DNA from: Actinomycetes bacterium
GTDB lineage: Bacteria > Actinomycetota > Thermoleophilia > RBG-16-64-13
Length of the DNA stretch: 64,000 nt
Reading direction: 5' to 3'
Assembly (NCBI GenBank): GCA_024637035.1
Contig: JAGXFW010000022.1
Span: 62,001 to 126,000 of the forward strand
The translations under genes and the position numbers were made by a program. Below the pieces are notes generated by a model that was not told the origin of the DNA, did no database searches, and worked only from the letters and a program-made list of their open reading frames with translations. Within the stretch, counting starts at the first letter, position 1; each line of letters opens with the position of its first letter. Positions 1-64,000 of the stretch are shown here, piece after piece.

Positions 1-216
1 GGCCAATGCATGCTTCGAGGGACGGTACGCGATGTGGTCTACCTGGGCATGACCACGCAGTACTCGCTGCACATCCCCTCGCTCGACCGTGTGTTCAGCG
101 TGCTCGAGCAGAATGTGGAGATCGCGTCGGATCAGACCCTTTGGGTCAGCGGGGAAGAGGCCATTCTTACATGGCATCCTTCCCACAATCGTATGCTTCC
201 GTCTTCGGGGGCGTGA
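1..216 (+). CDS. potA: Polyamine ABC transporter ATP-binding protein, C-terminal fragment
   Basis: Only the last 71 codons lie in the window; the frame is open from base 1. The residues look like the TOBE substrate/regulatory domain that ends PotA-type ATPases (a GTVRDVVYLG start, a mid-domain hydrophobic strand, and an LTWHPSHNRML end). PotA hydrolyses ATP at the inner membrane face to drive spermidine/putrescine import. Binding-protein and two permease genes follow on the same strand, so this is the first gene of a potABCD-type operon. The Walker motifs are outside the window, so the call rests on the TOBE pattern plus context. Confidence 0.8.
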   Translation, partial: GQCMLRGTVRDVVYLGMTTQYSLHIPSLDRVFSVLEQNVEIASDQTLWVSGEEAILTWHPSHNRMLPSSGA

Positions 217-241
217 GAAGCGAGAGGATAGGAGGACTGGG

Positions 242-1387
242 ATGAAGAAGTTGGACAAGGAACTACGGGTCATGTTGGTGGACGGCCTCGGCGGGCCGAT
301 GTCGCGCCGTGGCTTCATCAAGCGCGCCGGAGCGGCGGGGCTTCTGTTGGGCGCCTCGGGGTTCATAGCGGCGTGTGGCGACAAGACCACGACGACCGCC
401 GCCGGCGGGGGCACGCAGGAAATGTCGAAGGAACTGTTCTTCTACAATTGGTCTGACTACATCGATGAGGATACGCTGCCCAACTTCGAGACTGAGTTCG
501 GCACCAAGGTCGTCTACGACAACTACTCGAGCAACGACACGCTCTTGGCCAAGTTGCAGAGTGGCGCCACCGGCTACGACATCATCGTGCCCACCGACTA
601 CATGATCACCACGATGCTGGGTCTGGATCTCATCCAGGAGATCGACCTGGACAACATCCCCAACGTAGCCAACCTGTACCCGCGATTCCGCGAGGCGCCG
701 TTCGATCCGGGCAACAAGTACTCGATCCCCTGGCAGTGGGGCACCACCGGAATCGGCTACAACTCGGCGAAGGTGCCGGATTTCAAGCCCAGTTGGGAGA
801 TGCTCTGGGACGAGAACTACTCCGGCAAGATCACGATGATGAACGAGATCCGCGACGTATTCGCCGTGGCTCTCTTCCGGCTGGGCTACAGCCCGAACAC
901 CCGCGACACCGCTCAGATCGAGGAAGCCAAGCAGATGCTCATCGAGCAGAAGCCGCTCCTCAAGCACTACACGTCGGACACGTATATCGACGAGCTCGCT
1001 TCGGAGGACTCCTGGCTCTCTCACGGCTGGTCGGGAGACGTGTTCCAGGCCCAACTCGAGAACGAAGCTGTCATGTACGCCGTGCCCGAGGAAGGGTCGC
1101 TCACCTGGGTGGACAGCATGTGCATCCCCAAGGACGCCCCGAACAAGTACACTGCCGAGGTGTTCATGAACTACATCTGCGACCCCGAAGTGGCGGCCGC
1201 CATCTCGAACTACGTGTACTACGCGAGCCCGAATGAGAAGGCCGAGGAGTTCATCCTTCCCGAGATCCTGGACGATCCCCAGATCTACCCGCCTCAGGAA
1301 GTCATGGACAAGCTCATGTTCCTCGAGGAGCTCGGTGCGGACACGGAACTGTACAACACGGCCTACCAGGAGCTGAGGGCGAGTTGA
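242..1387 (+). CDS. potD: Polyamine ABC transporter substrate-binding lipoprotein (PotD-like)
   Basis: A 381-residue extracytoplasmic solute-binding protein for spermidine/putrescine-type ligands. The N-terminus has a twin-arginine motif (SRRGFIKRAG) followed by a hydrophobic stretch and the lipobox IAAC, so it is probably exported folded by Tat and then lipid-anchored. The mature part starts with the family pattern LFFYNWSDYID and continues with a bilobal fold including WQWGTTGIGYN. The ATG at 242 is chosen because GGAGG lies six bases upstream and it places the signal at the N-terminus; the frame is open further upstream without a plausible start. It overlaps potB by 4 nt. Exact ligand among polyamines is not provable here. 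Confidence 0.9.
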   Translation: MKKLDKELRVMLVDGLGGPMSRRGFIKRAGAAGLLLGASGFIAACGDKTTTTAAGGGTQEMSKELFFYNWSDYIDEDTLPNFETEFGTKVVYDNYSSNDTLLAKLQSGATGYDIIVPTDYMITTMLGLDLIQEIDLDNIPNVANLYPRFREAPFDPGNKYSIPWQWGTTGIGYNSAKVPDFKPSWEMLWDENYSGKITMMNEIRDVFAVALFRLGYSPNTRDTAQIEEAKQMLIEQKPLLKHYTSDTYIDELASEDSWLSHGWSGDVFQAQLENEAVMYAVPEEGSLTWVDSMCIPKDAPNKYTAEVFMNYICDPEVAAAISNYVYYASPNEKAEEFILPEILDDPQIYPPQEVMDKLMFLEELGADTELYNTAYQELRAS

Positions 1388-2325
1388 CCAAGCCGGCCGA
1401 TACCGGGATGACCGAGGCCTCGGCCCCGGTCATCCTCGGGCAGAACTCCGGCCCTCTGAGCCGTGCTATCAGCCGGCTCAGAGGTCACTCGTTCGCCGTC
1501 GCGAACCTCCTCATGGCCCCCACCATGCTGTGGTTGCTGCTGTTCCTCGCCCTGCCCCTCGGGGTGATCCTCGTGTACAGCTTCGGGAGTCGCGGTACCT
1601 ACGGCGACGTGATCTACGGCTTCGCCTTCGACAACTACCTGCGGGCCTTCAGCCCGATCTGGCTACCGGTGATCTTGCGTTCCTTCCTCTTCGCGGGCAT
1701 TGCGACCGCCCTCACCCTGGCCATGGGATACCCGTTGGCGTACTTCATCGCCATCTACGGCGGTCGCAGAAAGAGCATCTACCTGATCTTGGTGATGGTG
1801 CCCTTCTGGACCAGCTACCTCATCAGAACGTATTCGTGGATCGTGATCCTGCGCTCCCAAGGGGTGGTCAACACGATCCTGCAGTGGGCGAACATCATCG
1901 ACAATCCGCTTGACCTGCTGAACACGCCCTTCTCGGTGATCCTTGGCCTGACCTACGGATTCCTGCCCTTCATGACGCTACCTCTGTACGCGAGTCTCGA
2001 GAAGCTGGACAAGAGCCTCATCGAGGCCGCCTGGGATCTGGGTGCGTCGCGGATATGGGCACTGCTCACGGTGACGATCCCCCTCTCGATACCGGGCATC
2101 ATCGCCGGCACGCTCCTCGTGTTCATCCCGGCCGTGGGCGATTTCGTCACCCCCGACCTGCTCGGTGGGCCCGACACGCTGATGATCGGCAACGTGATCC
2201 AGCAGCAGTTCTTGTCGGCCCGTGACTGGGCCTACGGTTCCGCTCTCTCCTTCAGTCTCATGGCGATCCTATTGATCGGCATCTTCCTCTATGTGAGGAA
2301 AGTCGGCACGGAGAACCTGGCATGA
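1384..2325 (+). CDS. potB: Polyamine ABC transporter permease (PotB-like)
   Basis: A 313-residue inner-membrane permease with about six transmembrane segments. The cytoplasmic EAA loop that contacts the ATPase is visible as EAAWDLGASRIWALLTV near residue 215. The start is a TTG overlapping the potD stop (TTGA, 4 nt), which points to translational coupling; an ATG at 1408 is an alternative. The first 40 residues are polar and variable, as is common in this family. It would pair with the PotC-like protein encoded immediately downstream to form the translocation pore. Confidence 0.9.
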   Translation: MTKPADTGMTEASAPVILGQNSGPLSRAISRLRGHSFAVANLLMAPTMLWLLLFLALPLGVILVYSFGSRGTYGDVIYGFAFDNYLRAFSPIWLPVILRSFLFAGIATALTLAMGYPLAYFIAIYGGRRKSIYLILVMVPFWTSYLIRTYSWIVILRSQGVVNTILQWANIIDNPLDLLNTPFSVILGLTYGFLPFMTLPLYASLEKLDKSLIEAAWDLGASRIWALLTVTIPLSIPGIIAGTLLVFIPAVGDFVTPDLLGGPDTLMIGNVIQQQFLSARDWAYGSALSFSLMAILLIGIFLYVRKVGTENLA

Positions 2326-3158
2326 GTGTCTTCGGCCGAAAGCCACGCGACCAGCGGGTGAAGGCGAAGGGTCTCCGCGCGTACGTCGCACTCGTCTACG
2401 TGTTCCTCTTCGCTCCGATCTTCGTGTTGGTGTTGTTCTCGTTCAACGACTCGAAGCGGAATGCCACCTGGCAGGGGTTCACTCTCAAGTGGTACGGAGA
2501 GCTCTTCCACGACCAACCGGTGCTCGACGCTCTGTGGCTCACCATGAAGGTGGCTCTCACCTCCACCCTCATCGCCGCGGTGTTCGGTTCGCTGGCCGCC
2601 TACGCGCTCACCCGCTACAAGTTCAGAGGCTCGAGCGTGTACAACGGCTCGATCTACGTGCCGCTGGTGATCCCTGAGATCGTGTTCGCCGTGGCGTTGC
2701 TGAGCGGCTTCAATGTCGCTGGGATAGGCCTCAGCATGAAGACGGTCATCATCTCGCACGTGGCCTTCATGTTGTCGTTCGTGATCGTGGTGGTGAAGGC
2801 GCGCATGGCGGGGTTCGACACACGGCTTGAGGAAGCGGCCATGGATCTGGGTGCGAACGAGCTGCAGACGTTCTACTACGTCACGTTGCCGTTCATGTTC
2901 CCAGGCATACTTGCCGGCGCGCTTCTTGCCTTCATACTCTCGTTCGACGACTTCGTGATCACGTTCTTCAACTCCGGCGTGGGCAACACCACCCTGCCGC
3001 TCAAGGTGTACTCGATGGTCAAGTTCGGAGTCACCCCGGAGATCAATGCCATCTCGGTGTTCATGTTGTTGATCTCGCTGGTCTTGCTTCTGGCTTCCTA
3101 CAAGCTCCAGGGCGGCGCCCCCAGTGTGGTTACCGTCAAGGAGCCGGCCAAGGAGTAG
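2322..3158 (+). CDS. potC: Polyamine ABC transporter permease (PotC-like)
   Basis: A 278-residue second permease of the transporter, overlapping potB by ATGA. About six transmembrane segments are visible, and the EAA loop reads EEAAMDLGANELQTFYYV near residue 170. The residues after the last membrane segment are short and polar. It is the last gene of the potABDC run: a GC-rich inverted repeat follows 18 bases after the stop. PotC-type permeases form the heterodimeric channel with PotB. Product identification is secure at family level; putrescine versus spermidine preference is not visible. Confidence 0.9.
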   Translation: MSVFGRKPRDQRVKAKGLRAYVALVYVFLFAPIFVLVLFSFNDSKRNATWQGFTLKWYGELFHDQPVLDALWLTMKVALTSTLIAAVFGSLAAYALTRYKFRGSSVYNGSIYVPLVIPEIVFAVALLSGFNVAGIGLSMKTVIISHVAFMLSFVIVVVKARMAGFDTRLEEAAMDLGANELQTFYYVTLPFMFPGILAGALLAFILSFDDFVITFFNSGVGNTTLPLKVYSMVKFGVTPEINAISVFMLLISLVLLLASYKLQGGAPSVVTVKEPAKE

Positions 3159-3175
3159 CACTCGGTCTCTGTGCC

Positions 3176-3205
3176 GTGCCCGCGCCGCGCCCGTGGCGCG
3201 GGCAC
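3176..3205 (+). terminator. Hairpin after the pot operon
   Basis: An 11-bp perfect stem (3176-3186 with 3195-3205) around an 8-base loop, starting 18 bases after the potC stop. The downstream bases are pyrimidine-rich but have no proper T-run, so intrinsic termination would be weak or assisted. Confidence 0.55.
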
Positions 3206-3241
3206 GCGCTCCTCTGTGTGCGCAGGTCATGACGCGCGGTG

Positions 3242-3271
3242 TTGTGTCGCGCCGTGCCGGTCGGTTAGAAT
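3242..3271 (+). promoter_or_regulatory. Candidate promoter of the PucR regulator gene
   Basis: TTGTGT at 3242 and TAGAAT at 3266 are separated by 18 bases in the gap between potC and the PucR gene. The -10 is good, the -35 is only half matching. It implies a leader of roughly 80 bases. Confidence 0.4.
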
Positions 3272-3357
3272 CACAGTGATCCGGGCTGGTCGAGCCGACC
3301 TGCGCCCCCCTGCGACTATGACCCGGGCCTGACTGTCCCCACGAGGAGCGCGCATCC

Positions 3358-5040
3358 GTGGCTTTTGACGGGAGGATGACTGTGGCCGACCTCCTTCGGG
3401 AGGAGAGCCTTCGATTGCGCCTCGTTGGAGGAGCTAGGGGAACCCGCGCGCGCATCTCGGGCGTACACATCTCCGAGATACTCGACCCGACGCCCTGGCT
3501 CGATCGCGGCGATCTTCTGCTCACCACAGCCCTGGGCTTCTACCGAGACGAGGAACAGCAGGTCGCCTTGGTTCGACGCCTCAAGGAGCGGGGCATGTCG
3601 GGTCTTGGCGTGGGCGTAGACATCTTCGTGCACGAGACCTCAGCGGCGATGCGCGCCGAGGCGGACGCCCAGCAACTGCCGCTGTTCGAGGTGCCGTTCG
3701 AGGTGCCGTTCAAGGCGATCACCGGTCTGGTCCTCCATAGCCTGTACAGCTCCGACTTCTACCAGCTGAGGCGGAGTCTCTCCGTTCAGGACCGGCTGTT
3801 GTCGCTACTCGTCGAGGACAAGGGTGTCGACCACCTGATCTCTTCCGTGGCGATGCTCCTCTCCACTTCGGTGGTGGTGTTCGACGCCGTCGGCCAGGTT
3901 GTCGCCCAGGCACACGCGCGCACGAAGGTGACCCCGCATCTGCGCGAAGAGGTGTGGCGGGCGTACCTCGAGAACGGCTGCGGCTGCGAGAACGGCATCC
4001 ACGGCGCCGAGGTCGGCGATCACGAGGTGTTCCTCGAAGAGGTGCGACTCGGGGGAAGGGTCGAGCGCGTCCTGTGTTTCCTCTATCCGAAAGGGGAGGG
4101 TGTCACCGAGATGGGTCGGGTGGTGGCGGCCTACATGAGCAAGCTGCTCACCCTTGAACTTCACATGACCCGCGATGAAGTGCTGTTGAAGGAGCGCATG
4201 AGGGCCGGCTTGCTCGACGACATCCTATCCGGCGTCGGCCGCAGTGAAGACCTCCTTGAGCGGCTCCAGCGGTTCGGGTTCGGCGTCGAACGGCCGCTCA
4301 CCATGCTGGTGTGCGACATAGACGATTTCGCCGCGACGGTGGGCGATGCCAAAGGGCTGAAGGGCGAGGAGTTCATCCAGCGCTTCAAGACGGAGTTCAA
4401 GGAAGCGGTCGATTCCTTCCTCTCCGACGTGAGAGAACCGTTCATATCGCTGGCAAAGAGCGATTCCGTCGTCGTGCTGATGCAGCACGCCGCGACCGAC
4501 CCGGAGGCGCTCAGGGACCTGGGCGGCAGGCTCCACGCCCATCTGGTCGCGCGACTGCCGGACATCTCCGTCACGATCGGATTCGGAGAGAGCTACAGCG
4601 AACTCGGCCAACTGCCTCGCGCTTTCGCTCAAGCGCGCGAAGCCAAATCGGCTCGTCTGGGAGGTGCCCGCGAGGGCGGGGTCCGGCTCTTCTCCGACCT
4701 GGGCCCGCGCGTGCGCTCCCTGGAGAACCAGACCCCCGAGCGTCTGGACTACTTCGTCCAGTCGACGCTGGGCGTCCTGATCGCCTACGACCACGAGCGC
4801 GGGGAACGTCTCCTTGAGACGCTACAGGTATTCCTCGAGGCCGACCGCAACGTCACCCAGTCCGCCGAACTGCTCTTCGTGCACCCGAACACGCTCAGGA
4901 ACAGACTGCGCAAGGTGGAGGAGCTGTTGGGCGTGTCGCTGGATTCCACCGACACGCTGGTCGATGTGTCTCTGGCCCTCCAGGCGATGCGAATCCTGGC
5001 GATCAGCAGCGATAGGCCGGGCTCCGCGCGACTCGGCTAG
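3358..5040 (+). CDS. PucR-family transcriptional regulator
   Basis: A 560-residue regulator. Residues about 8-130 match the PucR N-terminal domain (TVADLLREESLRLRL onward, with the LLLTTALG pattern), the middle resembles the CdaR GGDEF-like region, and residues about 485-550 form the C-terminal PucR helix-turn-helix (HPNTLRNRLRKVEELLG). Family members control purine, amino-acid or polyamine catabolism in response to metabolites. GTG at 3358 has GAGGAG upstream; an in-frame ATG at 3376 has no room for a ribosome-binding site. It sits between the polyamine transporter and amidase genes, so it is a likely regulator of one or both, which is inference. Confidence 0.88.
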   Translation: MAFDGRMTVADLLREESLRLRLVGGARGTRARISGVHISEILDPTPWLDRGDLLLTTALGFYRDEEQQVALVRRLKERGMSGLGVGVDIFVHETSAAMRAEADAQQLPLFEVPFEVPFKAITGLVLHSLYSSDFYQLRRSLSVQDRLLSLLVEDKGVDHLISSVAMLLSTSVVVFDAVGQVVAQAHARTKVTPHLREEVWRAYLENGCGCENGIHGAEVGDHEVFLEEVRLGGRVERVLCFLYPKGEGVTEMGRVVAAYMSKLLTLELHMTRDEVLLKERMRAGLLDDILSGVGRSEDLLERLQRFGFGVERPLTMLVCDIDDFAATVGDAKGLKGEEFIQRFKTEFKEAVDSFLSDVREPFISLAKSDSVVVLMQHAATDPEALRDLGGRLHAHLVARLPDISVTIGFGESYSELGQLPRAFAQAREAKSARLGGAREGGVRLFSDLGPRVRSLENQTPERLDYFVQSTLGVLIAYDHERGERLLETLQVFLEADRNVTQSAELLFVHPNTLRNRLRKVEELLGVSLDSTDTLVDVSLALQAMRILAISSDRPGSARLG

Positions 5041-5056
5041 GAGGTTGCGTCCCGCG

Positions 5057-5998
5057 TCAGGGGTGGCGTCCCGCGTCAGGATGCTTGGTCGGGGGCAGCC
5101 CGCTCGTCCGCAGGATCTCGCCGTACGTGTCGGGCCGCCGGTCTCGATAGAACTGCAGTAGATTCCGGGCGAAGTCGATTCCGTCCAGGTCGAGGGTCGC
5201 GCTCACGATGCCTTCCTCCCCGGCGGCCTCAGCGAGGATCTCGCCAAGCGGTCCACCGATGAAGCTACCGCCGTAGAAGGTCATATGGTCTTCGACGCCA
5301 ACCCGGTTGAGCGCGGCGACAAACAGCCCGTTCGCGATGCCGTGGCTGCGGATGACCGTCTTCCACGCCTCGTGGGTAGAGAGTTCAGGATGGTCGGGCT
5401 CCGACCCGATGGCCGAGGGGTAGAAGATGATCTCCGCTCCCTTCAGTCCAAGGATCCGGGAGGCTTCTGGGAACCACTCGTCCCAGCAGATCGCGATGCC
5501 GATGACGCCGAAGCGGGTGTGGAAGACGGGCCAGCCTAGGTCGCCTGGGGCGAAGTAGTACTTCTCGAGGTACTGCGGCGCGTCTGGTATGTGGTTCTTG
5601 CGGAAGGTACCCAAGTCGGTGCCGTCGGCGTCGAACACCACGGCCGAGTTGAAGAGGACCCCGGCCATGGCCCGCTCGTACACAGGCACGACGAGCACGA
5701 TCCCCAGTTCGCGAGCCAGGGCCTGCATCCGCAGAGTGGTAGGGCTCGGTAGATACTCGGCGAGATCATACCCGGCGGCGTCGACCTTCTGCGGGAAGTA
5801 TCGAGCCGCGAACAACTCCTGCAGGCAGACGATCTGGGAGCCATTCGCAGCGGCGGCTCGAACGTGCACCTCGGTCCGCCTGACGTTCTCGTCACGGTCG
5901 GAGCCACAGGCGGATTGCACCAGCGACACGCGGACCGCTCGTGTGCTCGCGGGTTCCCGGGGGCCGCTCTCTCTTTCACCGGGCGTCACATGCTCCAT
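5057..5998 (-). CDS. aguB: N-carbamoylputrescine amidase (carbon-nitrogen hydrolase)
   Basis: A 313-residue nitrilase-superfamily amidase. The catalytic triad is visible: Glu61 in CLQELF, Lys134 in FRKNHIPD, and Cys171 in CWDEWFPE. The CWD(E/Q)WFPE form, the KNHIPD lysine motif and a later YPSAIGSEP match N-carbamoylputrescine amidases rather than beta-ureidopropionases. The reaction is N-carbamoylputrescine to putrescine, CO2 and ammonia, in the cytosol. GGGAGA precedes the ATG. It overlaps the upstream amidohydrolase by 13 nt and is last in a four-gene minus-strand operon. The residues before about 20 are an extra polar extension. No agmatine deiminase is in view, so an N-carbamoyl amino acid substrate is the main alternative. 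Confidence 0.82.
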   Translation of the reverse strand: MEHVTPGERESGPREPASTRAVRVSLVQSACGSDRDENVRRTEVHVRAAAANGSQIVCLQELFAARYFPQKVDAAGYDLAEYLPSPTTLRMQALARELGIVLVVPVYERAMAGVLFNSAVVFDADGTDLGTFRKNHIPDAPQYLEKYYFAPGDLGWPVFHTRFGVIGIAICWDEWFPEASRILGLKGAEIIFYPSAIGSEPDHPELSTHEAWKTVIRSHGIANGLFVAALNRVGVEDHMTFYGGSFIGGPLGEILAEAAGEEGIVSATLDLDGIDFARNLLQFYRDRRPDTYGEILRTSGLPPTKHPDAGRHP

Positions 5999-7404
5999 GG
6001 GCGGTTCTCCCTTCGTATCGGTCGCCCGGGTCGTGCGGAAGGCCGGAATCCCCCCTCACTCACGACCGGCACACCGTTGACTATCACGTGATGTACTCCC
6101 AGTGGGGGCGCGTCAGGCACGCCCGAGCCGGGATATCCGGCTCGATCCTCGATGCGCGCGGGATCGAAGATCACCAGGTCCGCGTCGGCCCCGACCCGGA
6201 GGGCTCCCTTGTCACGCAGACCCAGGACCCGCGCCGGCATGATCGTGCAGCGGCGGATGCCCTCGATCAGCGGGAGCCGGCCTTGCTCTCGCACTACCGT
6301 GCGGAAGAAGCGTGGGAAGGTGCCCGCATCCTGGGGATGTCCGGTGCCGGGGGTGGGTGCGCCAACGGCGCCGTCGGTGCTCACCATCATGTAGGGTCGA
6401 TCGAACGCCTCGAACACTTCCGCTTCCTTGCCCACGGCCGCTACGCACACGGCTTCGGGGTCATCGTGCCGAAGACGGTTGAAGAGCGCCTCGTCGAGGC
6501 TGTGGCCGGCGAGTTCTCCCGTGGCGATGGAGAGACTGTCGTAGCCTACACCCCATTTCTCAATACAGCCGTCATCGAACACGGCGGAACCGAGGAAGGT
6601 GGCGAACGCGTGGTACAGGCCGCTGTCGGCGTGTATGTCTACGCCGCGCGCGATGGCGTCATCGAGCACCGACAGGGATTCCGTCATCATGCCCATGCCG
6701 GTCATGTAGGTGAGGTGCGAGACGAGCACCCGGGCACCGGTGGTTTCCGCAAGGCGCACGAGTTCCTGGATGGCTCCCACTCCGCGCCACCCGTCGTGGC
6801 GGGCGTGGACAGGCACCAGCTTGTCGTAACGGGCGGCTACTTCAGCCAAGGCGGTGAGTTCTTCCCACGAAGTGCCCGGAGCGTACTCGAGCCCGAAGCT
6901 GATGCCCAGCGCGCCCTGTTCGAGCCCGCGCTCAGCCAGCCGGACCATCTCGCGCACCTGTTCGGTGGTGGCCGGTGCGTAGTTGTCTGTGACTCCCACC
7001 AGGCGTCGGAGGGTGAAGGAGTGCCCCACGAACATGCCGTGGTTCAGCGGGAAGCCGCTCGTGTCGATCCGACCGAAGAACTCGTCGAGGTCGTGGTCCA
7101 TGAGCCCACAGTTGCCGCCGATGGTGGTGGTGATGCCCTGCAGGGCCATGGTCTGGGCCGAATACTCGTAGCCGTCGACGTGGGCGTGAATGTCGATGAA
7201 GCCGGGACAGACCACGGATCCCATCGCCTCGATCGTGGTGGTCGCTTCGAGGGGCTCGCGCGTGATCGCAGAGATGCGTCCATCACGGACGCCAACATTG
7301 CCCACTGTGCGGAGCGAGCGCTCTGGGTCGATGAGGACGCCGCCGGCGATGCAGAGGTCGAGAGGGCCGTCCGTGCTCTCGGCTGCGCGCAGTGCGTGGT
7401 CCAT
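5986..7404 (-). CDS. Amidohydrolase, N-acyl-D-amino-acid deacylase-like
   Basis: A 472-residue metal-dependent amidohydrolase. The HxH metal motif is in DIHAHVDG, preceded by the typical CPGFID, and later histidines occur in HARHDGW and in VSHLTYMTGMG; the C-terminus has the GALRVGADADLVIFD cap strand of this superfamily. Overall it resembles D-aminoacylases/N-acyl-D-glutamate deacylases. The start at 7404 is preferred because GGGAG lies a few bases upstream; ATG at 7431 is possible. It lies between a sodium:solute symporter and a carbamoyl-type amidase, consistent with import and hydrolysis of an acylated or carbamoylated amine or amino acid. Substrate is not determinable from sequence. Confidence 0.8.
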   Translation of the reverse strand: MDHALRAAESTDGPLDLCIAGGVLIDPERSLRTVGNVGVRDGRISAITREPLEATTTIEAMGSVVCPGFIDIHAHVDGYEYSAQTMALQGITTTIGGNCGLMDHDLDEFFGRIDTSGFPLNHGMFVGHSFTLRRLVGVTDNYAPATTEQVREMVRLAERGLEQGALGISFGLEYAPGTSWEELTALAEVAARYDKLVPVHARHDGWRGVGAIQELVRLAETTGARVLVSHLTYMTGMGMMTESLSVLDDAIARGVDIHADSGLYHAFATFLGSAVFDDGCIEKWGVGYDSLSIATGELAGHSLDEALFNRLRHDDPEAVCVAAVGKEAEVFEAFDRPYMMVSTDGAVGAPTPGTGHPQDAGTFPRFFRTVVREQGRLPLIEGIRRCTIMPARVLGLRDKGALRVGADADLVIFDPARIEDRAGYPGSGVPDAPPLGVHHVIVNGVPVVSEGGFRPSARPGRPIRRENRPWSM

Positions 7405-7495
7405 GGGGCTCCCGTTGTCTTCGTGTGTCATTGGATCGTGGGGTGGAGCCGGGCGCTCGCGCCCGGCTCCACGTGTCGCATGACTACACGTGCCG

Positions 7496-9049
7496 CTACT
7501 CAGCCAGGCTGGGCGCCGGGTTGGCGAGCGCACGGTCGCGCAAGGTACCGGCGTCTTCGTACGTCTCCACCTCTTCGAACAGCGCATCCACGTGGGGCTG
7601 CTTGCCGAAAGCGTAGGAGAGGATCACGAACACGATGAGGTTGGCGGCGAAGCCGTACATGCCGGCGGGCCATCCGCCCAGGTAGCCGGGCAGCCCGGCG
7701 ATGAAGTCGGGGGTGTAGCTCATCCAGATAGATACGGTGAAGCCCACCACGATTCCGGCCCACACCGAGATGCGGTTCGCCCGCTTCCAGAACGCCCCGA
7801 TGATGATGGCCGGGAAGAGACTGGTGAGCAGCTCGTAGGTCTTGATGGCGATGGTGATCAGCAAGGGCAGGTCCCCCATGGCGAGGAACATGGCGATCAG
7901 CGACCACACGATGATCGACCACCGGCTGATGCTCAGCAGCGACTTCGCCGAGTACGCGCGGTTGCGCACCTTCTCGACTATGTTCCTGCCGATCACGACT
8001 CCGAGCGCGGTGAGCTGGGAGTCCACCGACGACATCTCGGCCGCCACGATCACGATGGCCGCGAAGGCCAGGAGCAACGGTCCGCCTGCGTCGCTGAAAA
8101 ACACAAGGAAGGCCGACTCGGCGCCCGCGGTCTCGGTGATGCCACCTTTGTAGTAGATGCCGCCCATGGCGAGGGCGAAGAGCAGGAAGCTCACCACCGT
8201 GGCGATGATGGGGGCGCCTCGGGCAACCAGTTTGAGTTCGCGCACGCTCTCGGCGATGAAGATGCGGTTGAAGATCTCCAGCCAGCAATATGCGCCGATG
8301 GCGCTGGCCAGGATGATGCCCGCCCAGTAGGTCGAGCCGTCGACCACGAGGAGCTCCGGCGCGACCTTCTCCACCTCGCGGAAGATCTCGCCGAACCCAC
8401 CGAAGAGCTTCTGCGCCACGAAGATCACGCCCACCAGCACGATGACGACAGAGATGACGCCCTGCACGAAGTCGGTGATCACCACGGATTTCATGCCGCC
8501 GCTCACCACGTACCAGAGCACGAAGGCCCCGATGAGCAGGATGCCGATACTGATGGTGAAGGGGCCCACGGTCCAGACGGGCAGGGAGTTGTACGTGACC
8601 TCGTTGAAGGCGTATCCGAAGGTCTTGAAGGCGATCACCTGCCACGGGGCTCCGATCAGCAGTGCCGCGAGTGCGAACACCACACCCAACCACTTATCGC
8701 CATAGCGGAGTTCGATGTAGTCGGGCATGTTGAAGAGGTTGTGCACCTTCCCCCAGATCCAGATGCGGGGCGCGATGTAGTAGTAGATCACGAGGCCGGC
8801 CAGCGTGTAGATGGTGGCGTACTGGGCCAGCGTGCCGTAGAGGACCCCGTAGCTGAAGAAGGCCGTGTAGATGGCGCCCACGAACCAGGTGGCCAGTACG
8901 GTGAACATGATCATGTACCACTTGAATTGCCGGCCGGCGACGGCGAAGTCTTCCATGCTGTCGCTCTTCAGCGCGGCCCATTTCCGTACGACCACGAAGA
9001 CGATGGCGAAGTAGATAAGGGTGATGATGAGAGGCCACCAGGATGTCAT
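7496..9049 (-). CDS. Sodium:solute symporter (SSS family)
   Basis: A 517-residue membrane transporter with about 13 hydrophobic helices. The N-terminal pattern DFAVAGRQFKWYMIMFT followed by a glycine- and aromatic-rich helix is typical of the SSS fold, as is the later AAEMSSVDSQLTALGVVIGR. It would import an organic solute with sodium. The ATG at 9049 overlaps the stop of the small DUF3311-type gene by ATGA, matching the common DUF3311-symporter pair. Downstream amidohydrolase and amidase genes suggest that the imported solute is a nitrogenous compound. Confidence 0.88.
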   Translation of the reverse strand: MTSWWPLIITLIYFAIVFVVVRKWAALKSDSMEDFAVAGRQFKWYMIMFTVLATWFVGAIYTAFFSYGVLYGTLAQYATIYTLAGLVIYYYIAPRIWIWGKVHNLFNMPDYIELRYGDKWLGVVFALAALLIGAPWQVIAFKTFGYAFNEVTYNSLPVWTVGPFTISIGILLIGAFVLWYVVSGGMKSVVITDFVQGVISVVIVLVGVIFVAQKLFGGFGEIFREVEKVAPELLVVDGSTYWAGIILASAIGAYCWLEIFNRIFIAESVRELKLVARGAPIIATVVSFLLFALAMGGIYYKGGITETAGAESAFLVFFSDAGGPLLLAFAAIVIVAAEMSSVDSQLTALGVVIGRNIVEKVRNRAYSAKSLLSISRWSIIVWSLIAMFLAMGDLPLLITIAIKTYELLTSLFPAIIIGAFWKRANRISVWAGIVVGFTVSIWMSYTPDFIAGLPGYLGGWPAGMYGFAANLIVFVILSYAFGKQPHVDALFEEVETYEDAGTLRDRALANPAPSLAE

Positions 9050-9285
9050 TGCAGTTCCCCCCTCATCCGCTCGATCTCGAACAGGAGAACGAGGCCCAGG
9101 CACACCAGGAACGAGATGGCGGCGATCATGAACACCACGAAGGGCATGCCGATCACCCACGGTTCGGCGCGATTGATGACTTCGAACAGGGGCGGCACCA
9201 CCAGCCACGCGAACATGAAGACGAAGTACGCAAGGAACGCTCGTCGGATCGTGGTCTTCTTCAGACTCTTCAACCAGGGTTTCAC
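9046..9285 (-). CDS. Small DUF3311-type membrane protein, symporter partner
   Basis: A 79-residue protein with two hydrophobic helices (FLAYFVFMFAWLVVPPLF and a second one of about 20 residues). Small two-helix proteins of the DUF3311 kind are frequently encoded directly before SSS symporters, which is the arrangement here with a 4-nt overlap. The GTG at 9285 is chosen because a strong AGGAGGAGGAG precedes it; an upstream in-frame ATG at 9336 would add a basic, non-conserved extension. The role may be assembly or regulation of the symporter; this is inference from context. Confidence 0.72.
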   Translation of the reverse strand: MKPWLKSLKKTTIRRAFLAYFVFMFAWLVVPPLFEVINRAEPWVIGMPFVVFMIAAISFLVCLGLVLLFEIERMRGELQ

Positions 9286-9369
9286 GGCATGTCTCCTCCT
9301 CCTTGAGGCCACGGGGGCGGCGAGCCGATGGTCCATGGAGTCCCCACCCCCTTGTGCTGAATCACATTA

Positions 9370-9383
9370 TCTATCTGGATAGA
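9370..9383. promoter_or_regulatory. Palindromic operator candidate between symporter operon and tetR
   Basis: TCTATC-TG-GATAGA is a perfect 14-bp palindrome in the AT-rich divergent region upstream of both the DUF3311/symporter operon and the TetR gene. Its position and form fit a TetR-family operator controlling both directions. Confidence 0.55.
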
Positions 9384-9461
9384 CAACGCGTCCTCTGCTA
9401 ACCTATCAAGCGGAAGGCATGATGCGCAATCCTGTTGAATACTCCCATCGAAGGAGGTTGC

Positions 9462-10130
9462 GTGAGCGGGAGTTCCGACGATCATATCGATATGCCCGCG
9501 GCCCCTCCGCCGCCCTTGCCGCTACCAGCCGACGTACCGCTCACTGCCATGCCGTCCGTGGCTCGCGCCCTCGTGGAAGCGGCGCGCAGGCTGCTTGTGG
9601 CCGGTGGTTTCAGGGCCCTCACTCTGGAGGCGATCGCTCTGGAGGCGGGGGAGAACAAGGCCATGGTGCGCTACTATTTCGGTGATAAGGACGGGCTTCT
9701 CGCCGCCCTGGTGGATTCGTTGATCAGGGATAACCAGGTGGCCGCGAACGCCGAGATGCGCGCTCTCCAACCGGGCCCGAAACGTATCCACGCGTGGGCC
9801 GACGGCCTGCGGCGCGTTGCCGCCGACACCGAGTCGTTCTACGCGTTGTTCAGCCTCGTGCCGCATATCATTGGATCGAAGAGGCTCCGACCTCGCATCG
9901 CCGATCTCTACGAATGGTACCGGGGGCTCAACATCGAGGCGTGCCTTCCGGGTGCAGAAGCCCAAGACCGGCACGCCGCGGGCCTGGGAGCCCTTCTTAC
10001 CGCCGTGGTCGACGGCATCGCGCTTCAGTCGCTGCTCGACCCCGATCGTTTCGACCCGGACGCCGCGTTCCTCGCGCTTGGCGATATGGTCGAGGCGTAC
10101 GTCGAGAAACGACGAGAGGCCTCGAGCTAG
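9462..10130 (+). CDS. TetR-family transcriptional regulator
   Basis: A 222-residue protein with a proline-rich N-terminal stretch (residues about 12-30) and then a TetR helix-turn-helix: ARRLLVAGGFRALTLEAIA followed by the recognition helix NKAMVRYYFGDKDGLL. The C-terminal ligand-binding half is all-helical. GTG at 9462 is preferred because AAGGAGG sits four bases upstream; the frame also runs back to a TTG at 9435. It is divergent from the symporter operon with a palindrome in between, so it probably represses that operon and itself until a ligand binds. Confidence 0.87.
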   Translation: MSGSSDDHIDMPAAPPPPLPLPADVPLTAMPSVARALVEAARRLLVAGGFRALTLEAIALEAGENKAMVRYYFGDKDGLLAALVDSLIRDNQVAANAEMRALQPGPKRIHAWADGLRRVAADTESFYALFSLVPHIIGSKRLRPRIADLYEWYRGLNIEACLPGAEAQDRHAAGLGALLTAVVDGIALQSLLDPDRFDPDAAFLALGDMVEAYVEKRREASS

Positions 10131-10188
10131 GGAGCCCGGGGCCTCTCGGTTTCATCACATGTGGCGTCGTTGGATCGGCTGGCCGAGA

Positions 10189-11925
10189 TCAGGCCGCCGG
10201 AGGTACTCCTTCCGGCCATCCCCGCCGCACGAAGTAGGCGTCGAGGAGGTCGTGGAACTCCTTCTCACCGATCGGCGGCTTGTCGTCCATGCCTTCCGTG
10301 AGGAACCGCTTGGGGATCGAGTCGTCCGCGGCGGTGAGTCCCATGGCGAAGTTCAGGCGCCGGACACGCGTGAGCAGGTCGCCGGCCAACAGCTGGATCG
10401 CCGGCACGTCGACGGGCTCGCCGTTCAGTTCCGATGCCAATACGGCTAGGTCATCCCACGTCATGAAGTCGCGGTAGAAGCGGCACATGATCAGGCAGTC
10501 GTAGAGGAACATGCGGTCTTCGAAATCTACGAACACCTCTACGGTGCCCGCGGCGTCTTTGTCTTTGACCATGCCTGCGAGGATCGGCTTGTAGAACGTG
10601 GACCGCATGTGGCAGGCACCGCGGGGGCTGGTGGCGTACGCGAGCGCCATGCCGCGCAGCGACCGCGGGTCGTAGCCGGCGGGCTCCATGCCCTTGACGT
10701 GGATGGCCTCGTCTTCCAGGCCGAAGGCAGCCGCCGCTCCCCGGATGCCGCGGGAGAGGATGTCGCCGAGCTCGGTGTCTTGGGCGGCGATGTGCCCGAG
10801 CAGTTCTGAGATCGCCGCCGCGTCACCGGGCGCGGGCGCGTCGTCACGTATGCCCTTCGAGGTGGCCCGCATAGCAAGCGAGACCAGGTTCCCGGCGCTC
10901 ATGGTGTCCATGCCCAGCCGGTTGCACTCCTCGTGCAGGTAGAGCACGTCCTCGGCGCTCTCGACCATGCAGAGTCCGCCGAACGAGTAGAGCGTCTCGT
11001 ACTCGGGGCCGTGCACCACGCGCCCCTCGTGGGGTCCACGAAGCACGGTGAGCTTGCGGCGGCAGCGGATGGGGCAGGGCGGGCACGTGCCGTTCTCCAC
11101 CTTGGCCCAGGTGGGGAAGTTCTCGGCCTCGAGGCTCGCTCGGTGCGCCGCGTGCCCAGACTCCCAATAGCCGGTGGGGAATGCGCCGGCCTCGTTCAAC
11201 ACCGCCACCATCATCGGCGTGCCGAACGAGCGATACGCGTGGGCGGCGGGGGAGTCGGTGGCGAGCTTGGAGACGGCCTTCTTCACCTCTTGGAAGGCGT
11301 CGCCGGGCTCGGCGCGACGAGGTCCTAGCGAGGTGACGGTGATCGCCTTCAGGTTCTTGCTGCCGAAGACCGCCCCGAGACCGCCGCGACCCAACGCGTG
11401 ATCTCGATCCAGATGCACGGAAGCCAGCACCGAGAGCGTCTCGCCCGTCTGTCCGATCACCATGGTCGACGTGCGCTTGTCCGCCGACTGGCGGAGGGTG
11501 TCTTCCGCTTCGAACACGTCGAGGCCCCAGAGGTCATCAGCGGGGAAGATAGTTGCTCCGCTGTCGTCCACGTGCACGCGCACTGGGTTTGTGGAGGCAC
11601 CGCGCACCACGACCGCATCCCAGCCGGTCTCCTGCAGAGTGCGCGCCATGGTGCCGCCGGAATAGGTCTCGAGGAAGGCACCGGTCATCGGGCTCTTGGT
11701 GAAGGCCCCGAAGCGGTTCGAGCCCGAGAAGCCGTAGGCTGCGACCTTGCTGGGCGTGAACACGATGACGTTGCCGGGGGCCAGCGGGTCGACGGTCGGG
11801 TCGAGGTATCGCTCCAGCAAGTCGACGCCCAGCGCCTTGCCTCCGAAACCGGCGAGTCCCTGCACGTCGAGGTCCTCCGGCGTGGCCACCCCGGAGGAGA
11901 GGTCGACGGTCAGTGTTCGAGTCAT
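10189..11925 (-). CDS. Aldehyde:ferredoxin oxidoreductase, tungsten-pterin type (copy 1)
   Basis: A 578-residue AOR-family enzyme. It shows the 4Fe-4S ligands C-x2-C-x3-C (CPPCPIRC) plus a later Cys (near LYDCLIMC), and the pterin/tungsten-binding run DPRSLRGMALAYATSPRGACH. AORs oxidise aldehydes to carboxylic acids and reduce ferredoxin; they are oxygen-sensitive cytosolic enzymes. The usual DPRG is DPRS here. It overlaps the second AOR gene upstream by ATGA and ends a four-gene minus-strand operon with agmatinase and an aminotransferase, suggesting amino-aldehyde or succinate-semialdehyde substrates. The two AORs differ strongly in sequence, so they are not a recent duplication. Confidence 0.88.
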   Translation of the reverse strand: MTRTLTVDLSSGVATPEDLDVQGLAGFGGKALGVDLLERYLDPTVDPLAPGNVIVFTPSKVAAYGFSGSNRFGAFTKSPMTGAFLETYSGGTMARTLQETGWDAVVVRGASTNPVRVHVDDSGATIFPADDLWGLDVFEAEDTLRQSADKRTSTMVIGQTGETLSVLASVHLDRDHALGRGGLGAVFGSKNLKAITVTSLGPRRAEPGDAFQEVKKAVSKLATDSPAAHAYRSFGTPMMVAVLNEAGAFPTGYWESGHAAHRASLEAENFPTWAKVENGTCPPCPIRCRRKLTVLRGPHEGRVVHGPEYETLYSFGGLCMVESAEDVLYLHEECNRLGMDTMSAGNLVSLAMRATSKGIRDDAPAPGDAAAISELLGHIAAQDTELGDILSRGIRGAAAAFGLEDEAIHVKGMEPAGYDPRSLRGMALAYATSPRGACHMRSTFYKPILAGMVKDKDAAGTVEVFVDFEDRMFLYDCLIMCRFYRDFMTWDDLAVLASELNGEPVDVPAIQLLAGDLLTRVRRLNFAMGLTAADDSIPKRFLTEGMDDKPPIGEKEFHDLLDAYFVRRGWPEGVPPAA

Positions 11926-13715
11926 GCGTAGTCTCCGAGTCTGAGTTCCGCGATCAGTTCAGCGGTGGGCCTGCCCGCTGCATCCCATCCGCGACGCTCG
12001 TAGTAGTCTTTCTTCATGGCCTCGAAGACTTCGGGGGCCAAGGCCTTGCCGGAGTCCTCCAGAGGATTCTGAAGGGCGGCAGGCATGTAGTCGTCGTCGG
12101 CGGTCCAGCCCTGCTTGAGGTTGAAAAGCCTCACGAGGTTCCAGACCCTCCGGCCGAGTGCGCTGTAGTCCTCCTGAGACATGTCGATGCCGACCGCCTT
12201 CAGCATGGTCGAAGCGTCCTCTGCTCCGTAGCCGATGAAGTCGCAGCCCACGAGGCTCCATTCGGCGCAGTTCTCGTCCTGCTCACCGATGATGAACTCT
12301 GCCTTGCCTTCCGGCCCGAAGGGATCGGCATTCTCGTCATCCGACAAGGCATCGTTGGCGATCGGCCACGAGCGCATGTGGCACGCTCCCCGGTCGGAGG
12401 TGGCGTACGCCAGAGCCATGCCTACCGAGCCGCGCGGATCGTATGCGGGGAACTCCAAACCCTTGATCTCGAAGACCGGCACCTTCGAGTCGTCGACGCC
12501 CCAGGCCTTCGCTGCCGCCCGGATGCCGTCGGCGAGCACCGCTCCGATGCCGCGGCGGTAGGCGATATCCTCGGTGAGCTTCGCCTGGCCCTGTGAATCG
12601 CCGAAGCGGATGGGATCGTCGATGTAGCCGTTCGCCGCGGCGTCCATGGCGAAGGCCACAGCTGCACCCACGGAGATGGTGTCGAGGCCGAGGTGGTCGC
12701 ACAACTCCGCGAACTTCACGATGTTGGAGAAATCGCCGTTGCCCGTGTTCGAGGCGCCGAGCCCGATGGTCTCGTACTCGAGCTTGTCGGCTTCGGCCCC
12801 CGGGAACGCGCCCTCGCTCGCCTTCACGTGCGGGCCGCAGTTCACGGGGCAGTTGAAGCAGCCGTCGCGGGAGACCAGGTTCTCCACCACCGGTTCGTGC
12901 CCGATCAAGGCCGTCGCGTCCTCGAAGGAACCCGAGTGCCAGTTGCGGGTGGGGAGCACGTTGACGCCGTTCGTCCAGTCGACGATCGCGGTGGTGCCTG
13001 CGTCGGCGAGCCAGGAGGAAGCGGAGTCGGGTGCCATGATCTTTGCTGACATCGTCTTGCGGATTGCCTTACCACTATCGTCGAGCCGCGGGCCTTTGCC
13101 GCCGGCGACGGCGATGGCCTTGAGGTTCTTCGAACCCATGACGGCACCCGCCCCGCCCCTGCCGTTGAAGCCGGAACGGCCGCTCTTGGTGCTGCCGACG
13201 TTGTTGCCGATGGCCGCCGAGAAGACGGTGTTCTCGCCGGCCGGTCCGATGGCGGCGACGCGGTAGTCCGCGAATGTGGGATCGTCGTCGACCTCGGCGA
13301 TGCCCTTGCCGGCCAGATGTGTGGCGTCTTTGATGGCGGCACCGTCGGGGGTGATCTCAAGATACGAGAGCCTATCGGCCTTGCCTGTGATGATGACGCC
13401 GAGCAGGTCGGCCTTGCGGAGTTCCCACGCGAGGAAGCCCCCGGCGTACGTGTCGAGGAATCCGCCGGTGGCGGGGCTCTTGGTCACCACGGCGTGCCTG
13501 CATGTGCCGGGGAAGAGGCCGGAAACCGGGCCCGTGATGAAGATGAGCATGTTCTCCGGGCCGAGTGGGTCGGTATCGGCGGGAAGTTCGGTCGCCAGGT
13601 AGTGGGCTCCGAGGCCCTTGCCGCCAAGGAACTGCTGGATGAGCGCGGTCGGTACGTCTTCTCGAACCGCCGTGCCGGCCGTAAGGTCTACTCGTAGGAT
13701 CTGATACTGCTCCAT
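11922..13715 (-). CDS. Aldehyde:ferredoxin oxidoreductase, tungsten-pterin type (copy 2)
   Basis: A 597-residue AOR-family enzyme with the N-terminal hallmark ILRVDLTAGT and FLGGKGLGAHYL, Fe-S ligands CFNCPVNC plus a C-terminal Cys (WSLVGC), and the pterin motif DPRGSVGMALAYATSDRGACH. AAGGAGGAAG precedes the ATG. Compared with copy 1 it keeps the canonical DPRG motif. It follows the gabT-type gene by about 50 bases and overlaps copy 1 by 4 nt, so the pair is co-translated. Two AORs in one operon could handle two successive aldehydes (4-aminobutanal and succinate semialdehyde) or form a heteromeric enzyme; both readings are inference. Confidence 0.9.
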   Translation of the reverse strand: MEQYQILRVDLTAGTAVREDVPTALIQQFLGGKGLGAHYLATELPADTDPLGPENMLIFITGPVSGLFPGTCRHAVVTKSPATGGFLDTYAGGFLAWELRKADLLGVIITGKADRLSYLEITPDGAAIKDATHLAGKGIAEVDDDPTFADYRVAAIGPAGENTVFSAAIGNNVGSTKSGRSGFNGRGGAGAVMGSKNLKAIAVAGGKGPRLDDSGKAIRKTMSAKIMAPDSASSWLADAGTTAIVDWTNGVNVLPTRNWHSGSFEDATALIGHEPVVENLVSRDGCFNCPVNCGPHVKASEGAFPGAEADKLEYETIGLGASNTGNGDFSNIVKFAELCDHLGLDTISVGAAVAFAMDAAANGYIDDPIRFGDSQGQAKLTEDIAYRRGIGAVLADGIRAAAKAWGVDDSKVPVFEIKGLEFPAYDPRGSVGMALAYATSDRGACHMRSWPIANDALSDDENADPFGPEGKAEFIIGEQDENCAEWSLVGCDFIGYGAEDASTMLKAVGIDMSQEDYSALGRRVWNLVRLFNLKQGWTADDDYMPAALQNPLEDSGKALAPEVFEAMKKDYYERRGWDAAGRPTAELIAELRLGDYA

Positions 13716-13763
13716 GCTGCTTCCTCCTTGTTCTTCTGTTCGACTTCGAGACGAGGCTCTGAC

Positions 13764-15077
13764 CTAGGCCAATCCGGCCTCAGCAGCCACCTCGCGCAGC
13801 GACGTGGCAATGATATCGAGACCGCGGTCCAGTGTGGCATCGTCGATGACCAGCGGCATGAGAGGCCTGATGACGTTCCCGTAGGTGCCCGCCGATATCA
13901 TCACGAGCCCCTTCTCGATGACCCGGCCTACCAGGGCCTTGGTCAAGTCGGTGGCCGGCGTCTTCGTCGCGCGGTCGGTGACGAGTTCCATGGCGACCAT
14001 CGCTCCGAGGCCGCGGACGTCACCCACCACTTCGAGATCGTCGCTCAACGCGTGGAAGGCTGCCGTGACGCGCTCGCCGATGACTCGGGCGCGCGCGATC
14101 AGACCTTCATCCTCCATGATGTCGAAGACGGCGAGCGAAGCGCGACAGGCGCCGGGGTTGCCGCCGTACGTGCCTCCCAGACCGCCGGCGTGCGGCGCAT
14201 CCATGATCTCGGCGCGCCCGGTCACTGCCGAGAGGGGATAGCCGGCCGCCATCGACTTGGCAGCGGTCAACAGGTCGGGAGCGACGCCCCAGTTCTCGAT
14301 AGCGAAGAACTTGCCGGTTCGGCCGAAGCCTGACTGCACCTCGTCGGCGATGAAGAGGATGCCGTTCTCTTCGCAGATGGACTTGATCTTGGGGAAGTAC
14401 TCGGGCGGCGGGACCACGAAGCCGCCTTCACCCAAGACGGGCTCGGCGATGACCGCGGCGACTTCTTCGCCGCCCACGTAGTTCTTGAAGGCGTCGGAGA
14501 GAAGGTCGGCGCAGGCGACGCCGCAGCCCGGGTATTCGAGGGCGAGAGGGCAACGGTAGCAGTATGCGAAGGGCAGGCGGTACACCTCAGGGGCGAACGG
14601 TCCGAAGCCCTTCTTGTAGGGCATGGTCTTCGAGGTGAGCGACATGCCCATGAGGGTCCGCCCGTGGAAGGCGTCCTCGAAGGCGATCACCGCATCGCGG
14701 CCGGTGGCGTAACGGGCGATCTTCACGGCGTTCTCGACCGCCTCGGCGCCGGAGTTCAGGAGTAGGGTCTTCTTCGCGAAATCACCGGGCGCCGCCGCAT
14801 TCATCTTCCGTGCGACTTCGATGTACGACTCGTACATCACGATATGGAAGCAGGTGTGGGAGAAGAGCGCGGCTTGATCCTGAACCGCCGCCACCACGCT
14901 CGGGTGACAGTGGCCTACTCCCATCACGCCGATGCCGGCGGCGAAGTCGATGTAGTCGTTGCCCTCTACGTCCGTGATCGTCGAGCCCTTCGCGCTCGCC
15001 GCGAACAACTCGGTCACGTTGAAGGGGCCGCGAGGCACGTTGGCGTCGCGGGCCTGCTTGAGCTCCTTGTTGGTCAT
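13764..15077 (-). CDS. gabT: 4-aminobutyrate/diamine aminotransferase (class III, GabT-like)
   Basis: A 437-residue class III PLP aminotransferase. Visible motifs are LLLNSGAEAVENAVK (phosphate pocket), FEDAFHGRTL, the cofactor Asp in FIADEVQSGFGRTGKFF, and the Schiff-base Lys in LTAAKSMAAGYPLSAV. The length and motifs fit GABA aminotransferase; putrescine aminotransferase is a close relative. AGGAGAGAG precedes the ATG. It lies between agmatinase and two AOR genes, so it probably removes an amino group from putrescine or GABA to give an aldehyde that the AORs oxidise. A Cys-rich insertion (YCYRCPLALEYPGCGVAC) near residue 173 is notable and also occurs in some bacterial GabT proteins. Confidence 0.87.
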   Translation of the reverse strand: MTNKELKQARDANVPRGPFNVTELFAASAKGSTITDVEGNDYIDFAAGIGVMGVGHCHPSVVAAVQDQAALFSHTCFHIVMYESYIEVARKMNAAAPGDFAKKTLLLNSGAEAVENAVKIARYATGRDAVIAFEDAFHGRTLMGMSLTSKTMPYKKGFGPFAPEVYRLPFAYCYRCPLALEYPGCGVACADLLSDAFKNYVGGEEVAAVIAEPVLGEGGFVVPPPEYFPKIKSICEENGILFIADEVQSGFGRTGKFFAIENWGVAPDLLTAAKSMAAGYPLSAVTGRAEIMDAPHAGGLGGTYGGNPGACRASLAVFDIMEDEGLIARARVIGERVTAAFHALSDDLEVVGDVRGLGAMVAMELVTDRATKTPATDLTKALVGRVIEKGLVMISAGTYGNVIRPLMPLVIDDATLDRGLDIIATSLREVAAEAGLA

Positions 15078-15165
15078 CGTGCTCTCTCCTGTCTTCCGAG
15101 TGGCCTCTCGTGTTCTGGGTATCTCTTGTCTTCCGGGTGTCTCTTGTCGTGCCCGTTCGTCGGGT

Positions 15166-16146
15166 TCATCGCCCTCTCGTCCCCTGGCTCCACGCGGCGT
15201 CCATCGTGTCGAGGAGCAGTCGTGCAGCGAGGGTCGAAGTGAGTTGTGCGTGGTCGTACTGCGGGCTCACCTCCACGAGGTCTATGCCCTGCACGCGGCC
15301 GTGCGCGGCCACTGCGCGGATCAGTTCGCGCCCCTCGACGTAGCTCAGGCCCCCGGGTTCCGGAGTGCCCGTGCCGGGCGCCGCCGAGGGGTCGAAGACG
15401 TCGATATCGATCGAGAGATAGAGGGGAGCGCCGGCCGGGATGGTCTCCAGCACGGCGGCGATACCCTCGTCTCGGAATCGCGAGCATGTGATCACGTTCA
15501 CGCCGAGTGAGCGCGCCTCCTCCCAGTCGGCCAAGCCGCTGTTCAGCCCGCGGATCCCAACCTGGGTCACGCCCGTCACCAACTCCCCCTCCACTGCGAG
15601 GCGGATCGGAGTGCCGTGGGCGTGACGGGGCAGGTAGGAGTCGAAGTCCATGTGGGTGTCGAGATGCACCAGATATGGTTTCGGCACGGGTCCACCGGCG
15701 AATGCCTGCAGTATCGAGGCCGTGACCGAATGATCGCCCCCCAAGCACACCGGCGTCGCGCCGGCCTCCAAGATCGCACGCACTGCGCCGGTCATCGCCG
15801 CGCGCGCCGAGTCGCTGTCGCTCGGATCGATCGGCACGTCACCGAAATCGGCTACCCGCGCGCCCACGAGGATCGCACGGCCGAGTTCGACGTCGAAGAG
15901 TTCGACCCCGCCCTCATACGAGTAGAGCGTGGAGGCGTCGCGGATCGCCCGCGGCCCGAAACGAGCGCCCGGACGGTTCGAGGTGCCTTCGTCGTAGGGG
16001 ATGCCGAGGATCGCGAAGTCGAGTTCTGACAGCGAAGCCAGTGTGGTCACCGGGAGTTTGAGGAAGGTGGCGATGCCCACATAGGGCATCGAGCCCGGAT
16101 GGCCGGGAAGTACGGTGGGTCCCCCGTTTGCTGGCGGTTCGCTCAT
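15166..16146 (-). CDS. speB: Agmatinase / ureohydrolase-family enzyme
   Basis: A 326-residue arginase/agmatinase-fold enzyme. The binuclear manganese ligands are visible as GGDHS, DTHMDFD and SIDIDVFDP. The DTH form in place of the usual DAH occurs in some agmatinase and guanidinobutyrase relatives, so the guanidino substrate is not certain. The reaction would be agmatine + water to putrescine + urea. GGGGGAAG precedes the ATG. It is the first gene of the minus-strand operon with the aminotransferase and two AORs, separated from gabT by 88 bases of pyrimidine-rich, imperfectly repetitive DNA. The promoter should lie in the gap beyond 16146. Confidence 0.86.
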   Translation of the reverse strand: MSEPPANGGPTVLPGHPGSMPYVGIATFLKLPVTTLASLSELDFAILGIPYDEGTSNRPGARFGPRAIRDASTLYSYEGGVELFDVELGRAILVGARVADFGDVPIDPSDSDSARAAMTGAVRAILEAGATPVCLGGDHSVTASILQAFAGGPVPKPYLVHLDTHMDFDSYLPRHAHGTPIRLAVEGELVTGVTQVGIRGLNSGLADWEEARSLGVNVITCSRFRDEGIAAVLETIPAGAPLYLSIDIDVFDPSAAPGTGTPEPGGLSYVEGRELIRAVAAHGRVQGIDLVEVSPQYDHAQLTSTLAARLLLDTMDAAWSQGTRGR

Positions 16147-16166
16147 GTCGGTATCTTCCCCCTAGG

Positions 16167-16334
16167 AGGCTGTTGAAGATCGAAGCCTTGGCCGCCAGAA
16201 CGCACTGGACGGCGCGATGCGGCGTCCTCGGTCGCGCACGTAGCGCTGCTACGTGCGCTCCCCGCTCCCTCTCGTCCTTGCCTCACGCGTGCCCATCGCG
16301 CCCTGGCGGCGAAGCGTCCATTCTTCAACAGCCT
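16167..16334. repeat. 168-bp palindromic element (MITE- or REP-like)
   Basis: The ends are perfect 13-bp inverted repeats (AGGCTGTTGAAGA at 16167 and its complement at 16322). Inside, further arms pair in nested order (GGCGCGATG with CATCGCGCC; a perfect 11-bp stem 16234-16244/16248-16258 at the centre), so the whole element could fold into one long cruciform or RNA hairpin. No transposase is encoded. It lies directly upstream of speB, so it might also affect that promoter. The surrounding gene-free stretch 16147-16497 holds this element and the tandem repeat beside it, nothing else recognisable. Confidence 0.75.
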
Positions 16335-16350
16335 GCTCGAGTGGCATACG

Positions 16351-16390
16351 TCTCCAGCTGTGCACGGAGGTCTCCAGCTGTGCACGGAGA
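16351..16390. repeat. 20-bp tandem duplication
   Basis: TCTCCAGCTGTGCACGGAG(G/A) occurs twice in direct tandem. Each copy is nearly self-complementary at its ends (TCTCC/GGAGA) and contains CAGCTG and GTGCAC. Confidence 0.8.
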
Positions 16391-16497
16391 CATGACCACG
16401 GTATCAAGAAGAGACCGGCTGTTCGGTTGTTGGAATGCACTCGTTTGCGGGCGGGCGCTATGCTTCGCCACATCGGTTGTGCCGGAGTCGGGGCGGT

Positions 16498-16911
16498 CTA
16501 CCCCGGTGTGCCCGTGGAGGGCCCGAGAATCCGTTTGATCTCGTTCAGCAGCATGTCCCGGTCGAAAGGCTTCTGGAGGAACCCGGCGGCGCCCGCCTCC
16601 ATGATGATGGTGGCCTGTCGGTCCACCCGGTATCCGGAACAGAGGACCACCCGCACCGTTGGATCGATCTCGCGAAGCAGCTCGAAGGTGTGAAACCCGC
16701 TCACGTCCGGCATGATCATGTCGAGGAGGACAAGATCGAAGCCGAGAGTGTCGGAGGTGAACGCATCGACGGCTTCCTTGCCGCCTTCGGCTTCTACCGT
16801 GGCGAAACCCATGGCAGCCAACCAGCGGACATAGAGTCGCCGTATCGGCGCCTCGTCGTCGACCACGAGCACGCGGCCTTTCAGGACCCCTGCGTCGACT
16901 TCGGCGCTCAT
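16498..16911 (-). CDS. Stand-alone response regulator receiver protein
   Basis: A receiver (CheY-like) domain with no output domain, about 137 residues. Key positions are visible: acidic pair in VLVVDDEAPIRR, phosphoacceptor Asp in VLLDMIMPDVSG, Ser in the Thr/Ser switch position (VVLCSGY), and Lys in FLQKPFD. No histidine kinase is nearby, so the partner is unknown. The ATG at 16911 is used; the frame extends to a GTG at 16989, but a TATACT box at 16994-16999 (complement) would place the transcript start there. The gene is isolated between the palindromic element and the ilv genes. Confidence 0.8.
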   Translation of the reverse strand: MSAEVDAGVLKGRVLVVDDEAPIRRLYVRWLAAMGFATVEAEGGKEAVDAFTSDTLGFDLVLLDMIMPDVSGFHTFELLREIDPTVRVVLCSGYRVDRQATIIMEAGAAGFLQKPFDRDMLLNEIKRILGPSTGTPG

Positions 16912-17070
16912 GGGCGGCACCCAGCATTCAGGGGGGTCTGTGTCAGACCTCGTCCACGCACGTTCGTTTGAGACTGTGGTTTCATTCACACAGAGTATAT
17001 CGCTCTTCGGGGCCGGTGTTCCGCGTGGGGACGAAAGGCAATGCGGACTTCCGACCTTGTTGGCTTCGGT

Positions 17071-17131
17071 GAGTTTCTAGTAAACTCCAGGCCCGTCTTC
17101 GGGTGGTTTCCGCACGGGCCGGGATTCCCGG
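17071..17131 (+). promoter_or_regulatory. Structured leader upstream of ilvD
   Basis: Three hairpins occur in a row: GAGTTT/AAACTC (17071-17087), GGCCCGT/ACGGGCC (17090-17120, 17-base loop) and CCGGG/CCCGG (17119-17131). The second and third share bases 17119-17120 and so exclude each other, as in attenuators. No branched-chain-rich leader peptide is visible. Confidence 0.4.
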
Positions 17132-17164
17132 AATGGCACGGTCGTCGAGAGTTCGGAGAGAATG

Positions 17165-18853
17165 ATGCCCAATCGCAGCGATCAAGTGACACAGGGTCCG
17201 GCGCGGGCGCCGCACCGATCGCTGTTCCGCGCCCTGGGCCTCGATCCAACTGACACAGCCCGCCCTATCATCGGCGTGGCGAACTCGTATAACGAACTCA
17301 TCCCCGGTCATATGCACCTTCGTTCCATCGCCGAGCAGGTGAAGTTCGGCGTCTGGCAGGGGGGAGGCATCCCTCTCGAATTCAACGTCATCGGCGTCTG
17401 CGACGGCATCGCCATGAACCATATCGGCATGAACTATTCGCTGGTCTCTCGCGAGACCATCGCCGACTCCATCGAAATCATGGCTCAAGGACACGGTCTC
17501 GACGGACTGGTGCTCATCCCTAATTGTGACAAGGTCGTGCCGGGCATGATCATGGGCGCCGCCCGCATCGACGTGCCTGTCGTCGTGGTCTCGGGTGGGC
17601 CGATGCTCGCCGGCGACTTCCGCGGCAAGAAGGTCGATCTGAAGGACGTCTTCGAAGCCGTGGGCCAGTTCTTCAACGGCACCATCGACGCGGACGACCT
17701 GGCCGAGCTCGAGGAGTCGGCGTGCCCGACCTGTGGTTCATGCGCCGGCCTGTTCACGGCCAACTCGATGAGCTGCCTCACCGAGATCCTCGGCCTGGCC
17801 TTGCCCGGTGATGCTACGATCCCGGCCCCCTTCTCGGCCCGCCTCGGGCTCGCCCGCCGATCGGGAGCTCGGGCCGTCGAAGTGGTGCGACAAGGCTGGG
17901 GCGCTCGCCGCTTCCTCACCCCGGCATCGCTTCGCAACGCGCTGGCCATCGACGCGGCTCTCGGCTGCTCTACGAACACGGTTCTCCATCTGCTTGCGAT
18001 CGCCGACGAGGCGGGTGTCGACTTGCCCATGAGTGCCTTCAACGAGGTCACGGGCGTCACGCCGCACATCGTCAAGCTGTCGCCCTCGGGCCCCGATCAC
18101 ATGGAAGATCTGCACAGGGCCGGCGGCATCATGGCGGTGGCCAAGCGTCTCGCGGAGGGCGGGCTCATCGACGGCTCGGTGCCCACGGTCTCCGCGGACT
18201 CTCTAGCCGATCAGTACTCTGTCGCGACCATCCGCGACGATGCGGTGATCCGGCCGCTCTCCTCCCCCCACTGCGCCACGGGAGGGCTGGCGGTGCTCTA
18301 CGGCAATCTCGCTCCCCGCGGGGCCGTGGTGAAGGAGGCTGCCGTGCTCCCGAGCATGCTCGAGCATGTTGGGCCGGCGCGCGTGTTCGACGATGAGCGC
18401 AGCGTGGTGGCGGCCATCGAAGCGGGTTCGATCAAGCCGGGTTCGGTCGTGGTTATCCGCTACGTCGGGCCGAAGGGTGGGCCTGGCATGCCTGAGATGC
18501 TCACTCCCACGTCGGCGCTGGCCGGCGCCGGTCTAGACGACAGCGTGGCTTTGATCACGGATGGGCGGTTCAGCGGAGCGAGTCGGGGCGCCAGCATCGG
18601 CCACGTGGCCCCTGAAGCCGTCGATGGGGGCGTCATCGCTCTTGTGGAAGACGGTGACACGATCCGCATAGACATCCCAGCGCGCACGGTGACCCTGGAC
18701 GTCTCAGACTCCGACCTGGAACAGAGGAGAACGGCCTGGATACGCCCCGAGCGGAAGCTCACGGGCGTTCTGGCCCGATATGTAACCCAGGTCTCCGGAG
18801 CCGACCGCGGGGCCGTGCTCACGCACGGTGGTCCCGACGCGGTCGAGCGCTAG
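17165..18853 (+). CDS. ilvD: Dihydroxy-acid dehydratase
   Basis: A 562-residue enzyme that dehydrates 2,3-dihydroxyisovalerate and 2,3-dihydroxy-3-methylvalerate, the third common step of valine and isoleucine synthesis. Fe-S ligand cysteines are visible in PNCDKVVPGM and CPTCGSCAG, and the C-terminal DGRFSGASRGASIGH motif is present. Full family length. Two ATGs stand in tandem at 17162 and 17165; the second leaves better spacing from GGAGAG. It starts a plus-strand run with ilvB, ilvN, ilvC and serA. Confidence 0.94.
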   Translation: MPNRSDQVTQGPARAPHRSLFRALGLDPTDTARPIIGVANSYNELIPGHMHLRSIAEQVKFGVWQGGGIPLEFNVIGVCDGIAMNHIGMNYSLVSRETIADSIEIMAQGHGLDGLVLIPNCDKVVPGMIMGAARIDVPVVVVSGGPMLAGDFRGKKVDLKDVFEAVGQFFNGTIDADDLAELEESACPTCGSCAGLFTANSMSCLTEILGLALPGDATIPAPFSARLGLARRSGARAVEVVRQGWGARRFLTPASLRNALAIDAALGCSTNTVLHLLAIADEAGVDLPMSAFNEVTGVTPHIVKLSPSGPDHMEDLHRAGGIMAVAKRLAEGGLIDGSVPTVSADSLADQYSVATIRDDAVIRPLSSPHCATGGLAVLYGNLAPRGAVVKEAAVLPSMLEHVGPARVFDDERSVVAAIEAGSIKPGSVVVIRYVGPKGGPGMPEMLTPTSALAGAGLDDSVALITDGRFSGASRGASIGHVAPEAVDGGVIALVEDGDTIRIDIPARTVTLDVSDSDLEQRRTAWIRPERKLTGVLARYVTQVSGADRGAVLTHGGPDAVER

Positions 18854-18860
18854 GCGGGTC

Positions 18861-18875
18861 GACCCTTCGAGGGTC
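18861..18875. terminator. Short hairpin after ilvD
   Basis: GACCC-TTCGA-GGGTC, a 5-bp stem 7 bases after the ilvD stop and without a T-run. Weak; it may only modulate readthrough into ilvB. Confidence 0.25.
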
Positions 18876-18962
18876 AGGTCGTGCAGATCTCCCGTCTTTG
18901 ATCCCGGTCCGAACGGGCCCTCTGTCGTCACCTAGAAACCGAGACACGAGGCATACCACACG

Positions 18963-20660
18963 ATGAACGGAGCCAGAGCCATACTCGAATCACTCCGACG
19001 CGAAGGCGTCGACGTGGTGTTCGGCTATCCAGGCGGCAGCGTCATACCGCTGTACGACGCTCTCTACGATTTCGAGATCGACCACATACTCACCCGACAC
19101 GAGCAGGGCGCGGTGCACGCTGCCGACGGCTACGCCCGGGCGTCCGGCAAGGTGGGGGTGTGTATCGCCACGTCGGGACCGGGGGCCACGAACCTCACCA
19201 CCGGCATCGCGAACGCGTATCTCGACAGCGTGCCTCTTGTGGCCATCACCGGCCAGGTGCGCACGAACCTCATCGGCACGGACGCGTTCCAGGAAGCCGA
19301 CATCCACGGCATCACCCTGCCGATCGTGAAGCACAGCTACCTGGTCAAGAACGCCGCCGATCTGCCTTCCGTGCTCCATGAGGCGTTCTACATCGCCAGG
19401 ACCGGTCGTCCCGGGCCGGTCGTCGTGGACGTTCCCGTCGATCTGACTATCGCCGACGTGGAGTACGACCCCGATGCCGCGCAGACGATCGATCTGCCCG
19501 GGTACCGACCCACGGTCAAAGGTCACCCCAAGCAGATCAAGGCAGCGGCACAGGCTATCGCCGAGGCCGAGCGCCCCGTGATCTTCGCGGGCGGAGGCGT
19601 GATCTCTGCGGGCGGAGCCGAGCAGCTGCGCGAGCTGGCTTTCTACGCACATATCCCTGTCACCACCAGTCTCACCGGCATCGGCTCGTTCCCCGAGGAC
19701 AACGAGGAGTTGTCGTTGGGCATGCTCGGCATGCACGGTACGCGCTACGCTAACTACGCGGTCACCAATTGCGACCTGATCCTGGGTGTGGGCGTTCGTT
19801 TCGACGACCGCGTCACGGGACGGATCTCGGCGTTCGCGCCGAGTGCCAAGGTCGTGCATATCGACGTCGACCCGGCTGAGATCTCCAAGAACGTGGCGGT
19901 GGACATACCCATCGTGGGCGACGCGAAGCGGGTGCTCGGTGACCTTCTGGCGCAGCTCAAGAAGCACGAACTCTCGCCCGAGCGGCATCTGCCGTGGATG
20001 CGGCAGGTGGCAGATTGGAAGAAGTCGCACCCCATGACCGTCCGCCCGGAAGAGGACGGGGAGATCATGCCGGAGTTCGTGGTCAAGACCATCTCCGAGA
20101 TCACCAAGGGTGAAGCGATCATCTGCACCGAAGTGGGGCAGAACCAGATGTGGGCGGCCCAGTACTCGCAGATCACGCGGCCGCGGCACTTCATCTCCTC
20201 GGGCGGCCTGGGCACCATGGGCTTCGGATTCCCGGCGTCCATCGGCGCGAAGATCGCCCGTCCCGATGCCACGGTGATCGACATCGCCGGCGACGGCTCG
20301 TTCCAGATGAACATCCAAGAACTGGGCACGGCCATGAACTACCACATCCCGGTGAAGGTGGTCATCTTGAACAACCAGTACCTGGGCATGGTGCGCCAGT
20401 GGCAAGACCTGTTCTGGAACAAGCGCTACAGCTCCACGTGCATCGCGTGCCAACCGGACTTCGTCAAGGTGGCTGAGGCATATGGAGCGCAAGGGTTCCG
20501 GGCAACGCGTGCAGACGAGGTGGAGGAAGTGCTGCGCACGGCGTTCGCCTCAGACGAGCCCGCCGTCATCGACGTGCGGGTGAAGCGCGAAGCGAACGTG
20601 TGGCCCATGGTGCCCGCGGGCGGGGCGATCGACCAGATGTTGGGGGAGGGGGACCGATGA
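18963..20660 (+). CDS. ilvB: Acetolactate synthase large (catalytic) subunit
   Basis: A 565-residue ThDP enzyme that condenses pyruvate with pyruvate or 2-oxobutyrate. The catalytic Glu is in LTRHEQGAVHAADGYAR, the FAD/quinone-oxidase-like middle domain follows, and the ThDP/Mg motif is DGSFQMNIQELGTAMNYHIP with NNQYLGMVRQWQ after it. Full family length. Its stop overlaps the regulatory subunit start by ATGA, so the two subunits are translationally coupled. The 109-base gap after ilvD contains a small hairpin only. Confidence 0.95.
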   Translation: MNGARAILESLRREGVDVVFGYPGGSVIPLYDALYDFEIDHILTRHEQGAVHAADGYARASGKVGVCIATSGPGATNLTTGIANAYLDSVPLVAITGQVRTNLIGTDAFQEADIHGITLPIVKHSYLVKNAADLPSVLHEAFYIARTGRPGPVVVDVPVDLTIADVEYDPDAAQTIDLPGYRPTVKGHPKQIKAAAQAIAEAERPVIFAGGGVISAGGAEQLRELAFYAHIPVTTSLTGIGSFPEDNEELSLGMLGMHGTRYANYAVTNCDLILGVGVRFDDRVTGRISAFAPSAKVVHIDVDPAEISKNVAVDIPIVGDAKRVLGDLLAQLKKHELSPERHLPWMRQVADWKKSHPMTVRPEEDGEIMPEFVVKTISEITKGEAIICTEVGQNQMWAAQYSQITRPRHFISSGGLGTMGFGFPASIGAKIARPDATVIDIAGDGSFQMNIQELGTAMNYHIPVKVVILNNQYLGMVRQWQDLFWNKRYSSTCIACQPDFVKVAEAYGAQGFRATRADEVEEVLRTAFASDEPAVIDVRVKREANVWPMVPAGGAIDQMLGEGDR

Positions 20661-21142
20661 AACACACGCTCTCCGTGTTGGTCGAGAACAAACCGGGCGT
20701 GCTCAACCGGATCTCCGGGCTGTTCGCTCGGCGCGGATTCAACATCGACAGTCTTGCGGTGGGCGAGACCGAAGATCCGAAGTACTCGCGCATGACCATC
20801 ACGGTCGACGGGCAGGATCAGCCGCTCGAGCAGGTCACGAAACAATTGCACAAGTTGATCAACGTGATCAAGATCACCGACCTCGACCCCGCGACGAGTG
20901 TCGATAGGGAGCTGGCCCTGGTGAAGGTCAAGGCCAGCGCGGACAACCGTTCCGAGATCATGCAGATAGTCGAGATATTCCGGGCGAAGATCATCGATGT
21001 GTCGAAGACGATGCTGGTGATCGAGGTGACGGGCACGCGGGAGAAGGTGGTAGCGATCATGAAGCTCCTGCGCCCCTTCGGCATCGTGGAACTGGTGAGA
21101 ACGGGCCGAGTTGCCATGAGTAGGGGGACGGAACTCACGTAG
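20657..21142 (+). CDS. ilvN: Acetolactate synthase small (regulatory) subunit
   Basis: A 161-residue ACT-domain protein that binds valine and tunes the large subunit. The N-terminal ACT motif VLVENKPGVLNRISGLFARR and the GFNIDSLAVG strand are typical, and the C-terminal half matches the ALS_ss_C domain. ATG at 20657 overlaps the ilvB stop; the frame also runs upstream, inside ilvB, without a better start. The long (about 160 residues) form corresponds to IlvN/IlvH of most bacteria rather than the short IlvM. Confidence 0.94.
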   Translation: MKHTLSVLVENKPGVLNRISGLFARRGFNIDSLAVGETEDPKYSRMTITVDGQDQPLEQVTKQLHKLINVIKITDLDPATSVDRELALVKVKASADNRSEIMQIVEIFRAKIIDVSKTMLVIEVTGTREKVVAIMKLLRPFGIVELVRTGRVAMSRGTELT

Positions 21143-21244
21143 CACGCAAAGGTGTGGCGGGGGGCCGCGTCGTCGTCGCGCGGGGCCCGGTAGAAAGACC
21201 AGGCGAAAGCAGTATCACTCACACGATTCGGCAGGGAGGACCAT

Positions 21245-22243
21245 ATGTATTACGACAAGGACGCCAGCCTCGAGCTTCTGCAAGGGAAGACCGTGGCCGT
21301 GATCGGTTTCGGCAGCCAAGGCCACGCTCACGCCCAGAATCTCAACGATAGCGGAGTCTCGGTAGTGGTGGCCGAGAAGGAAGGTTCGCCAGGATGGAAG
21401 CGAGCGCAGGACGCCGGTCTTGAGGTTCTGCCTACCGCCGAGGCGGCCGCCAAGGGCAGCATCGTGATCATGTTGGTGCCCGACCAGGATCAGAAGATCA
21501 TCTACGAGCGCTTCGTGCGCGACAATCTGTCTGAAGGCGACATGCTCATGTTCGCCCACGGCTTCAACATCCACTTCGGCCAGATAGTGCCTCCTGCCGG
21601 CGTGGACGTGGCCATGGTGGCGCCCAAAGGCCCCGGCCACCTCGTGCGCCGCATGTACGTCGAAGGCGGCGGTGTTCCAGGCCTGGTGGCCATCCATCAG
21701 GATGCGACAGGCAAGGCCAAGGATCTCGCACTGGCGTATGCCAGGGGCATCGGCTGCACCCGGGCCGGCGTGATCGAGACCACCTTCGAGGAGGAGACCG
21801 AGACCGATCTCTTCGGCGAGCAGGCCGTCTTGTGTGGCGGCTGTTCCGAACTGGTGCGCGCGGGCTTCGAGACTCTCGTGGAGGCGGGGTATCAACCCGA
21901 GATCGCATACTTCGAGTGCCTGCACGAACTCAAGCTGATCGTGGACCTCATGTACGAGCACGGCATCAGCGGCATGCGCTATTCCGTTTCGGATACGGCC
22001 GAGTACGGTGACGTGACCCGTGGGCCGCGCATCATCAACGAGGACACGCGCGACGAGATGCGGCGCATCCTGGGCGAGATCCAGTCGGGCGAGTTCGCGC
22101 GCGAGTGGATACTCGAGAACCAGGCCGGCCGCCCGGTGCTCAATGCCCTCACGCGGCAGTCCGCGGGCAGCGAGATCGAAGTGGTGGGCAAGAAGCTGCG
22201 CGGCATGATGAGCTGGATCTCCGGGGGCGGCGCGTTGGAGTAG
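21245..22243 (+). CDS. ilvC: Ketol-acid reductoisomerase (class I)
   Basis: A 332-residue class I enzyme that isomerises and reduces acetolactate to dihydroxyisovalerate. The Rossmann motif is [13 protein letters not shown]; active-site residues lie in [11 protein letters not shown] and in [22 protein letters not shown] sits four bases before the ATG. The cofactor-specificity loop reads AEKEGSPGW (residues 43-51): the Ser-x-Ser-Trp ending common in NADPH-type short-loop enzymes is Ser-Pro-Gly-Trp here, so one of the two usual 2'-phosphate-binding serines is missing. Whether this relaxes the enzyme toward NADH cannot be told from sequence alone. Confidence 0.94.
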
Positions 22244-22309
22244 CGGCCCCTTTCGAGGCGGGAAGGCCAGCTGCCGGAACGCCACCGCTCGTCGCCTGAC
22301 CCGCGTACA

Positions 22310-22343
22310 ACGATGGGACTGTACAGCCGTACAGTCCCATCGT
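22310..22343 (+). terminator. Perfect 15-bp hairpin after ilvC
   Basis: ACGATGGGACTGTAC (22310-22324), loop AGCC, and the exact complement at 22329-22343. The tail (ATGCTTGT) is only slightly T-rich. It separates ilvC from serA and could terminate transcription or act as a protein-binding palindrome for serA. Confidence 0.6.
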
Positions 22344-22428
22344 ATGCTTGTCGTCCAGGGGTGCCTGAAAACCGGCCGTTCTCGTTCCGATCGCCCGATC
22401 GGCGAGGGTCATGGGAGGGAGTCAAAAG

Positions 22429-24033
22429 ATGGCTGCAGCGAGTGGCAAAGCCCGCGTACTTGTGAAGGAGAAGATCTCGGCCACGGGCATCGAGCTGCTG
22501 CGTGAGCAGTTCGATGTGGATGTGAACACCGACATGACCGACGCGGAGCTGAAGGAGCGCATCAACGACTACGACGCGTTGATCGTCCGGTCGGCCACCA
22601 AGGTCACGGCCGACATCCTCGAGAGCTCCACGAGATTGCGCATCATCGGCCGGGCGGGTTCCGGCGTGGACAACATCGACGTGAAGGCCGCCACGAAGAA
22701 GGGCATCGTCGTGGCGAATGCGCCGGAGTCGAACGCCATGGCCGCGGCTGAGCACGCTGTGGCTCTCATGATGGCGCAGGCTCGTCAGATCCCGCAGGCG
22801 CACGCCTCCTTGAAGGCGGGGAAGTGGGAGCGCTCGAAGTTCGGTGGAGTGGAACTCACCGGCAAGACGCTCGGGCTGATCGGCCTCGGCCGTATCGGCA
22901 TGATCGTGGCACAGCGCGCCAAAGGCCTGCGCATGGACGTGATCGCCTACGACCCCTACGTGGCGAGCGACCGCTTCCGTGAGAATGGGCTCGAGCAAGC
23001 CGTCGATCTGGATGCCGTGTACGCCAAGGCAGATTTCATCACCGTGCACCTTCCGAAGACGCCCGAGACCCTGGGCATCGTCAACGACGAGGCGTTCGCC
23101 AAGATGAAGGACGGCGTGCGGATCGTCAACGCGGCGCGCGGTGGCATCGTCGATGAAGACTCATTGGTCCGGGCTCTGCAGTCGGGCAAGGTGGCCTCGG
23201 CCGGCCTCGACGTCTTCACCCAGGAACCGCCGCCTGCCGACTTCCCGCTCCTTGCGTTCGACAACGTTGTCGCTACACCACACCTGGGCGCTTCGACGGA
23301 GGAGGCTCAGGACAAGGCCGGCACCATGATCGCCGAGCAGGTGGCTGCTGGGCTCTTGGGCCAGTTCGTGTCGAACGCGGTGAACATCCCCTCGGTCTCG
23401 GCCGAGGACATGGAGGCCGTTGGGCCGTTCCTCCATCTTGCGGAGACGGTCGGCAAGCTGATCATGGCCCTTGCCGATGGCCCCGTGGAGGAGTTCACGG
23501 TGCAGTACGAGGGTCAGATCGCCGAGCAGGACACCCGCTTGCTCACGATCGCCCTGACCAAAGCGCTGCTCGAGGGCCGCGTTGAGGATGTGGTGAACTA
23601 CGTCAACGCACCGTCTATCGCAGAAGAGCGCGGTCTCAAGATCCTAGAGGTGAAGGATCGTCGCTCCCGTGATTTCACGAACCTCATCACCCTGAAGGCC
23701 AAAGGTCCGAAGGGCGAGTTCTCGGCGGGCGGCACCACTTTCGGGCCGAAGCACAGGCCGCGACTGGTGCAGGTGTACGGCCACGACATCGACATCGAGC
23801 CGTCGAAGCACATGGCGTTCTTCCGCTACGAAGACGTGCCGGGCATGATCGGACGCGTGGGCACCGTTCTCGGATCGCGTGGCATCAACATCGCGTTCAT
23901 GAACGTCGGCCGCAAGAAGACTGAAGGCGCCGCCATCATGGGCGTCGCCTTGGACGATCGGATCCCGCAGGCCGTGCTCGACGAGATCCGCGCGCTGGAA
24001 GGCTTCTCTGAAGCTCGGGCGGTCGAACTGTAG
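22429..24033 (+). CDS. serA: D-3-phosphoglycerate dehydrogenase (long ACT form)
   Basis: A 534-residue enzyme that oxidises 3-phosphoglycerate to 3-phosphohydroxypyruvate, the first step of serine synthesis. Visible parts: substrate domain (VRSATKVTADIL), NAD-binding GLIGLGRIGMIVAQRAKG, catalytic Arg/Glu/His region (NAARGGIVDEDSL ... PHLGASTEEAQ), then an ASB intervening domain (about 320-450) and a C-terminal ACT domain (FRYEDVPGMIGRVGTVLG). This is the long form of actinobacteria and bacilli, usually serine-inhibited. ATG at 22429 is chosen because GGGAGGGAG lies about eight bases upstream. Confidence 0.94.
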   Translation: MAAASGKARVLVKEKISATGIELLREQFDVDVNTDMTDAELKERINDYDALIVRSATKVTADILESSTRLRIIGRAGSGVDNIDVKAATKKGIVVANAPESNAMAAAEHAVALMMAQARQIPQAHASLKAGKWERSKFGGVELTGKTLGLIGLGRIGMIVAQRAKGLRMDVIAYDPYVASDRFRENGLEQAVDLDAVYAKADFITVHLPKTPETLGIVNDEAFAKMKDGVRIVNAARGGIVDEDSLVRALQSGKVASAGLDVFTQEPPPADFPLLAFDNVVATPHLGASTEEAQDKAGTMIAEQVAAGLLGQFVSNAVNIPSVSAEDMEAVGPFLHLAETVGKLIMALADGPVEEFTVQYEGQIAEQDTRLLTIALTKALLEGRVEDVVNYVNAPSIAEERGLKILEVKDRRSRDFTNLITLKAKGPKGEFSAGGTTFGPKHRPRLVQVYGHDIDIEPSKHMAFFRYEDVPGMIGRVGTVLGSRGINIAFMNVGRKKTEGAAIMGVALDDRIPQAVLDEIRALEGFSEARAVEL

Positions 24034-24098
24034 TAGAACGGGAGATCGGTCCGGCGTCGACCTGAGTCGCGCCTCGGACCGCAGCTGACATCAGAAGA

Positions 24099-24125
24099 GA
24101 AGGGGCCCCGATTGCGGGCCCCTTC
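24099..24125. terminator. Bidirectional terminator between serA and the SMC-like gene
   Basis: A perfect 10-bp stem (GAAGGGGCCC with GGGCCCCTTC) and 7-base loop, flanked by TTCTTCAT on one side and A/G-rich bases on the other. It lies between two convergent genes. Confidence 0.8.
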
Positions 24126-24183
24126 TTCATCGTCATCGCGCCGCAGGGTGCCGGCGCCGCCCCTTCCGGGCCAGGCTCTTCGT

Positions 24184-26076
24184 TCAGCAGCAGGTCTTCC
24201 CCGAAACGGCCGAGTCTTCGTCGTCTTCCTCACGATCCTCCGGCGGTCGAGTGCTATCCGGGTTGCCCATCGACTCCCACACGCCCTCCCACGGGCCGTC
24301 GGGGCGCCGTCGGAGTCCGGTGACTCGGCTCCGCGGACCTCTGAGCTGAAGGATCCCACTCTGCATGGAGGAACCGCCGGGCGGTACGGCGCCGGCTCCT
24401 GCCGGCGCGTCGGCAACACGCCCCGGCGCTTCGGAAAGGGAGTGGTCACTCGGAGAGCGCCGCAGGTCGTCGGCGGCCCAGGTGCGCCTGAAGACATCGA
24501 GGCGGCGTGTGGCGGGCTCGAAGCGGAACTTCACCTGACTCGCTCCATCGAGGTTCCGCTCGACGCCGAACACCGCGTCTCCTGCTTCCTTGGCACGTTG
24601 CTGGTGGGACACCACCAGGAGCTGGCGGGTCTCGGCCACAGAGTCGAGCACGGCCTGGAGACGTCGGATGTTGGTGTCGTCGAGCGCCGGCTCCACTTCG
24701 TCGAGCACGAAAAGGGGCGCGGAGCGTTCTTGGAAGATGGCCAATGCCAGCGAGAGGGCGGCCAGGGAACGCTCGCCGCCGGAGAGGGAGTCGACGCGGT
24801 CCAGCACCTTGCCCGGCGGGCGCACCATCACTTCGACGCCGCCGCCGCTGTCGTCGGCCCATGCCCCGGCGCCATCTTCGGCACTCTCGAGGCCGGAGGC
24901 TTCGGCGCTTACGTCGTGCCGCTCGAACGGGAGGGAAGCCTCACCCCCCGGAGCCAGCAACTCGTAGTAGTAGCGGAAACGGCCTTCGATGCGCGCGTGG
25001 ACCTCGGCGAACGTAGATGCCATCTGCCCCTTCAGAGCGGTCGCCTCAGTCGCGAGTGACTCGAGTGCTTCCTCTGCGGCGCGCGCTTCCTCGTCGAGCG
25101 TGCTGACGCGCGCTCTCGCCACTTCCAGCTCCTCGGGGGCTCCGGTGTTGGTGGAGCGCACCGCGTGCAGTGAGCTGACGAGTTGATCGAGTTCGGTGCG
25201 CACCTCTGCCCAGTCGTGGTGGGCGGACGCAGCCGCGGGTTCGGGAAGGCCGAGTGCTTCGAGCAGCGATGCCGCGTCCGGCGCGAGCGGGTCGGTGGCG
25301 CGCTCGGTTTGGAGTGCCAACAACACGGCGGTGGCGCGAAGGTGCCCGATGCGCTCTTCGAGCGAGCGGGCGTGCTCAAGGGTGAGAACTGCCTGGCTCA
25401 GCTGAGCGACGCGCTCAGCGGCCTCCTCGCGCTCGCCCAGCAGGTGTTCGAGTCGCAACCGCAGGGCGGCAGTCTCTTGGACGACTCTCTTCCGTCTCGC
25501 TCCCAGGTCGGGCACGCCGGCGGCCTCTTCGATCAGCCTGCGGCGGGTGCTCGGGTCGATCAGAAGGAAGCGTTCGAGCTCACCTTGTCGGATCACGGCG
25601 ACCGGGGGAGAGGCTGTGCCGGCGGCGGCGAGAGCGGCGCGGACCTGAGCCTTGGTGGCCTCGACGCCGTTCAGAAAGAAACCACCCTCGCCGTCCGCGC
25701 GCATGGTACGGGTGATGGTGAGCATGCCCTCGGGCAGTTCGCGCGAGTGCTTGGCCGCGTGACCGTGCTTGCACGCTTCCATGGATAGTCCGTCGGGCGC
25801 GTGCGCCCGCGCGGGTCTGGGGTCGAGGACCGCGCTCACCACTCCGGCGCTCATAGGGAGCAACTCGTCGGTGCCCGCAAAGACGACGTCGGTCGTGCCG
25901 CGGAGGCGGAGAGAAGAGAGATCGTCCTCCCCGAGTACCCAGGCGACCGCGTCGGTGAGGTTGCTCTTGCCGCTGCCGTTGGGGCCCACGATCACGCATA
26001 CGCCCGGAACCATCTCAAGTGCTGAATACTCCGGGAAGCTCTTGAACCCCTCGACGTACAGGTGTTTCAGATACAT
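24184..26076 (-). CDS. Hinge-less SMC-like ATPase
   Basis: A 630-residue protein with both halves of an SMC head: Walker A GPNGSGKSN (residues 31-39) in an FKSF-type N-terminus, Q-loop near 163 (VIRQGE), then signature LSGGERSLAALSLALAIF (431 onward) and Walker B PLFVLDEVEPALDD (454 onward). Only about 175 residues separate the head halves, with two short helical arms around a proline-rich stretch near 262-292. Canonical SMC is about 1,150-1,200 residues with long coiled coils and a hinge, none of which is present. A charged C-terminal extension (about 515-630) ends in GKTCC. No ScpA or ScpB is adjacent. It may be a reduced SMC paralogue or another ABC-type DNA protein; the head assignment is firm, the role is unknown. 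Confidence 0.78.
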   Translation of the reverse strand: MYLKHLYVEGFKSFPEYSALEMVPGVCVIVGPNGSGKSNLTDAVAWVLGEDDLSSLRLRGTTDVVFAGTDELLPMSAGVVSAVLDPRPARAHAPDGLSMEACKHGHAAKHSRELPEGMLTITRTMRADGEGGFFLNGVEATKAQVRAALAAAGTASPPVAVIRQGELERFLLIDPSTRRRLIEEAAGVPDLGARRKRVVQETAALRLRLEHLLGEREEAAERVAQLSQAVLTLEHARSLEERIGHLRATAVLLALQTERATDPLAPDAASLLEALGLPEPAAASAHHDWAEVRTELDQLVSSLHAVRSTNTGAPEELEVARARVSTLDEEARAAEEALESLATEATALKGQMASTFAEVHARIEGRFRYYYELLAPGGEASLPFERHDVSAEASGLESAEDGAGAWADDSGGGVEVMVRPPGKVLDRVDSLSGGERSLAALSLALAIFQERSAPLFVLDEVEPALDDTNIRRLQAVLDSVAETRQLLVVSHQQRAKEAGDAVFGVERNLDGASQVKFRFEPATRRLDVFRRTWAADDLRRSPSDHSLSEAPGRVADAPAGAGAVPPGGSSMQSGILQLRGPRSRVTGLRRRPDGPWEGVWESMGNPDSTRPPEDREEDDEDSAVSGKTCC

Positions 26077-26172
26077 GCCTTCTCCCAACTCCGGCGTCGC
26101 GCCCAAGGTCGCGATGTTCCGCGCCGGTCGATCCCTTCCCTAGTGCCTTGAGCGGGGTAGGAGTGGATTCTA

Positions 26173-27087
26173 CTATCTCATGAGCGCCCGGGTGGCGGGG
26201 CTCTGGTTCGAGAGGGCAGAGGTGCGTATGTGCACCATCAGGGAGCGAGTGGCGACGGACGCGTAGCGGTCCCGATTCCGGATGAGGTTGAGATCTCGCG
26301 TGAGCGGCTCAGAGAACGGCACGAGCACGAGGGTTTCGTCGTCGGAGGGGCGGAAGGCCATCTTCGGCAGCACCGAGATACCGAGTTCATGCCGTACGAA
26401 ACTCTTCACCGAGTCGAGGCTGCCGGTCTCGTACGCTACCTTCGGCTCGAAGCCCGCACGGCGACATGCTTCCGTCACATGGGGTCCGAGTGTGAACGCC
26501 CCTCCCAGCATGACGAAGGGCTCGTCGGCCAGTTCGGCAAGAGACACCGACTCTCGCGCGGCGAGAACGTGGTGGGCGGGAACGACCAAGAGCAGACTCT
26601 CGGTGAGCAACGGGGTGACGTCGAGGTGTTCGGGTGAGATGGGATCGGCGACAATGGCCAGATCGGCCGAACCGTCGTGCACGGCCCGCTCCAGCGCGGC
26701 TGCGCCGCTTTCGAGGAGCGAGACCGCTACTCCCGGGAAGTTCCGGCTGAAGGACGCGAGGACCGAAGGCACGATATAGGCGGCGGCGCTCGGGATGCAC
26801 CCGAGGCGCACGGTGCCGGTCATCACTCCCAGCCGGTCCTCCATGACGCTGGATGCTTCCTCGACCTTGAGCAGCACCGTCTGAGCCAGGGGAAGGAAGG
26901 TATGGCCATCGACGGTGAGTGAGACCTTGCGGCTGGTGCGGTCAAAGAGGCGGGCGCCAAGTTCGTTCTCGAGCCGCTTGATCTGGTAGCTGAGCGCCGG
27001 CTGCGAGACGTGTAGCCGCGCGGCTGCTTCCGTGAAGTTCTTGGTGTCGGCGACCGCCGTGAAGTATCTGAGTTGCGTGAGTTCCAT
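26173..27087 (-). CDS. LysR-family transcriptional regulator
   Basis: A 304-residue LysR protein: N-terminal winged helix-turn-helix (FTEAAARLHVSQPALSYQIK, residues about 18-37) and a periplasmic-binding-like effector domain from about 90 on (VRLGCIPSAAAYIVPSVL). Most similar in pattern to CynR/CysL-type members. GGGAGC is upstream of the ATG. No metabolic gene is divergently adjacent, so the target is unclear; the 476-base region beyond 27087 contains two palindromes and a possible small RNA. Confidence 0.88.
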   Translation of the reverse strand: MELTQLRYFTAVADTKNFTEAAARLHVSQPALSYQIKRLENELGARLFDRTSRKVSLTVDGHTFLPLAQTVLLKVEEASSVMEDRLGVMTGTVRLGCIPSAAAYIVPSVLASFSRNFPGVAVSLLESGAAALERAVHDGSADLAIVADPISPEHLDVTPLLTESLLLVVPAHHVLAARESVSLAELADEPFVMLGGAFTLGPHVTEACRRAGFEPKVAYETGSLDSVKSFVRHELGISVLPKMAFRPSDDETLVLVPFSEPLTRDLNLIRNRDRYASVATRSLMVHIRTSALSNQSPATRALMR

Positions 27088-27146
27088 GCTCGGCTCCCAG
27101 GCGAACGTGTATCCAGATCATCCGTGAAAAGAGTGCCCCGCGGATG

Positions 27147-27193
27147 ATCCATCAATCGAAATGGATTATAGCAAGCATAGGAACAATATATTG
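27147..27193. promoter_or_regulatory. AT-rich palindromes upstream of lysR
   Basis: ATCCAT-N8-ATGGAT (27147-27166) and CAATATATTG (27184-27193) lie in an unusually AT-rich patch 60-106 bases before the LysR start. This spacing suits LysR autoregulation or control of a divergent transcript. Confidence 0.45.
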
Positions 27194-27226
27194 GACGAAT
27201 CGTGGGGCCGCGAGTACACTACGTAA

Positions 27227-27345
27227 CAGCTGAGCACTGAATCACCGCGGCCCCCGGGATCCCCCCTCCCGCCCGCGCCAGGGCTCGGCAGTTTTCCCCG
27301 CAGTGTAGCCGGTCCTACCCCCTGGGACCGGCTATACTTCTTTTT
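27227..27345 (+). ncRNA. Candidate small RNA or untranslated leader ending in an intrinsic terminator
   Basis: A promoter-like pair (TTGGAC at 27191, TACACT at 27215, 18 bases apart) points to a start near 27227. About 80 bases later a perfect 10-bp hairpin (27306-27315 with 27325-27334) is followed by TTCTTTTTG, the best T-run terminator in the window. No ORF with a ribosome-binding site lies between. This could be a stand-alone sRNA of about 120 nt, or an attenuated leader for the plus-strand gene at 27564. No known RNA family was recognised. Confidence 0.4.
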
Positions 27346-27396
27346 GTGGTTCCTCGTTGCGGTTCCTCTCTGCGGTTCCCCTATGCGGTTCCTCTT
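27345..27396. repeat. 13-bp tandem repeat, about four copies
   Basis: Units of TGCGGTTCCTCTN repeat about four times with few changes, directly after the terminator T-run. The region 27397-27563 beyond it holds nothing recognisable apart from the ribosome-binding site of the next gene. Confidence 0.75.
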
Positions 27397-27563
27397 CTCT
27401 CGCTCGCACTCTCGCACCAGGTTCTTTGACAGTCCGCCTGCGGGTAGGTAGCATCGCGGCAGCCTTCAACGAACGAGTGAGCATCCACGAGCGGAGCACG
27501 GGTGCGAGTCGCGGTTGCGAGTCGCAGGCGTTTCCGTCCTAGCTTCCCGAGGGGGATCGGTCC

Positions 27564-28286
27564 ATGGCCATGTATGTGGAGTTGTTCGAGAGAGACCGCT
27601 ACTACGGAGGGATGCTCCGCGAGAGCCGCGAGGACGAGTTCGTGTCCAACGTGTTCGGCCCGCTTCGTAACTTCGAGACCACCACGTGGCTCGTAGAGCT
27701 TCTCGGCAAGGCGTTCCGCGGCGACGGCCACGAAGCGGCCATCGAGGGCGGCTACACGCTCGACTTCTGGAGACGGTTCGCGCCGCCGGTGGGTCGGGAG
27801 ATCCCCGAGAACGAGACCGAGGTCTCGTGCGTGATCCAGGCCGGTTCTGTCACCTTCCTCGTGATAGCCCGCTACTGGCACGAACTCAGCCGTCAGACCG
27901 CTCACGACGTGGAGCGCGACCAGGTGATCCGCACGTTCGACGCGGGCTACGCGGCGCTCGGTGATTCCTGCAGGGTGCTGGTGCTCACCAGCGACACGGA
28001 ACCGCCCGACATCGTGTCGCGCTACTGGAACGATCCGGAGCTCCTCGTCGCCAAGATGACAGATCCCCCGGAAGGTATTGCTCCGGAGGTCTTGGCTCGG
28101 AGTATCGGCTGGACCAATTGGAGCGCGCTTCGTGAAGCGCTGGCGAGCCGGATCGGCGATACCCCTATCAACCTCACTCAGTGGAACTTCGCAAAAGACT
28201 TGGTGGCATACCTCGACCTTGTCTCCACGCGTGGACGGGGCTTGCTGGTGCGCGCCGGACAGGGTCACGCCGAAAGTGACGCCTGA
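27564..28286 (+). CDS. Uncharacterised protein, possible inactive PD-(D/E)XK-like fold
   Basis: A 240-residue soluble protein, not recognised as a named family. The order of segments (VFGPLRNFETTTWLVELLG, then FWRRF, then a strand pair NETEVSCVIQ / TFLVIARYW, then a helix with RDQVIRTF) resembles PD-(D/E)XK nuclease-like proteins in which the second strand reads VIEAKYW. Here the expected Asp and the Glu-x-Lys residues are absent (VSC and IAR), so if related it lacks the catalytic site. GAGGGGG precedes the ATG. The 3' end overlaps the beta-propeller gene by 11 nt. Fold assignment is a low-confidence inference. Confidence 0.55.
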   Translation: MAMYVELFERDRYYGGMLRESREDEFVSNVFGPLRNFETTTWLVELLGKAFRGDGHEAAIEGGYTLDFWRRFAPPVGREIPENETEVSCVIQAGSVTFLVIARYWHELSRQTAHDVERDQVIRTFDAGYAALGDSCRVLVLTSDTEPPDIVSRYWNDPELLVAKMTDPPEGIAPEVLARSIGWTNWSALREALASRIGDTPINLTQWNFAKDLVAYLDLVSTRGRGLLVRAGQGHAESDA

Positions 28287-30117
28287 CTCAGTCGGCAGCG
28301 GGAAGTCGCCGGGACATCGAGGTCGGCCCGACCCCGACGAGCCGTACACCGTCTACCGCGGAGGTCGCGGCGTTCCGCCGGACCGGCGCAGGGTGGTTCG
28401 GCTCGCAACCATCGGTGCAGCTATCCTGCTGACCGTGGCGGCCCTGGCGGCCGCCGTCACCTTCTTCGCGTTCCGCGGGGCGCGCGGAGATGACTCCAAG
28501 GCCGCCGGCACCTCTCTCAGCACCACCACGAGTCTGGCCGCGGCGGTTCCGGGCGAGGGAGGCAGCGGACCACCCTCCACGGCGCAGCCCGAACCCGTGG
28601 AAGAGCCGCCACCGGGCGATCCGGCCCAGTTCTCTCCGATCAACACCTCGTTCGCCGGGCTGACCATGTTCCGGGGGAACTCGCACCGCTCGTACTACGG
28701 GGAAGGACCGGTGCCACAAGCGCCGCGCGTTCTGTGGCGCTTTCCCGAAGGCGGCGCGATGAGCTCGAGTTCTTCGGAGGGCGGCGAGTCCCGCATCTGG
28801 GCGGGCACCGGGTGGACGGGTCAGCCTGTGGTGTGGGAGCAGGACGGTTCCACTCGAGTGATGTTCGGGGCCTACGATCGCGCTGTTCACTTCCTTGATG
28901 CCGCGGACGGCTCACGGTTCCTCCCCGATCTTCCCACCGGTGACCTCATCAAGGGGTCGGTGGTGCTCGATCCCGACGGATATCCGCTGCTGTACTTCGG
29001 CTCTCGCGACAACTACTACCGCGTGGTCGCTCTCGACCGCGCCGAGCCCGAGGTGCTGTGGAAGCTGGACGCCGCGTCGGTGCCGCACCCGGTGTGGAAC
29101 AACGACTGGGACTCGAGCGCGGTGATCGTGGGCGACTACTTGTTCGAGGGCGGTGAGAACAGCTACTTCTTCATCGTTCGCCTGAACCGTGGGTACGATG
29201 CATCAGGGAAGGTGACTGCGGCGCCCGAGGTGGTGCTGGCCTATCCCGCCTACGACCAGGAGCTCTTCTCGGCCATCGGGGACCGCACGGTGAGCATCGA
29301 GAACTCGCCGGCCGTGCACCTCGACCCCGAGCGCGGCGACAGGGTGTATTTCGCCAACGGCGGCGGCAGGGTGCTCGGCCTAGACATCAGTGCCTTGGGG
29401 CTCTCAGACGCGGGCTATGGTCCGGCCGGGCAGGCTCCCGGCACCTGGGAGCGTGGAGTAGTCGTTCCCGGTGCCCCGGGCGTCGAAAGGGCGGGCGACC
29501 CAGCCGGTTCGGGCGCTACCGCAGCGTCCCCATCCTCCCTGCCCCAGCCTGCCCCCGGCGCGGAGTTCCCCGTAGCCTTCAAGTTCTGGGGCGGGGACGA
29601 TATCGACGCCTCGATCGTGATCGACGAGGAGGGCATGCTCTATGTCGCCGCGGAGCTCGAGCGGATGCTCCCGCGTGCGAAAGAGGTGGGCCAACTCTTC
29701 AAACTCGACCCGTATCGTGAGGGCGATCCTCTGGTATGGTCTGTGGCCGATCCGGCGCGGGGCGACAAGGGCGGCATCTGGGCCACGCCGGCCCTGCATG
29801 GGGAGATGCTGTACGTGTCCACGCACACTGGGCGTCTGCTGGGCGTGGCTCGCAGAGATGGCGAGATCGTCTGGGAGAAGCCGTTCACGTACCACGCCTG
29901 GGGTTCGGCGGCGGTGGTGGACGACACGTTGATCGTGGGCGACACCGACGGGTGGATCCACGCCTACGACATCGCGGATCCTACGCTCGATCCGCCTGAG
30001 ATCTGGAAGGTGAGCGTGCCCGGAGGCGGGGCTGTGGAGTCCACACCGGCTGTCTGGCGCGGGCGCATCTACGTGGGTTCGCGCAATGGGTACTTCTACT
30101 GCTTTGGAGACGGATGA
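28276..30117 (+). CDS. Membrane-anchored PQQ-type beta-propeller protein
   Basis: About 613 residues. A basic, proline-rich cytoplasmic N-terminus is followed by one membrane helix (about residues 43-66), a Thr/Ser/Pro-rich linker, and a large extracellular domain of repeating strand motifs such as VLWRFPEGG, VLWKLDAAS, GEIVWEKPFTYHAWGSA and IWKVSVPGGGAVESTPAVW. These are PQQ/YVTN-like propeller blades as in PQQ-dependent dehydrogenases and BamB, but no dehydrogenase active-site residues were identified, so it is probably a binding or scaffold protein. GTG at 28276 is chosen as the first start after the upstream gene's coding body; no clear ribosome-binding site supports it. Stop overlaps the next ATG. 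Confidence 0.75.
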   Translation: MTPDSVGSGKSPGHRGRPDPDEPYTVYRGGRGVPPDRRRVVRLATIGAAILLTVAALAAAVTFFAFRGARGDDSKAAGTSLSTTTSLAAAVPGEGGSGPPSTAQPEPVEEPPPGDPAQFSPINTSFAGLTMFRGNSHRSYYGEGPVPQAPRVLWRFPEGGAMSSSSSEGGESRIWAGTGWTGQPVVWEQDGSTRVMFGAYDRAVHFLDAADGSRFLPDLPTGDLIKGSVVLDPDGYPLLYFGSRDNYYRVVALDRAEPEVLWKLDAASVPHPVWNNDWDSSAVIVGDYLFEGGENSYFFIVRLNRGYDASGKVTAAPEVVLAYPAYDQELFSAIGDRTVSIENSPAVHLDPERGDRVYFANGGGRVLGLDISALGLSDAGYGPAGQAPGTWERGVVVPGAPGVERAGDPAGSGATAASPSSLPQPAPGAEFPVAFKFWGGDDIDASIVIDEEGMLYVAAELERMLPRAKEVGQLFKLDPYREGDPLVWSVADPARGDKGGIWATPALHGEMLYVSTHTGRLLGVARRDGEIVWEKPFTYHAWGSAAVVDDTLIVGDTDGWIHAYDIADPTLDPPEIWKVSVPGGGAVESTPAVWRGRIYVGSRNGYFYCFGDG

Positions 30118-30950
30118 TGGAACCGGTAGTCATTACCGCGGCGATAGTGGGAGCCGAAGTCACGCTCGAGCAGTTGCCGCATCTGCCCGTGACGACGGAA
30201 CAGATCGCGCGCGCAGCCGCGGAAGCGGCCGCCGCCGGAGCCACCGTGATCCATTTGCACGTTCGCGACGTAGCCGGGGCGCCCACGCAAGACGCGGGCC
30301 GGTTCCGAGAGGCCATCCTCGCCATACGTGAGAGCTGCGAGGTGATCGTACAGGTGTCCACGGGCGGCGCCATGGGCATGACTCCCGAGGAACGCCTGCA
30401 GCCGGTCACCCACCTTGACGGCGCTGCCCGCCCAGACATGGCTTCGCTCACCACCGGAAGCTGCAATTTTGGCGATGAGGTCTTCCTGAACCCTGGGCAT
30501 GATGTCGAGATGTTCGCCCGGGCGATGCGCGACCGCGGCATCCGGCCGGAGGTGGAGGTGTTCGAAGCGGGCATGATCGCGGCCGCCCAGCGCTTGGCGT
30601 CGGCCGACATCCTGGAGGAGCCTCTGCACTTCAACCTGGTGATGGGCGTGCCCGGAGCGATCCCGGCGACGATCCCGCATGCGGTCCACCTCGTGGAGTC
30701 GCTGCCGACGGGCGCCACGTGGACGGTGTCGGGCATCGGGCGGGGGCAGACGGCCATGGCGGCATTCGGGCTGTTGGCCGGCGGCCACGTGCGCACGGGC
30801 CTCGAGGACAATATCTACTACCGACGGGGGCAGCTGGCCGAGAGCAACGCCCAACTGGTGGAGCGGGTCGCGCGACTCGCCGCAGAGTTCGACCGGCCGG
30901 TCGCGACGATCGCCGAGGCGCGACGCATCTTCAGAGTCGGAGTCGCTTGA
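30114..30950 (+). CDS. BKACE-family enzyme (3-keto-5-aminohexanoate cleavage-type, DUF849)
   Basis: A 278-residue TIM-barrel Zn enzyme. The metal ligands H47 and H49 are in VIHLHVRD, with the Glu in EVEVFEAGM and the conserved VRTGLEDN loop later. BKACE enzymes cleave a beta-keto acid with acetyl-CoA, giving acetoacetate and a new CoA ester; the founding member acts in lysine fermentation. No other lysine-fermentation gene is nearby, so the substrate is open. It begins with ATGATG across the stop of the propeller gene, so the two are co-translated, an odd pairing of a secreted propeller and a cytosolic CoA enzyme. Confidence 0.85.
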   Translation: MMEPVVITAAIVGAEVTLEQLPHLPVTTEQIARAAAEAAAAGATVIHLHVRDVAGAPTQDAGRFREAILAIRESCEVIVQVSTGGAMGMTPEERLQPVTHLDGAARPDMASLTTGSCNFGDEVFLNPGHDVEMFARAMRDRGIRPEVEVFEAGMIAAAQRLASADILEEPLHFNLVMGVPGAIPATIPHAVHLVESLPTGATWTVSGIGRGQTAMAAFGLLAGGHVRTGLEDNIYYRRGQLAESNAQLVERVARLAAEFDRPVATIAEARRIFRVGVA

Positions 30951-31005
30951 GCCGACTTCGCGTCGCCTCCGGCGGGCCCGTGCCGAGGTCGGACAGGTAT
31001 CGCCC

Positions 31006-31386
31006 CTAAGTGGACGGCCCGGCGCTGCGATATTCTCCTGAGACGCTGGCAAAGCGCCACGTGCCGATGCCATCCCTTATGTAGACCACGGTCGAACGGC
31101 CTCTGTAGAGTCTGCCGTCGCCTATGTCTTTGAGTTCCATGACGACTACGAACTCGGCGCGGTCGTCGGTCAGGCTCTGGTCGTCGATATAGAAATCAAG
31201 GAACTCGTCCGGGTGTTCGAAGACCCATTCGCCCAGATGTGGGTCGACTATCGACTCCCCGATCAGGTCTTGCATTATTCGGGCAGCGTCGGGGAGGGTG
31301 TCATCCGAGCCACATGATGCCACTACCGCCATTACGCTGAACGCGAGGACGAAGGCTATTCCACATGTCAGTGCTCGCCGGTTCAC
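31006..31386 (-). CDS. Uncharacterised lipoprotein
   Basis: A 126-residue protein with a signal peptide and lipobox (AVVASC near residue 25), then an acidic region and a small alpha/beta domain (HPDEFLDFYIDD, VVVMELKDIG, STVVYIRDGIGTWRFASVSG). The C-terminal strands resemble small lipoprotein domains that measure or bind ligands, but no family was recognised. It is convergent with the BKACE gene, whose stop is about 55 bases away. No operon partner. Confidence 0.65.
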   Translation of the reverse strand: MNRRALTCGIAFVLAFSVMAVVASCGSDDTLPDAARIMQDLIGESIVDPHLGEWVFEHPDEFLDFYIDDQSLTDDRAEFVVVMELKDIGDGRLYRGRSTVVYIRDGIGTWRFASVSGEYRSAGPST

Positions 31387-31474
31387 TCTGCCCCCCCGAT
31401 CGGTTCACGTTCCTGAATGCGCATCCATGTCAATGCTGCCGGGCGAGAATCCCCCGTCGCCGGCCCGGTGACCT

Positions 31475-31915
31475 CTACCGCCTGAGCACGAGCATCCCGC
31501 CCACCACCAGCAGGAAGATCCCCAGCGCGCGGTACCACGATACTCCCATCTGAGCCACGCCGAACCACCCGAAACGATCGATCAGCACCCCGCCCGTGAG
31601 TTGTCCGGCGATGATGCCGGCGAGCAGGGCTGTGGCACCCACCCTTGGCAGGAGGACAATGGTGGACCAAACGAACAGCGCACCGACAAACCCGCCGGTG
31701 AGTTGCCACCAGGGGGCACTGCGCACGGCCGTGAAGCCACCCCCGCCCGCGAGCAACGCCACTGCGAGAAGTGCCACGGTGCCCACGGCGAAACTGATGG
31801 TGGCGGCTTCGAACGACCCTGTCCGCCTGGCCAGAGCCGCATTTATGGGGGGCTGCATCGCGCCGGTCACTCCCACGGCGAACATGGCCGCACCCAGCAG
31901 GTATCGAGTCAACAT
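31475..31915 (-). CDS. YdcZ/DUF606-type small DMT transporter
   Basis: A 146-residue membrane protein with about five hydrophobic helices. Patterns AMQPPINAALARRTGSF, SFAVGTVALL, GALFVW and IIAGQLTGGVLIDRFGWF fit the half-size YdcZ (DUF606) branch of the drug/metabolite transporter superfamily, in which two five-helix units dimerise. Substrate unknown. The ATG is preceded by GGAAAGGGACC. Monocistronic, divergent from the PLP-enzyme gene. Confidence 0.8.
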   Translation of the reverse strand: MLTRYLLGAAMFAVGVTGAMQPPINAALARRTGSFEAATISFAVGTVALLAVALLAGGGGFTAVRSAPWWQLTGGFVGALFVWSTIVLLPRVGATALLAGIIAGQLTGGVLIDRFGWFGVAQMGVSWYRALGIFLLVVGGMLVLRR

Positions 31916-32018
31916 GAGATGGTCCCTTTCCTTGGACGGGAGTCGATCAACCTATCGTGCGCGCTGCGAAGGTCCGGGTCAAGGCTGCCTTCCCGCACGA
32001 TTCAACGGGGTCGGCTCG

Positions 32019-32047
32019 CTGCCATTCCTTCTGGTGTTCTCTATAAT
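32019..32047 (+). promoter_or_regulatory. Promoter of the trans-sulfuration gene
   Basis: CTGCCA at 32019 and a perfect TATAAT at 32042, 17 bases apart. This is the best sigma-70-type promoter in the window and predicts a leader of about 60 bases containing a GGAGG site. Confidence 0.65.
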
Positions 32048-32112
32048 GCCCGGACCGGGCGCCTTCGGGTGGCGTCGGGATGGGGGGAACGACGTATCGG
32101 AGGTCCGCGATC

Positions 32113-33249
32113 ATGCGCAAGGACACTGCAGCCGTGCACGTGGGGGTAGCGCAAGACACTGCCTTCAACTCGGTGACAACGCCCATCTACCCGTCGTCTA
32201 CCTTCGCGTTCGATCGCGTGGGCGAGACCCGGGGCTACGACTACACGCGAAGTGGGAATCCCACGCGCACGGCGCTCGAACAGAATCTGGCCGCGCTCGA
32301 GGGCGGCACGTTCGCGCGCGCCACCTGCACCGGCATGGCCGCCGTCTCCACCGCGCTCTTCCTGCTGTCGGCGGGCGACCACGTGATAGCGGGCAACGAC
32401 ATCTATGGCGGCAGCTATCGCCTGTTCGAGTCGGTGATGCCCCGATTCGGGCTGACCTTCTCGTTCGTGGACATGCGCGACGAGACGGAGGTCCGCGCGG
32501 CCATCCGTTCCGAGACGCGCATGCTCTGGATCGAGACACCCTCCAACCCGCTGCTGAATGTCGTGGACATCGCGGCCATGGTCGCCATCGCGCGCGAGCA
32601 CGGTCTGATCACGGTCGCCGACAACACGTTCCTCAGCCCCTACTTCCAGCGGCCGCTCGACCTGGGGGTGGATCTCGTGCTTCACTCCACCACCAAGTAC
32701 CTGAACGGCCACAGCGACGTGGTCGGCGGGGTGCTGATCACGAGCCGCGACGACATCGGGCAGGAGATCAGTCACCTGGTGAACTCGATGGGCCTGGCCA
32801 ACTCGCCCTTCGATGCGTGGTTGGTGCTTCGCGGTGTCAAGACGCTCGGGCCGCGCATGCGGGCGCACGAGCGCAACGCCGCCGCGGTCGCCCGCTTCCT
32901 CAAGGGGCACCCCAAGTCGCTGCGCACGTACTATCCAGGCCTCGCGGACCATCCCGACCACGAGTTGGCCAAGCGACAGCAGACGGGGTTCGGAGGCATG
33001 GTGAGCTTCGACCTCGATGTCGACGCGATTAACCCCGACGAGTTCTTCTCGCGGCTCCGCGTTTTCATTCTTGCCGAGTCGCTGGGGGGAGTGGAGTCGC
33101 TCGTGGAGCAGCCGTGGACCATGAGTCACGCCGGTATGAGCGAGGAGGCCCGTAGGGCCGCCGGCATCTCGCCGGGCACCATGCGCCTCTCGGTGGGTAT
33201 AGAGGACCCGGAGGACCTCCTGCACGACCTGGCCGGCGCGCTGGGGTGA
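32113..33249 (+). CDS. Trans-sulfuration PLP enzyme (cystathionine gamma-synthase/lyase family)
   Basis: A 378-residue Cys/Met-metabolism PLP enzyme. Visible motifs: YDYTRSGNPTRTALE, the phosphate-binding ATCTGMAAVSTAL, DNTFLSPYFQRPLDLG, and the Schiff-base Lys in LHSTTKYLNGHSDVVGG; C-terminal SLGGVESLVEQPWTMSH is typical. It could be a cystathionine gamma-synthase, cystathionine gamma-lyase or beta-lyase; these cannot be separated by eye. The ATG at 32113 has GGAGG upstream; an ATG at 32080 in frame lacks one. Single gene under a good promoter. Confidence 0.88.
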   Translation: MRKDTAAVHVGVAQDTAFNSVTTPIYPSSTFAFDRVGETRGYDYTRSGNPTRTALEQNLAALEGGTFARATCTGMAAVSTALFLLSAGDHVIAGNDIYGGSYRLFESVMPRFGLTFSFVDMRDETEVRAAIRSETRMLWIETPSNPLLNVVDIAAMVAIAREHGLITVADNTFLSPYFQRPLDLGVDLVLHSTTKYLNGHSDVVGGVLITSRDDIGQEISHLVNSMGLANSPFDAWLVLRGVKTLGPRMRAHERNAAAVARFLKGHPKSLRTYYPGLADHPDHELAKRQQTGFGGMVSFDLDVDAINPDEFFSRLRVFILAESLGGVESLVEQPWTMSHAGMSEEARRAAGISPGTMRLSVGIEDPEDLLHDLAGALG

Positions 33250-33486
33250 GGGCCCAGCCCCGCGCTGCCGATCGGCCCCGGTCTGCCGATGGCGTTCGCG
33301 GGTGGGCACTGCCCAGGGTAGGCCGTCGGAGTGCGACACGCGGCCCGGGGTCGGCGCCGCATCCTCACACGAACTTCATGAGTATCAGGCACAATCGACA
33401 GGGCAGCATGATCGGCGAGAACAACACGGTGCCGGAGTCCCGTGGGGCCTCCCGGCTCCCGGCGACCTAGGAAGGACTCGATACAC

Positions 33487-33795
33487 ATGAACTACGGTGT
33501 CTTCGAACTCGGGGCGGGGATGATCGGCCTCTTCTTGATGGCCGCGTTCTGGATCGCGATCATCGTGGGTGTCGTTCTGCTGGTCAAAGCTCTGATCCGG
33601 CGCGACGAGCGCAGTGATGCGCGGGATCGACAGGCGGCTTCGACTGCAAGCCCGCCGGCGCCAGGGTATCCGCTGCCGGCGGCCGCACCTGCGCGACCGA
33701 GTGCCGATGCCCTGCGTATCCTCGAGGAACGGTACGCACGCGGCGACATCGACCGCGAGGACTTCCTGGCACGAAAGGCCGACCTCACCGCCTGA
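33487..33795 (+). CDS. Small membrane protein with C-terminal SHOCT domain
   Basis: A 102-residue protein: one long hydrophobic helix (residues about 10-35), a proline/alanine linker, and a SHOCT motif at the end (ALRILEERYARGDIDREDFL). SHOCT domains are short oligomerisation modules at the ends of membrane proteins. Coding starts at the ATG at 33487; the frame is open before but has no usable start. A 26-bp tandem duplication covers its last codons and stop. Confidence 0.78.
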   Translation: MNYGVFELGAGMIGLFLMAAFWIAIIVGVVLLVKALIRRDERSDARDRQAASTASPPAPGYPLPAAAPARPSADALRILEERYARGDIDREDFLARKADLTA

Positions 33796-33823
33796 CGCGA
33801 AAGGCCGACCTCACCGCCTGACG
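33772..33823. repeat. 26-bp tandem duplication across the SHOCT gene stop
   Basis: CGAAAGGCCGACCTCACCGC continuing through CTGACG occurs twice back to back, so the last seven codons and stop are duplicated in the non-coding trailer. Confidence 0.85.
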
Positions 33824-33896
33824 CGGCGGGCCTCAGCCGGCTTTCCAAGACCGTCTCTCGCCGCCGCGCGCGTGACTCACCGTGCCCGGTTTTGCT

Positions 33897-33939
33897 TTGC
33901 GGGCGCCCCTTCTGATACCATATAACCGTGTAAACGGTT
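33897..33939 (+). promoter_or_regulatory. arsR promoter and operator
   Basis: TTGCGG (33897) and TATAAC (33921) are 18 bases apart, and the -10 overlaps the perfect palindrome AACCGT-GTAA-ACGGTT (33924-33939). ArsR-family repressors bind such inverted repeats over their own promoters. Confidence 0.6.
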
Positions 33940-33961
33940 GTACGAGTAGAAGGGACCGCGA

Positions 33962-34321
33962 ATGCGAGATGTGGCCGGCCTGTTCAAGGCTCTCGCCGAC
34001 GAGACGCGACTGGAGATGTTGGCGCTCCTGGTGCAACGTGAAGAGCTCTGCGTCTGCCGGTTCGAGGAAGCGCTCGACATCACGCAGTCGAAAGCCTCGC
34101 GTCACCTGCGCTATCTCCTGAACGCCGGCCTGGTGTCCGATCGCCGCGACGGCGTGTGGGTGCACTATCGCATCGCCTCCGACCTCCCGACCGAGCAGGC
34201 AGAGTTGCTCAGAGCCCTGCCGCTGATCCTGGGCGAGGGTCGGATGGAGCAAGCCGTCCAGCGCCTGGCTCCGGGCGACGAATCCAGAGAAAAGCAGGCG
34301 GCGGAGACGTGCGCCCCGTGA
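33962..34321 (+). CDS. arsR: ArsR/SmtB-family metalloregulator
   Basis: A 119-residue winged-helix repressor. The helix-turn-helix is ITQSKASRHLRYLLNAGLV, followed by the beta-wing DRRDGVWVHYRI. The arsenite-binding motif ELCVC (C30, C32) is at the start of helix 3, as in classical arsenic-responsive ArsR. Arg/Glu-rich C-terminus with one more Cys near the end (TCAP). It heads the arsenic cluster and is expected to leave its operator when As(III) binds. Confidence 0.9.
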   Translation: MRDVAGLFKALADETRLEMLALLVQREELCVCRFEEALDITQSKASRHLRYLLNAGLVSDRRDGVWVHYRIASDLPTEQAELLRALPLILGEGRMEQAVQRLAPGDESREKQAAETCAP

Positions 34322-34368
34322 TCGATAGTCCGAAGACCCCTAACAAGCACTCGAGAGAGGCGGTAAAC

Positions 34369-34614
34369 GTGGAGATCAAGGTGCTGGGTACGGGATGCGC
34401 TAAGTGCGAACAGCTCTACGAGACGACCCGTTCGGCCCTCGAACAGGCGGGCATGGACCCGGGCCAAGTGGTCAAGGTGGTGGACATCGACGAGATCCTC
34501 GCTCACGGGGTGATGATGACCCCTGCCCTGGTCATCGACGGCGAAGTCAAATCCACGGGCAAGGTGCCGAACGCCGCTCAGATCGCCGCATGGGTTGGTC
34601 AGGCCGCCGGCTGA
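34369..34614 (+). CDS. Thioredoxin-fold small redox disulfide protein (CAKC)
   Basis: An 81-residue protein with a thioredoxin fold: VEIKVLGTGCAKCEQLYE with the redox pair C-A-K-C, a central acidic strand, and the cis-Pro region MMTPALVIDGEV. This family (small redox-active disulfide protein 2) is often encoded beside ArsP-type permeases. The GTG at 34369 has GAGAGAGG eight bases upstream. Its stop overlaps the permease ATG (TGATG), so both are probably produced together; it may deliver thiols or electrons to the permease or to bound arsenic. Confidence 0.83.
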   Translation: MEIKVLGTGCAKCEQLYETTRSALEQAGMDPGQVVKVVDIDEILAHGVMMTPALVIDGEVKSTGKVPNAAQIAAWVGQAAG

Positions 34615-35744
34615 TGTCGGATCTAGCTGCTGCGACACCGAGAGAGAGGCCCCCCGGGCGGGCGGCTGCACCCCGCGGCGCCGTCGGCGGGCCGATCAGG
34701 GAGTCGGGCGCGACCGTCGCTTGGTACGTCGGGACTCTGATCGCCGGCCTCGCCGGATGGGTGTTCGTATATCGTCTGCTCGATCCGGCGTCGCGCTGGC
34801 TCTCGTTCACGCTCCTCGGTCTCGATCCGGAGAGCGCTTTGGGGTCCGCCGTGCAATTCTTCCTCTATGACGCGCCCAAGGTGCTGATGCTGCTGCTGGT
34901 CGTGGTGTTCGCCGTGGGTATCGTGCGCACGTTCTTCACTCCCGAACGCACCCGGGCCTTGCTCGCCGGTCGGCGGGAAGCTGTGGGGAATGTGCTCGCG
35001 GGTAGTCTGGGCATCGTCACGCCCTTTTGCTCCTGCTCGGCGGTGCCGTTGTTCATAGGGTTCGTCACGGCCGGCGTGCCCCTTGGGGTGACCTTCTCGT
35101 TCCTGATCTCGGCACCGCTGGTGAACGAGGTGGCGCTGGTGTTGCTGTGGGGGTTGTTCGGATGGCGTGTCGCGCTGCTCTACTTGGCGACCGGTCTCGC
35201 CATCGCGATCGGTGCCGGCTGGGTGTTGGGTCGACTGAGACTGGAACGTCACGTCGAGCCGTGGGTGTACGAGGTGAAGGTGGGCGAGGCCCAGGTGCAG
35301 GCGCCGACGTGGCGGGAACGCATAGGCGAAGGTCGGACGGCGGTCAAGGATATCGTCGGCAAGGTATGGCCCTACCTTCTGGGCGGGATCGCGGTGGGCG
35401 CTTTGATCCACGGTTACGTGCCTGAAGGATTCCTGGCCTCGTTCATGGGTCGGGGAGCGTGGTGGTCGGTGCCGCTGGCGGTGATTCTGGGCGTGCCCAT
35501 GTACGCCAACGCCGCAGGCATGATCCCGGTCGTGGAGGCGCTCCTCGGGAAGGGGGCGGCTCTCGGGACGGCTCTGGCCTTCATGATGGCCGTGATCGCC
35601 CTCTCGTTCCCGGAGTTCGTGATCCTACGCAAGGTCTTGCGGCCTCGTCTGCTGGCTCTCTTCGCCGGTGTGGTTGCTTCCGGCATCTTGATCGTTGGCT
35701 ACCTGTTCAACGTCCTGGACATCGGTCGGTTGGTGGTGTCGTGA
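34614..35744 (+). CDS. arsP: ArsP/DUF318-type permease
   Basis: A 376-residue membrane protein with about eight to ten helices. The signature [15 protein letters not shown] with two close cysteines is the hallmark of this permease family, and the same region repeats in the second half ([17 protein letters not shown]). ArsP members export trivalent organoarsenicals; other members are of unknown substrate. Polar N-terminal 40 residues are cytoplasmic. Coupled by a 1-nt overlap to the CAKC protein and followed by acr3. Confidence 0.87.
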
Positions 35745-35757
35745 CGACGAAGGGAGC

Positions 35758-36822
35758 ATGGTGCATCGTCTGAAGTTCCTCGACAGGTATCTCACGCTGT
35801 GGATCTTCCTGGCAATGGCCATAGGGGTGGCTGTCGGCTGGGTGTGGCCGTCCATCTCCGACGTGATCACACGGGCTAGTTGGGGCACGACGTCGGTGCC
35901 CATCGCGGTGGGGCTGATCGTCATGATGTATCCACCTCTGGCGAAGGTGCGCTACGAGGAGCTCGGCGAGGTGTTCCGGAACAAGCGGATCTTGGGGCTG
36001 TCGCTTGTGCAGAACTGGGTGGTGGGGCCTGTCTTGATGTTCGTGCTGGCTGTCGTCTTCCTCTCCGACAAGCCGGAGTACATGCAGGGGCTCATTCTCA
36101 TCGGTCTAGCGCGTTGCATCGCCATGGTGATCGTGTGGAACGACCTCGCCAAGGGCGACTGCGAGTACTGCGCCGGTCTGGTGGCGTTCAACTCGGTGTT
36201 CCAGGTGCTCTTCTTCTCTGTGTATGCCTGGGTCTTCATCACCGTGCTGCCGGGGTGGCTGGGTCTGGCGGGCGCGGTGGTCGATGTGACCATCGGTCAG
36301 ATCGCCAAGAGCGTATTCGTCTACCTTGGGATACCGTTCTTGGCAGGCGTCGTCACGAGGTTCGTCCTGATCCGCGCAAAGGACAAGACGTGGTATCACG
36401 AGTCGTTCATCCCCCGTATCAGTCCGCTGACCCTTATCGCGCTCCTCTTCACCATCCTCGTGATGTTCTCTCTGAAGGGCGAGGTCATCGTGCAGTTGCC
36501 GCTCGACGTGGTGCGAATCGCCATACCGCTCCTGCTCTACTTCGTGATCATGTTCTTCGTCAGCTTCTGGATGAGCAAGCGCATGGGGGCGGACTACGAG
36601 AAGAGCGCGACTCTTTCGTTCACGGCCGCTTCGAACAACTTCGAGCTGGCCATAGCTGTGGCCATCGCCGTGTTCGGGCTGGCGTCCGCGCAGGCTTTCA
36701 CCGCCGTGATCGGACCACTTGTCGAGGTGCCGGTGTTGATCGGTCTGGTGAGCGTGGCTCTCTGGTTGCGGCGCCGGTGGTGGGGCGGCCCAGCGGTCGT
36801 CGAGGCGGGGCGGTCGGCATGA
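35758..36822 (+). CDS. acr3: Arsenite efflux permease Acr3
   Basis: A 354-residue transporter of the BART superfamily with ten helices. The conserved Cys of Acr3 is in [18 protein letters not shown], followed by the usual [13 protein letters not shown]; another family motif is [17 protein letters not shown]. It exports arsenite using the proton-motive force. ATG at 35758 is directly after AAGGGAG; a GTG one codon on gives better spacing and may be the true start. Together with ArsR and ArsP it forms a full arsenic resistance set without an arsC reductase in view. Confidence 0.92.
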
Positions 36823-36853
36823 GCGGGCGAGTCGAGTCGCGATTGGAGTGGGC

Positions 36854-37303
36854 GTGAGCGCAGAGTCGCACGAAACGAGCGCGCCGGCACCGAGTTGCCC
36901 TGGGTGTGGCGCCCCGGCCCGTGCGGTGGGCCTGAAGACGGTCAAGCACCTGCTCGACTTTCCGCAGTCGCGGGCCGTTTCCGGCGAGGGGTGGCTGTTC
37001 TGCCCGAAGGCCGACTGCGACGCGTACTACTTCCGGGCTGCCGACCTGGTCGCGAGCGATGCGGCGGCTTCCCCGGACGTGTCGGCGCCCGCGCCCAAAG
37101 TCTATCGCGCCGCCGACATCAAGCAGCGCGCCCGTCCGCACGCCCAAGGATCTGACCGCCTCGTCTGCTACTGCTTCGGCTACACCGTGGGCGACATAGC
37201 CACCGACGCCCGCGGCGGCCGGAATGAGATACCGTCGGCGATCGCCGCGGAAGTCAGGGCGGGCATGTGTGCCTGCGAGGTGCTCAACCCCGGCGGGGGC
37301 TGA
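36854..37303 (+). CDS. CopZ-like zinc/[2Fe-2S] protein
   Basis: About 149 residues. N-terminal Cys pairs SCPGCG and FCPKADC flank a Leu-Gly-rich strand, and the C-terminal half ends with CYCFGYTVGDI and MCACEVLNPGGG. This layout matches the N-terminal Fe-S/Zn domain of Archaeoglobus-type CopZ (BFD-like 2Fe-2S pattern C-x-C and C-x-C). It follows acr3 by about 30 bases, so it may be an electron-transfer or thiol helper in the arsenic operon. GTG at 36854 has GGAG upstream. The metal content is inferred from cysteine spacing. Confidence 0.72.
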   Translation: MSAESHETSAPAPSCPGCGAPARAVGLKTVKHLLDFPQSRAVSGEGWLFCPKADCDAYYFRAADLVASDAAASPDVSAPAPKVYRAADIKQRARPHAQGSDRLVCYCFGYTVGDIATDARGGRNEIPSAIAAEVRAGMCACEVLNPGGG

Positions 37304-37361
37304 TGCACCGCCCAGGTCCGCGGGGTCGCCGCGGAGGCACTGCAGGGTGGTCAGACCGGCT

Positions 37362-37441
37362 CGCCGCCGGAGCGCCCGTGACCGGCTCGCCGCCCGAGAG
37401 CCTATGAGCGCCGCCGGAGCGCCCGTGACCGGTCGCCGCCC
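37362..37441. repeat. Imperfect 33/34-bp direct repeat, 47-bp period
   Basis: CGCCGCCGGAGCGCCCGTGA followed by CCGG(C)TCGCCGCCC occurs at 37362-37395 and again at 37409-37441, ending exactly at the start of the phosphoesterase gene. Confidence 0.8.
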
Positions 37442-38164
37442 ATGACGGAACTCGCCTTCTTCTCCGACGTGCACGGCAATGTCTCGGCCCTCCGGGCCGT
37501 GCTGTCCGATCTGACCTCCCGCGGGATCGATCGGGTCTTCTGCCTCGGAGATCTCGTGGGCTACGGCCCCGATCCAAACGGTGCGATCGACCTGATCCGT
37601 GAGGCCGGCGTAGCGACCATCCTCGGTAACTACGACGACGGCGTGGCCTTCGATCGCGGCGATTGCGGGTGCTACTACGCCGACGCGGCGGCTCGCCGCA
37701 TCGGCGACGCCTCGTATGAGTTCACCGCCGCTACCGTCACTCTGGAGCACAAGGCCTGGTTGCGCGGGCTTCCACGGGAGCTGCGCGTGGAGGCGGCGGG
37801 GCTTCGTCTTCATCTGTTCCACGGGAGTCCACGCCGCATCAACGAGTACCTTCAGGAAGACCGTGACGAGCGTACCTTCCGAAGACTGGCCGCCCAAACC
37901 GACGCGGACGTCCTGCTGTTCGGTCACACGCACAAGCCCTGGCACCGGGAGTATGGCGGCGTGCTGTTCGTGAACGTGGGTTCCGCAGGCCGGCCCAAGG
38001 ATGGCGACGTGCGTGCCGCCTACACGGTGATCCATCTGGCGGAGGGGCGGCCACCGGTGGTGGAAGTGCAGCGGGTGGCGTACGACGTGGAGGAGACGGC
38101 CCGCGGCGTTCTCGCCGCCGGTCTGCCCGTCGAACTGGCGGAGGCCTTTCGACGTGGAGGGTAG
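37442..38164 (+). CDS. YfcE-type metallophosphoesterase
   Basis: A 240-residue calcineurin-like phosphoesterase. Metal motifs are SDVHGN, CLGDLVGYGPDP, GNYDD, and C-terminal FGHTHKPW with GSAGRPKDGD. The usual GNHD is GNYDD, as in part of this family. Cytosolic phosphodiesterase or phosphatase, substrate unknown. It overlaps the ankyrin gene by about 11 nt. Start at the ATG right after the direct repeat; no strong ribosome-binding site. Confidence 0.85.
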   Translation: MTELAFFSDVHGNVSALRAVLSDLTSRGIDRVFCLGDLVGYGPDPNGAIDLIREAGVATILGNYDDGVAFDRGDCGCYYADAAARRIGDASYEFTAATVTLEHKAWLRGLPRELRVEAAGLRLHLFHGSPRRINEYLQEDRDERTFRRLAAQTDADVLLFGHTHKPWHREYGGVLFVNVGSAGRPKDGDVRAAYTVIHLAEGRPPVVEVQRVAYDVEETARGVLAAGLPVELAEAFRRGG

Positions 38165-38729
38165 TGGATGGCGGCGAGCGGAGGCGGAGCGATGCGCTCA
38201 GTACGAGCGGTTCCGCGCGATCGACTCAGCCTTCCGAGCGGGAGACCTTGCGGCGCTGCGGGCGGCGGTCGACGATCCGCAGGTAGTACCCAACGGGCCG
38301 ATGCCGCTCGAGATAGGACCCTGTCTCGAGTACGCGATCTACATCAGCCCTCTGCCGTTCATCCGCGCCCTGCTGCAGATCGGCGCGGACCCCGACCCGC
38401 AGGATCACATCGGGTTGCCGCCGCTGATCGCGGCTCTGTCATGCGGCCGCGCTCAGCCCGGAGCCCCGGCTCGGGCGGATGTCCTCGAGATCATCAAGCT
38501 CTTGCTCAGTTTCGGGGCGGATCCGGATCAGCGCGGCGTCAATGACTATACGGCTCTGCACATGGCCGCCGGTGAGGAGAACCTGGACGCGGTCCGGATC
38601 TTGTTGGAAGCGGGCGCGAATCCGTTGCTTCGAACGCGCATCGACGATTGCGAGACGCCTCGCGAACTCGCCGAGGCGGCCGGCCTGCACGATATCGCGC
38701 GCCTGCTCGCGGAGTGGGAGACGGTCTAG
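38154..38729 (+). CDS. Ankyrin-repeat protein
   Basis: About 191 residues with three ankyrin repeats: IRALLQIGADPDPQDHIGLPP, then IIKLLLSFGADPDQRGVNDYT, then VRILLEAGANPLLRTRIDD. The N-terminal 40 residues form a helical cap. Ankyrin repeats bind proteins, so it may regulate the phosphoesterase whose gene it overlaps, which is inference. GTG at 38154 is inside the preceding gene; a later start is possible. Confidence 0.78.
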   Translation: MEGSGWRRAEAERCAQYERFRAIDSAFRAGDLAALRAAVDDPQVVPNGPMPLEIGPCLEYAIYISPLPFIRALLQIGADPDPQDHIGLPPLIAALSCGRAQPGAPARADVLEIIKLLLSFGADPDQRGVNDYTALHMAAGEENLDAVRILLEAGANPLLRTRIDDCETPRELAEAAGLHDIARLLAEWETV

Positions 38730-38750
38730 CGCCCTTCCCCTTCGGCGCCG

Positions 38751-38827
38751 CCGCCACGTGTCTCCGAGCGGGCGCCACGTCTCCGAACGGGCGCCACGTC
38801 TCCGAGCGGGCGCCACGTCTCCCGCGG
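38751..38827. repeat. 19-bp tandem repeat, four copies
   Basis: Four copies of GCGCCACGTCTCCGAGCGG with small changes. Non-coding, right after the ankyrin gene. Confidence 0.85.
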
Positions 38828-38881
38828 TGGCCCCGCGTGTCCGGGAGGGGCGGCGCCGCGGGTTCCGGAGCGCGGTCATCC

Positions 38882-39113
38882 CTAGTCGCGCTTCAAGATG
38901 ACACCCGCGTCGCCCACGACCCACCAGTTGTCGGGCCCGCGCAGGCCACGCCGTTCAGCGAGGTTCCGTGCCCGTTTCCTGCGAATTCCAGGTGGCTCCC
39001 TCGTCTCTGACCTCGGCGATGTAGCTGTGGTTGCCCACTGCCCACGCCCCGACGCGATGTCCCGACCGTTCCTTGGACCGCTGATGTGGGTACAGCGCCT
39101 TGACATTCGCGTG
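38882..39113 (-). pseudogene. Remnant of a Ycf48/BNR-repeat protein
   Basis: Three reading frames in succession read as pieces of one beta-propeller repeat protein: HANVKALYPHQRSK then VGAWAVGNHSYIAEV with EGATWNSQETGT (frame 1), SLNGVACAG (frame 2), and NWWVVGDAGVILKRD before a stop (frame 3). This matches the Ycf48-like pattern of tryptophan- and glycine-rich repeats (GWAVGxxGxIL ... DGGATW). The frame changes show that the gene is broken and most of it is gone. No start or promoter is needed to explain it. Confidence 0.6.
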
Positions 39114-39156
39114 AATCGCGATGCCAGAGCTGAGGGTCGGAAGGGAAGGGGGAAGC

Positions 39157-39906
39157 GTGACGGATCGAGGCACCGAAGCACACGAGGCACACGACCACGG
39201 CGGCTGGGATTTCTCGGGGTTGCGGGCGCTCTTCTTGAACTGCACGCTGAAGCGTTCTCCCGAACTGTCGCACACGCAGGGTCTCATCGATATCTCGAGG
39301 CCCATCATGGAGAGGCACGGCGTAACGGTCGAAGTGCTACGGCCGGTGGATCATGACATAGCCTACGGCGTGTATCCGGATATGACCGAACGCGGCTGGG
39401 ACCGTGATGAGTGGCCGGAGATGCTCGAGAAGGTGATGGCCTCCCACATCCTGGTGATCACCTCGCCCATCTGGCTGGGGGAGAAGTCCTCGGTCTGCAC
39501 CAAGGTGATCGAACGCTTGTACTCTTCGTCGGGCGATCTCAACGACGCTGGTCAATATGCGTACTACGGGAAGGTCGGTGGCTGCCTGATCACCGGCAAC
39601 GAGGATGGAGCCAAGCACTGCGCCATGAACATACTGTACTCACTGCAGCATCTCGGGTACGTCATCCCTCCTCAGGCCGACGCGGCGTGGGTTGGCGAGG
39701 CCGGCCCCGGCCCGTCGTACCTCGAGACCGGTTCCGGCGGACCGGAGAACGACTTCACCAACCGCAACACCACCTTCATGACCTGGAACCTGATGCATAT
39801 GGCGCATATGTTGCGGACCGCGGGCGGCATTCCGGCTCACGGCAACCAGCGGGCGAAGTGGGTGGCCGGGTGCCGTTCCGATCATCCCAATCCCGAGTAC
39901 CGGTAG
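39157..39906 (+). CDS. NAD(P)H-dependent FMN reductase-type flavodoxin-fold oxidoreductase
   Basis: A 249-residue flavodoxin-fold protein with LRALFLNCTLKRSPELSHTQ (phosphate loop), VITSPIWLGEKSSVCTKVIERL and GGCLITGNEDGAKHC (FMN contacts). Members reduce FMN or quinones, or work as WrbA-like enzymes. The C-terminal half is rich in Gly/Asn/Thr and ends HPNPEYR. GTG at 39157 has AAGGGAAGGGGGAAG upstream; an ATG at 39121 is less likely. Not obviously linked to neighbours. Confidence 0.84.
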   Translation: MTDRGTEAHEAHDHGGWDFSGLRALFLNCTLKRSPELSHTQGLIDISRPIMERHGVTVEVLRPVDHDIAYGVYPDMTERGWDRDEWPEMLEKVMASHILVITSPIWLGEKSSVCTKVIERLYSSSGDLNDAGQYAYYGKVGGCLITGNEDGAKHCAMNILYSLQHLGYVIPPQADAAWVGEAGPGPSYLETGSGGPENDFTNRNTTFMTWNLMHMAHMLRTAGGIPAHGNQRAKWVAGCRSDHPNPEYR

Positions 39907-39969
39907 ACCGGGCCGCAGTTCGCGGGGAGTGGGGCAACAGAACACCATGAGTGAGAGGCGGGTGGCAGG

Positions 39970-40434
39970 GTGAGAGAAGTGCGCAGAACGGACCGCGTCA
40001 TCCCGGACGCGGAGGTTCGGGATCTCCTGCGGCGGGCGGAGTGGGGCGTGCTGTCCACCGTGTCCGAGGACGGGACTCCGTACGGGGTGCCGCTGAACTA
40101 CTGGGTCACGGACGATTCCCTCTACTTCCATTGTGCCGTCGAAGGCCGGAAGACCGAGAACCTCGGTCATTCGCCGTCGGTCTCCTTCTGCGTGGTCGGG
40201 ACCACTGAAGTGATGCCGGAGAAGTTCGGCACGAAGTACGAGAGCGTCATCGTCGCCGGGCGGGCCGAGGAGGTCTTCGCCGCGGGCAAGGAAGCCGCCT
40301 TGGAGGGCCTGCTCCGGAAGTACTCCGCCGATTTCTTCGACGAAGGAATCGACTACATCCGGACGATCGGCGAGAAGACGAGGGTCTTCAGGATCGAGAT
40401 CGACCACGTGAGTGGCAAGGCTCGGAGGGCCTGA
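39970..40434 (+). CDS. Pyridoxamine 5'-phosphate oxidase-family flavoprotein
   Basis: A 154-residue split-barrel FMN protein: VLSTVSEDGTPYGVPLNY, SLYFHCAVEGRKTENL and VSFCVVG are typical of the NimA-like group. These often reduce nitro compounds or carry out flavin chemistry, exact substrate unknown. GTG at 39970; ATG-free N-terminus. Stands between two unrelated small genes. Confidence 0.83.
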   Translation: MREVRRTDRVIPDAEVRDLLRRAEWGVLSTVSEDGTPYGVPLNYWVTDDSLYFHCAVEGRKTENLGHSPSVSFCVVGTTEVMPEKFGTKYESVIVAGRAEEVFAAGKEAALEGLLRKYSADFFDEGIDYIRTIGEKTRVFRIEIDHVSGKARRA

Positions 40435-40486
40435 TGGCACGGTGGCCGCGGACGGAAGGTGGCGCCGTCGTGCGCGTGGGCGCACG

Positions 40487-40816
40487 GTGACCGCTCTTTG
40501 GTCGATCGCGCTGTTCGTCTTGGCCGGCCTCGCTGAGATCGGCGGCGGCTATCTGGTTTGGCTGTGGATCCGGGAAGGTTGGGCCTTCCCGATCGGCGCC
40601 CTGGGCGCATTGATCCTGATCGCCTATGGGGTGATCCCCACATTCCAGCCGGAAGGGAGTTTTGGCCGCATCTACGCGGCGTACGGCGGGGTGTTCGTGA
40701 TCATGTCCACCTTCTGGGGCTGGTGGGTCGACGGCAAAGTGCCCGACCTCTGGGACTGGGTGGGCGCCGCCGTCTGCGTCGCGGGGGTGAGCATCATCAT
40801 GTGGGCGCCGCGGTAG
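40487..40816 (+). CDS. YnfA-family (UPF0060) membrane protein
   Basis: A 109-residue protein of four helices: LAEIGGGYLVWLWIREGW, ALGALILIAYGVIPTFQP, RIYAAYGGVFVIMSTFWGWWVDG and DWVGAAVCVAGVSIIMWAP. Length and motifs fit YnfA, a half-size relative of small multidrug transporters. The GTG start at 40487 gives the usual length. Function in vivo is not established. Confidence 0.9.
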   Translation: MTALWSIALFVLAGLAEIGGGYLVWLWIREGWAFPIGALGALILIAYGVIPTFQPEGSFGRIYAAYGGVFVIMSTFWGWWVDGKVPDLWDWVGAAVCVAGVSIIMWAPR

Positions 40817-40903
40817 GGCCACGGGTTTCCCGTCCTCACCACCGGGCACAATCCGGGCACGGCTCCCGCGCGGCCGCTCCGCGCTCCCCGAAGGAGGCAG
40901 ACC

Positions 40904-41305
40904 ATGAGCTCAAACCCAGCAGACGATCCCAGCCTCGATCCCTCGGACCACAAGACTTTGCTCGACCGGATGGCGGAACGCGTGGGGTCCAATGCGCGTG
41001 CGGAAACGGTGTATGGCGCTCCGGTGGAGCGTGACGGGGTGACCGTGATACCTGTCGCCAAGGTGCGCTGGGGCTTCGGAGGTGGCGACGGCAGCAGTAC
41101 CGGGGACGGTGCGACCCACGGCGTCGGCAGCGGGAGCGGCGGGGGCGGCGGCGTCACTGTGTCGCCGCTCGGCTACATCGAGTTGGTCGATGGGAGTTCC
41201 CGATTTCGACGCATCCACGACCCGGTCGGACTTCTTCCCGTCGTGTTTGGAGCGGGGCTGGTTGCGCTGCTCTTGCTCCGGAGCCTGAGGAAGATCGTAC
41301 ACTGA
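40904..41305 (+). CDS. GerW/YtfJ-family protein with C-terminal membrane helix
   Basis: A 133-residue protein. Residues about 30-65 (ARAETVYGAPVERDGVTVIP, VAKVRWGFGGG) fit the YtfJ/GerW domain, followed by a long Gly/Ser-rich loop and VSPLGYIELVDG; a C-terminal hydrophobic helix (VGLLPVVFGAGLVALLLL) is a likely anchor. GerW is best known in spore germination, but the family is wide in non-sporulating bacteria, so no sporulation is implied. GAAGGAGG precedes the ATG. Confidence 0.83.
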   Translation: MSSNPADDPSLDPSDHKTLLDRMAERVGSNARAETVYGAPVERDGVTVIPVAKVRWGFGGGDGSSTGDGATHGVGSGSGGGGGVTVSPLGYIELVDGSSRFRRIHDPVGLLPVVFGAGLVALLLLRSLRKIVH

Positions 41306-41368
41306 GCGGGCTTCGGGACCCGCTCAGCTCCAGCTGACATCAGTGGTTCAGAGGCGGAAGCCCGTCGC

Positions 41369-42133
41369 CTACTTCGTGAAGCCCTCTACCACGTAGGTGC
41401 CCCCGGCCTTGCGGTCGCGCCGGATCTTGAGGAACCCGCGCTTCTCCGCGTCTTCGAGCATGTCGCTGAAGCTGCGGTAGCCATAGGTGGACTCGGTGAA
41501 GGCGGGGCGCTTCCGGCGCATGGTGTCTTTCACCATCGAGGCGAAGATGGGGTCCTTGTTCTCGCGGATGAGGGCCGCCACCGACTCGAAGAGCAGGTCG
41601 AAGACCTCCTGCTTGGCCGTCGGGATGTCCCCGGCCGCCTTGGGCAGCGGCAGCGCTTTCGGCGCCTTCTCAAGGTCTTCGTAGTAGATGAACTCGTCGC
41701 AGTTGCCGGCGAGGAGGTCCGAGGTGGACTCCTTGATGCCGATTCCGATGATGTGCTTGCCGTTCTCTTTGAGCTTCGACACCAGCGGCGAGAAGTCGGA
41801 GTCACCTGACACGATCACGAAGGTGTCGATGTGCTCTTTCGACCAGGCCAGGTCCATAGCATCGACCACCAAGCGGATGTCGGCCGAGTTCTTGCCGGTC
41901 ATGCTCCGCCGGGGGATCTCGATGAGTTCGATCGCCGCCTCGTGCAACTGCCTGGTGAATTGCTTGTACTCGCTCCAGTCGGCGTAGGCCTTCTTGACGA
42001 TCACTTTGCCCTTCTCGACCAAACGCTCAAGGATGGGTTCCATGCTGAACTCGCCACGCCGGTGTTTGAAGCCGATGGCCAGGTTCTCGAAATCGATGAA
42101 TACCGCTAGGGTGCGGGCTGATTCTTCTGTCAT
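41369..42133 (-). CDS. NYN-domain ribonuclease-like protein with OST-HTH/LOTUS domain
   Basis: About 254 residues. The N-terminal NYN (PIN-like) domain shows VFIDFENLA, VKKAYADWSEY, KNSADIRLVVDAMDL and FVIVSGDSDFSPLV, with the acidic residues expected for a metal-dependent RNase. A C-terminal winged helix (SMVKDTMRRKRPAFTEST and YRSFSDMLEDAEKRGF) fits an OST-HTH/LOTUS RNA-binding domain. The combination suggests RNA processing or silencing. The start at 42133 is the first ATG with a following NYN core. Confidence 0.87.
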   Translation of the reverse strand: MTEESARTLAVFIDFENLAIGFKHRRGEFSMEPILERLVEKGKVIVKKAYADWSEYKQFTRQLHEAAIELIEIPRRSMTGKNSADIRLVVDAMDLAWSKEHIDTFVIVSGDSDFSPLVSKLKENGKHIIGIGIKESTSDLLAGNCDEFIYYEDLEKAPKALPLPKAAGDIPTAKQEVFDLLFESVAALIRENKDPIFASMVKDTMRRKRPAFTESTYGYRSFSDMLEDAEKRGFLKIRRDRKAGGTYVVEGFTK

Positions 42134-42202
42134 GGGGTCGTTCCCCGCCTTCCGTTCGTATGTGACGCCCACGAGGGCGCTCCACCTCATAGCATAGCCG
42201 AA

Positions 42203-42220
42203 ATGGGCCGAGCGGCCCAT
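42203..42220. terminator. Hairpin between the dehydratase-type genes and the NYN gene
   Basis: ATGGGCC-GAGC-GGCCCAT, a perfect 7-bp stem in the gap after the 42286 stop. No T-run on the transcribed side; weak. Confidence 0.35.
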
Positions 42221-42285
42221 CGGCCGCGAACCGCCCTGCGGCGCAGGAGCACCGATCACCTTCACGGTCTGGGCAGGAACAGGGT

Positions 42286-43529
42286 CTACAGCATCTCCAG
42301 GAAGCTTTCCAGTCTCCCCGCGGTGTTGCTGGAGCCCCCTCCACGCTGGTCGAGAGCGTCGCCGTCTATGGTGAGGAACGGGATGCCCTCACGCGTAAGG
42401 ACACTTCGCAACACGGGGAGCGTGCCGAGTCCCTGGCGACAGCCCCAGTGATTGAAGTGGATCACCCCATCGGCCCGCGCGCTGCGCGCCAACTCGACCA
42501 CCAGGCGCGCGCGTCGGGTGGCGCTTCCCCAGACGGGGTGTTCGATCAGTCGTCGGGCCAGGTCGGGGAAGGGGTCGGCGGGATCGATCTCGTCCAGATG
42601 GGTGCGCCCCATCTCCTCGAACACCACGGCTCCCCCGTGAGCGCGGATGAGGTCGAAGGCGGAGTCGTCGTGGTGCGGCACCGTGTGCAGCCAGACCAGG
42701 CGAGGCCGGGGGCCGCGGGCCCCCCCGAGCCGTACGTGGGCACGACGAGGTCGGCGCACCCGCGCTCCGTGAGCAGCTTCTCAAAGCCTCGTGCGCCTGG
42801 GACCGTGCCCCAGAGCATCTGGCCGAGGAAGGCGAATGCGAACATGTGCCTGCCGTCGAGCACCAGGTCACCCGACATGCGGCCCGTGTCGATGTAACGC
42901 CATGCCCGCGCGGCCCGGCTCGAGTTGCGTATCGCTTCCGCCAGCGCCGGCCTCCGCCCCGTCATCTCGCCGAGCTGTTCGTGTAGTGCGCCCAACTGTT
43001 CCGCTACGTCGGCCACCTGATCGGGGTGTGCGGGACCCTCGTCCGGCGGCAGCGGCACGTGGATGCTGATGAAGGGCACGTCGTGTTCGCGGGCCAGCTC
43101 GTCGAGCAGGCACTCCTTGGCCGCGCAGAGCGGCGTGGTGCCCAGACAGAGGGATGGTGCGGGAAGCAGGCGGGCGTCGAGCGCCGCCCGGGCGGCCCGG
43201 TGGTAGCTACAGAGATCCCGAGGGAGGGCCGACCGGTTCATGGCCACTTCGACCTCCCCGCGGAAGTCCATGCCCATCAGGGTGGTGGCCGCCACCTCGG
43301 GGATCAGCGGGGTGAGCCCGTACGAAGCCAACAACTCGGAGGGGAAGAGATACGAGACCCATGGGACGAAAGCGCCCTCCTCGTGGAGCGCGAGCGCAGC
43401 CGCTAGGGCATGGTGTTCAAGGTACTTCCGCGCGGTGCCCGACTTCAGGGCTCTCACCTGCGTACGCACCGAGACCGCTCTTCTAGCCATGGTGCTCGCG
43501 AGCCCGCTCTGGAGAGCCGTGCTCTTCAA
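42286..43529 (-). CDS. 2-hydroxyacyl-CoA dehydratase/benzoyl-CoA reductase-type subunit, frameshifted
   Basis: Two overlapping reading frames together make one HgdB/BcrB-type Fe-S subunit of about 414 residues. N-terminal part: YLFPSELLASYGL, LCSYHRAARAAL and PLCAAKECLLDEL (cysteines for a 4Fe-4S cluster). C-terminal part: LVWLHTVPHHDDSAFDLI, then HFNHWGCRQGLGTLPVLRSVL, the classical final Cys region. The switch occurs at a run of seven G (C7 on the plus strand, 42720-42726): adding one base joins the frames perfectly. It is therefore a one-base deletion, a sequencing error, or programmed slippage. It overlaps the partner gene by ATGA. Confidence 0.78.
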
Positions 43530-44587
43530 GATCGCCCGCCTCTCACTGCGTCGGGCCGGTCGGCCTTCGGTGCCGACGGGCGGCCGATGGGGTCTTCAGA
43601 AGGAGCGTCGTCGAACGCGAAGAGCTCGCCGAGCAGTTCATCCTCTAGCGTGAGCGTCTCGAGGAACGCTTCCAGGCGCACTCGCACGGGCCCGGTGACT
43701 TCCGAGGGGAATCCCACCTCGATGTCGAGGAACGGTAGGTCGAGTTCATTGGCGAGACTCCTTGCGGTGACCCCGTCGTAGGCTCCGGGATCACAGAAGG
43801 GGAGACGGGCGTGGATCAGGGCCGAAGGGGTCGCGCTTGCGATGCGTGAGGCGAGGTGTTCTCGCCTGAGGCTCACGGTCGACCGCGGGCAGACAGCGGC
43901 GGTCAGCATCGCCCTGGCTTCGGCGTCGAACGAAAACCCGCCGTCCACTGCGGCAAGAGCGGCCGCGCGATGTGTGCCGGTGCACGAGTCTAACCCGGAC
44001 ACGGCGACTCCGGCGTTCTCGATCGCCACGAGCAGATCGGCTCCGCTGAGCGGCCCCGCTATGACGAAGACGCCGCCGGGTCTCGGTTCGATGGGCGGAG
44101 CGACGAACGCGTCCGGGGTCGCAGTGGGCTCGGGGCCAGCTGGGCCGACGCCGATCCCGACAGGCAGGTCGGTGACACCAGCGGGGTCGGTGTGGTCACT
44201 CGCGTGCCGCCCGAGCCAGTCGTCGAGCGCATCGAGTTCCTTCGCGAGTCGTCGTGTCGCTGCCTCATCCGTCGTTCGTGGCACCCAAGGCCGGTATATG
44301 CGGTCGCCGAGACGTACCGCGAGCATGTCACCCATGCGGCGCATGGCGTCACAACCCGCCGGGGCCACGAGTAGATCGGTGCAGCCAGGTGCGGCTAGAG
44401 CGGACTCGGCAGCGGCCAGGAGCTGCACCACCCAGGGGCAGGTATTGGGATGTGTCTCGAAGCCGTCGGGATCGCACTTGCCGTCAGCGGCCAGCGCGAG
44501 GGCGGCGAGCGGCCGAGCAACGAAACCCCTGCGCGCGAGGAATGCCGGCCGTACCAAGGCACAACTGTAGAAGCAGGTGGCAGTCAT
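43526..44587 (-). CDS. 2-hydroxyacyl-CoA dehydratase/benzoyl-CoA reductase-type subunit
   Basis: About 353 residues of the HgdB/BcrC-like family, the partner of the next gene downstream. Cysteine motifs: HPNTCPWVVQLL, LVAPAGCDAMRRMGD, and near the end LPFCDPGAYDGVTARSLANELDLPFLDIEVG. Such paired subunits bind a 4Fe-4S cluster and dehydrate 2-hydroxyacyl-CoA or reduce aromatic CoA esters using an ATP-driven activator. No HgdC-type activator gene is visible in the window. The ATG at 44587 is preferred because upstream codons are unlike the family. Function of the pair is inferred from the family, the substrate is unknown. Confidence 0.8.
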   Translation of the reverse strand: MTATCFYSCALVRPAFLARRGFVARPLAALALAADGKCDPDGFETHPNTCPWVVQLLAAAESALAAPGCTDLLVAPAGCDAMRRMGDMLAVRLGDRIYRPWVPRTTDEAATRRLAKELDALDDWLGRHASDHTDPAGVTDLPVGIGVGPAGPEPTATPDAFVAPPIEPRPGGVFVIAGPLSGADLLVAIENAGVAVSGLDSCTGTHRAAALAAVDGGFSFDAEARAMLTAAVCPRSTVSLRREHLASRIASATPSALIHARLPFCDPGAYDGVTARSLANELDLPFLDIEVGFPSEVTGPVRVRLEAFLETLTLEDELLGELFAFDDAPSEDPIGRPSAPKADRPDAVRGGRS

Positions 44588-44717
44588 GACCCCACGTGGC
44601 GCCCGTGGTCCCACGTGCCAGGACGCCGTATCGGCGACGCTGTGACCAAGCGCCACCACCCTACTTGAGCGGACGCTGCGAGGCAAGACTTGTCAGTACC
44701 GTCGCACAACGAATCCT

Positions 44718-44750
44718 GCAATACTTTAGCAATGCAATACAGCGTGCAAT
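44718..44750. promoter_or_regulatory. TGCAAT direct-repeat cluster in the divergent dehydratase-panE gap
   Basis: TGCAAT recurs at 44718, 44733 and 44745, and TGCAATAC at 44718 and 44733, within 33 bases. The gap 44588-44890 separates divergent genes and otherwise holds no gene. The repeats look like a binding array for a regulator. Confidence 0.45.
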
Positions 44751-44890
44751 GGCGGTGTGGCAAGCGAACGCCCCTCAACCACCACCGCTTGAAGGGGGGC
44801 GTACCTTCCGCTATCGTCTGGGCGCTGGGAGACGACTCCTTGCGCACAGGCTTCCGACCAGCCGACTGGGAGGAGCCAAGGGGGACACAT

Positions 44891-45853
44891 ATGAGGATCG
44901 CGATCATGGGTGCCGGCGCCCTGGGCGGCGCTTTCGGCTTTCTTCTCGCCGAGGCCGGCTTCGACGTGACATTGGTGGACGTCGATAGAGCCAAGGTCGA
45001 CGCAATCAACTCTGAAGGACTCACACTGCTGATGCCCGACGGTTCTTCGCGGCACCGGCTGATCCGGGCCACCGCCGACCCTGCCGAGGTGGGGCACGTG
45101 GATCTGGTGCAGGTGGCGGTGAAGGGCTACCACACGCTCTCCGCAGCGACGCTCGCCGTGCCGCTCGTAGGCCCCGCCACGTACGTGCTCTCTCTGCAGA
45201 ACGGGCTTGGCAACCTCGATCGGATCGCGTCGGTCGTGGGCCCGGAGCGAGTAGTGGGTGGGATCACGGCGCACAGCGCTATGCCGATCGGTCCGACCGA
45301 GATCCGATTCAATGCCGCCGGTATGGGCGGCGTCCACATCGGACGTTTCGATGGGACTCGCGATGACGGGCTTGCGCCTGTAGCCGATGTCTTCATCGCG
45401 GCCGGCCTTGAAGGGCACGTGGTCGAGGGCGACGTGCACGAGCCGATCTGGCGAAAGCTGCTCGCGAACTCGTCGGTGAACCCCGTTGCGGCGCTCATGG
45501 GACTCACCGGTCGTGAGATACAGGAGATGGAGGAGGCGTCCGGTCTGGTGCGTGCTCTCGCATGTGAGACCGGTGCTGTGGCGCGTGCGCAGGGCTTCAC
45601 GTTCGCGGAACTCGACGACCCAGGCGAGTTCGTTATCGGGACGCTCGATTGGGTGGGCGACAACAAGGTCTCGATGCTACAGGACGTGGAGGCGGGACGC
45701 CGCACGGAGATCGACACCCTCAATCTCGCCGTGGTCGAGGTGGGGGAGAAGTATGGTGTGGATACCCCGCTGAATTGGACGATCGGGTCCCTCGTGCGCA
45801 CGATGGAGCGCAAGATGTTGCGCGACCGGCGCAATGGCGGCGGCGCGGCCTAG
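44891..45853 (+). CDS. panE: Ketopantoate reductase-family oxidoreductase (PanE/ApbA)
   Basis: A 320-residue Rossmann-fold enzyme: MRIAIMGAGALGGAFGFLLA (NAD(P) motif), LVQVAVKGYHTLSAA, LQNGLGN, KLLANSSVNPVAALMGLTGREI and a helical C-terminal domain. Canonical PanE reduces 2-dehydropantoate in pantothenate synthesis, but many family members serve catabolic roles; the adjacent divergent dehydratase-type genes leave this open. AAGGGGG precedes the ATG. Confidence 0.82.
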   Translation: MRIAIMGAGALGGAFGFLLAEAGFDVTLVDVDRAKVDAINSEGLTLLMPDGSSRHRLIRATADPAEVGHVDLVQVAVKGYHTLSAATLAVPLVGPATYVLSLQNGLGNLDRIASVVGPERVVGGITAHSAMPIGPTEIRFNAAGMGGVHIGRFDGTRDDGLAPVADVFIAAGLEGHVVEGDVHEPIWRKLLANSSVNPVAALMGLTGREIQEMEEASGLVRALACETGAVARAQGFTFAELDDPGEFVIGTLDWVGDNKVSMLQDVEAGRRTEIDTLNLAVVEVGEKYGVDTPLNWTIGSLVRTMERKMLRDRRNGGGAA

Positions 45854-45968
45854 GCCCCCCGCGCCGGCATCCTACCGGCGATTCGTGGGTAGAACATGAA
45901 CAGTCCAAGTATTCGACGCGGCTTCGCGAGTCGCTGCACGACGGCCGCACAAAGGTCCTGGAGGTCAG

Positions 45969-46889
45969 ATGCTCGTAGATATCATCGGTGGATTCCTCGG
46001 CTCGGGGAAGACCACCGCGATCCTTCACCAATTCACGGAGAAGTCGTTCGATCCCGGGCGCACGGTCATCCTGGTGAACGAGTTCGGCGAGGTGGGAGTG
46101 GACGGGGTGCTTCTCGACACCGGAGAGAGTTCCGTGCGTGAGTTGCCCAGCGGGTGCATCTGCTGCAGTCTGAAGGCCGACTTCGTGGAGCAGGTGGAAG
46201 ACATCGTCAATACGTTCGCACCGGAACGGCTCGTCGTGGAGCCATCTGGGGTGGCTGCGATGCGCGATATCCTGCAGGCTCTGTCACACGAGCGCATCGC
46301 GCACTTGATCGACACCGTGCGCACCGTCCTGATCCTCGATCCGGACGACCACGACTGGTTCGTCGAGATGAGTGACACGTTCGTCGATTCGCAGGTGGGC
46401 CTCGCGCAACTGATCCTTCTGAACAAGGCCGATCTGGCGACGCCCGAGTTGCTGGCCAGCGTGACGGCAGACCTCGAGAAGCGCAACCCGCACGCCGTGG
46501 TGCTTCCCACGAGTCACGGCAGGTTCTCGTGGGAGCAGGTGGAGGGGATCTTGCCGCCCATTCCCTCGGCTGCTGGTGAGTCGGCGCGCCTCGATGGGTT
46601 CGAGTCTTTCTCGGCGGAGTTGCCCGATGCGTACGACCTCGACTCGCTGCGCGGGTTCTACGCCGGCTTGGCCGACGGCACCTACGGGAATGTAGCCCGG
46701 GCGAAGGGGGTGTTCCGCACCGACAGCGAGGGCGGCTTTCATCGTCTTGACCTAGCCGGGAGGCGAGTCCACGAGACCCCTTGGCCGAGCACCGTTCCGG
46801 GCCGCATCAACGTGATCGGGCGGGGGATCGACGCGGATGCCATCCGAGAGGCATTGATCACGGCAGAGGTATCGAGCCCGATTGCTTAG
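45969..46889 (+). CDS. CobW/G3E-family GTPase
   Basis: A 306-residue G3E GTPase. Walker A GGFLGSGKTT, metal motif GCICC (ELPSGCICCSLKADF), and NKADL are visible, followed by a short CobW C-terminal domain. Such proteins insert metal ions into enzymes (Zn, Co, Ni). No obvious metal enzyme is adjacent; the nearest are the Fe-S dehydratase-type subunits and PanE. Confidence 0.85.
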   Translation: MLVDIIGGFLGSGKTTAILHQFTEKSFDPGRTVILVNEFGEVGVDGVLLDTGESSVRELPSGCICCSLKADFVEQVEDIVNTFAPERLVVEPSGVAAMRDILQALSHERIAHLIDTVRTVLILDPDDHDWFVEMSDTFVDSQVGLAQLILLNKADLATPELLASVTADLEKRNPHAVVLPTSHGRFSWEQVEGILPPIPSAAGESARLDGFESFSAELPDAYDLDSLRGFYAGLADGTYGNVARAKGVFRTDSEGGFHRLDLAGRRVHETPWPSTVPGRINVIGRGIDADAIREALITAEVSSPIA

Positions 46890-46948
46890 TGGTTCAGGGC
46901 ATCGGAAAGAGAGCGCAGCTGTGAGATCACCGGAGAGGAGGGCCGATC

Positions 46949-48187
46949 ATGGTCGCCATGAGAGATGAGGAGAGGGCCGCCGCACCCCCGACGGCCTCCC
47001 CGACGGACCCCCCGACGCTCGACACCAAGAACATCGGCCTCCGTGGCGTGACCGTCGCGGACACCATGGTCAGCGACGTCGACGGCCAAGGCGGCCGGCT
47101 CATCTACCGCGGCTACGACATCCGTGATCTGGCCGCGCATTCATCGTACGAGGAGGTCGTCTATCTCCTCATCTACGGCGTCTTGCCCACCGAGCAGGAG
47201 CTCAAGGCATTCGGCGCGTTTCTGGCCGAACGCCGGGCGCTGAGTCCTAGAATGGTGACAGTGATCCGGGCGCTTCATCCCGAGACGCCCACCATGGCCG
47301 CGCTGCAATCGATGGTCGCCGCGCAGGCGGCGTTCGATCCGTTCCCGGGGGGCACGGGTGTCGAGGCCGAGCGCGAACGGGCCGTCGACCTGGTGGCTAA
47401 GACGGCCAGCCTGGTGGCGGCGTGGCACCGTATCCACCGCGGCCTTGACCCCGTGGACCCGTCACCTCATCTGAGCCACGCCGCCGATTTCCTGCGCATG
47501 GTGCACGACGCCGAGCCCGACGTGGACTTGGCCCGCGAGCTCGACATCGCACTGATCCTTCATGCGGACCACTCCATGAACGCCTCCACCTTCACCGCCC
47601 GAGCCGTGGCGAGCACCCACACTTCCTTGTACGCAGCGGTCTCAGCCGCACTTGGTGCGCTCTCGGGCGATCTTCACGGGGGCGCCAACGCTCGAGTCAT
47701 GGAGATGCTCTGGGAGGTGGGGTCGCCCGAGGCCGCCGAGCAGTTCGTGCGCGAAGCGTTCGCGGGCGGCGGTCGCATCATGGGCATGGGGCACGCCGTC
47801 TACCGCACCGACGACCCACGTGCCGTGATCCTGCGCGAGATGTCGAAGCGGGCCGGCGAGGTGCGCGGAGACCCGGTCTGGTATCGCACCACTCAGCGCA
47901 TCGAGGAGGTCACGCGGCAGGTGTTCCGCGAAGCCAAGCAAGCCGAGATCTATCCGAACGTCGACATGTACTCGGCTTCGCTCTACCACGTCATGGGTCT
48001 ACCCACCGACCTCTTCACGCCGGTGTTCGCGATCTCACGGGTGGCCGGGTGGTCGGCGCACGTGATCGAGGAGCGGTTCGCCGAGGCGGCGGACAAGCCC
48101 CAGCTCTACCGACCCGCTTCGGCATACGTGGGACGCTACTGCGGCCCGGAGTCATGCGCCTACGAGCCACCCGAGGCCCGAAGCTAG
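46949..48187 (+). CDS. Citrate synthase / 2-methylcitrate synthase family
   Basis: A 412-residue type II-like citrate synthase. Active-site residues: His in LSGDLHGGAN, His in MGMGHAVYRTDDPRA, and Asp in YPNVDMYSAS. The N-terminal 25 residues are a disordered Ala/Pro/Thr extension. It condenses acetyl-CoA (or propionyl-CoA) with oxaloacetate. GGAGAGGAGGG precedes the ATG; an ATG at 46958 is an alternative start. Confidence 0.88.
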   Translation: MVAMRDEERAAAPPTASPTDPPTLDTKNIGLRGVTVADTMVSDVDGQGGRLIYRGYDIRDLAAHSSYEEVVYLLIYGVLPTEQELKAFGAFLAERRALSPRMVTVIRALHPETPTMAALQSMVAAQAAFDPFPGGTGVEAERERAVDLVAKTASLVAAWHRIHRGLDPVDPSPHLSHAADFLRMVHDAEPDVDLARELDIALILHADHSMNASTFTARAVASTHTSLYAAVSAALGALSGDLHGGANARVMEMLWEVGSPEAAEQFVREAFAGGGRIMGMGHAVYRTDDPRAVILREMSKRAGEVRGDPVWYRTTQRIEEVTRQVFREAKQAEIYPNVDMYSASLYHVMGLPTDLFTPVFAISRVAGWSAHVIEERFAEAADKPQLYRPASAYVGRYCGPESCAYEPPEARS

Positions 48188-48253
48188 CCGTATCATCCGT
48201 TACCGCCTGCGATATCCTGGCGCCATGAGCAGCGAGCCGACCCGCAGGGTAGC

Positions 48254-50143
48254 GTGACCACCGACCAGGCAGTGATCCTGGTCGTCTTGGCCGGGACGAT
48301 CCTCATGTTCCTATGGGGCCGTTGGCGCCACGACATGGTGGCCGTCGCTTCGCTGCTCGTGTGTGTTCTGGCGGGCCTCGTCCCCGCCTCCGACGCATTC
48401 TCCGGCTTCGGACATCCCGCCGTGATCACCGTAGCGTGTGTGCTGGTGCTGAGTTGGGGTCTGCAGACGACCGGAGCGGTCGACGCGCTCATCAAACGGG
48501 CCGTCCCGTCCAACCTCGGGCCGACCTTGACCATCGTCGCGCTGACCGCCCTCGGTGCCGCCCTCTCTGCGTTCATGAACAATGTGGGGGCGATGGCGCT
48601 CCTCATGCCTGTGGCGATCCAGATCGCCGGCAAGCACGACCTGACCCCGGGCAAGGTGCTGATGCCCCTATCGTTCGGCACGATACTGGGCGGCATGACC
48701 ACGCTGATCGGCACACCGCCGAACCTCATCGTCTCCGCCTTCCGCGAAGACACCGGCTTGGGCAGTTTCGGTATGTTCGACTTCACGCCGGTCGGCGTGG
48801 CCGTCGCCGGCGCTGGCGTGCTGTTCGTGGCGGCGCTCGGGTGGCGTCTCGTACCGACTCGAGAGCAGAAGGGTGCGGCTGGTTTTGAAACCGGCAAGTA
48901 CCTGACCGAGGCGCGAGTAACCGAGAACGGCAAGGCTGCCGGCAAGACCGTGCGCGAGGCAGAGCAGATGCTCGAGGAGTTCGACGCGCAGATCGTGGGA
49001 CTCGCCCGCAACGAGTTCCGCCTGTCGGCCCCGTCACCGTGGAGACGATTGGTGCCCGGGGACATCGTGGTGATCGAGACCGAGCCGGAAACCCTCGCTG
49101 CCGCGCTCTCGACCCTCGGTCTACGGTTGGAGGAGGCCGTGCCGCCTTCACCGGAGCGGGAGGCGGAGGGTGGACTGGACTCGGGTGAGAACGATGGCGC
49201 CACCTCAGACGCCGCCCGCGAGCCCACCGAAGACGCCGAGGCTCCCACATCGGACGACACGGGCGGATCCAAGGAGCGCGGGCGCGAAGAGGTGGTGCTG
49301 CAGGAGCTCGTGATCATGCCGACCTCCGGCTTGATAGGGAGGTCGGCGTCCAGCGTGCGCATACGTTCGCGGTATGGTCTGAACCTGCTGGCCATCTCGC
49401 GCCAGGGGCGGCGCACGATAAGGCGGCTTCGCTCGACGTCCGTTCGGCCTGGAGACGTGCTGCTCATGCAGGGCGGAGTCGAGGCCATCGCCGGGTTCGC
49501 GGTCGAGTTCGGGTGCGTGCCGCTTGCGGTGCGCGGCATCCATATCCCCGATACACGCAAGGCCGTCGTCGCCACGCTGGTCATGGCTGGGGCCATCGCC
49601 GGCGCGGCGTTCGGACTGCTCCCGGCCGCGGTCTCATTCGCCGCGGGCGTCCTGTTGTTCATGGCGCTCCGGGTAGTGCCCTTGAGGAAGGTCTACGAGG
49701 CAGTCGACTGGCCGGTGATCGTGCTCTTGGCCGCCCTCATCCCCGTGGCCACGGCGACCGCCACCACCGGCGCCGCCGATCTGCTTGCCCGGACGCTACT
49801 CGACACCATCGCTCAGGGCCGCCCGGTCATCGCGCTCGTACTCATCCTGGTGGTCACGATGACGCTCTCCGACTTCATGAACAACGCCGCGACCGCAGCC
49901 GTCATGTGCCCAATAGCCATCGGTGCCGCCACGCAGCTCGGCGCGGCGGCTGACCCCTTCCTCATGGCCGTGGCAATCGGTGCGTCGTGCGCCTTCCTCA
50001 CGCCGATCGGTCATCAGAACAACACGCTGATCCTCGGGCCCGGCGGCTTCCGATTCGGCGACTATTGGCGTTTGGGCCTGCCGATGGAGATCATCGCGGT
50101 GGCCGTGAGCGTGCCGATGTTGCTACTTGTGTGGCCTCTGTGA
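48254..50143 (+). CDS. SLC13/DASS-type transporter with two TrkA-C domains
   Basis: A 629-residue transporter of the divalent-anion/sodium symporter superfamily. N-terminal helical half has AFSGFGHPAVITVACVLVL and MNNVGAMALLMPVAIQIA and GTPPNLIVSAF; the C-terminal half has FMNNAATAAVMCPIAIG and PIGHQNNTLILGPGGF. Between the halves lie two RCK_C (TrkA-C) domains separated by an acidic low-complexity insert (about 295-348). RCK_C domains usually sense nucleotides. The substrate may be a dicarboxylate or sulfate. The GTG start lacks a strong ribosome-binding site. Confidence 0.85.
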   Translation: MTTDQAVILVVLAGTILMFLWGRWRHDMVAVASLLVCVLAGLVPASDAFSGFGHPAVITVACVLVLSWGLQTTGAVDALIKRAVPSNLGPTLTIVALTALGAALSAFMNNVGAMALLMPVAIQIAGKHDLTPGKVLMPLSFGTILGGMTTLIGTPPNLIVSAFREDTGLGSFGMFDFTPVGVAVAGAGVLFVAALGWRLVPTREQKGAAGFETGKYLTEARVTENGKAAGKTVREAEQMLEEFDAQIVGLARNEFRLSAPSPWRRLVPGDIVVIETEPETLAAALSTLGLRLEEAVPPSPEREAEGGLDSGENDGATSDAAREPTEDAEAPTSDDTGGSKERGREEVVLQELVIMPTSGLIGRSASSVRIRSRYGLNLLAISRQGRRTIRRLRSTSVRPGDVLLMQGGVEAIAGFAVEFGCVPLAVRGIHIPDTRKAVVATLVMAGAIAGAAFGLLPAAVSFAAGVLLFMALRVVPLRKVYEAVDWPVIVLLAALIPVATATATTGAADLLARTLLDTIAQGRPVIALVLILVVTMTLSDFMNNAATAAVMCPIAIGAATQLGAAADPFLMAVAIGASCAFLTPIGHQNNTLILGPGGFRFGDYWRLGLPMEIIAVAVSVPMLLLVWPL

Positions 50144-50307
50144 TGCGCGGCGCCTTGAACCTTGCATGCATCTTGGGAGTAGGCCGGCCCGCCGAGTGTA
50201 GGGGGAGTCGCGGCGGGGGACACTGGCGCGATAGGATTGGAGCAGGCTCAAGGGACCTCCCGTCCGAGAGCGTAGTGACCACGAAAACGAAGCGAGGGAG
50301 TTCAGGC

Positions 50308-50715
50308 ATGAGACGGAAGAGCGTAGCCATCTTGATCGGGCTGTTGGTCCTGGTCGCTTTGACGGCGTCGGCCTGTGAGGTCAGCGTCAGTACGGCGAAT
50401 ATCGCCGACGCATGGATGTCGAGTGACGAAGCGGGCGACGAGCGCACTGCGGTGTTCGCTCAAGATCAGGACTTCTACGCCCAAGTCGAGCTTGCCAACG
50501 CGCCGGATGACTCCACCGTCAAGGCTTCGTGGACCGCTGTCGACGTCGAGGACACCGACCCCGACCTGCTCATCGACGAGGTCGAACTCACAGCGGGCGA
50601 CGGTCAGCATCAGTTCTCGCTCACGAACGACAGCCTCTGGCCGATCGGCTCGTACAAGGTCGACCTCTACCTGAACGGGGAACTCGCCAAGACCGTCGAG
50701 TTCGAGGTGCAGTAG
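50308..50715 (+). CDS. Small lipoprotein with an Ig-like beta domain
   Basis: A 135-residue lipoprotein: signal helix and lipobox ending in SAC (VALTASACEVS), then beta strands typical of an Ig-like fold (DFYAQVELANAPDDSTVKAS, PIGSYKVDLYLNGELAKTVEF). No family recognised beyond that. GAGGGAG precedes the ATG. The 160-base gap before it contains no further feature. Confidence 0.7.
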   Translation: MRRKSVAILIGLLVLVALTASACEVSVSTANIADAWMSSDEAGDERTAVFAQDQDFYAQVELANAPDDSTVKASWTAVDVEDTDPDLLIDEVELTAGDGQHQFSLTNDSLWPIGSYKVDLYLNGELAKTVEFEVQ

Positions 50716-50741
50716 TCTCCGAACCGAGCTCGGGGCCGTCC

Positions 50742-51536
50742 ATGCGCAGGGCTCTCGTTGAAGAGCTCCATGCTTTCGTAGGCGCGTGGCCGCCCGGACG
50801 CCGGGCTTCGACCCGGTGGGGACGGCCCCTGGTGGGGGTCGCCTCCGCCGGGGATCCGCTCTTCCCCGAACTGAAGCGGGTCGCTTCGCCGTCGCACCTG
50901 CTCCCGGACGATCTGCTGGCGGGAGCAGGTGCGGTGGTCACCTTTTTCCTGCCCTTCGAACGGTCCGTGGGTCTGAGCAACATCTCGGGGGACATGGCCT
51001 CGGCCGAGTGGGCGACCGCCTACATCGAGACCAACGAGCTCATTCGGGCGGTGTGCGCGTACATGAAGGGTTGGCTTGAGGCGGCGGGGTACAGAGCGGC
51101 GGTAACCCCGCCCACGCACGATTTCGACGATGGCGCGCTCATGAGTGCGTGGTCGCATCGTCACGTGGCGTTTGTGGCCGGTCTCGGTCGCTTCGGACTC
51201 AACAACATGCTCATAACCGAGGCGGGATGCTGTGGCCGGTTGGGCAGTTTCGTCACCTCGCTCGAGCTCGAGCCGGACATCCGCGCCACGGCCGAAGCTT
51301 GTCTCTACCGGCACGATGGCTCGTGCCACCGGTGCGTCACCCGATGTGTGGGCGACGCGCTCTTCACCGATCGCTTCGACCGTCGGGCCTGCTACGACGT
51401 ATGCTTGCGGAACGAGCGCCTCCACGCCTCTCTGGGCGCGGCGGATGTGTGCGGCAAGTGTCTTGTTGCGGTGCCCTGCGCGTTCGTCGACCCGGTGGCG
51501 CGGCGGATAGCCAAGAACGAGCCTTCCCGAGCGTGA
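50742..51536 (+). CDS. Epoxyqueuosine reductase-like 4Fe-4S protein
   Basis: A 264-residue protein resembling the C-terminal Fe-S half of QueG-type reductases. Cysteine pattern: SCHRCVTRC, then RRACYDVCLRNE and VCGKCLVAVPC fit two 4Fe-4S clusters. N-terminal part has GRFGLNNMLIT typical of cobalamin-dependent QueG relatives. It is shorter than QueG (about 380), so the tRNA-modifying role is doubtful. ATG at 50742 is used. Confidence 0.72.
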   Translation: MRRALVEELHAFVGAWPPGRRASTRWGRPLVGVASAGDPLFPELKRVASPSHLLPDDLLAGAGAVVTFFLPFERSVGLSNISGDMASAEWATAYIETNELIRAVCAYMKGWLEAAGYRAAVTPPTHDFDDGALMSAWSHRHVAFVAGLGRFGLNNMLITEAGCCGRLGSFVTSLELEPDIRATAEACLYRHDGSCHRCVTRCVGDALFTDRFDRRACYDVCLRNERLHASLGAADVCGKCLVAVPCAFVDPVARRIAKNEPSRA

Positions 51537-51583
51537 CAGGTGCCGAGGAATGCCATGAAGAAAATGACAAGGACGGAGCCTGA

Positions 51584-52723
51584 ATGCAGGTGAAGACGGA
51601 CGTTCTCGTCGGATCCGATGAGTTCTTCAGCCGCCTCGCTGAGGACGTGCGCGGCGCGCGCGACAACGTCTACGTGCAGGCGATGAGCTTCGAGGCAGAC
51701 GACGCTGGGCTTGGCATGTGCCGCGAATTGCGGGGTTCGCCGGCGACGGACATACGGGTGCTCGTGGATGAGTACGTGCGCGTGATCGTCAGCGACAGCT
51801 TCGTCTTCGCCCCGACCGGCCTCTTCGACCGCGCTCATCGCCGCGAGGTGCGGGAGACCCAGGAGTTGTTCGAGGAGTTGAATGCGGAGGGGATCAAGGT
51901 GAAGACCACCAACCCCCTCGGTTTCATGTTCACCCGACTTCTCGCGCGGAATCACAAGAAGCTCGTCGTCGTGGACGACCGCGTTGCCTACGTGGGCGGC
52001 ATCAACTTCAGCGATCACAATTTCGAGTGGCACGACATGATGTTGCGCATCGAGGACCCGGCCATCGCCGGCTATCTGCGCGATGACTTCCTCTCCACGT
52101 GGTCGGGGGTCGACCAGAACAACCTTCGATCGTTTCCCGGGTTCGATTTCCACCAGTTGGACGGTCGCAGCAACGAGAAGTCGTACGAGTCGATCTTCAG
52201 GCTTCTCGACGAGGCGCGTGACACCATCGTGATCGAGTCGCCCTATCTCTCCTTCCCCTTCTACCGGAAGCTGCGCGAAGCGGTACGCCGCGGCGTCGAG
52301 GTGAGGCTGATCCTCCCCGAGAAGAGTAACAAAGGCGTCATGCAGCGCTACAACCTGTGGGAGGCCCGGCGTTCGGGCATCAACCTGAGGCTGTTGAAAG
52401 GGCGCATGACCCACCTCAAGGCAGTGTTGATCGACGACGAGAAGCTGATCGTGGGCTCCTCGAATTTCGACTTCGTCAGCTACCGCTGCCTTCAGGAGGT
52501 GGTGGTGGTCGTGCACGACGCCGAGACGATCGCGAGGTTCGACGAGCGCGTCTTTCGACCCGACTGGCAGACTTCGCTGCCCGTCGAGGGCACCCCGGCT
52601 TCCATTACCGGCCCCCTCTGCTACCTCTATCTCAAGGTGGTCGACCTCTTGCTCGTGGGCGTCTCCAAGGTTCCCGGGTGGCGCGCTCGGCGCCGAGCGG
52701 CCACGCCCGGCGGTGCCGCCTAG
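51584..52723 (+). CDS. Phospholipase D/cardiolipin synthase-family protein
   Basis: A 379-residue PLD superfamily enzyme with two HKD motifs: NHKKLVVVDDRVAYVGGIN and THLKAVLIDDEKLIVGSSNFD. A short hydrophobic N-terminal segment is not obvious. It may transfer or cleave phosphodiesters in lipids. Only the HKD positions are fully typical. Confidence 0.84.
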   Translation: MQVKTDVLVGSDEFFSRLAEDVRGARDNVYVQAMSFEADDAGLGMCRELRGSPATDIRVLVDEYVRVIVSDSFVFAPTGLFDRAHRREVRETQELFEELNAEGIKVKTTNPLGFMFTRLLARNHKKLVVVDDRVAYVGGINFSDHNFEWHDMMLRIEDPAIAGYLRDDFLSTWSGVDQNNLRSFPGFDFHQLDGRSNEKSYESIFRLLDEARDTIVIESPYLSFPFYRKLREAVRRGVEVRLILPEKSNKGVMQRYNLWEARRSGINLRLLKGRMTHLKAVLIDDEKLIVGSSNFDFVSYRCLQEVVVVVHDAETIARFDERVFRPDWQTSLPVEGTPASITGPLCYLYLKVVDLLLVGVSKVPGWRARRRAATPGGAA

Positions 52724-52744
52724 ACTTCGGACGCCCGCTCGTTG

Positions 52745-52769
52745 CGCCCCCGACTCATGCGTGGGGGCG
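52745..52769. terminator. Hairpin after the phospholipase D-type gene
   Basis: CGCCCCC (52745-52751) pairs with GGGGGCG (52763-52769), an 11-base loop, 20 bases after the stop. Confidence 0.5.
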
Positions 52770-52818
52770 TCTACATGAGGGAACAAGTAAGGGGTAAGCA
52801 GGGAACGGGAGGTACCTC

Positions 52819-53235
52819 ATGGCGGAACTGAAGACACGCCCCACCGACGCAGACGTCGAGCAGTATCTCAACAGTGTGACCGACGAGCAGAAGCGTCGGG
52901 ACAGCTTCACGATCCTCGAGCTCATGAAGGACGTCACGAAAGCCGAGCCGAAGATGTGGGGCGACAGTATCGTGGGCTTCGGGAGCTACCACTACACGTA
53001 CGCCTCGGGTCGGGAAGGCGACTGGCTCATCACCGGGTTCGCGCCCCGCAAGCGGGAGCTCACCCTGTACATCATGGACGGGTTCGAGGGCTACGATGAC
53101 CTCTTGGCGTCGCTCGGGAAGTTCAAGACGGGCAAATCGTGCTTGTATGTGAAGCGGCTCGAAGACATAGACCTCCCGACGCTCCGCACCTTGATCGAGC
53201 GGTCGGTAGCCCATATGTCGGGCTTAACCGACTAG
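52819..53235 (+). CDS. DUF1801 (YdhG-like) protein
   Basis: A 138-residue cytosolic protein. VEQYLNSVTDEQKRRDSF, MKDVTKAEPKMWGDSIVGFG and YVKRLEDIDLPTLRTLIERS fit the DUF1801 family. The physiological role is unknown. AGGTACCTC leads into the ATG at 52819. Confidence 0.87.
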   Translation: MAELKTRPTDADVEQYLNSVTDEQKRRDSFTILELMKDVTKAEPKMWGDSIVGFGSYHYTYASGREGDWLITGFAPRKRELTLYIMDGFEGYDDLLASLGKFKTGKSCLYVKRLEDIDLPTLRTLIERSVAHMSGLTD

Positions 53236-53257
53236 GCCGGGCGGGCTCACGGCGTTG

Positions 53258-53332
53258 GGTGAGGCTGGCGCCGAGCCGAGCCTCGCGTCGGGTGCGGCTG
53301 GCGCCGAGCCGAGCCTCGCGTCGGGTGCGGCT
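53258..53332. repeat. 33-bp tandem repeat, 2.3 copies
   Basis: GGTG(A/C)GGCTGGCGCCGAGCC continuing with GAGCCTCGCGTCG repeats at 53258 and 53291, with a partial third copy at 53324. It lies between the DUF1801 and PIN gene stops. Confidence 0.85.
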
Positions 53333-53749
53333 CTACAGCCACACCACGTCGATCTCGTGGGCCAGGACACGGAACTCGGGGTCGCCCGTGACGGCAGGCA
53401 GGCCTGTGAGTTTAGAGAGGGCGGCGCAGAAGGCATCGGCGTAGGAGATGGGGTACCGGTTCTTGAGGCGTGCCGCCACAAGAGTGAGGGCGCGCCCGGC
53501 GTCGACTGTGTCGAGGGGTAGTTGGTCGAGTGCGGCAAGCACCAGATCGGCGCTGTCGGCGCCCCGGCGGCGGCGCACGACGTAGAGCACCTCACCTAGG
53601 TTCACCCAGCTGATTAGCACGGGCCGCGTCGCGGTGCTCTTCTCCAGCATAGTTTCCACGGCCGGAGCCCCAGGCCCGTCCTCCAGATACTCGAGGACGG
53701 CATAGCTGTCGAGGATGGCGCCCTGCCACGTGTCGTCCGTCGTGGTCAC
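53333..53749 (-). CDS. PIN-domain toxin (VapC-type)
   Basis: A 138-residue PIN domain RNase: AILDSYAVLEYLE (first Asp), VNLGEVLYVV (Glu), SYADAFCAALSKLTGLPAVTG with catalytic Asp, and a final acidic residue DPEF. It overlaps the antitoxin by ATGA, so is expressed with it. Toxins of this group cleave RNA. Confidence 0.87.
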   Translation of the reverse strand: MTTTDDTWQGAILDSYAVLEYLEDGPGAPAVETMLEKSTATRPVLISWVNLGEVLYVVRRRRGADSADLVLAALDQLPLDTVDAGRALTLVAARLKNRYPISYADAFCAALSKLTGLPAVTGDPEFRVLAHEIDVVWL

Positions 53750-53979
53750 TCGCGCCTGCGCTCCGCCTTCCGTTCCCGAAGGAGCTCCTCAGTGAGGGAA
53801 TCATCGCGCTTCAGCAATCCCCGGAAGTGTGAGATCGGTCGTTCCGCAGCCGGTACGATCACGATGTGGTCATCGGCATCGATCACCTGCACGGTCATCC
53901 CAGGGAGGATCCCGTGGCGGCGTCGGATCTCAGCGGGGAGTACCACCTGACCCTTCACAGACACCTTCGCGGCGGGCAT
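53746..53979 (-). CDS. AbrB-type antitoxin
   Basis: A 77-residue SpoVT/AbrB swapped-hairpin antitoxin: VSVKGQVVLPAEIRRRHGIL then VQVIDADDHIVIVPA, followed by a helical tail (LLKRDDSLTEELLRERKA) that should neutralise the toxin. AGGGGTGA precedes the ATG at 53979; the frame extends upstream to 54021. A CGTATATACG palindrome at 54038-54047 is a plausible autoregulatory site. Confidence 0.87.
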   Translation of the reverse strand: MPAAKVSVKGQVVLPAEIRRRHGILPGMTVQVIDADDHIVIVPAAERPISHFRGLLKRDDSLTEELLRERKAERRRE

Positions 53980-54234
53980 GGCGTCACCCCTGTCTTGTAG
54001 TACGAATCGACATAGCAGCATAACACCGTACCCATTTCGTATATACGTTCACCCCTTGGCGTCCGCCACCCCCCCGCCGTTCCCCAGCTCTTGGCGGCCC
54101 TGCGCACGTAGCGGCTCGGCGCGCTGCGGTGGGTTTCGGGCCTTGCGGGCCCGGTGCCTTGCGGACCCCGTGCGTACTCCGGCCTCACCTTGTACTCTTG
54201 GGAAGTCCATCGAGCGTACGACGGGAGGAGTCCC

Positions 54235-54531
54235 ATGTGGGGCGGATGGTGGTCGAGAAGTCGACGGATCTTGGCCCTGGCGGTTGTCGTGGGGGTGACG
54301 TGGGTCGTGGCCGGCTGCGCGAGTCAACCCTCGCCCGAGTCAGGAGGTGCACCCGGCTTCCTGTGGGGACTCGTGCACGGGTTCCTGATCCTCGTAGATT
54401 TCATCATCGGGCTGTTCACGGACGCACGGATCTACGAATACCCGAACTCCGGCGGTTGGTATGACTTCGGGTTCCTCATCGGGGCGAGTATGTTCCTCGC
54501 CGGCGGCGGAGCGGGTTCACGGCGGAGCTGA
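54235..54531 (+). CDS. Conserved small lipoprotein/membrane protein
   Basis: A 98-residue protein with a signal peptide and lipobox (VVAGCASQ), then one to two helices (GLVHGFLILVDFIIGLF) and the conserved tail IYEYPNSGGWYDFGFLIG. A similar tail, ending in (N/G)GxWYDFGFxxG, recurs in unnamed conserved membrane proteins. GGGAGGAG is four bases before the ATG. Function unknown. Confidence 0.75.
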   Translation: MWGGWWSRSRRILALAVVVGVTWVVAGCASQPSPESGGAPGFLWGLVHGFLILVDFIIGLFTDARIYEYPNSGGWYDFGFLIGASMFLAGGGAGSRRS

Positions 54532-54616
54532 GGCTCGGCCAACACGGTTGAGGCTTCGCGAGCATGGCCGACGGCCCGAGCGTTCGCCGGGTGTCGCACG
54601 AAGGAAGGGAGCGGGA

Positions 54617-54828
54617 TTGAACGCGTCCATAGGCGAGTTCACGGTGCGGAACGCGCGCATCGAGGACGCGGCTTCCGTCGCACGGCACGCCGACAAACCA
54701 CGGGTGGCTGCCAACCTGCGAGATGTCATTCCCCATCCGTACGTGTTGGCGGACGCAGAGGGCTTCCTCGGGCGAATGTCTTCAAGAGCGGGCGGGTGTT
54801 CGACCAGTTGCTGTACGCACTCGTTCGA
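54617..54828 (+). pseudogene. Internally deleted GNAT acetyltransferase remnant
   Basis: The start reads as the N-terminus of a RimJ/RimL-like acetyltransferase (FTVRNARIEDAASVARHAD, then RVAANLRDVIPHPYVLADAE), and a shifted frame from 54781 reads as its very C-terminus (FKSGRVFDQLLYALVR). About 100 central codons, including the acetyl-CoA site, are missing. AAGGAAGGGAG precedes a TTG start. It cannot be active. The region up to 55034 has nothing else. Confidence 0.65.
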
Positions 54829-55034
54829 GCCACTGCGACAGATGCACTGCGCAATCCGCGAGAGAATCGACGGGGCCTCCGCGAGGCTTCAGGAGTAGTG
54901 GAGGTCAGCGGCCATCGGGACGGCGTCGGCGAGGAGTCGGGGTGGAGAGGCCAGAGAGGAATACCAGCGCCAGGTCCGCCGCCGACTGCACGCGCACGGG
55001 GTGCTGAGATCGCTCTGGATCAGACCGGAACGAC

Positions 55035-56684
55035 CTACCTCGCCGCCGAACGCAGCGCCTTCATGGCCTCGATCTGCTCGCCCAGGCGCCGCTCGAAGAT
55101 CTCATACTTCGGTCGCGCCGCGATCTCCGCGGAGCCCAAGTCTTCGCCGGTTCCCAGCCGCATCAGCCTCTGGTCCTCCGGAGAGAAGCGCGGCCATTCC
55201 GGATGGGGCGCGAGATTGGGGTCGCCCGCTCGAGCGAAACGAGTCCAGTAGTCACCCATTACTCGAGTGAGTTCGGCATCCGCCGAGGTGGCTTCGAATA
55301 GGGGGACGGTTCGTCCGTGCACGAAAGCCAGCTCCGCGGCGTGGAACGCGCCCGCCGTCTGCCGCGGCGACGGCGGCCTGCGCGTGAACAGGTAGAGGTA
55401 GACCGGCTGACCTACCGCCGCGGCCCGGCTCGCGTAGAAGTGAACGGGCGCGCCGAACAGGCTGTCGCCGAGAAGCGCCGCCTGCGCCGATCCCGATCCT
55501 TCGAGCAGGCCCGGATAGGAGTCGAACAGGGGCGGGGCGTCGGCACCGAACTTCTCGCGGATGAGGTCGGGTATCTGCGAGGGCCGATGGTCCTCGCCGA
55601 TGCACTCGCGGAGCGGTGCGCGACACAGGGGATACATCAGCGTGCCCTCGTCCGCGTTGCTTCCCAGGAGTAGAGGCACGCGGGCCTGCCCGCCATCTGC
55701 AAAGCTCTCGAAGGGACTCTTGGGCAAGACGTACCCGTCGATGCACGGGTAGAAGTGACGGAACCTGCGCTCGTGCTGGAGCCGCTCGTAGAGGAGGTCG
55801 GGCGGGACCAGGCGGAGAGCCGTCAGCTGACCCCGGTTCTTGCCGACGCAGTTGTCGGCGAACGCCGCGCCGTTCTCCTCGCCCGCCGGGTTGTTCAGGA
55901 ACGGCCGGCGCAGGAAGGTCATCTGGCCCATGTTGGCCGGGCTCTGCATGATCGCCCGGTGGAAGAGTCCGTGCGCCAACGGCGACGTCATCATGTGGGC
56001 TACCGATTCTCCGCCGGCCGATTCTCCGAAGATCGTGACGTTGTCCGGGTCGCCCCCGAAGGCCCTGATGTTGTCTCGCACCCACCTGAGGGCGGCGATC
56101 TGGTCGAGGGTGCCGTAGTTGCCAGAGACGCTTTGCTCGGACTCCCGGCTGAGTTCCGGGTGCATGAAGTACCCCATGAGTCCCAAGCGGTAGTTGATCG
56201 ACACGACGACCACGCCGCGTCGCGCCAGGGCGTCGCTGTCATAGAGGACGTCGCTGCCGCTGCCGTGCCAATGGTCGCCGCCGTGTATCCACACCATCAC
56301 CGGGAGCGCGGCATCGCGGCCGGGGAGTGGCGTGCGCACGTTGAGGTAGAGGCAATCCTCACTCTGCTTGGGGGCGGAGGCAAGCCCCAGGAACAGCTTG
56401 ACGGCCGCCGTGCGGGGGGTATTCCATCCCTGCCCGGCCACGAGCGCATCGGTGAAGACAGCGTACTCTTCGTCGTTCTGGATCGCCCGCGGGCCATGTT
56501 TGCCCGCCTCGAAGGTGCCCTGCCAGGAGTACGCGGATTGTGGCGGTCGCCAGCGCAGCGGGCCAAGTGGAGGCTGTGCGTAGGGGATGCCCTTGAACAC
56601 CGCCACGGTGCCCTCGCGGTTCCAACGTCCACGCGCCGCGCCGCAGGCGGTCTTCGCCAACGGTGCCGTTCCGTTCCGGGTCAT
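55035..56684 (-). CDS. Type B carboxylesterase
   Basis: A 549-residue alpha/beta-hydrolase: oxyanion loop in VWIHGGDHWHGSG, nucleophile in FGESAGGESVAH, acid in SNADEGTLMYP, and His in HAAELAFVHG. It hydrolyses esters, as in para-nitrobenzyl esterase-type enzymes. AAGGGGAAG precedes the ATG at 56684. No signal peptide is evident, so it is probably cytosolic. No obvious operon partner. Confidence 0.88.
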   Translation of the reverse strand: MTRNGTAPLAKTACGAARGRWNREGTVAVFKGIPYAQPPLGPLRWRPPQSAYSWQGTFEAGKHGPRAIQNDEEYAVFTDALVAGQGWNTPRTAAVKLFLGLASAPKQSEDCLYLNVRTPLPGRDAALPVMVWIHGGDHWHGSGSDVLYDSDALARRGVVVVSINYRLGLMGYFMHPELSRESEQSVSGNYGTLDQIAALRWVRDNIRAFGGDPDNVTIFGESAGGESVAHMMTSPLAHGLFHRAIMQSPANMGQMTFLRRPFLNNPAGEENGAAFADNCVGKNRGQLTALRLVPPDLLYERLQHERRFRHFYPCIDGYVLPKSPFESFADGGQARVPLLLGSNADEGTLMYPLCRAPLRECIGEDHRPSQIPDLIREKFGADAPPLFDSYPGLLEGSGSAQAALLGDSLFGAPVHFYASRAAAVGQPVYLYLFTRRPPSPRQTAGAFHAAELAFVHGRTVPLFEATSADAELTRVMGDYWTRFARAGDPNLAPHPEWPRFSPEDQRLMRLGTGEDLGSAEIAARPKYEIFERRLGEQIEAMKALRSAAR

Positions 56685-57039
56685 GTCCGCTTCCCCTTTC
56701 CGCGTTGTCTCGGGCTCTCCACCGCCCGACTTGGTAGGTCTTCGCGCCCACGACTTCCGGCGCCATCGCCGCGCCCCGTGAGAGACGGCGTTTGAGCTAC
56801 ACCTACATCTCAATCACGTGTGCGCAGTGCTCGCCGCCCGACGGCATGGCGGTGGTGATCTCGTGGGTGACGTCAAGACCATAATACTCGGCCGGCCCGC
56901 GATTCCAGGCGAGGTTTCCGGCGAGGCACGTTGCGGTCTCGCGTCCGTGGGACACGAGCCATTCCGCAATCTGCGCGCCCTCCTCCGTGTGGGCTCACGC
57001 GGGTCGGCACATGGCACCGGCCGTAGCGCGCCCGTCCGC

Positions 57040-57068
57040 TTGCGCCGCACACGGTCCTCCTCTACACT
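57040..57068 (+). promoter_or_regulatory. leuA promoter
   Basis: TTGCGC (57040) and TACACT (57063), spaced by 17. The +1 is expected at 57074-57076, so the leader ORF would be leaderless. The -10 context CTACACTAC resembles that at 27215. Confidence 0.6.
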
Positions 57069-57075
57069 ACAAGCC

Positions 57076-57168
57076 ATGCGTGCTGTCAAGGACACTAGGC
57101 ACTCCGTTTCACGGCCTCTCACCGGCCGTTCGCTCCTTCTCGCCCTCCTGCTTCTGCTCCCCCGCTAG
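57076..57168 (+). CDS. Leucine leader peptide of leuA
   Basis: A 30-residue ORF ending in SLLLALLLLLPR, with eight Leu codons in a nine-codon stretch just before the stop. Its position, about 80 bases before leuA, its leucine run and the following hairpin fit a ribosome-mediated attenuator sensing leucyl-tRNA. The ATG coincides with the predicted transcription start. Conservation cannot be checked from this window. Confidence 0.75.
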   Translation: MRAVKDTRHSVSRPLTGRSLLLALLLLLPR

Positions 57169-57178
57169 GGGGAGAAGC
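57150..57178 (+). promoter_or_regulatory. Attenuator hairpin of leuA
   Basis: CTCCCCC-GCTA-GGGGGAG (57157-57174), extended by GCTT/AAGC (57150-57153 with 57175-57178). The stem covers the last Leu codons and stop, so a stalled ribosome would prevent it. A smaller hairpin (57187-57202) follows, without a T-run, so control may act on translation or Rho. Confidence 0.55.
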
Positions 57179-57245
57179 TATGCGAAGCCGGCGCTTTCCG
57201 GCACGTCACCGCCAGTGAACCCGAGATCACCGTAAGGGGAGACCC

Positions 57246-58937
57246 ATGTCCATATCCGAATCGAACACCTCCGCCGACACAGCTGCAGCCGCCGCCGACA
57301 CCTCCGCAGCCGCCGCCGACCAGGCCGCCCCGGGAGCCGCCGCCGGCATTCCGGCAGCGGGAACTGCCTCCGTGGGACCGCCGCGGCGCAACGCCGGCGT
57401 CCCCGTCGTCTTCTTCGATACCACTCTGCGCGACGGCGAACAGTCTCCCGGCATCAGCCTCAACATGAGCGAGAAGCTCGAGATCGCGCATCAACTGGTG
57501 CGCCTTGGCGTCGACGTGATCGAAGCGGGTTTTCCCGCCACCAGCCCGGGTGATTTCGAAGCGGTGCAGGCAATCGCGCGCGAGGTCAAGGGCGCCGTGG
57601 TCTGCGGCCTGGCCCGCTGCGTGGAGAGCGACATCCGCACCTGCTGGGATGCGATCAAAGACGCCGAACGACCTCGCATCCACACCTTCGTCTCGACCTC
57701 CGACATCCACCTCGAGCACCAGATCAGGATGACCCGTCCCCAGGTGCTCGAACTCACGCGTGAGATGGTGACGTTGGCGGCGTCCCTCTGCCCGGCCGAC
57801 GTGGAGTTCTCGGCGATGGACGCCACCCGCTCCGACGTCGACTATCTCGCGGAGGTGCTACAGGCGGCCATCGAGTGCGGCGCCACCACCATCAACGTGC
57901 CCGACACGGTGGGCTACACGCTCCCGAGCGAGTTCGCCGACCTTATCGACACCCTGTATGAGAAAGCTCCCGGTCTGGCGGATGTGATCGTCTCCGTGCA
58001 CTGTCACAACGACCTGGGCTTGGCCGTAGCCAACTCGCTGGCCGCGGTCGAACGAGGCGCGACCCAGGTGGAGGTGGCCGTGAACGGCTTGGGCGAGCGT
58101 GCCGGGAACGCCGCCATCGAGGAGGTCGCCATGGCCCTGGTCACCCGCCTTGATCAGCTCGACCGCCCAGTGAACATCGTCACCACCGAGATCGCCCGCA
58201 CGAGCCGCATGGTCTCGAACCTCACCGGCTACCAGGTCCAACCCAACAAGGCCATCGTCGGGAAGAACGCCTTCGCTCACGAGTCGGGCATCCACCAAGA
58301 TGGCGTTCTCAAGGAGCGCACCACCTTCGAGATCATGCACGCGAAAGACATCGGCCTTGGGGACTCCGACATCGTCCTCGGCAAGCACTCGGGCCGACAC
58401 GCCCTGAAGTCGCGCCTGGCGGAACTCGGTATCCACCTCACGGGCGAGGAGCTCGACGAGGCCTTCCGTCGCTTCAAGGTCGTCGCCGACAAGAAGAAGC
58501 AGGTGACTGCTCTCGACCTCGAGGCACTGGCGACTGAGGAGATCCGCGAGCGGCAGGACGAGTACAGCCTGACCCGCTTCTATGTCTCAGCGGGCTCCGA
58601 GATCATCCCCACGAGTCAGGTGCAGGTTGCGCACGAGGGCAGCCAGCGCGAAGGGAAGGCGTTCTCCGGCGGATCTGTAGAGTCGGTGTTCCGGGCTATC
58701 GACGACGCCGTGGGCATCACCGGGAAGCTCCTCGACTACCGGGTGCGCTCGATCTCCTCGGGTAAGGACTCGCTTGCTGAGGTGCGGGTGGTCGTCGAGG
58801 TGGAGGCGAAGACGTACGCGGGTCAGGCCGTGTCCATCGACGTGCTAGAAGCCTCCGCGAAGGCGTACATGCGGGCCCTGAACAACGTGGCGCAGCGGCG
58901 CGAGGCGAGCGGGGCGAATCCGGAGCGGGTGTTCTAG
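57246..58937 (+). CDS. leuA: 2-isopropylmalate synthase
   Basis: A 563-residue enzyme for the first committed step of leucine synthesis (2-oxoisovalerate + acetyl-CoA). FFDTTLRDGEQSPGISLN, SVHCHNDLGLAVANSLAAVE and the C-terminal LeuA allosteric domain (VEVEAKTYAGQAVSID) are visible. The N-terminal about 45 residues are an Ala-rich extension. AAGGGGAG precedes the ATG. It is controlled by the leader described upstream. Confidence 0.93.
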   Translation: MSISESNTSADTAAAAADTSAAAADQAAPGAAAGIPAAGTASVGPPRRNAGVPVVFFDTTLRDGEQSPGISLNMSEKLEIAHQLVRLGVDVIEAGFPATSPGDFEAVQAIAREVKGAVVCGLARCVESDIRTCWDAIKDAERPRIHTFVSTSDIHLEHQIRMTRPQVLELTREMVTLAASLCPADVEFSAMDATRSDVDYLAEVLQAAIECGATTINVPDTVGYTLPSEFADLIDTLYEKAPGLADVIVSVHCHNDLGLAVANSLAAVERGATQVEVAVNGLGERAGNAAIEEVAMALVTRLDQLDRPVNIVTTEIARTSRMVSNLTGYQVQPNKAIVGKNAFAHESGIHQDGVLKERTTFEIMHAKDIGLGDSDIVLGKHSGRHALKSRLAELGIHLTGEELDEAFRRFKVVADKKKQVTALDLEALATEEIRERQDEYSLTRFYVSAGSEIIPTSQVQVAHEGSQREGKAFSGGSVESVFRAIDDAVGITGKLLDYRVRSISSGKDSLAEVRVVVEVEAKTYAGQAVSIDVLEASAKAYMRALNNVAQRREASGANPERVF

Positions 58938-58965
58938 CGGTCGAGGCATCGCACGATCCAGAATC

Positions 58966-58993
58966 CGATGGAGTTGGGCTCAGAACTCCATCG
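58966..58993. terminator. Terminator between leuA and the MarR gene
   Basis: A perfect 10-bp stem (CGATGGAGTT with AACTCCATCG) and 8-base loop between convergent genes. No T-run. Confidence 0.6.
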
Positions 58994-59060
58994 CGGTTCG
59001 GCTGCTCCGCAGGCGGGTCTTGCAGTGTTTCACGGCCGCCTGTCGGTGCTCGTGTCGCTG

Positions 59061-59501
59061 CTACAACGCCCGCGCCGCCTCGATCGCATTGGACGCCATT
59101 CTCCGCGTCAGCTCGAGAGTAGCGCGACGCTCGTCGTCAGTGAGACCGTTCAGCAGGCTTTCCAGTGCTTCGTGAACGATCCCCTCGAGCTCCGGCTTAA
59201 TGTTCCAGCCCAGGTCGGTCAGGAAGATGCGGTAGTAGCGCTTGTCGCTGGCGTCGGTTCTTCGGTTGACGTAGCCCATGGCCTCGAGCTTGTTGACGGC
59301 TCCCACCGTGGCCGACTTGTCCACGAGGAGACGATCGCTCAAGCTCTGCTGGGATTGTCCGTCGTCCTCGTAGAGGGCGAGCAAATAGGGGTATTGCCCA
59401 GACCCGATGCCGAGGTATTCGAGTCTACGCGCCGAGTACATGATCAGGTGGCGCCATGCCACCGAGAGGTGCCGAACGATGTTGTCTTCGAGTTCGTTCA
59501 T
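59061..59501 (-). CDS. MarR-family transcriptional regulator
   Basis: A 146-residue winged-helix regulator. QQSLSDRLLVDKSATVGAVN is the recognition region, and the wing NRRTDASDKRYYRIFLTD follows. It starts at ATG 59501 with GGAGGTG upstream; the frame continues past a terminator, so longer starts are unlikely. Being at the 3' end of the aldehyde dehydrogenase operon, with its own TATTAT -10 region at 59542-59547, it is a candidate regulator of that operon. Confidence 0.87.
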   Translation of the reverse strand: MNELEDNIVRHLSVAWRHLIMYSARRLEYLGIGSGQYPYLLALYEDDGQSQQSLSDRLLVDKSATVGAVNKLEAMGYVNRRTDASDKRYYRIFLTDLGWNIKPELEGIVHEALESLLNGLTDDERRATLELTRRMASNAIEAARAL

Positions 59502-59589
59502 CTGTGGATCGAGCACCTCCGATGGCTGGCTTGACGCCCCAATAATAGAACAACCCGCCGGGGTGCAACCAGCCGGCGCAACGTTGAAC

Positions 59590-59630
59590 TGCCCGCCGGG
59601 TACAGCCGACAAGGCCGAACCCGGCGGGCA
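59590..59630 (-). terminator. Terminator of the aldehyde dehydrogenase operon
   Basis: A 12-bp perfect stem (TGCCCGCCGGGT with ACCCGGCGGGCA) with a 17-base loop, 10 bases after the aldehyde dehydrogenase stop. Confidence 0.65.
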
Positions 59631-59639
59631 GTCGAGGAT

Positions 59640-61085
59640 CTAGAAGGGGAAGTGTCTCTGCCCCTTCTGGAAGGTCACCCATTTCACCTCGGTGAGCGCG
59701 TCCATGGAGGCCTTGCCGCCTTCTCGTCCGTAGCCGCTGCCTTTGACGCCTCCGAAGGGGGCGTTGCACTCGTCGTGGACGCAGGCGTCGTTGATGTGCA
59801 CCATGCCGCTCTCCAGGCGTTCTGCGACGTAGAGCGCGCGCTGCATGTCGTTCGTGATCACCCCGCTTGAGAGACCGTAGACGCTGTCGTTGGCTACCTC
59901 CACCGCCTCATGCACGTCCTTCACGGCGATGATCGGTGCGACGGGCCCGAAGGTCTCTTCCTGGAAGATGCGCATGTCTCGCGTGACTCCGGACAGCACG
60001 GTGGCGGGGTAGTAGGGGTCGTTGCGCTCGCCCCCGCACAGAACCGTGGCCCCTCCGAGGACGGCATCTTTGACCTGTCCGTCGATGAGATCGAGCTGAC
60101 CCGAGTGGATGATAGGGCCGATCACCTCTCCCATCTTGAGGGTGGCGGCTTTTGCAGCCAGCTTCCGGGAGAATTCCTCCGCGATCGGCTCCTCCACGAT
60201 GATCCGCTCCGCGGACATGCAGATCTGTCCTTGGTGCATGAAGGCGCCGAAGCACACCGCGTCAACGGCGTAGTCGAGGTCGGCGTCGGCGAGGACGATC
60301 ACGGGGTCCTTGCCGCCCAACTCCAAGATGACCCGCTTGAGATTGCGCCCGCACCTTTCTGCGATGTGGCGCCCCACCTCGGTGGAACCCGTGAAGGTCA
60401 CGAGTTTGATGGCGGGATGATCGAGCAGAGCCTCACCCGCGACGGAGCCCTTGCCGGGTACCACGTTGAGAACGCCTGCCGGTAGGCCGCTGTCGTGGAA
60501 TATCTCCGCGATCTTGAGGCCCGAGACGGGTGTGTCGCTGGCCGGCTTCAGCACCACGGTATTCCCGGCGATCAGCGCGTGAGCCACCTTCTTGGTCGCG
60601 AGAAGCAGCGGGAAGTTCCACGGTGCGATCGCCGCCACCACACCGAGTGGCTGGCGCAGGGTCATGCTGAGCTTGTCCGGTTCGGAGGAGCCGAAGGTCT
60701 CGCCCGTTACCAGCTTGTAGTCCTCCGCCGCGGAACGCAGAAGGTTGACGGTGAACCCGGTCTCGAACATGGCCTTGCCGAACCAGCCACCGCCCTCTTC
60801 CACGAGGACACCGGCGACCTCTTCCATCCGGGTCTCCAACGTCGCCGCGGCCCGGTAGAGATAGGCGGCGCGGGCGGGCCCGGTAAGTGCGGCCCACTCC
60901 GGCTGAGCGGCCTGGGCAGCTGCCACCGCGGCCGCGACGTCCTCCACACCACCTTCCGCCACCCGAGCGTAGGTGGATCCATCCAGCGGCCGCACGTCTT
61001 CGGAGTAGCCCCCGTTGGCGGCAGGGCTCCATTGTCCGTCAATGTAGAGCTCGTACTGCTTGGCAGTCACGTCAATCGCTTTCAT
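59640..61085 (-). CDS. Aromatic-type aldehyde dehydrogenase
   Basis: A 481-residue NAD(P) aldehyde dehydrogenase. Catalytic Cys in HQGQICMSAERI, Glu in LELGGKDPVIVL, and cofactor loop FTGSTEVGRHIAE. The QGQICMS motif is typical of benzaldehyde, vanillin and salicylaldehyde dehydrogenases. It would oxidise the aldehyde released by the DapA-type enzyme, encoded 48 bases upstream. Last gene of the operon. Confidence 0.85.
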   Translation of the reverse strand: MKAIDVTAKQYELYIDGQWSPAANGGYSEDVRPLDGSTYARVAEGGVEDVAAAVAAAQAAQPEWAALTGPARAAYLYRAAATLETRMEEVAGVLVEEGGGWFGKAMFETGFTVNLLRSAAEDYKLVTGETFGSSEPDKLSMTLRQPLGVVAAIAPWNFPLLLATKKVAHALIAGNTVVLKPASDTPVSGLKIAEIFHDSGLPAGVLNVVPGKGSVAGEALLDHPAIKLVTFTGSTEVGRHIAERCGRNLKRVILELGGKDPVIVLADADLDYAVDAVCFGAFMHQGQICMSAERIIVEEPIAEEFSRKLAAKAATLKMGEVIGPIIHSGQLDLIDGQVKDAVLGGATVLCGGERNDPYYPATVLSGVTRDMRIFQEETFGPVAPIIAVKDVHEAVEVANDSVYGLSSGVITNDMQRALYVAERLESGMVHINDACVHDECNAPFGGVKGSGYGREGGKASMDALTEVKWVTFQKGQRHFPF

Positions 61086-61133
61086 GCCCTGTTCTCCTTT
61101 CGAGTGGTCGAGACAACGGCGCTTGCCGGCGTC

Positions 61134-62348
61134 CTACGCCCATGGGGGCGGCCCGTCGCCCCACGGGGGCGGTCCGTCACCCCAGGGAGGAGGTCCGTCA
61201 CCCCAGGGGGGCTTGCCACCGGCTCCGAACGGCGGCGGTTCGTCACCCCACGGCGGCTTACCGCCTGCCCCTTGTCCTGGAGTCGGCGGTTCATCCGCGC
61301 CTTCAAACGCAGCAGCCGGTGCGGCCGGGCGTTCCCCGCGCTCGTAGTTGGAGCGGCCCACGTAGAATTCGTCGTCGGGTTGCCTCGTCGCGATGCCGAT
61401 CATCATGTAGGCCATCTTGGTCTGCTCGATCTCGTGCTGGTGTAGCTTGAGAGACGGTTGCCGGGTGAGTCCGCCGTTGCCTCCGACGCACCACTGATAG
61501 AACTTCTGCTGGGTCCAGTGGTAGGTGCCGATCATCTGGGTGGCGGCGAACTGCTGTTCGAAGATCACGCGAGCCGGGGTGAGCTTCCAGTAGATCTCCA
61601 TCCCCTCATCCCACTTGCCCTCGCGCAGGAGGCGGAAGTAGTCGACCAGGTAGGGCTTGTCCGGTGACTGAAACACCTCGTAACATCCCGCTCCCATCCA
61701 CTGCTGGCCGAATCCCGCGACCATCATGGGCAGCATGCGTTCCACCGGGTTGTTGATGAGCACCTTGTCGCCGAAGCGACGGTGGCAGTCTGTCGCCATG
61801 CCCGGCTCGCCGATCTTGGCGGCCACCACGTTCGGTAGGTCCGCAAGACGCTCAAGCACATCGAGCGGGAACCCGCTGTTGTGGAGACGCTGGAAGTTGT
61901 AGTGGGGGCTCGGGTAGAGCGTGACGGCCAGGTCGGTCGATTCGATGAGTTCCGTGCTGTAGGCGAGGATCTCATCCCCGGACTTCGCGTAGAAGTTGGC
62001 CGGATAGCCCAGGAGGACCGCGTCGACGCCCACCGCCGCGGCGTGGGCGAGCATGGCCCGATTCTGGGCGGCCGAGTCGAAGAGCAGCGTTGTCGAGACG
62101 AGGATCTCGTCCTTGGCCTCGTCGGCCACGATCGCGACGAAGCGCTTGGCTTCGTCGAACGTGAGCCCGGTCTCGGTTGCGACCAGCGTGGAGAAGAACC
62201 CATGTTCTTTGCTCTTCTGCACGTCCCAACGGATGCCGGTCTCGTCGAGTTCTGCGAGATCAGGAGTGAACGAGGGGAAGATGCAGTTCTCCACCCCCAC
62301 GAGGTTCTCCTTGGCCCATTGCTTCAGTTCCGCTTTGCTCACCTTCAT
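61134..62348 (-). CDS. DapA-family hydratase-aldolase with a Pro/Trp repeat tail
   Basis: A 404-residue protein. Residues 1-337 match DapA-family aldolases of the hydratase-aldolase type (332 residues in NahE): Schiff-base Lys in VAAKIGEPGM and Tyr region LYPSPHYNF. The tail, about 338-404, consists of repeats such as WGDGPPPWGDGPPPW with preceding GAGGKPPWGDEPPPF, encoded by 21-bp DNA units. Hydratase-aldolases cleave aromatic side chains to an aldehyde and pyruvate; the adjacent aldehyde dehydrogenase fits. The exact substrate is unknown. Confidence 0.8.
   Translation of the reverse strand: MKVSKAELKQWAKENLVGVENCIFPSFTPDLAELDETGIRWDVQKSKEHGFFSTLVATETGLTFDEAKRFVAIVADEAKDEILVSTTLLFDSAAQNRAMLAHAAAVGVDAVLLGYPANFYAKSGDEILAYSTELIESTDLAVTLYPSPHYNFQRLHNSGFPLDVLERLADLPNVVAAKIGEPGMATDCHRRFGDKVLINNPVERMLPMMVAGFGQQWMGAGCYEVFQSPDKPYLVDYFRLLREGKWDEGMEIYWKLTPARVIFEQQFAATQMIGTYHWTQQKFYQWCVGGNGGLTRQPSLKLHQHEIEQTKMAYMMIGIATRQPDDEFYVGRSNYERGERPAAPAAAFEGADEPPTPGQGAGGKPPWGDEPPPFGAGGKPPWGDGPPPWGDGPPPWGDGPPPWA
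61140..61207. repeat. 21-bp tandem repeat encoding the WGDGPPP tail
   Basis: About three 21-bp units of CCCACGGGGGCGGTCCGTCA(C) at the 3' end of the DapA-type gene, each encoding one WGDGPPP heptapeptide on the minus strand. Confidence 0.8.
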
Positions 62349-62438
62349 TGCGTCCGCTCCTTTTTCGCTCCATCGTCGGCAGGCATGCAGTGCACCCGGC
62401 TGTGCTTCAGTGATGCGTCGTTCGTGTGTCGTTCGCGC

Positions 62439-62768
62439 CTACTGGTCCAGGAACCGGCCCGTCCTGGCCTTCTCCACGATCTCGTCCAATCGTCCCTCGG
62501 TATGTACCCCCAGTTGCTGCGCCCTGAGTTTGGCCGCCAATCCGATGTTGCGGGAGTCCCGGTAGAACTCCGGATCTCTGGCCCTCGAGGGGTCGAAGTC
62601 CGTCAATCGAGACCTTTCGCTCCGGTGCGTGGCGAAGCTCGAGAACCTGCGGGTCACGTCAGTTGCGCCGCAGGCCGGGCAGCGCGCGCCCACACCGTCA
62701 ACCGGGTGGCGTGCGAAGTGGTCGAACGCGCGGCTGCAGGTGGTGCATCGATACTCATAGATCGGCAC
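62439..62768 (-). CDS. FmdB-type zinc-ribbon protein
   Basis: A 109-residue protein with an FmdB zinc ribbon: [18 protein letters not shown] and [15 protein letters not shown] (two C-x2-C pairs). The C-terminal half is helical and basic. Such proteins often lie beside CoA-ester metabolic genes as regulators or scaffolds. It lies between the acyl-CoA dehydrogenase and the aldolase. Confidence 0.85.
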
Positions 62769-62804
62769 TGATCCGCCCCCTTTCGGTCACGTCGTCGGGC
62801 ACGA

Positions 62805-64000
62805 TCACCCCAGATCGGCAGGGTCGTCCGATCCGGTGGGCAGTGGGGGAGGGGAGGCCGGCGTTTCCGTGGGCATCGTCCCTGGAGGCATCCCTGGAGG
62901 CATCCCTTCAAACCCTGGCGGCATGCCGGGGGGCATCATGCCCGGGGGCATCATGCCGGGAGGCATCATGCCGGGAGGCATGCCTGGAGGCATCGCGCCG
63001 GGAGGCATCCCCGGAGGCATCATGCCGGGAGGCATCATGCCGGGAGGCATGCCTGGAGGCATCGCGCCGGGAGGCATCCCCTCCATGCCCGGCATCCCGG
63101 GCATCCCAGGAGGGCCCGACTGTGGCTGCAGGAAGTTCATCATGTGCAGCCGCAACATCTGGCCGGTTCCGTCGCACGGGTATCCGATCCACGCGTCGCA
63201 GAGAAGCTTTCCGGCCTGGTATTCCCGAGTGATTCCATACGATCCCAGGGTCTTCACTGAGCGCTCGGCGTTGCGGATGGCGGTGTCTACGGCGAACGTC
63301 TTGGCCGCCGGCGATTTGACCATAGCGGAGAAGTCGCCTGAATCCGCTGCGCAGGCGGCGTCCCACGTGATGAGGCGGGCGGCCTGAAGGTCCACCCACA
63401 TGTCGGCGAGCATGCCGGCGATCGCCTGGTGCTTGATGATGGGCACGCCCCAGCTGATCCGCTGCTGAGCGTATTCGAGGGCATGCTCGTAGGCGGCGCG
63501 GGCGAGGCCCACGTGGCACGCGGCGAAGCCCACGCCGATGAACGGAAGCGCCTTGAACAGGAACAGCCCGAGACCGGCGCCGCCTCCACCCAGCTCGGCA
63601 GAAGCGGGAACGCGCACGTCGTCCAGGTAGACCTCGGCGTTCTGTGCGCTCCGCCACCCGATGAGCTCCGTGAGCTTACCAACAGTCAGTCCTGGCGTGT
63701 CGGCCGGCACGTAGAACACGCTCGTGCTCATCATGGGGGGAGCGTCTAAATCGGTGCGGGCCATGACGAAGTAGTGACTCGCCGCGCCGGCGTTGGTGAT
63801 GAACGCCGACTTGGAGCCGTTGATCACGTATTCATCTCCGTCGCGGCGCGCCAGCGTGCGCATGCCCAGCTTGGGATCGGGATAGGGGCAGAGCGAGTCC
63901 GACCCGGCCTGGTCGGCTTCGCTTCCCGCACTGGCGAGCATGGCGGTGTCATTGGTGCACAACTCCCCCAACCAGGCTCGCTTCTGCTCCTCCGTTCCGC
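62805..64000 (-). CDS. Acyl-CoA dehydrogenase with Met/Pro/Gly repeat tail (N-terminus outside window)
   Basis: The frame is open to the window end, so the N-terminus is missing. Typical parts: [12 protein letters not shown] near the edge, [17 protein letters not shown], and helices with [20 protein letters not shown]. At the usual catalytic Glu position (YEGT in many members), it reads [13 protein letters not shown], an Asp instead. The last about 105 residues are a repeat tail of MPPG, MPPGM and MPPGA units with more than 20 methionines. The tail is unique among the features here. Substrate unknown. Confidence 0.83.
62880..63090. repeat. GGCATGCCNGGAGGCATC-type repeat encoding the MPPG tail
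   Basis: Short 12-15-bp repeat units such as GGAGGCATCATGCCGGGAGG recur, and a longer block is duplicated (near 62956-62999 and 63016-63070), indicating growth by slippage and unequal exchange. Confidence 0.8.

Follow-up and report, generated by a model that had tools for sequence, protein, structure and literature searches.

By analogy, the nearest precedent for one of the enzymes considered here (AOR1) is formaldehyde:ferredoxin oxidoreductase (FOR) of Pyrococcus furiosus. This member of the AOR/WOR family has glutarate bound in its crystal, and its proposed substrate is glutaric semialdehyde, a dicarboxylic semialdehyde, with ferredoxin as acceptor (PMC12096430). AorABC of Aromatoleum aromaticum and P. 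furiosus AOR resemble both aldehyde oxidoreductases of the locus (AOR1 and AOR2) in having two domains, the catalytic Thr, Glu, Tyr and His, and the cluster cysteines. In the GabT-GabD shunt, GABA is converted via succinate semialdehyde into succinate, the same chain as proposed here, and putrescine is degraded by transamination (SpuC/PatA) together with aminobutyraldehyde dehydrogenase.

The locus differed from each of these systems. AOR1 is nearer in sequence to AOR sensu stricto than to FOR (264-272 bits with the structures 1aor and 9mqx vs. 187.9 bits with 1b25, the FOR structure), sits in a GABA operon and belongs to a bacterium with cytochrome oxidase genes. The genomic context of AOR1 and AOR2 is unlike that of AorABC and P. 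furiosus AOR: the neighbouring genes are gabT, a ureohydrolase gene, a TetR gene and an SSF transporter gene, and the operon has no gene for AorA (Fe-S) or AorC (FAD), so that use of NAD is not expected. As compared to the GABA shunt, GabT is a normal member and an AOR-family gene occupies the usual place of gabD. The likeness to the SpuC/PatA pathway consists of a polyamine-type transporter and the ureohydrolase nearby, whereas the cluster contains neither a putrescine aminotransferase nor an aminobutyraldehyde dehydrogenase. A literature search, in which subscription journals were thinly covered, found no published pathway in which GABA or putrescine is degraded with the help of an AOR; the first-pass annotation knew of no described pathway with this gene set. 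Established knowledge covers the AOR family, GabT and the GABA shunt.

Gene order and enzyme families of the locus

The window analysed (64,000 nucleotides, positions 62001-126000 of contig C5) comes from a genome of 3.57 Mb that is 100% complete (G000, the host genome). Its features relevant to this work are the following:

89-3158, plus strand: potD-, potB- and potC-like polyamine-type ABC transporter genes (profile matches)
L009 11077-12216, just upstream of the window: potA (TIGR01187, 393 bits, cut-off 355.6)
9435-10130, plus strand: TetR-family regulator, convergent with the operon, candidate regulator (PF00440, PF13977)
10189-11925, minus strand: AOR1, tungsten-type aldehyde oxidoreductase, conserved partner of gabT (AFOR_N/AFOR_C)
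11922-13715, minus strand: AOR2, tungsten-type aldehyde oxidoreductase, optional second subfamily (AFOR_N/AFOR_C)
13764-15077, minus strand: gabT, 4-aminobutyrate:2-oxoglutarate aminotransferase (TIGR00700, PF00202)
15166-16146, minus strand: arginase-family ureohydrolase ("speB"), candidate agmatinase or 4-guanidinobutyrase (PF00491)
16190-16390, no strand: intergenic repeat-like element upstream of the operon and speB, with approximate boundaries (exact 18-nt core in common with L013)

Open reading frame calls and profile matches placed the ureohydrolase gene, gabT, AOR2 and AOR1 in this order on the minus strand (10189-16146), with spacings of 88 nt between speB and gabT and 48 nt between gabT and AOR2, and a 4-nt overlap between AOR2 and AOR1 (bases 11922-11925). 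The four consecutive genes, their coordinates and their families had been read correctly in the first-pass annotation. They are presumably co-transcribed, and no gene for an electron-transfer subunit, ferredoxin included, was found within the operon. The TetR gene was kept at the operon-flanking place only in G070 among the relatives compared. The intergenic element resembles positions 7730-7990 of L013, located between gdh and AOR2 in the operon of a relative, and the common core is CTTCGCCGCCAGGGCGCG.

The gabT product matched Aminotran_3 (PF00202, 418 bits) and exceeded the curated cut-off of the GABA transaminase model (GABAtrnsam TIGR00700, 546.6 bits, cut-off 506.65), its nearest PDB chains were GABA transaminases, and in the alignment it retained Ile50, Arg141, Glu206/211, Lys268 and Arg398, the substrate-binding residues of Escherichia coli GabT. 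A second gabT paralog was present in several relatives (L120:2801-4279, L121, L123, and L157:8783-10735); the next gene encodes a large, conserved protein with no assigned function, which contains DLERKSSAVTLSDMEVFIFPELMYSLVLANIMSPRIWEW. Elsewhere in the host genome (contig C15, L076:7319-11394), a class III aminotransferase gene (39% identity to gabT) lies directly upstream of another AOR, and this pair is flanked by a divergent TetR gene 42% identical to that of the window; pairing of aminotransferases with AORs may be a wider theme.

AOR1 and AOR2 matched PF02730 (AFOR_N) and PF01314 (AFOR_C) across the whole chain and far over the cut-off. Both had the [4Fe-4S] cysteines 288, 291, 295, and 494 (Pf numbering) and, in the alignment, Thr243, Glu313, Tyr427, and His448, the proposed catalytic second-shell set of AORs (2025 review, PMC12096430), and their metal is presumably tungsten. 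The closest PDB entry to AOR2 was 1aor (E 5.6e-93). AOR1 and AOR2 are about 32% identical and fall in separate clades (support 100/100), which ruled them out as recent tandem duplicates. All 19 AOR1-type proteins carried a CRFYRD signature beside the cluster cysteine that was absent from the other aligned AORs of the host genome. In 19/19 the residues at Pf positions 495 and 498, close to the cluster Cys494, were both Arg, and Arg495 occurred in none of the other AORs examined; these two residues could bind a carboxylate. At the position next to Cys494 where AOR1 has Arg, AOR2 proteins had Asp in 6/7, and it is a matter of speculation that this would suit a cationic aldehyde. Fifteen AOR-family genes were counted in the host genome, at least four of which (C33b, C14a, C14b, and C31) lacked His448 in the alignment, and in G052 the AOR1 gene (L155:8789-10534) is broken by one in-frame TGA, which may reflect a sequencing error, a pseudogene or recoding.

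Linkage of gabT and AOR1 among relatives

The comparison covered the 13 family genomes with AOR1, belonging to nine genera; the close relatives are metagenome genomes of Thermoleophilia or of otherwise unclassified Actinomycetota/Actinobacteria. Linkage of gabT and AOR1 on one strand was found in all of them (13/13). In eight (G080, G086, G097, G052, G058, G028, G010, and G046) AOR1 followed gabT directly with a gap of 10-57 nt, in three (G004, G016, and G076) the order was gabT-gdh-AOR2-AOR1, and in the host genome and G070 it was speB-gabT-AOR2-AOR1; a fragmentary relative (L012) displayed gabT-gdh-AOR2. The gdh gene inserted between gabT and AOR2 in G004, G016, G076, and L012 is a glutamate dehydrogenase homolog (PF00208/PF02812) whose best NCBIfam model was GdhA_Arch, at 513 bits against a cut-off of 750. 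The conserved core is therefore gabT-AOR1, adjacent or split only by gdh and/or AOR2, and AOR2 is optional and outside this core. The first-pass annotation had proposed looking for the same operon in other anaerobes: the gabT-AOR1 part of it occurs in nine genera of the family and the four-gene form with speB is confined to the host genome and G070.

An estimate based on 15 AORs, 10 class III aminotransferases and about 3,400 genes in the host genome gave fewer than 0.1 adjacent AOR/aminotransferase pairs expected by chance, which, together with the link in 13/13 AOR1-bearing genomes, argues that the operon is more than a chance association. Part of the linkage may reflect shared ancestry, since the locus stays beside ilvD-ilvB and ilvD-gabT-AOR1 forms a conserved block in the family; nevertheless, gabT-AOR1 remains a tight cluster on the same strand while other genes come and go. 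In G040, gabT was at the same place without AOR1. In family f3 (L137, L139-L143, L146, and L148) the CRFYRD-bearing AOR1-type gene lay directly downstream of alanine dehydrogenase and not of gabT, and outside the class an AOR1-type protein appeared in one of 396 genomes of the phylum (G649, 41%), at a contig start and with no gabT seen.

The order gabT-AOR1-sucC-sucD-pucR in G080, with sucD over the model cut-off, points to succinate as the product of AOR1, and sucCD likewise lay downstream in G076. An ADP-forming acyl-CoA ligase gene and a butyryl-CoA:acetate-type CoA-transferase gene were conserved a few kb from gabT-AOR1 (L151:13631-17736), with equivalents in G028, G046, G052, G058, G097, and G040.

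Candidate GABA pathway and competing dehydrogenases

On the grounds of sequence and gene context we lean, with modest confidence, towards an operon for GABA catabolism in which the aldehyde step would be performed by an AOR-family enzyme, with AOR1 acting as a succinate-semialdehyde oxidoreductase. GABA, supplied by uptake, from 4-guanidinobutyrate via the ureohydrolase, or from putrescine, would be transaminated by GabT to succinate semialdehyde and glutamate. AOR1 would then convert succinate semialdehyde into succinate, passing two low-potential electrons to ferredoxin, the acceptor suggested by the AOR family, or to another acceptor. Succinate would enter the TCA cycle, in some relatives via the succinyl-CoA ligase encoded next to AOR1, and glutamate would be recycled by glutamate dehydrogenase, whose gene is in the same operon of relatives. 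AOR2, of the second subfamily, would have a substrate of its own, perhaps 4-aminobutanal or some other aldehyde formed from an amine. Since AOR1 is kept beside gabT in nine genera, these relatives probably oxidise succinate semialdehyde by AOR1 and not by the usual NAD-dependent dehydrogenase.

The first-pass annotation had proposed that AORs replace NAD-dependent dehydrogenases, and had named as evidence against this the occurrence of normal dehydrogenases elsewhere in the genome. Family searches, on which all absences given here rest, divided the genomes in this respect. The host genome encodes, unlinked to the operon, both a GabD1-type succinate-semialdehyde dehydrogenase (SSADH; contig C26, NF006915, 816 bits, cut-off 730) and an aldehyde dehydrogenase (ALDH) of the aminobutyraldehyde dehydrogenase subfamily (contig C16, NF010000, 683.5 bits, cut-off 615). 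GabD1-type SSADH was also present in G070, G004, and G016, and the aminobutyraldehyde dehydrogenase subfamily in these three and G076. In contrast, a GabD1 ortholog was not found in 9 of the 13 genomes (G010, G028, G046, G052, G058, G076, G080, G086, and G097), some of them incomplete (78% for G080, 76% for G097, and 87% for G052), and among the remaining ALDHs of G010, G028, and G076 the representatives scored passed no SSADH cut-off. The proposed replacement is thus supported by the conserved gabT-AOR1 synteny and by these nine relatives, and the counter-evidence named at first applies in part, the host genome having both the SSADH and the aminobutyraldehyde-type ALDH. In G010, G058, G052, G046, and G040, a gene for a CoA-acylating ALDH (MMSDH-type), which could take semialdehydes, lay about 13-17 kb away from gabT or AOR1.

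The ALDH-type candidates and the 15 AORs of the host genome also fit AORs that are broad-range aldehyde scavengers with no dedicated role, the pathway steps being performed by ALDHs elsewhere, and many AORs are likely to be wide-range detoxification enzymes (PMC12096430). We consider this reading improbable, given the tight conserved linkage to one AOR subfamily over nine genera and the nine genomes in which GabD1 was not found. Highly improbable in our judgement is a route from succinate semialdehyde to 4-hydroxybutyrate and 4-hydroxybutyryl-CoA, as in clostridial GABA fermentation, with another role for the AOR. The CoA-transferase and the ADP-forming acyl-CoA ligase near gabT-AOR1 in G010, G028, G046, G052, G058, and G097 would agree with it, the best model for the ligase being 4-hydroxybutyrate-CoA ligase, below its cut-off (models were run on the G010 copies); however, searches of G000, G070, G004, G016, G058, and G086 for PF03241, the family of HpaB and 4-hydroxybutyryl-CoA dehydratase, found no member. 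For the host genome this route was rejected, as it looks closed without PF03241.

Ureohydrolase, AOR2 and polyamine context

The arginase-family assignment of the first gene was clear (PF00491, 256 bits), whereas the agmatinase identity implied by the name speB was uncertain: the agmatinase model TIGR01230 was passed (184.6 bits, cut-off 174.3) and PRK02190 was not (214 bits, cut-off 302). Scores were nearly equal for agmatinase (1wog), proclavaminate amidinohydrolase (1gq6), guanidinobutyrase (3nio), and guanidinopropionase (3nip) structures. Its presence inside the gabT operon was confined to the genus of the window (G000 and G070), making it a lineage-specific addition. A tentative possibility, which we hold to be somewhat doubtful, is that the enzyme is a 4-guanidinobutyrase feeding a chain from 4-guanidinobutyrate to GABA, succinate semialdehyde and succinate without putrescine, a variant compatible with AOR1 acting on succinate semialdehyde. 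In this case the next enzyme of the operon, GabT, requires the GABA that would be formed, and 3nio is near the best PDB match; nevertheless, 1wog was slightly ahead, TIGR01230 was over its cut-off, AOR2 would be left unexplained, and no source of guanidinobutyrate was identified.

For AOR2 itself, a context of the polyamine type was seen in three relatives. In G080, an operon potA-potD-potB-potC-AOR2-class III aminotransferase was found, with gabT-AOR1 on another contig; it is preceded by a distant relative of carboxynorspermidine synthase (155.6 bits vs. 800) and an Lrp-like regulator, and a speB relative of 63% identity stands divergent to it. The class III aminotransferase recurs in G004 and G016, where it and potBCD were within about 10 kb of AOR2. 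This aminotransferase belongs to a HemL-like group and its ortholog in the host genome is on another contig (C33). Context therefore sets the two AORs apart, linking AOR1 to GABA and AOR2 to transport of the polyamine type; the substrate of AOR2 may be an amine-derived aldehyde, possibly 4-aminobutanal.

The presence of potABCD and aguB nearby had been taken in the first-pass annotation as a sign of polyamine catabolism. The transporter genes hold as homologs, with potA just outside the window, and the substrate of PotD is uncertain because its score (229 bits) was far below the cut-off of 582. The name aguB (5057-5998) was not upheld: TIGR03381 gave 306.6 bits against a cut-off of 410.25 and agmatine deiminase (PF04371) was not found by family search in the 100%-complete host genome, on which grounds a route through agmatine deiminase and AguB was rejected. 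The minus-strand cluster at 5057-9208, convergent with a PucR gene, comprises a nitrilase-family amidase, an amidohydrolase and a sodium-solute symporter and looks like a unit for degradation of amides or N-acyl compounds rather than AguB.

These data bear on a complete AOR-linked route, in which agmatine would give putrescine (speB), by transamination 4-aminobutanal and, by AOR2, GABA, followed by GabT and by AOR1 acting on succinate semialdehyde, so that both aldehyde steps of polyamine and GABA degradation would be performed by dedicated tungsten oxidoreductases yielding reduced ferredoxin in a family that encodes cytochrome oxidases. We consider this unlikely. Two AORs of different subfamilies do share one operon, the pot-AOR2 context in G080, G004, and G016 agrees with it, and the Asp beside Cys494 of AOR2 would, speculatively, fit a cationic aldehyde. 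However, the operon contains no putrescine aminotransferase, the one linked to AOR2 being HemL-like, the ureohydrolase is an agmatinase or guanidinobutyrase candidate alike and belongs to this operon in no genus but that of the window, five genomes (G000, G070, G004, G016, and G076) have an ALDH of the aminobutyraldehyde dehydrogenase subfamily, and neither PotD nor aguB lends support. The putrescine part of the first suggestion is thus weaker than the replacement of the NAD-linked dehydrogenase, and it is the surroundings of AOR2 that keep a polyamine role in play.

The anaerobic setting assumed at first is doubtful. The host genome has two genes of the COX1 family and each of the eight genomes tested at least one; with such haem-copper oxidases present, these bacteria cannot simply be taken for strict anaerobes, and one aerobic producer of AOR is already known (PMC12096430). 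For many AORs no physiological substrate has been assigned, and their described role is the broad scavenging of aldehydes; an AOR subfamily tied to gabT across nine genera would supply a precise substrate for one of them. The proposed role of AOR1 would add a version of the GABA shunt that does not use NAD, and would bring tungsten-type aldehyde oxidation into the nitrogen metabolism of bacteria that encode cytochrome oxidases.
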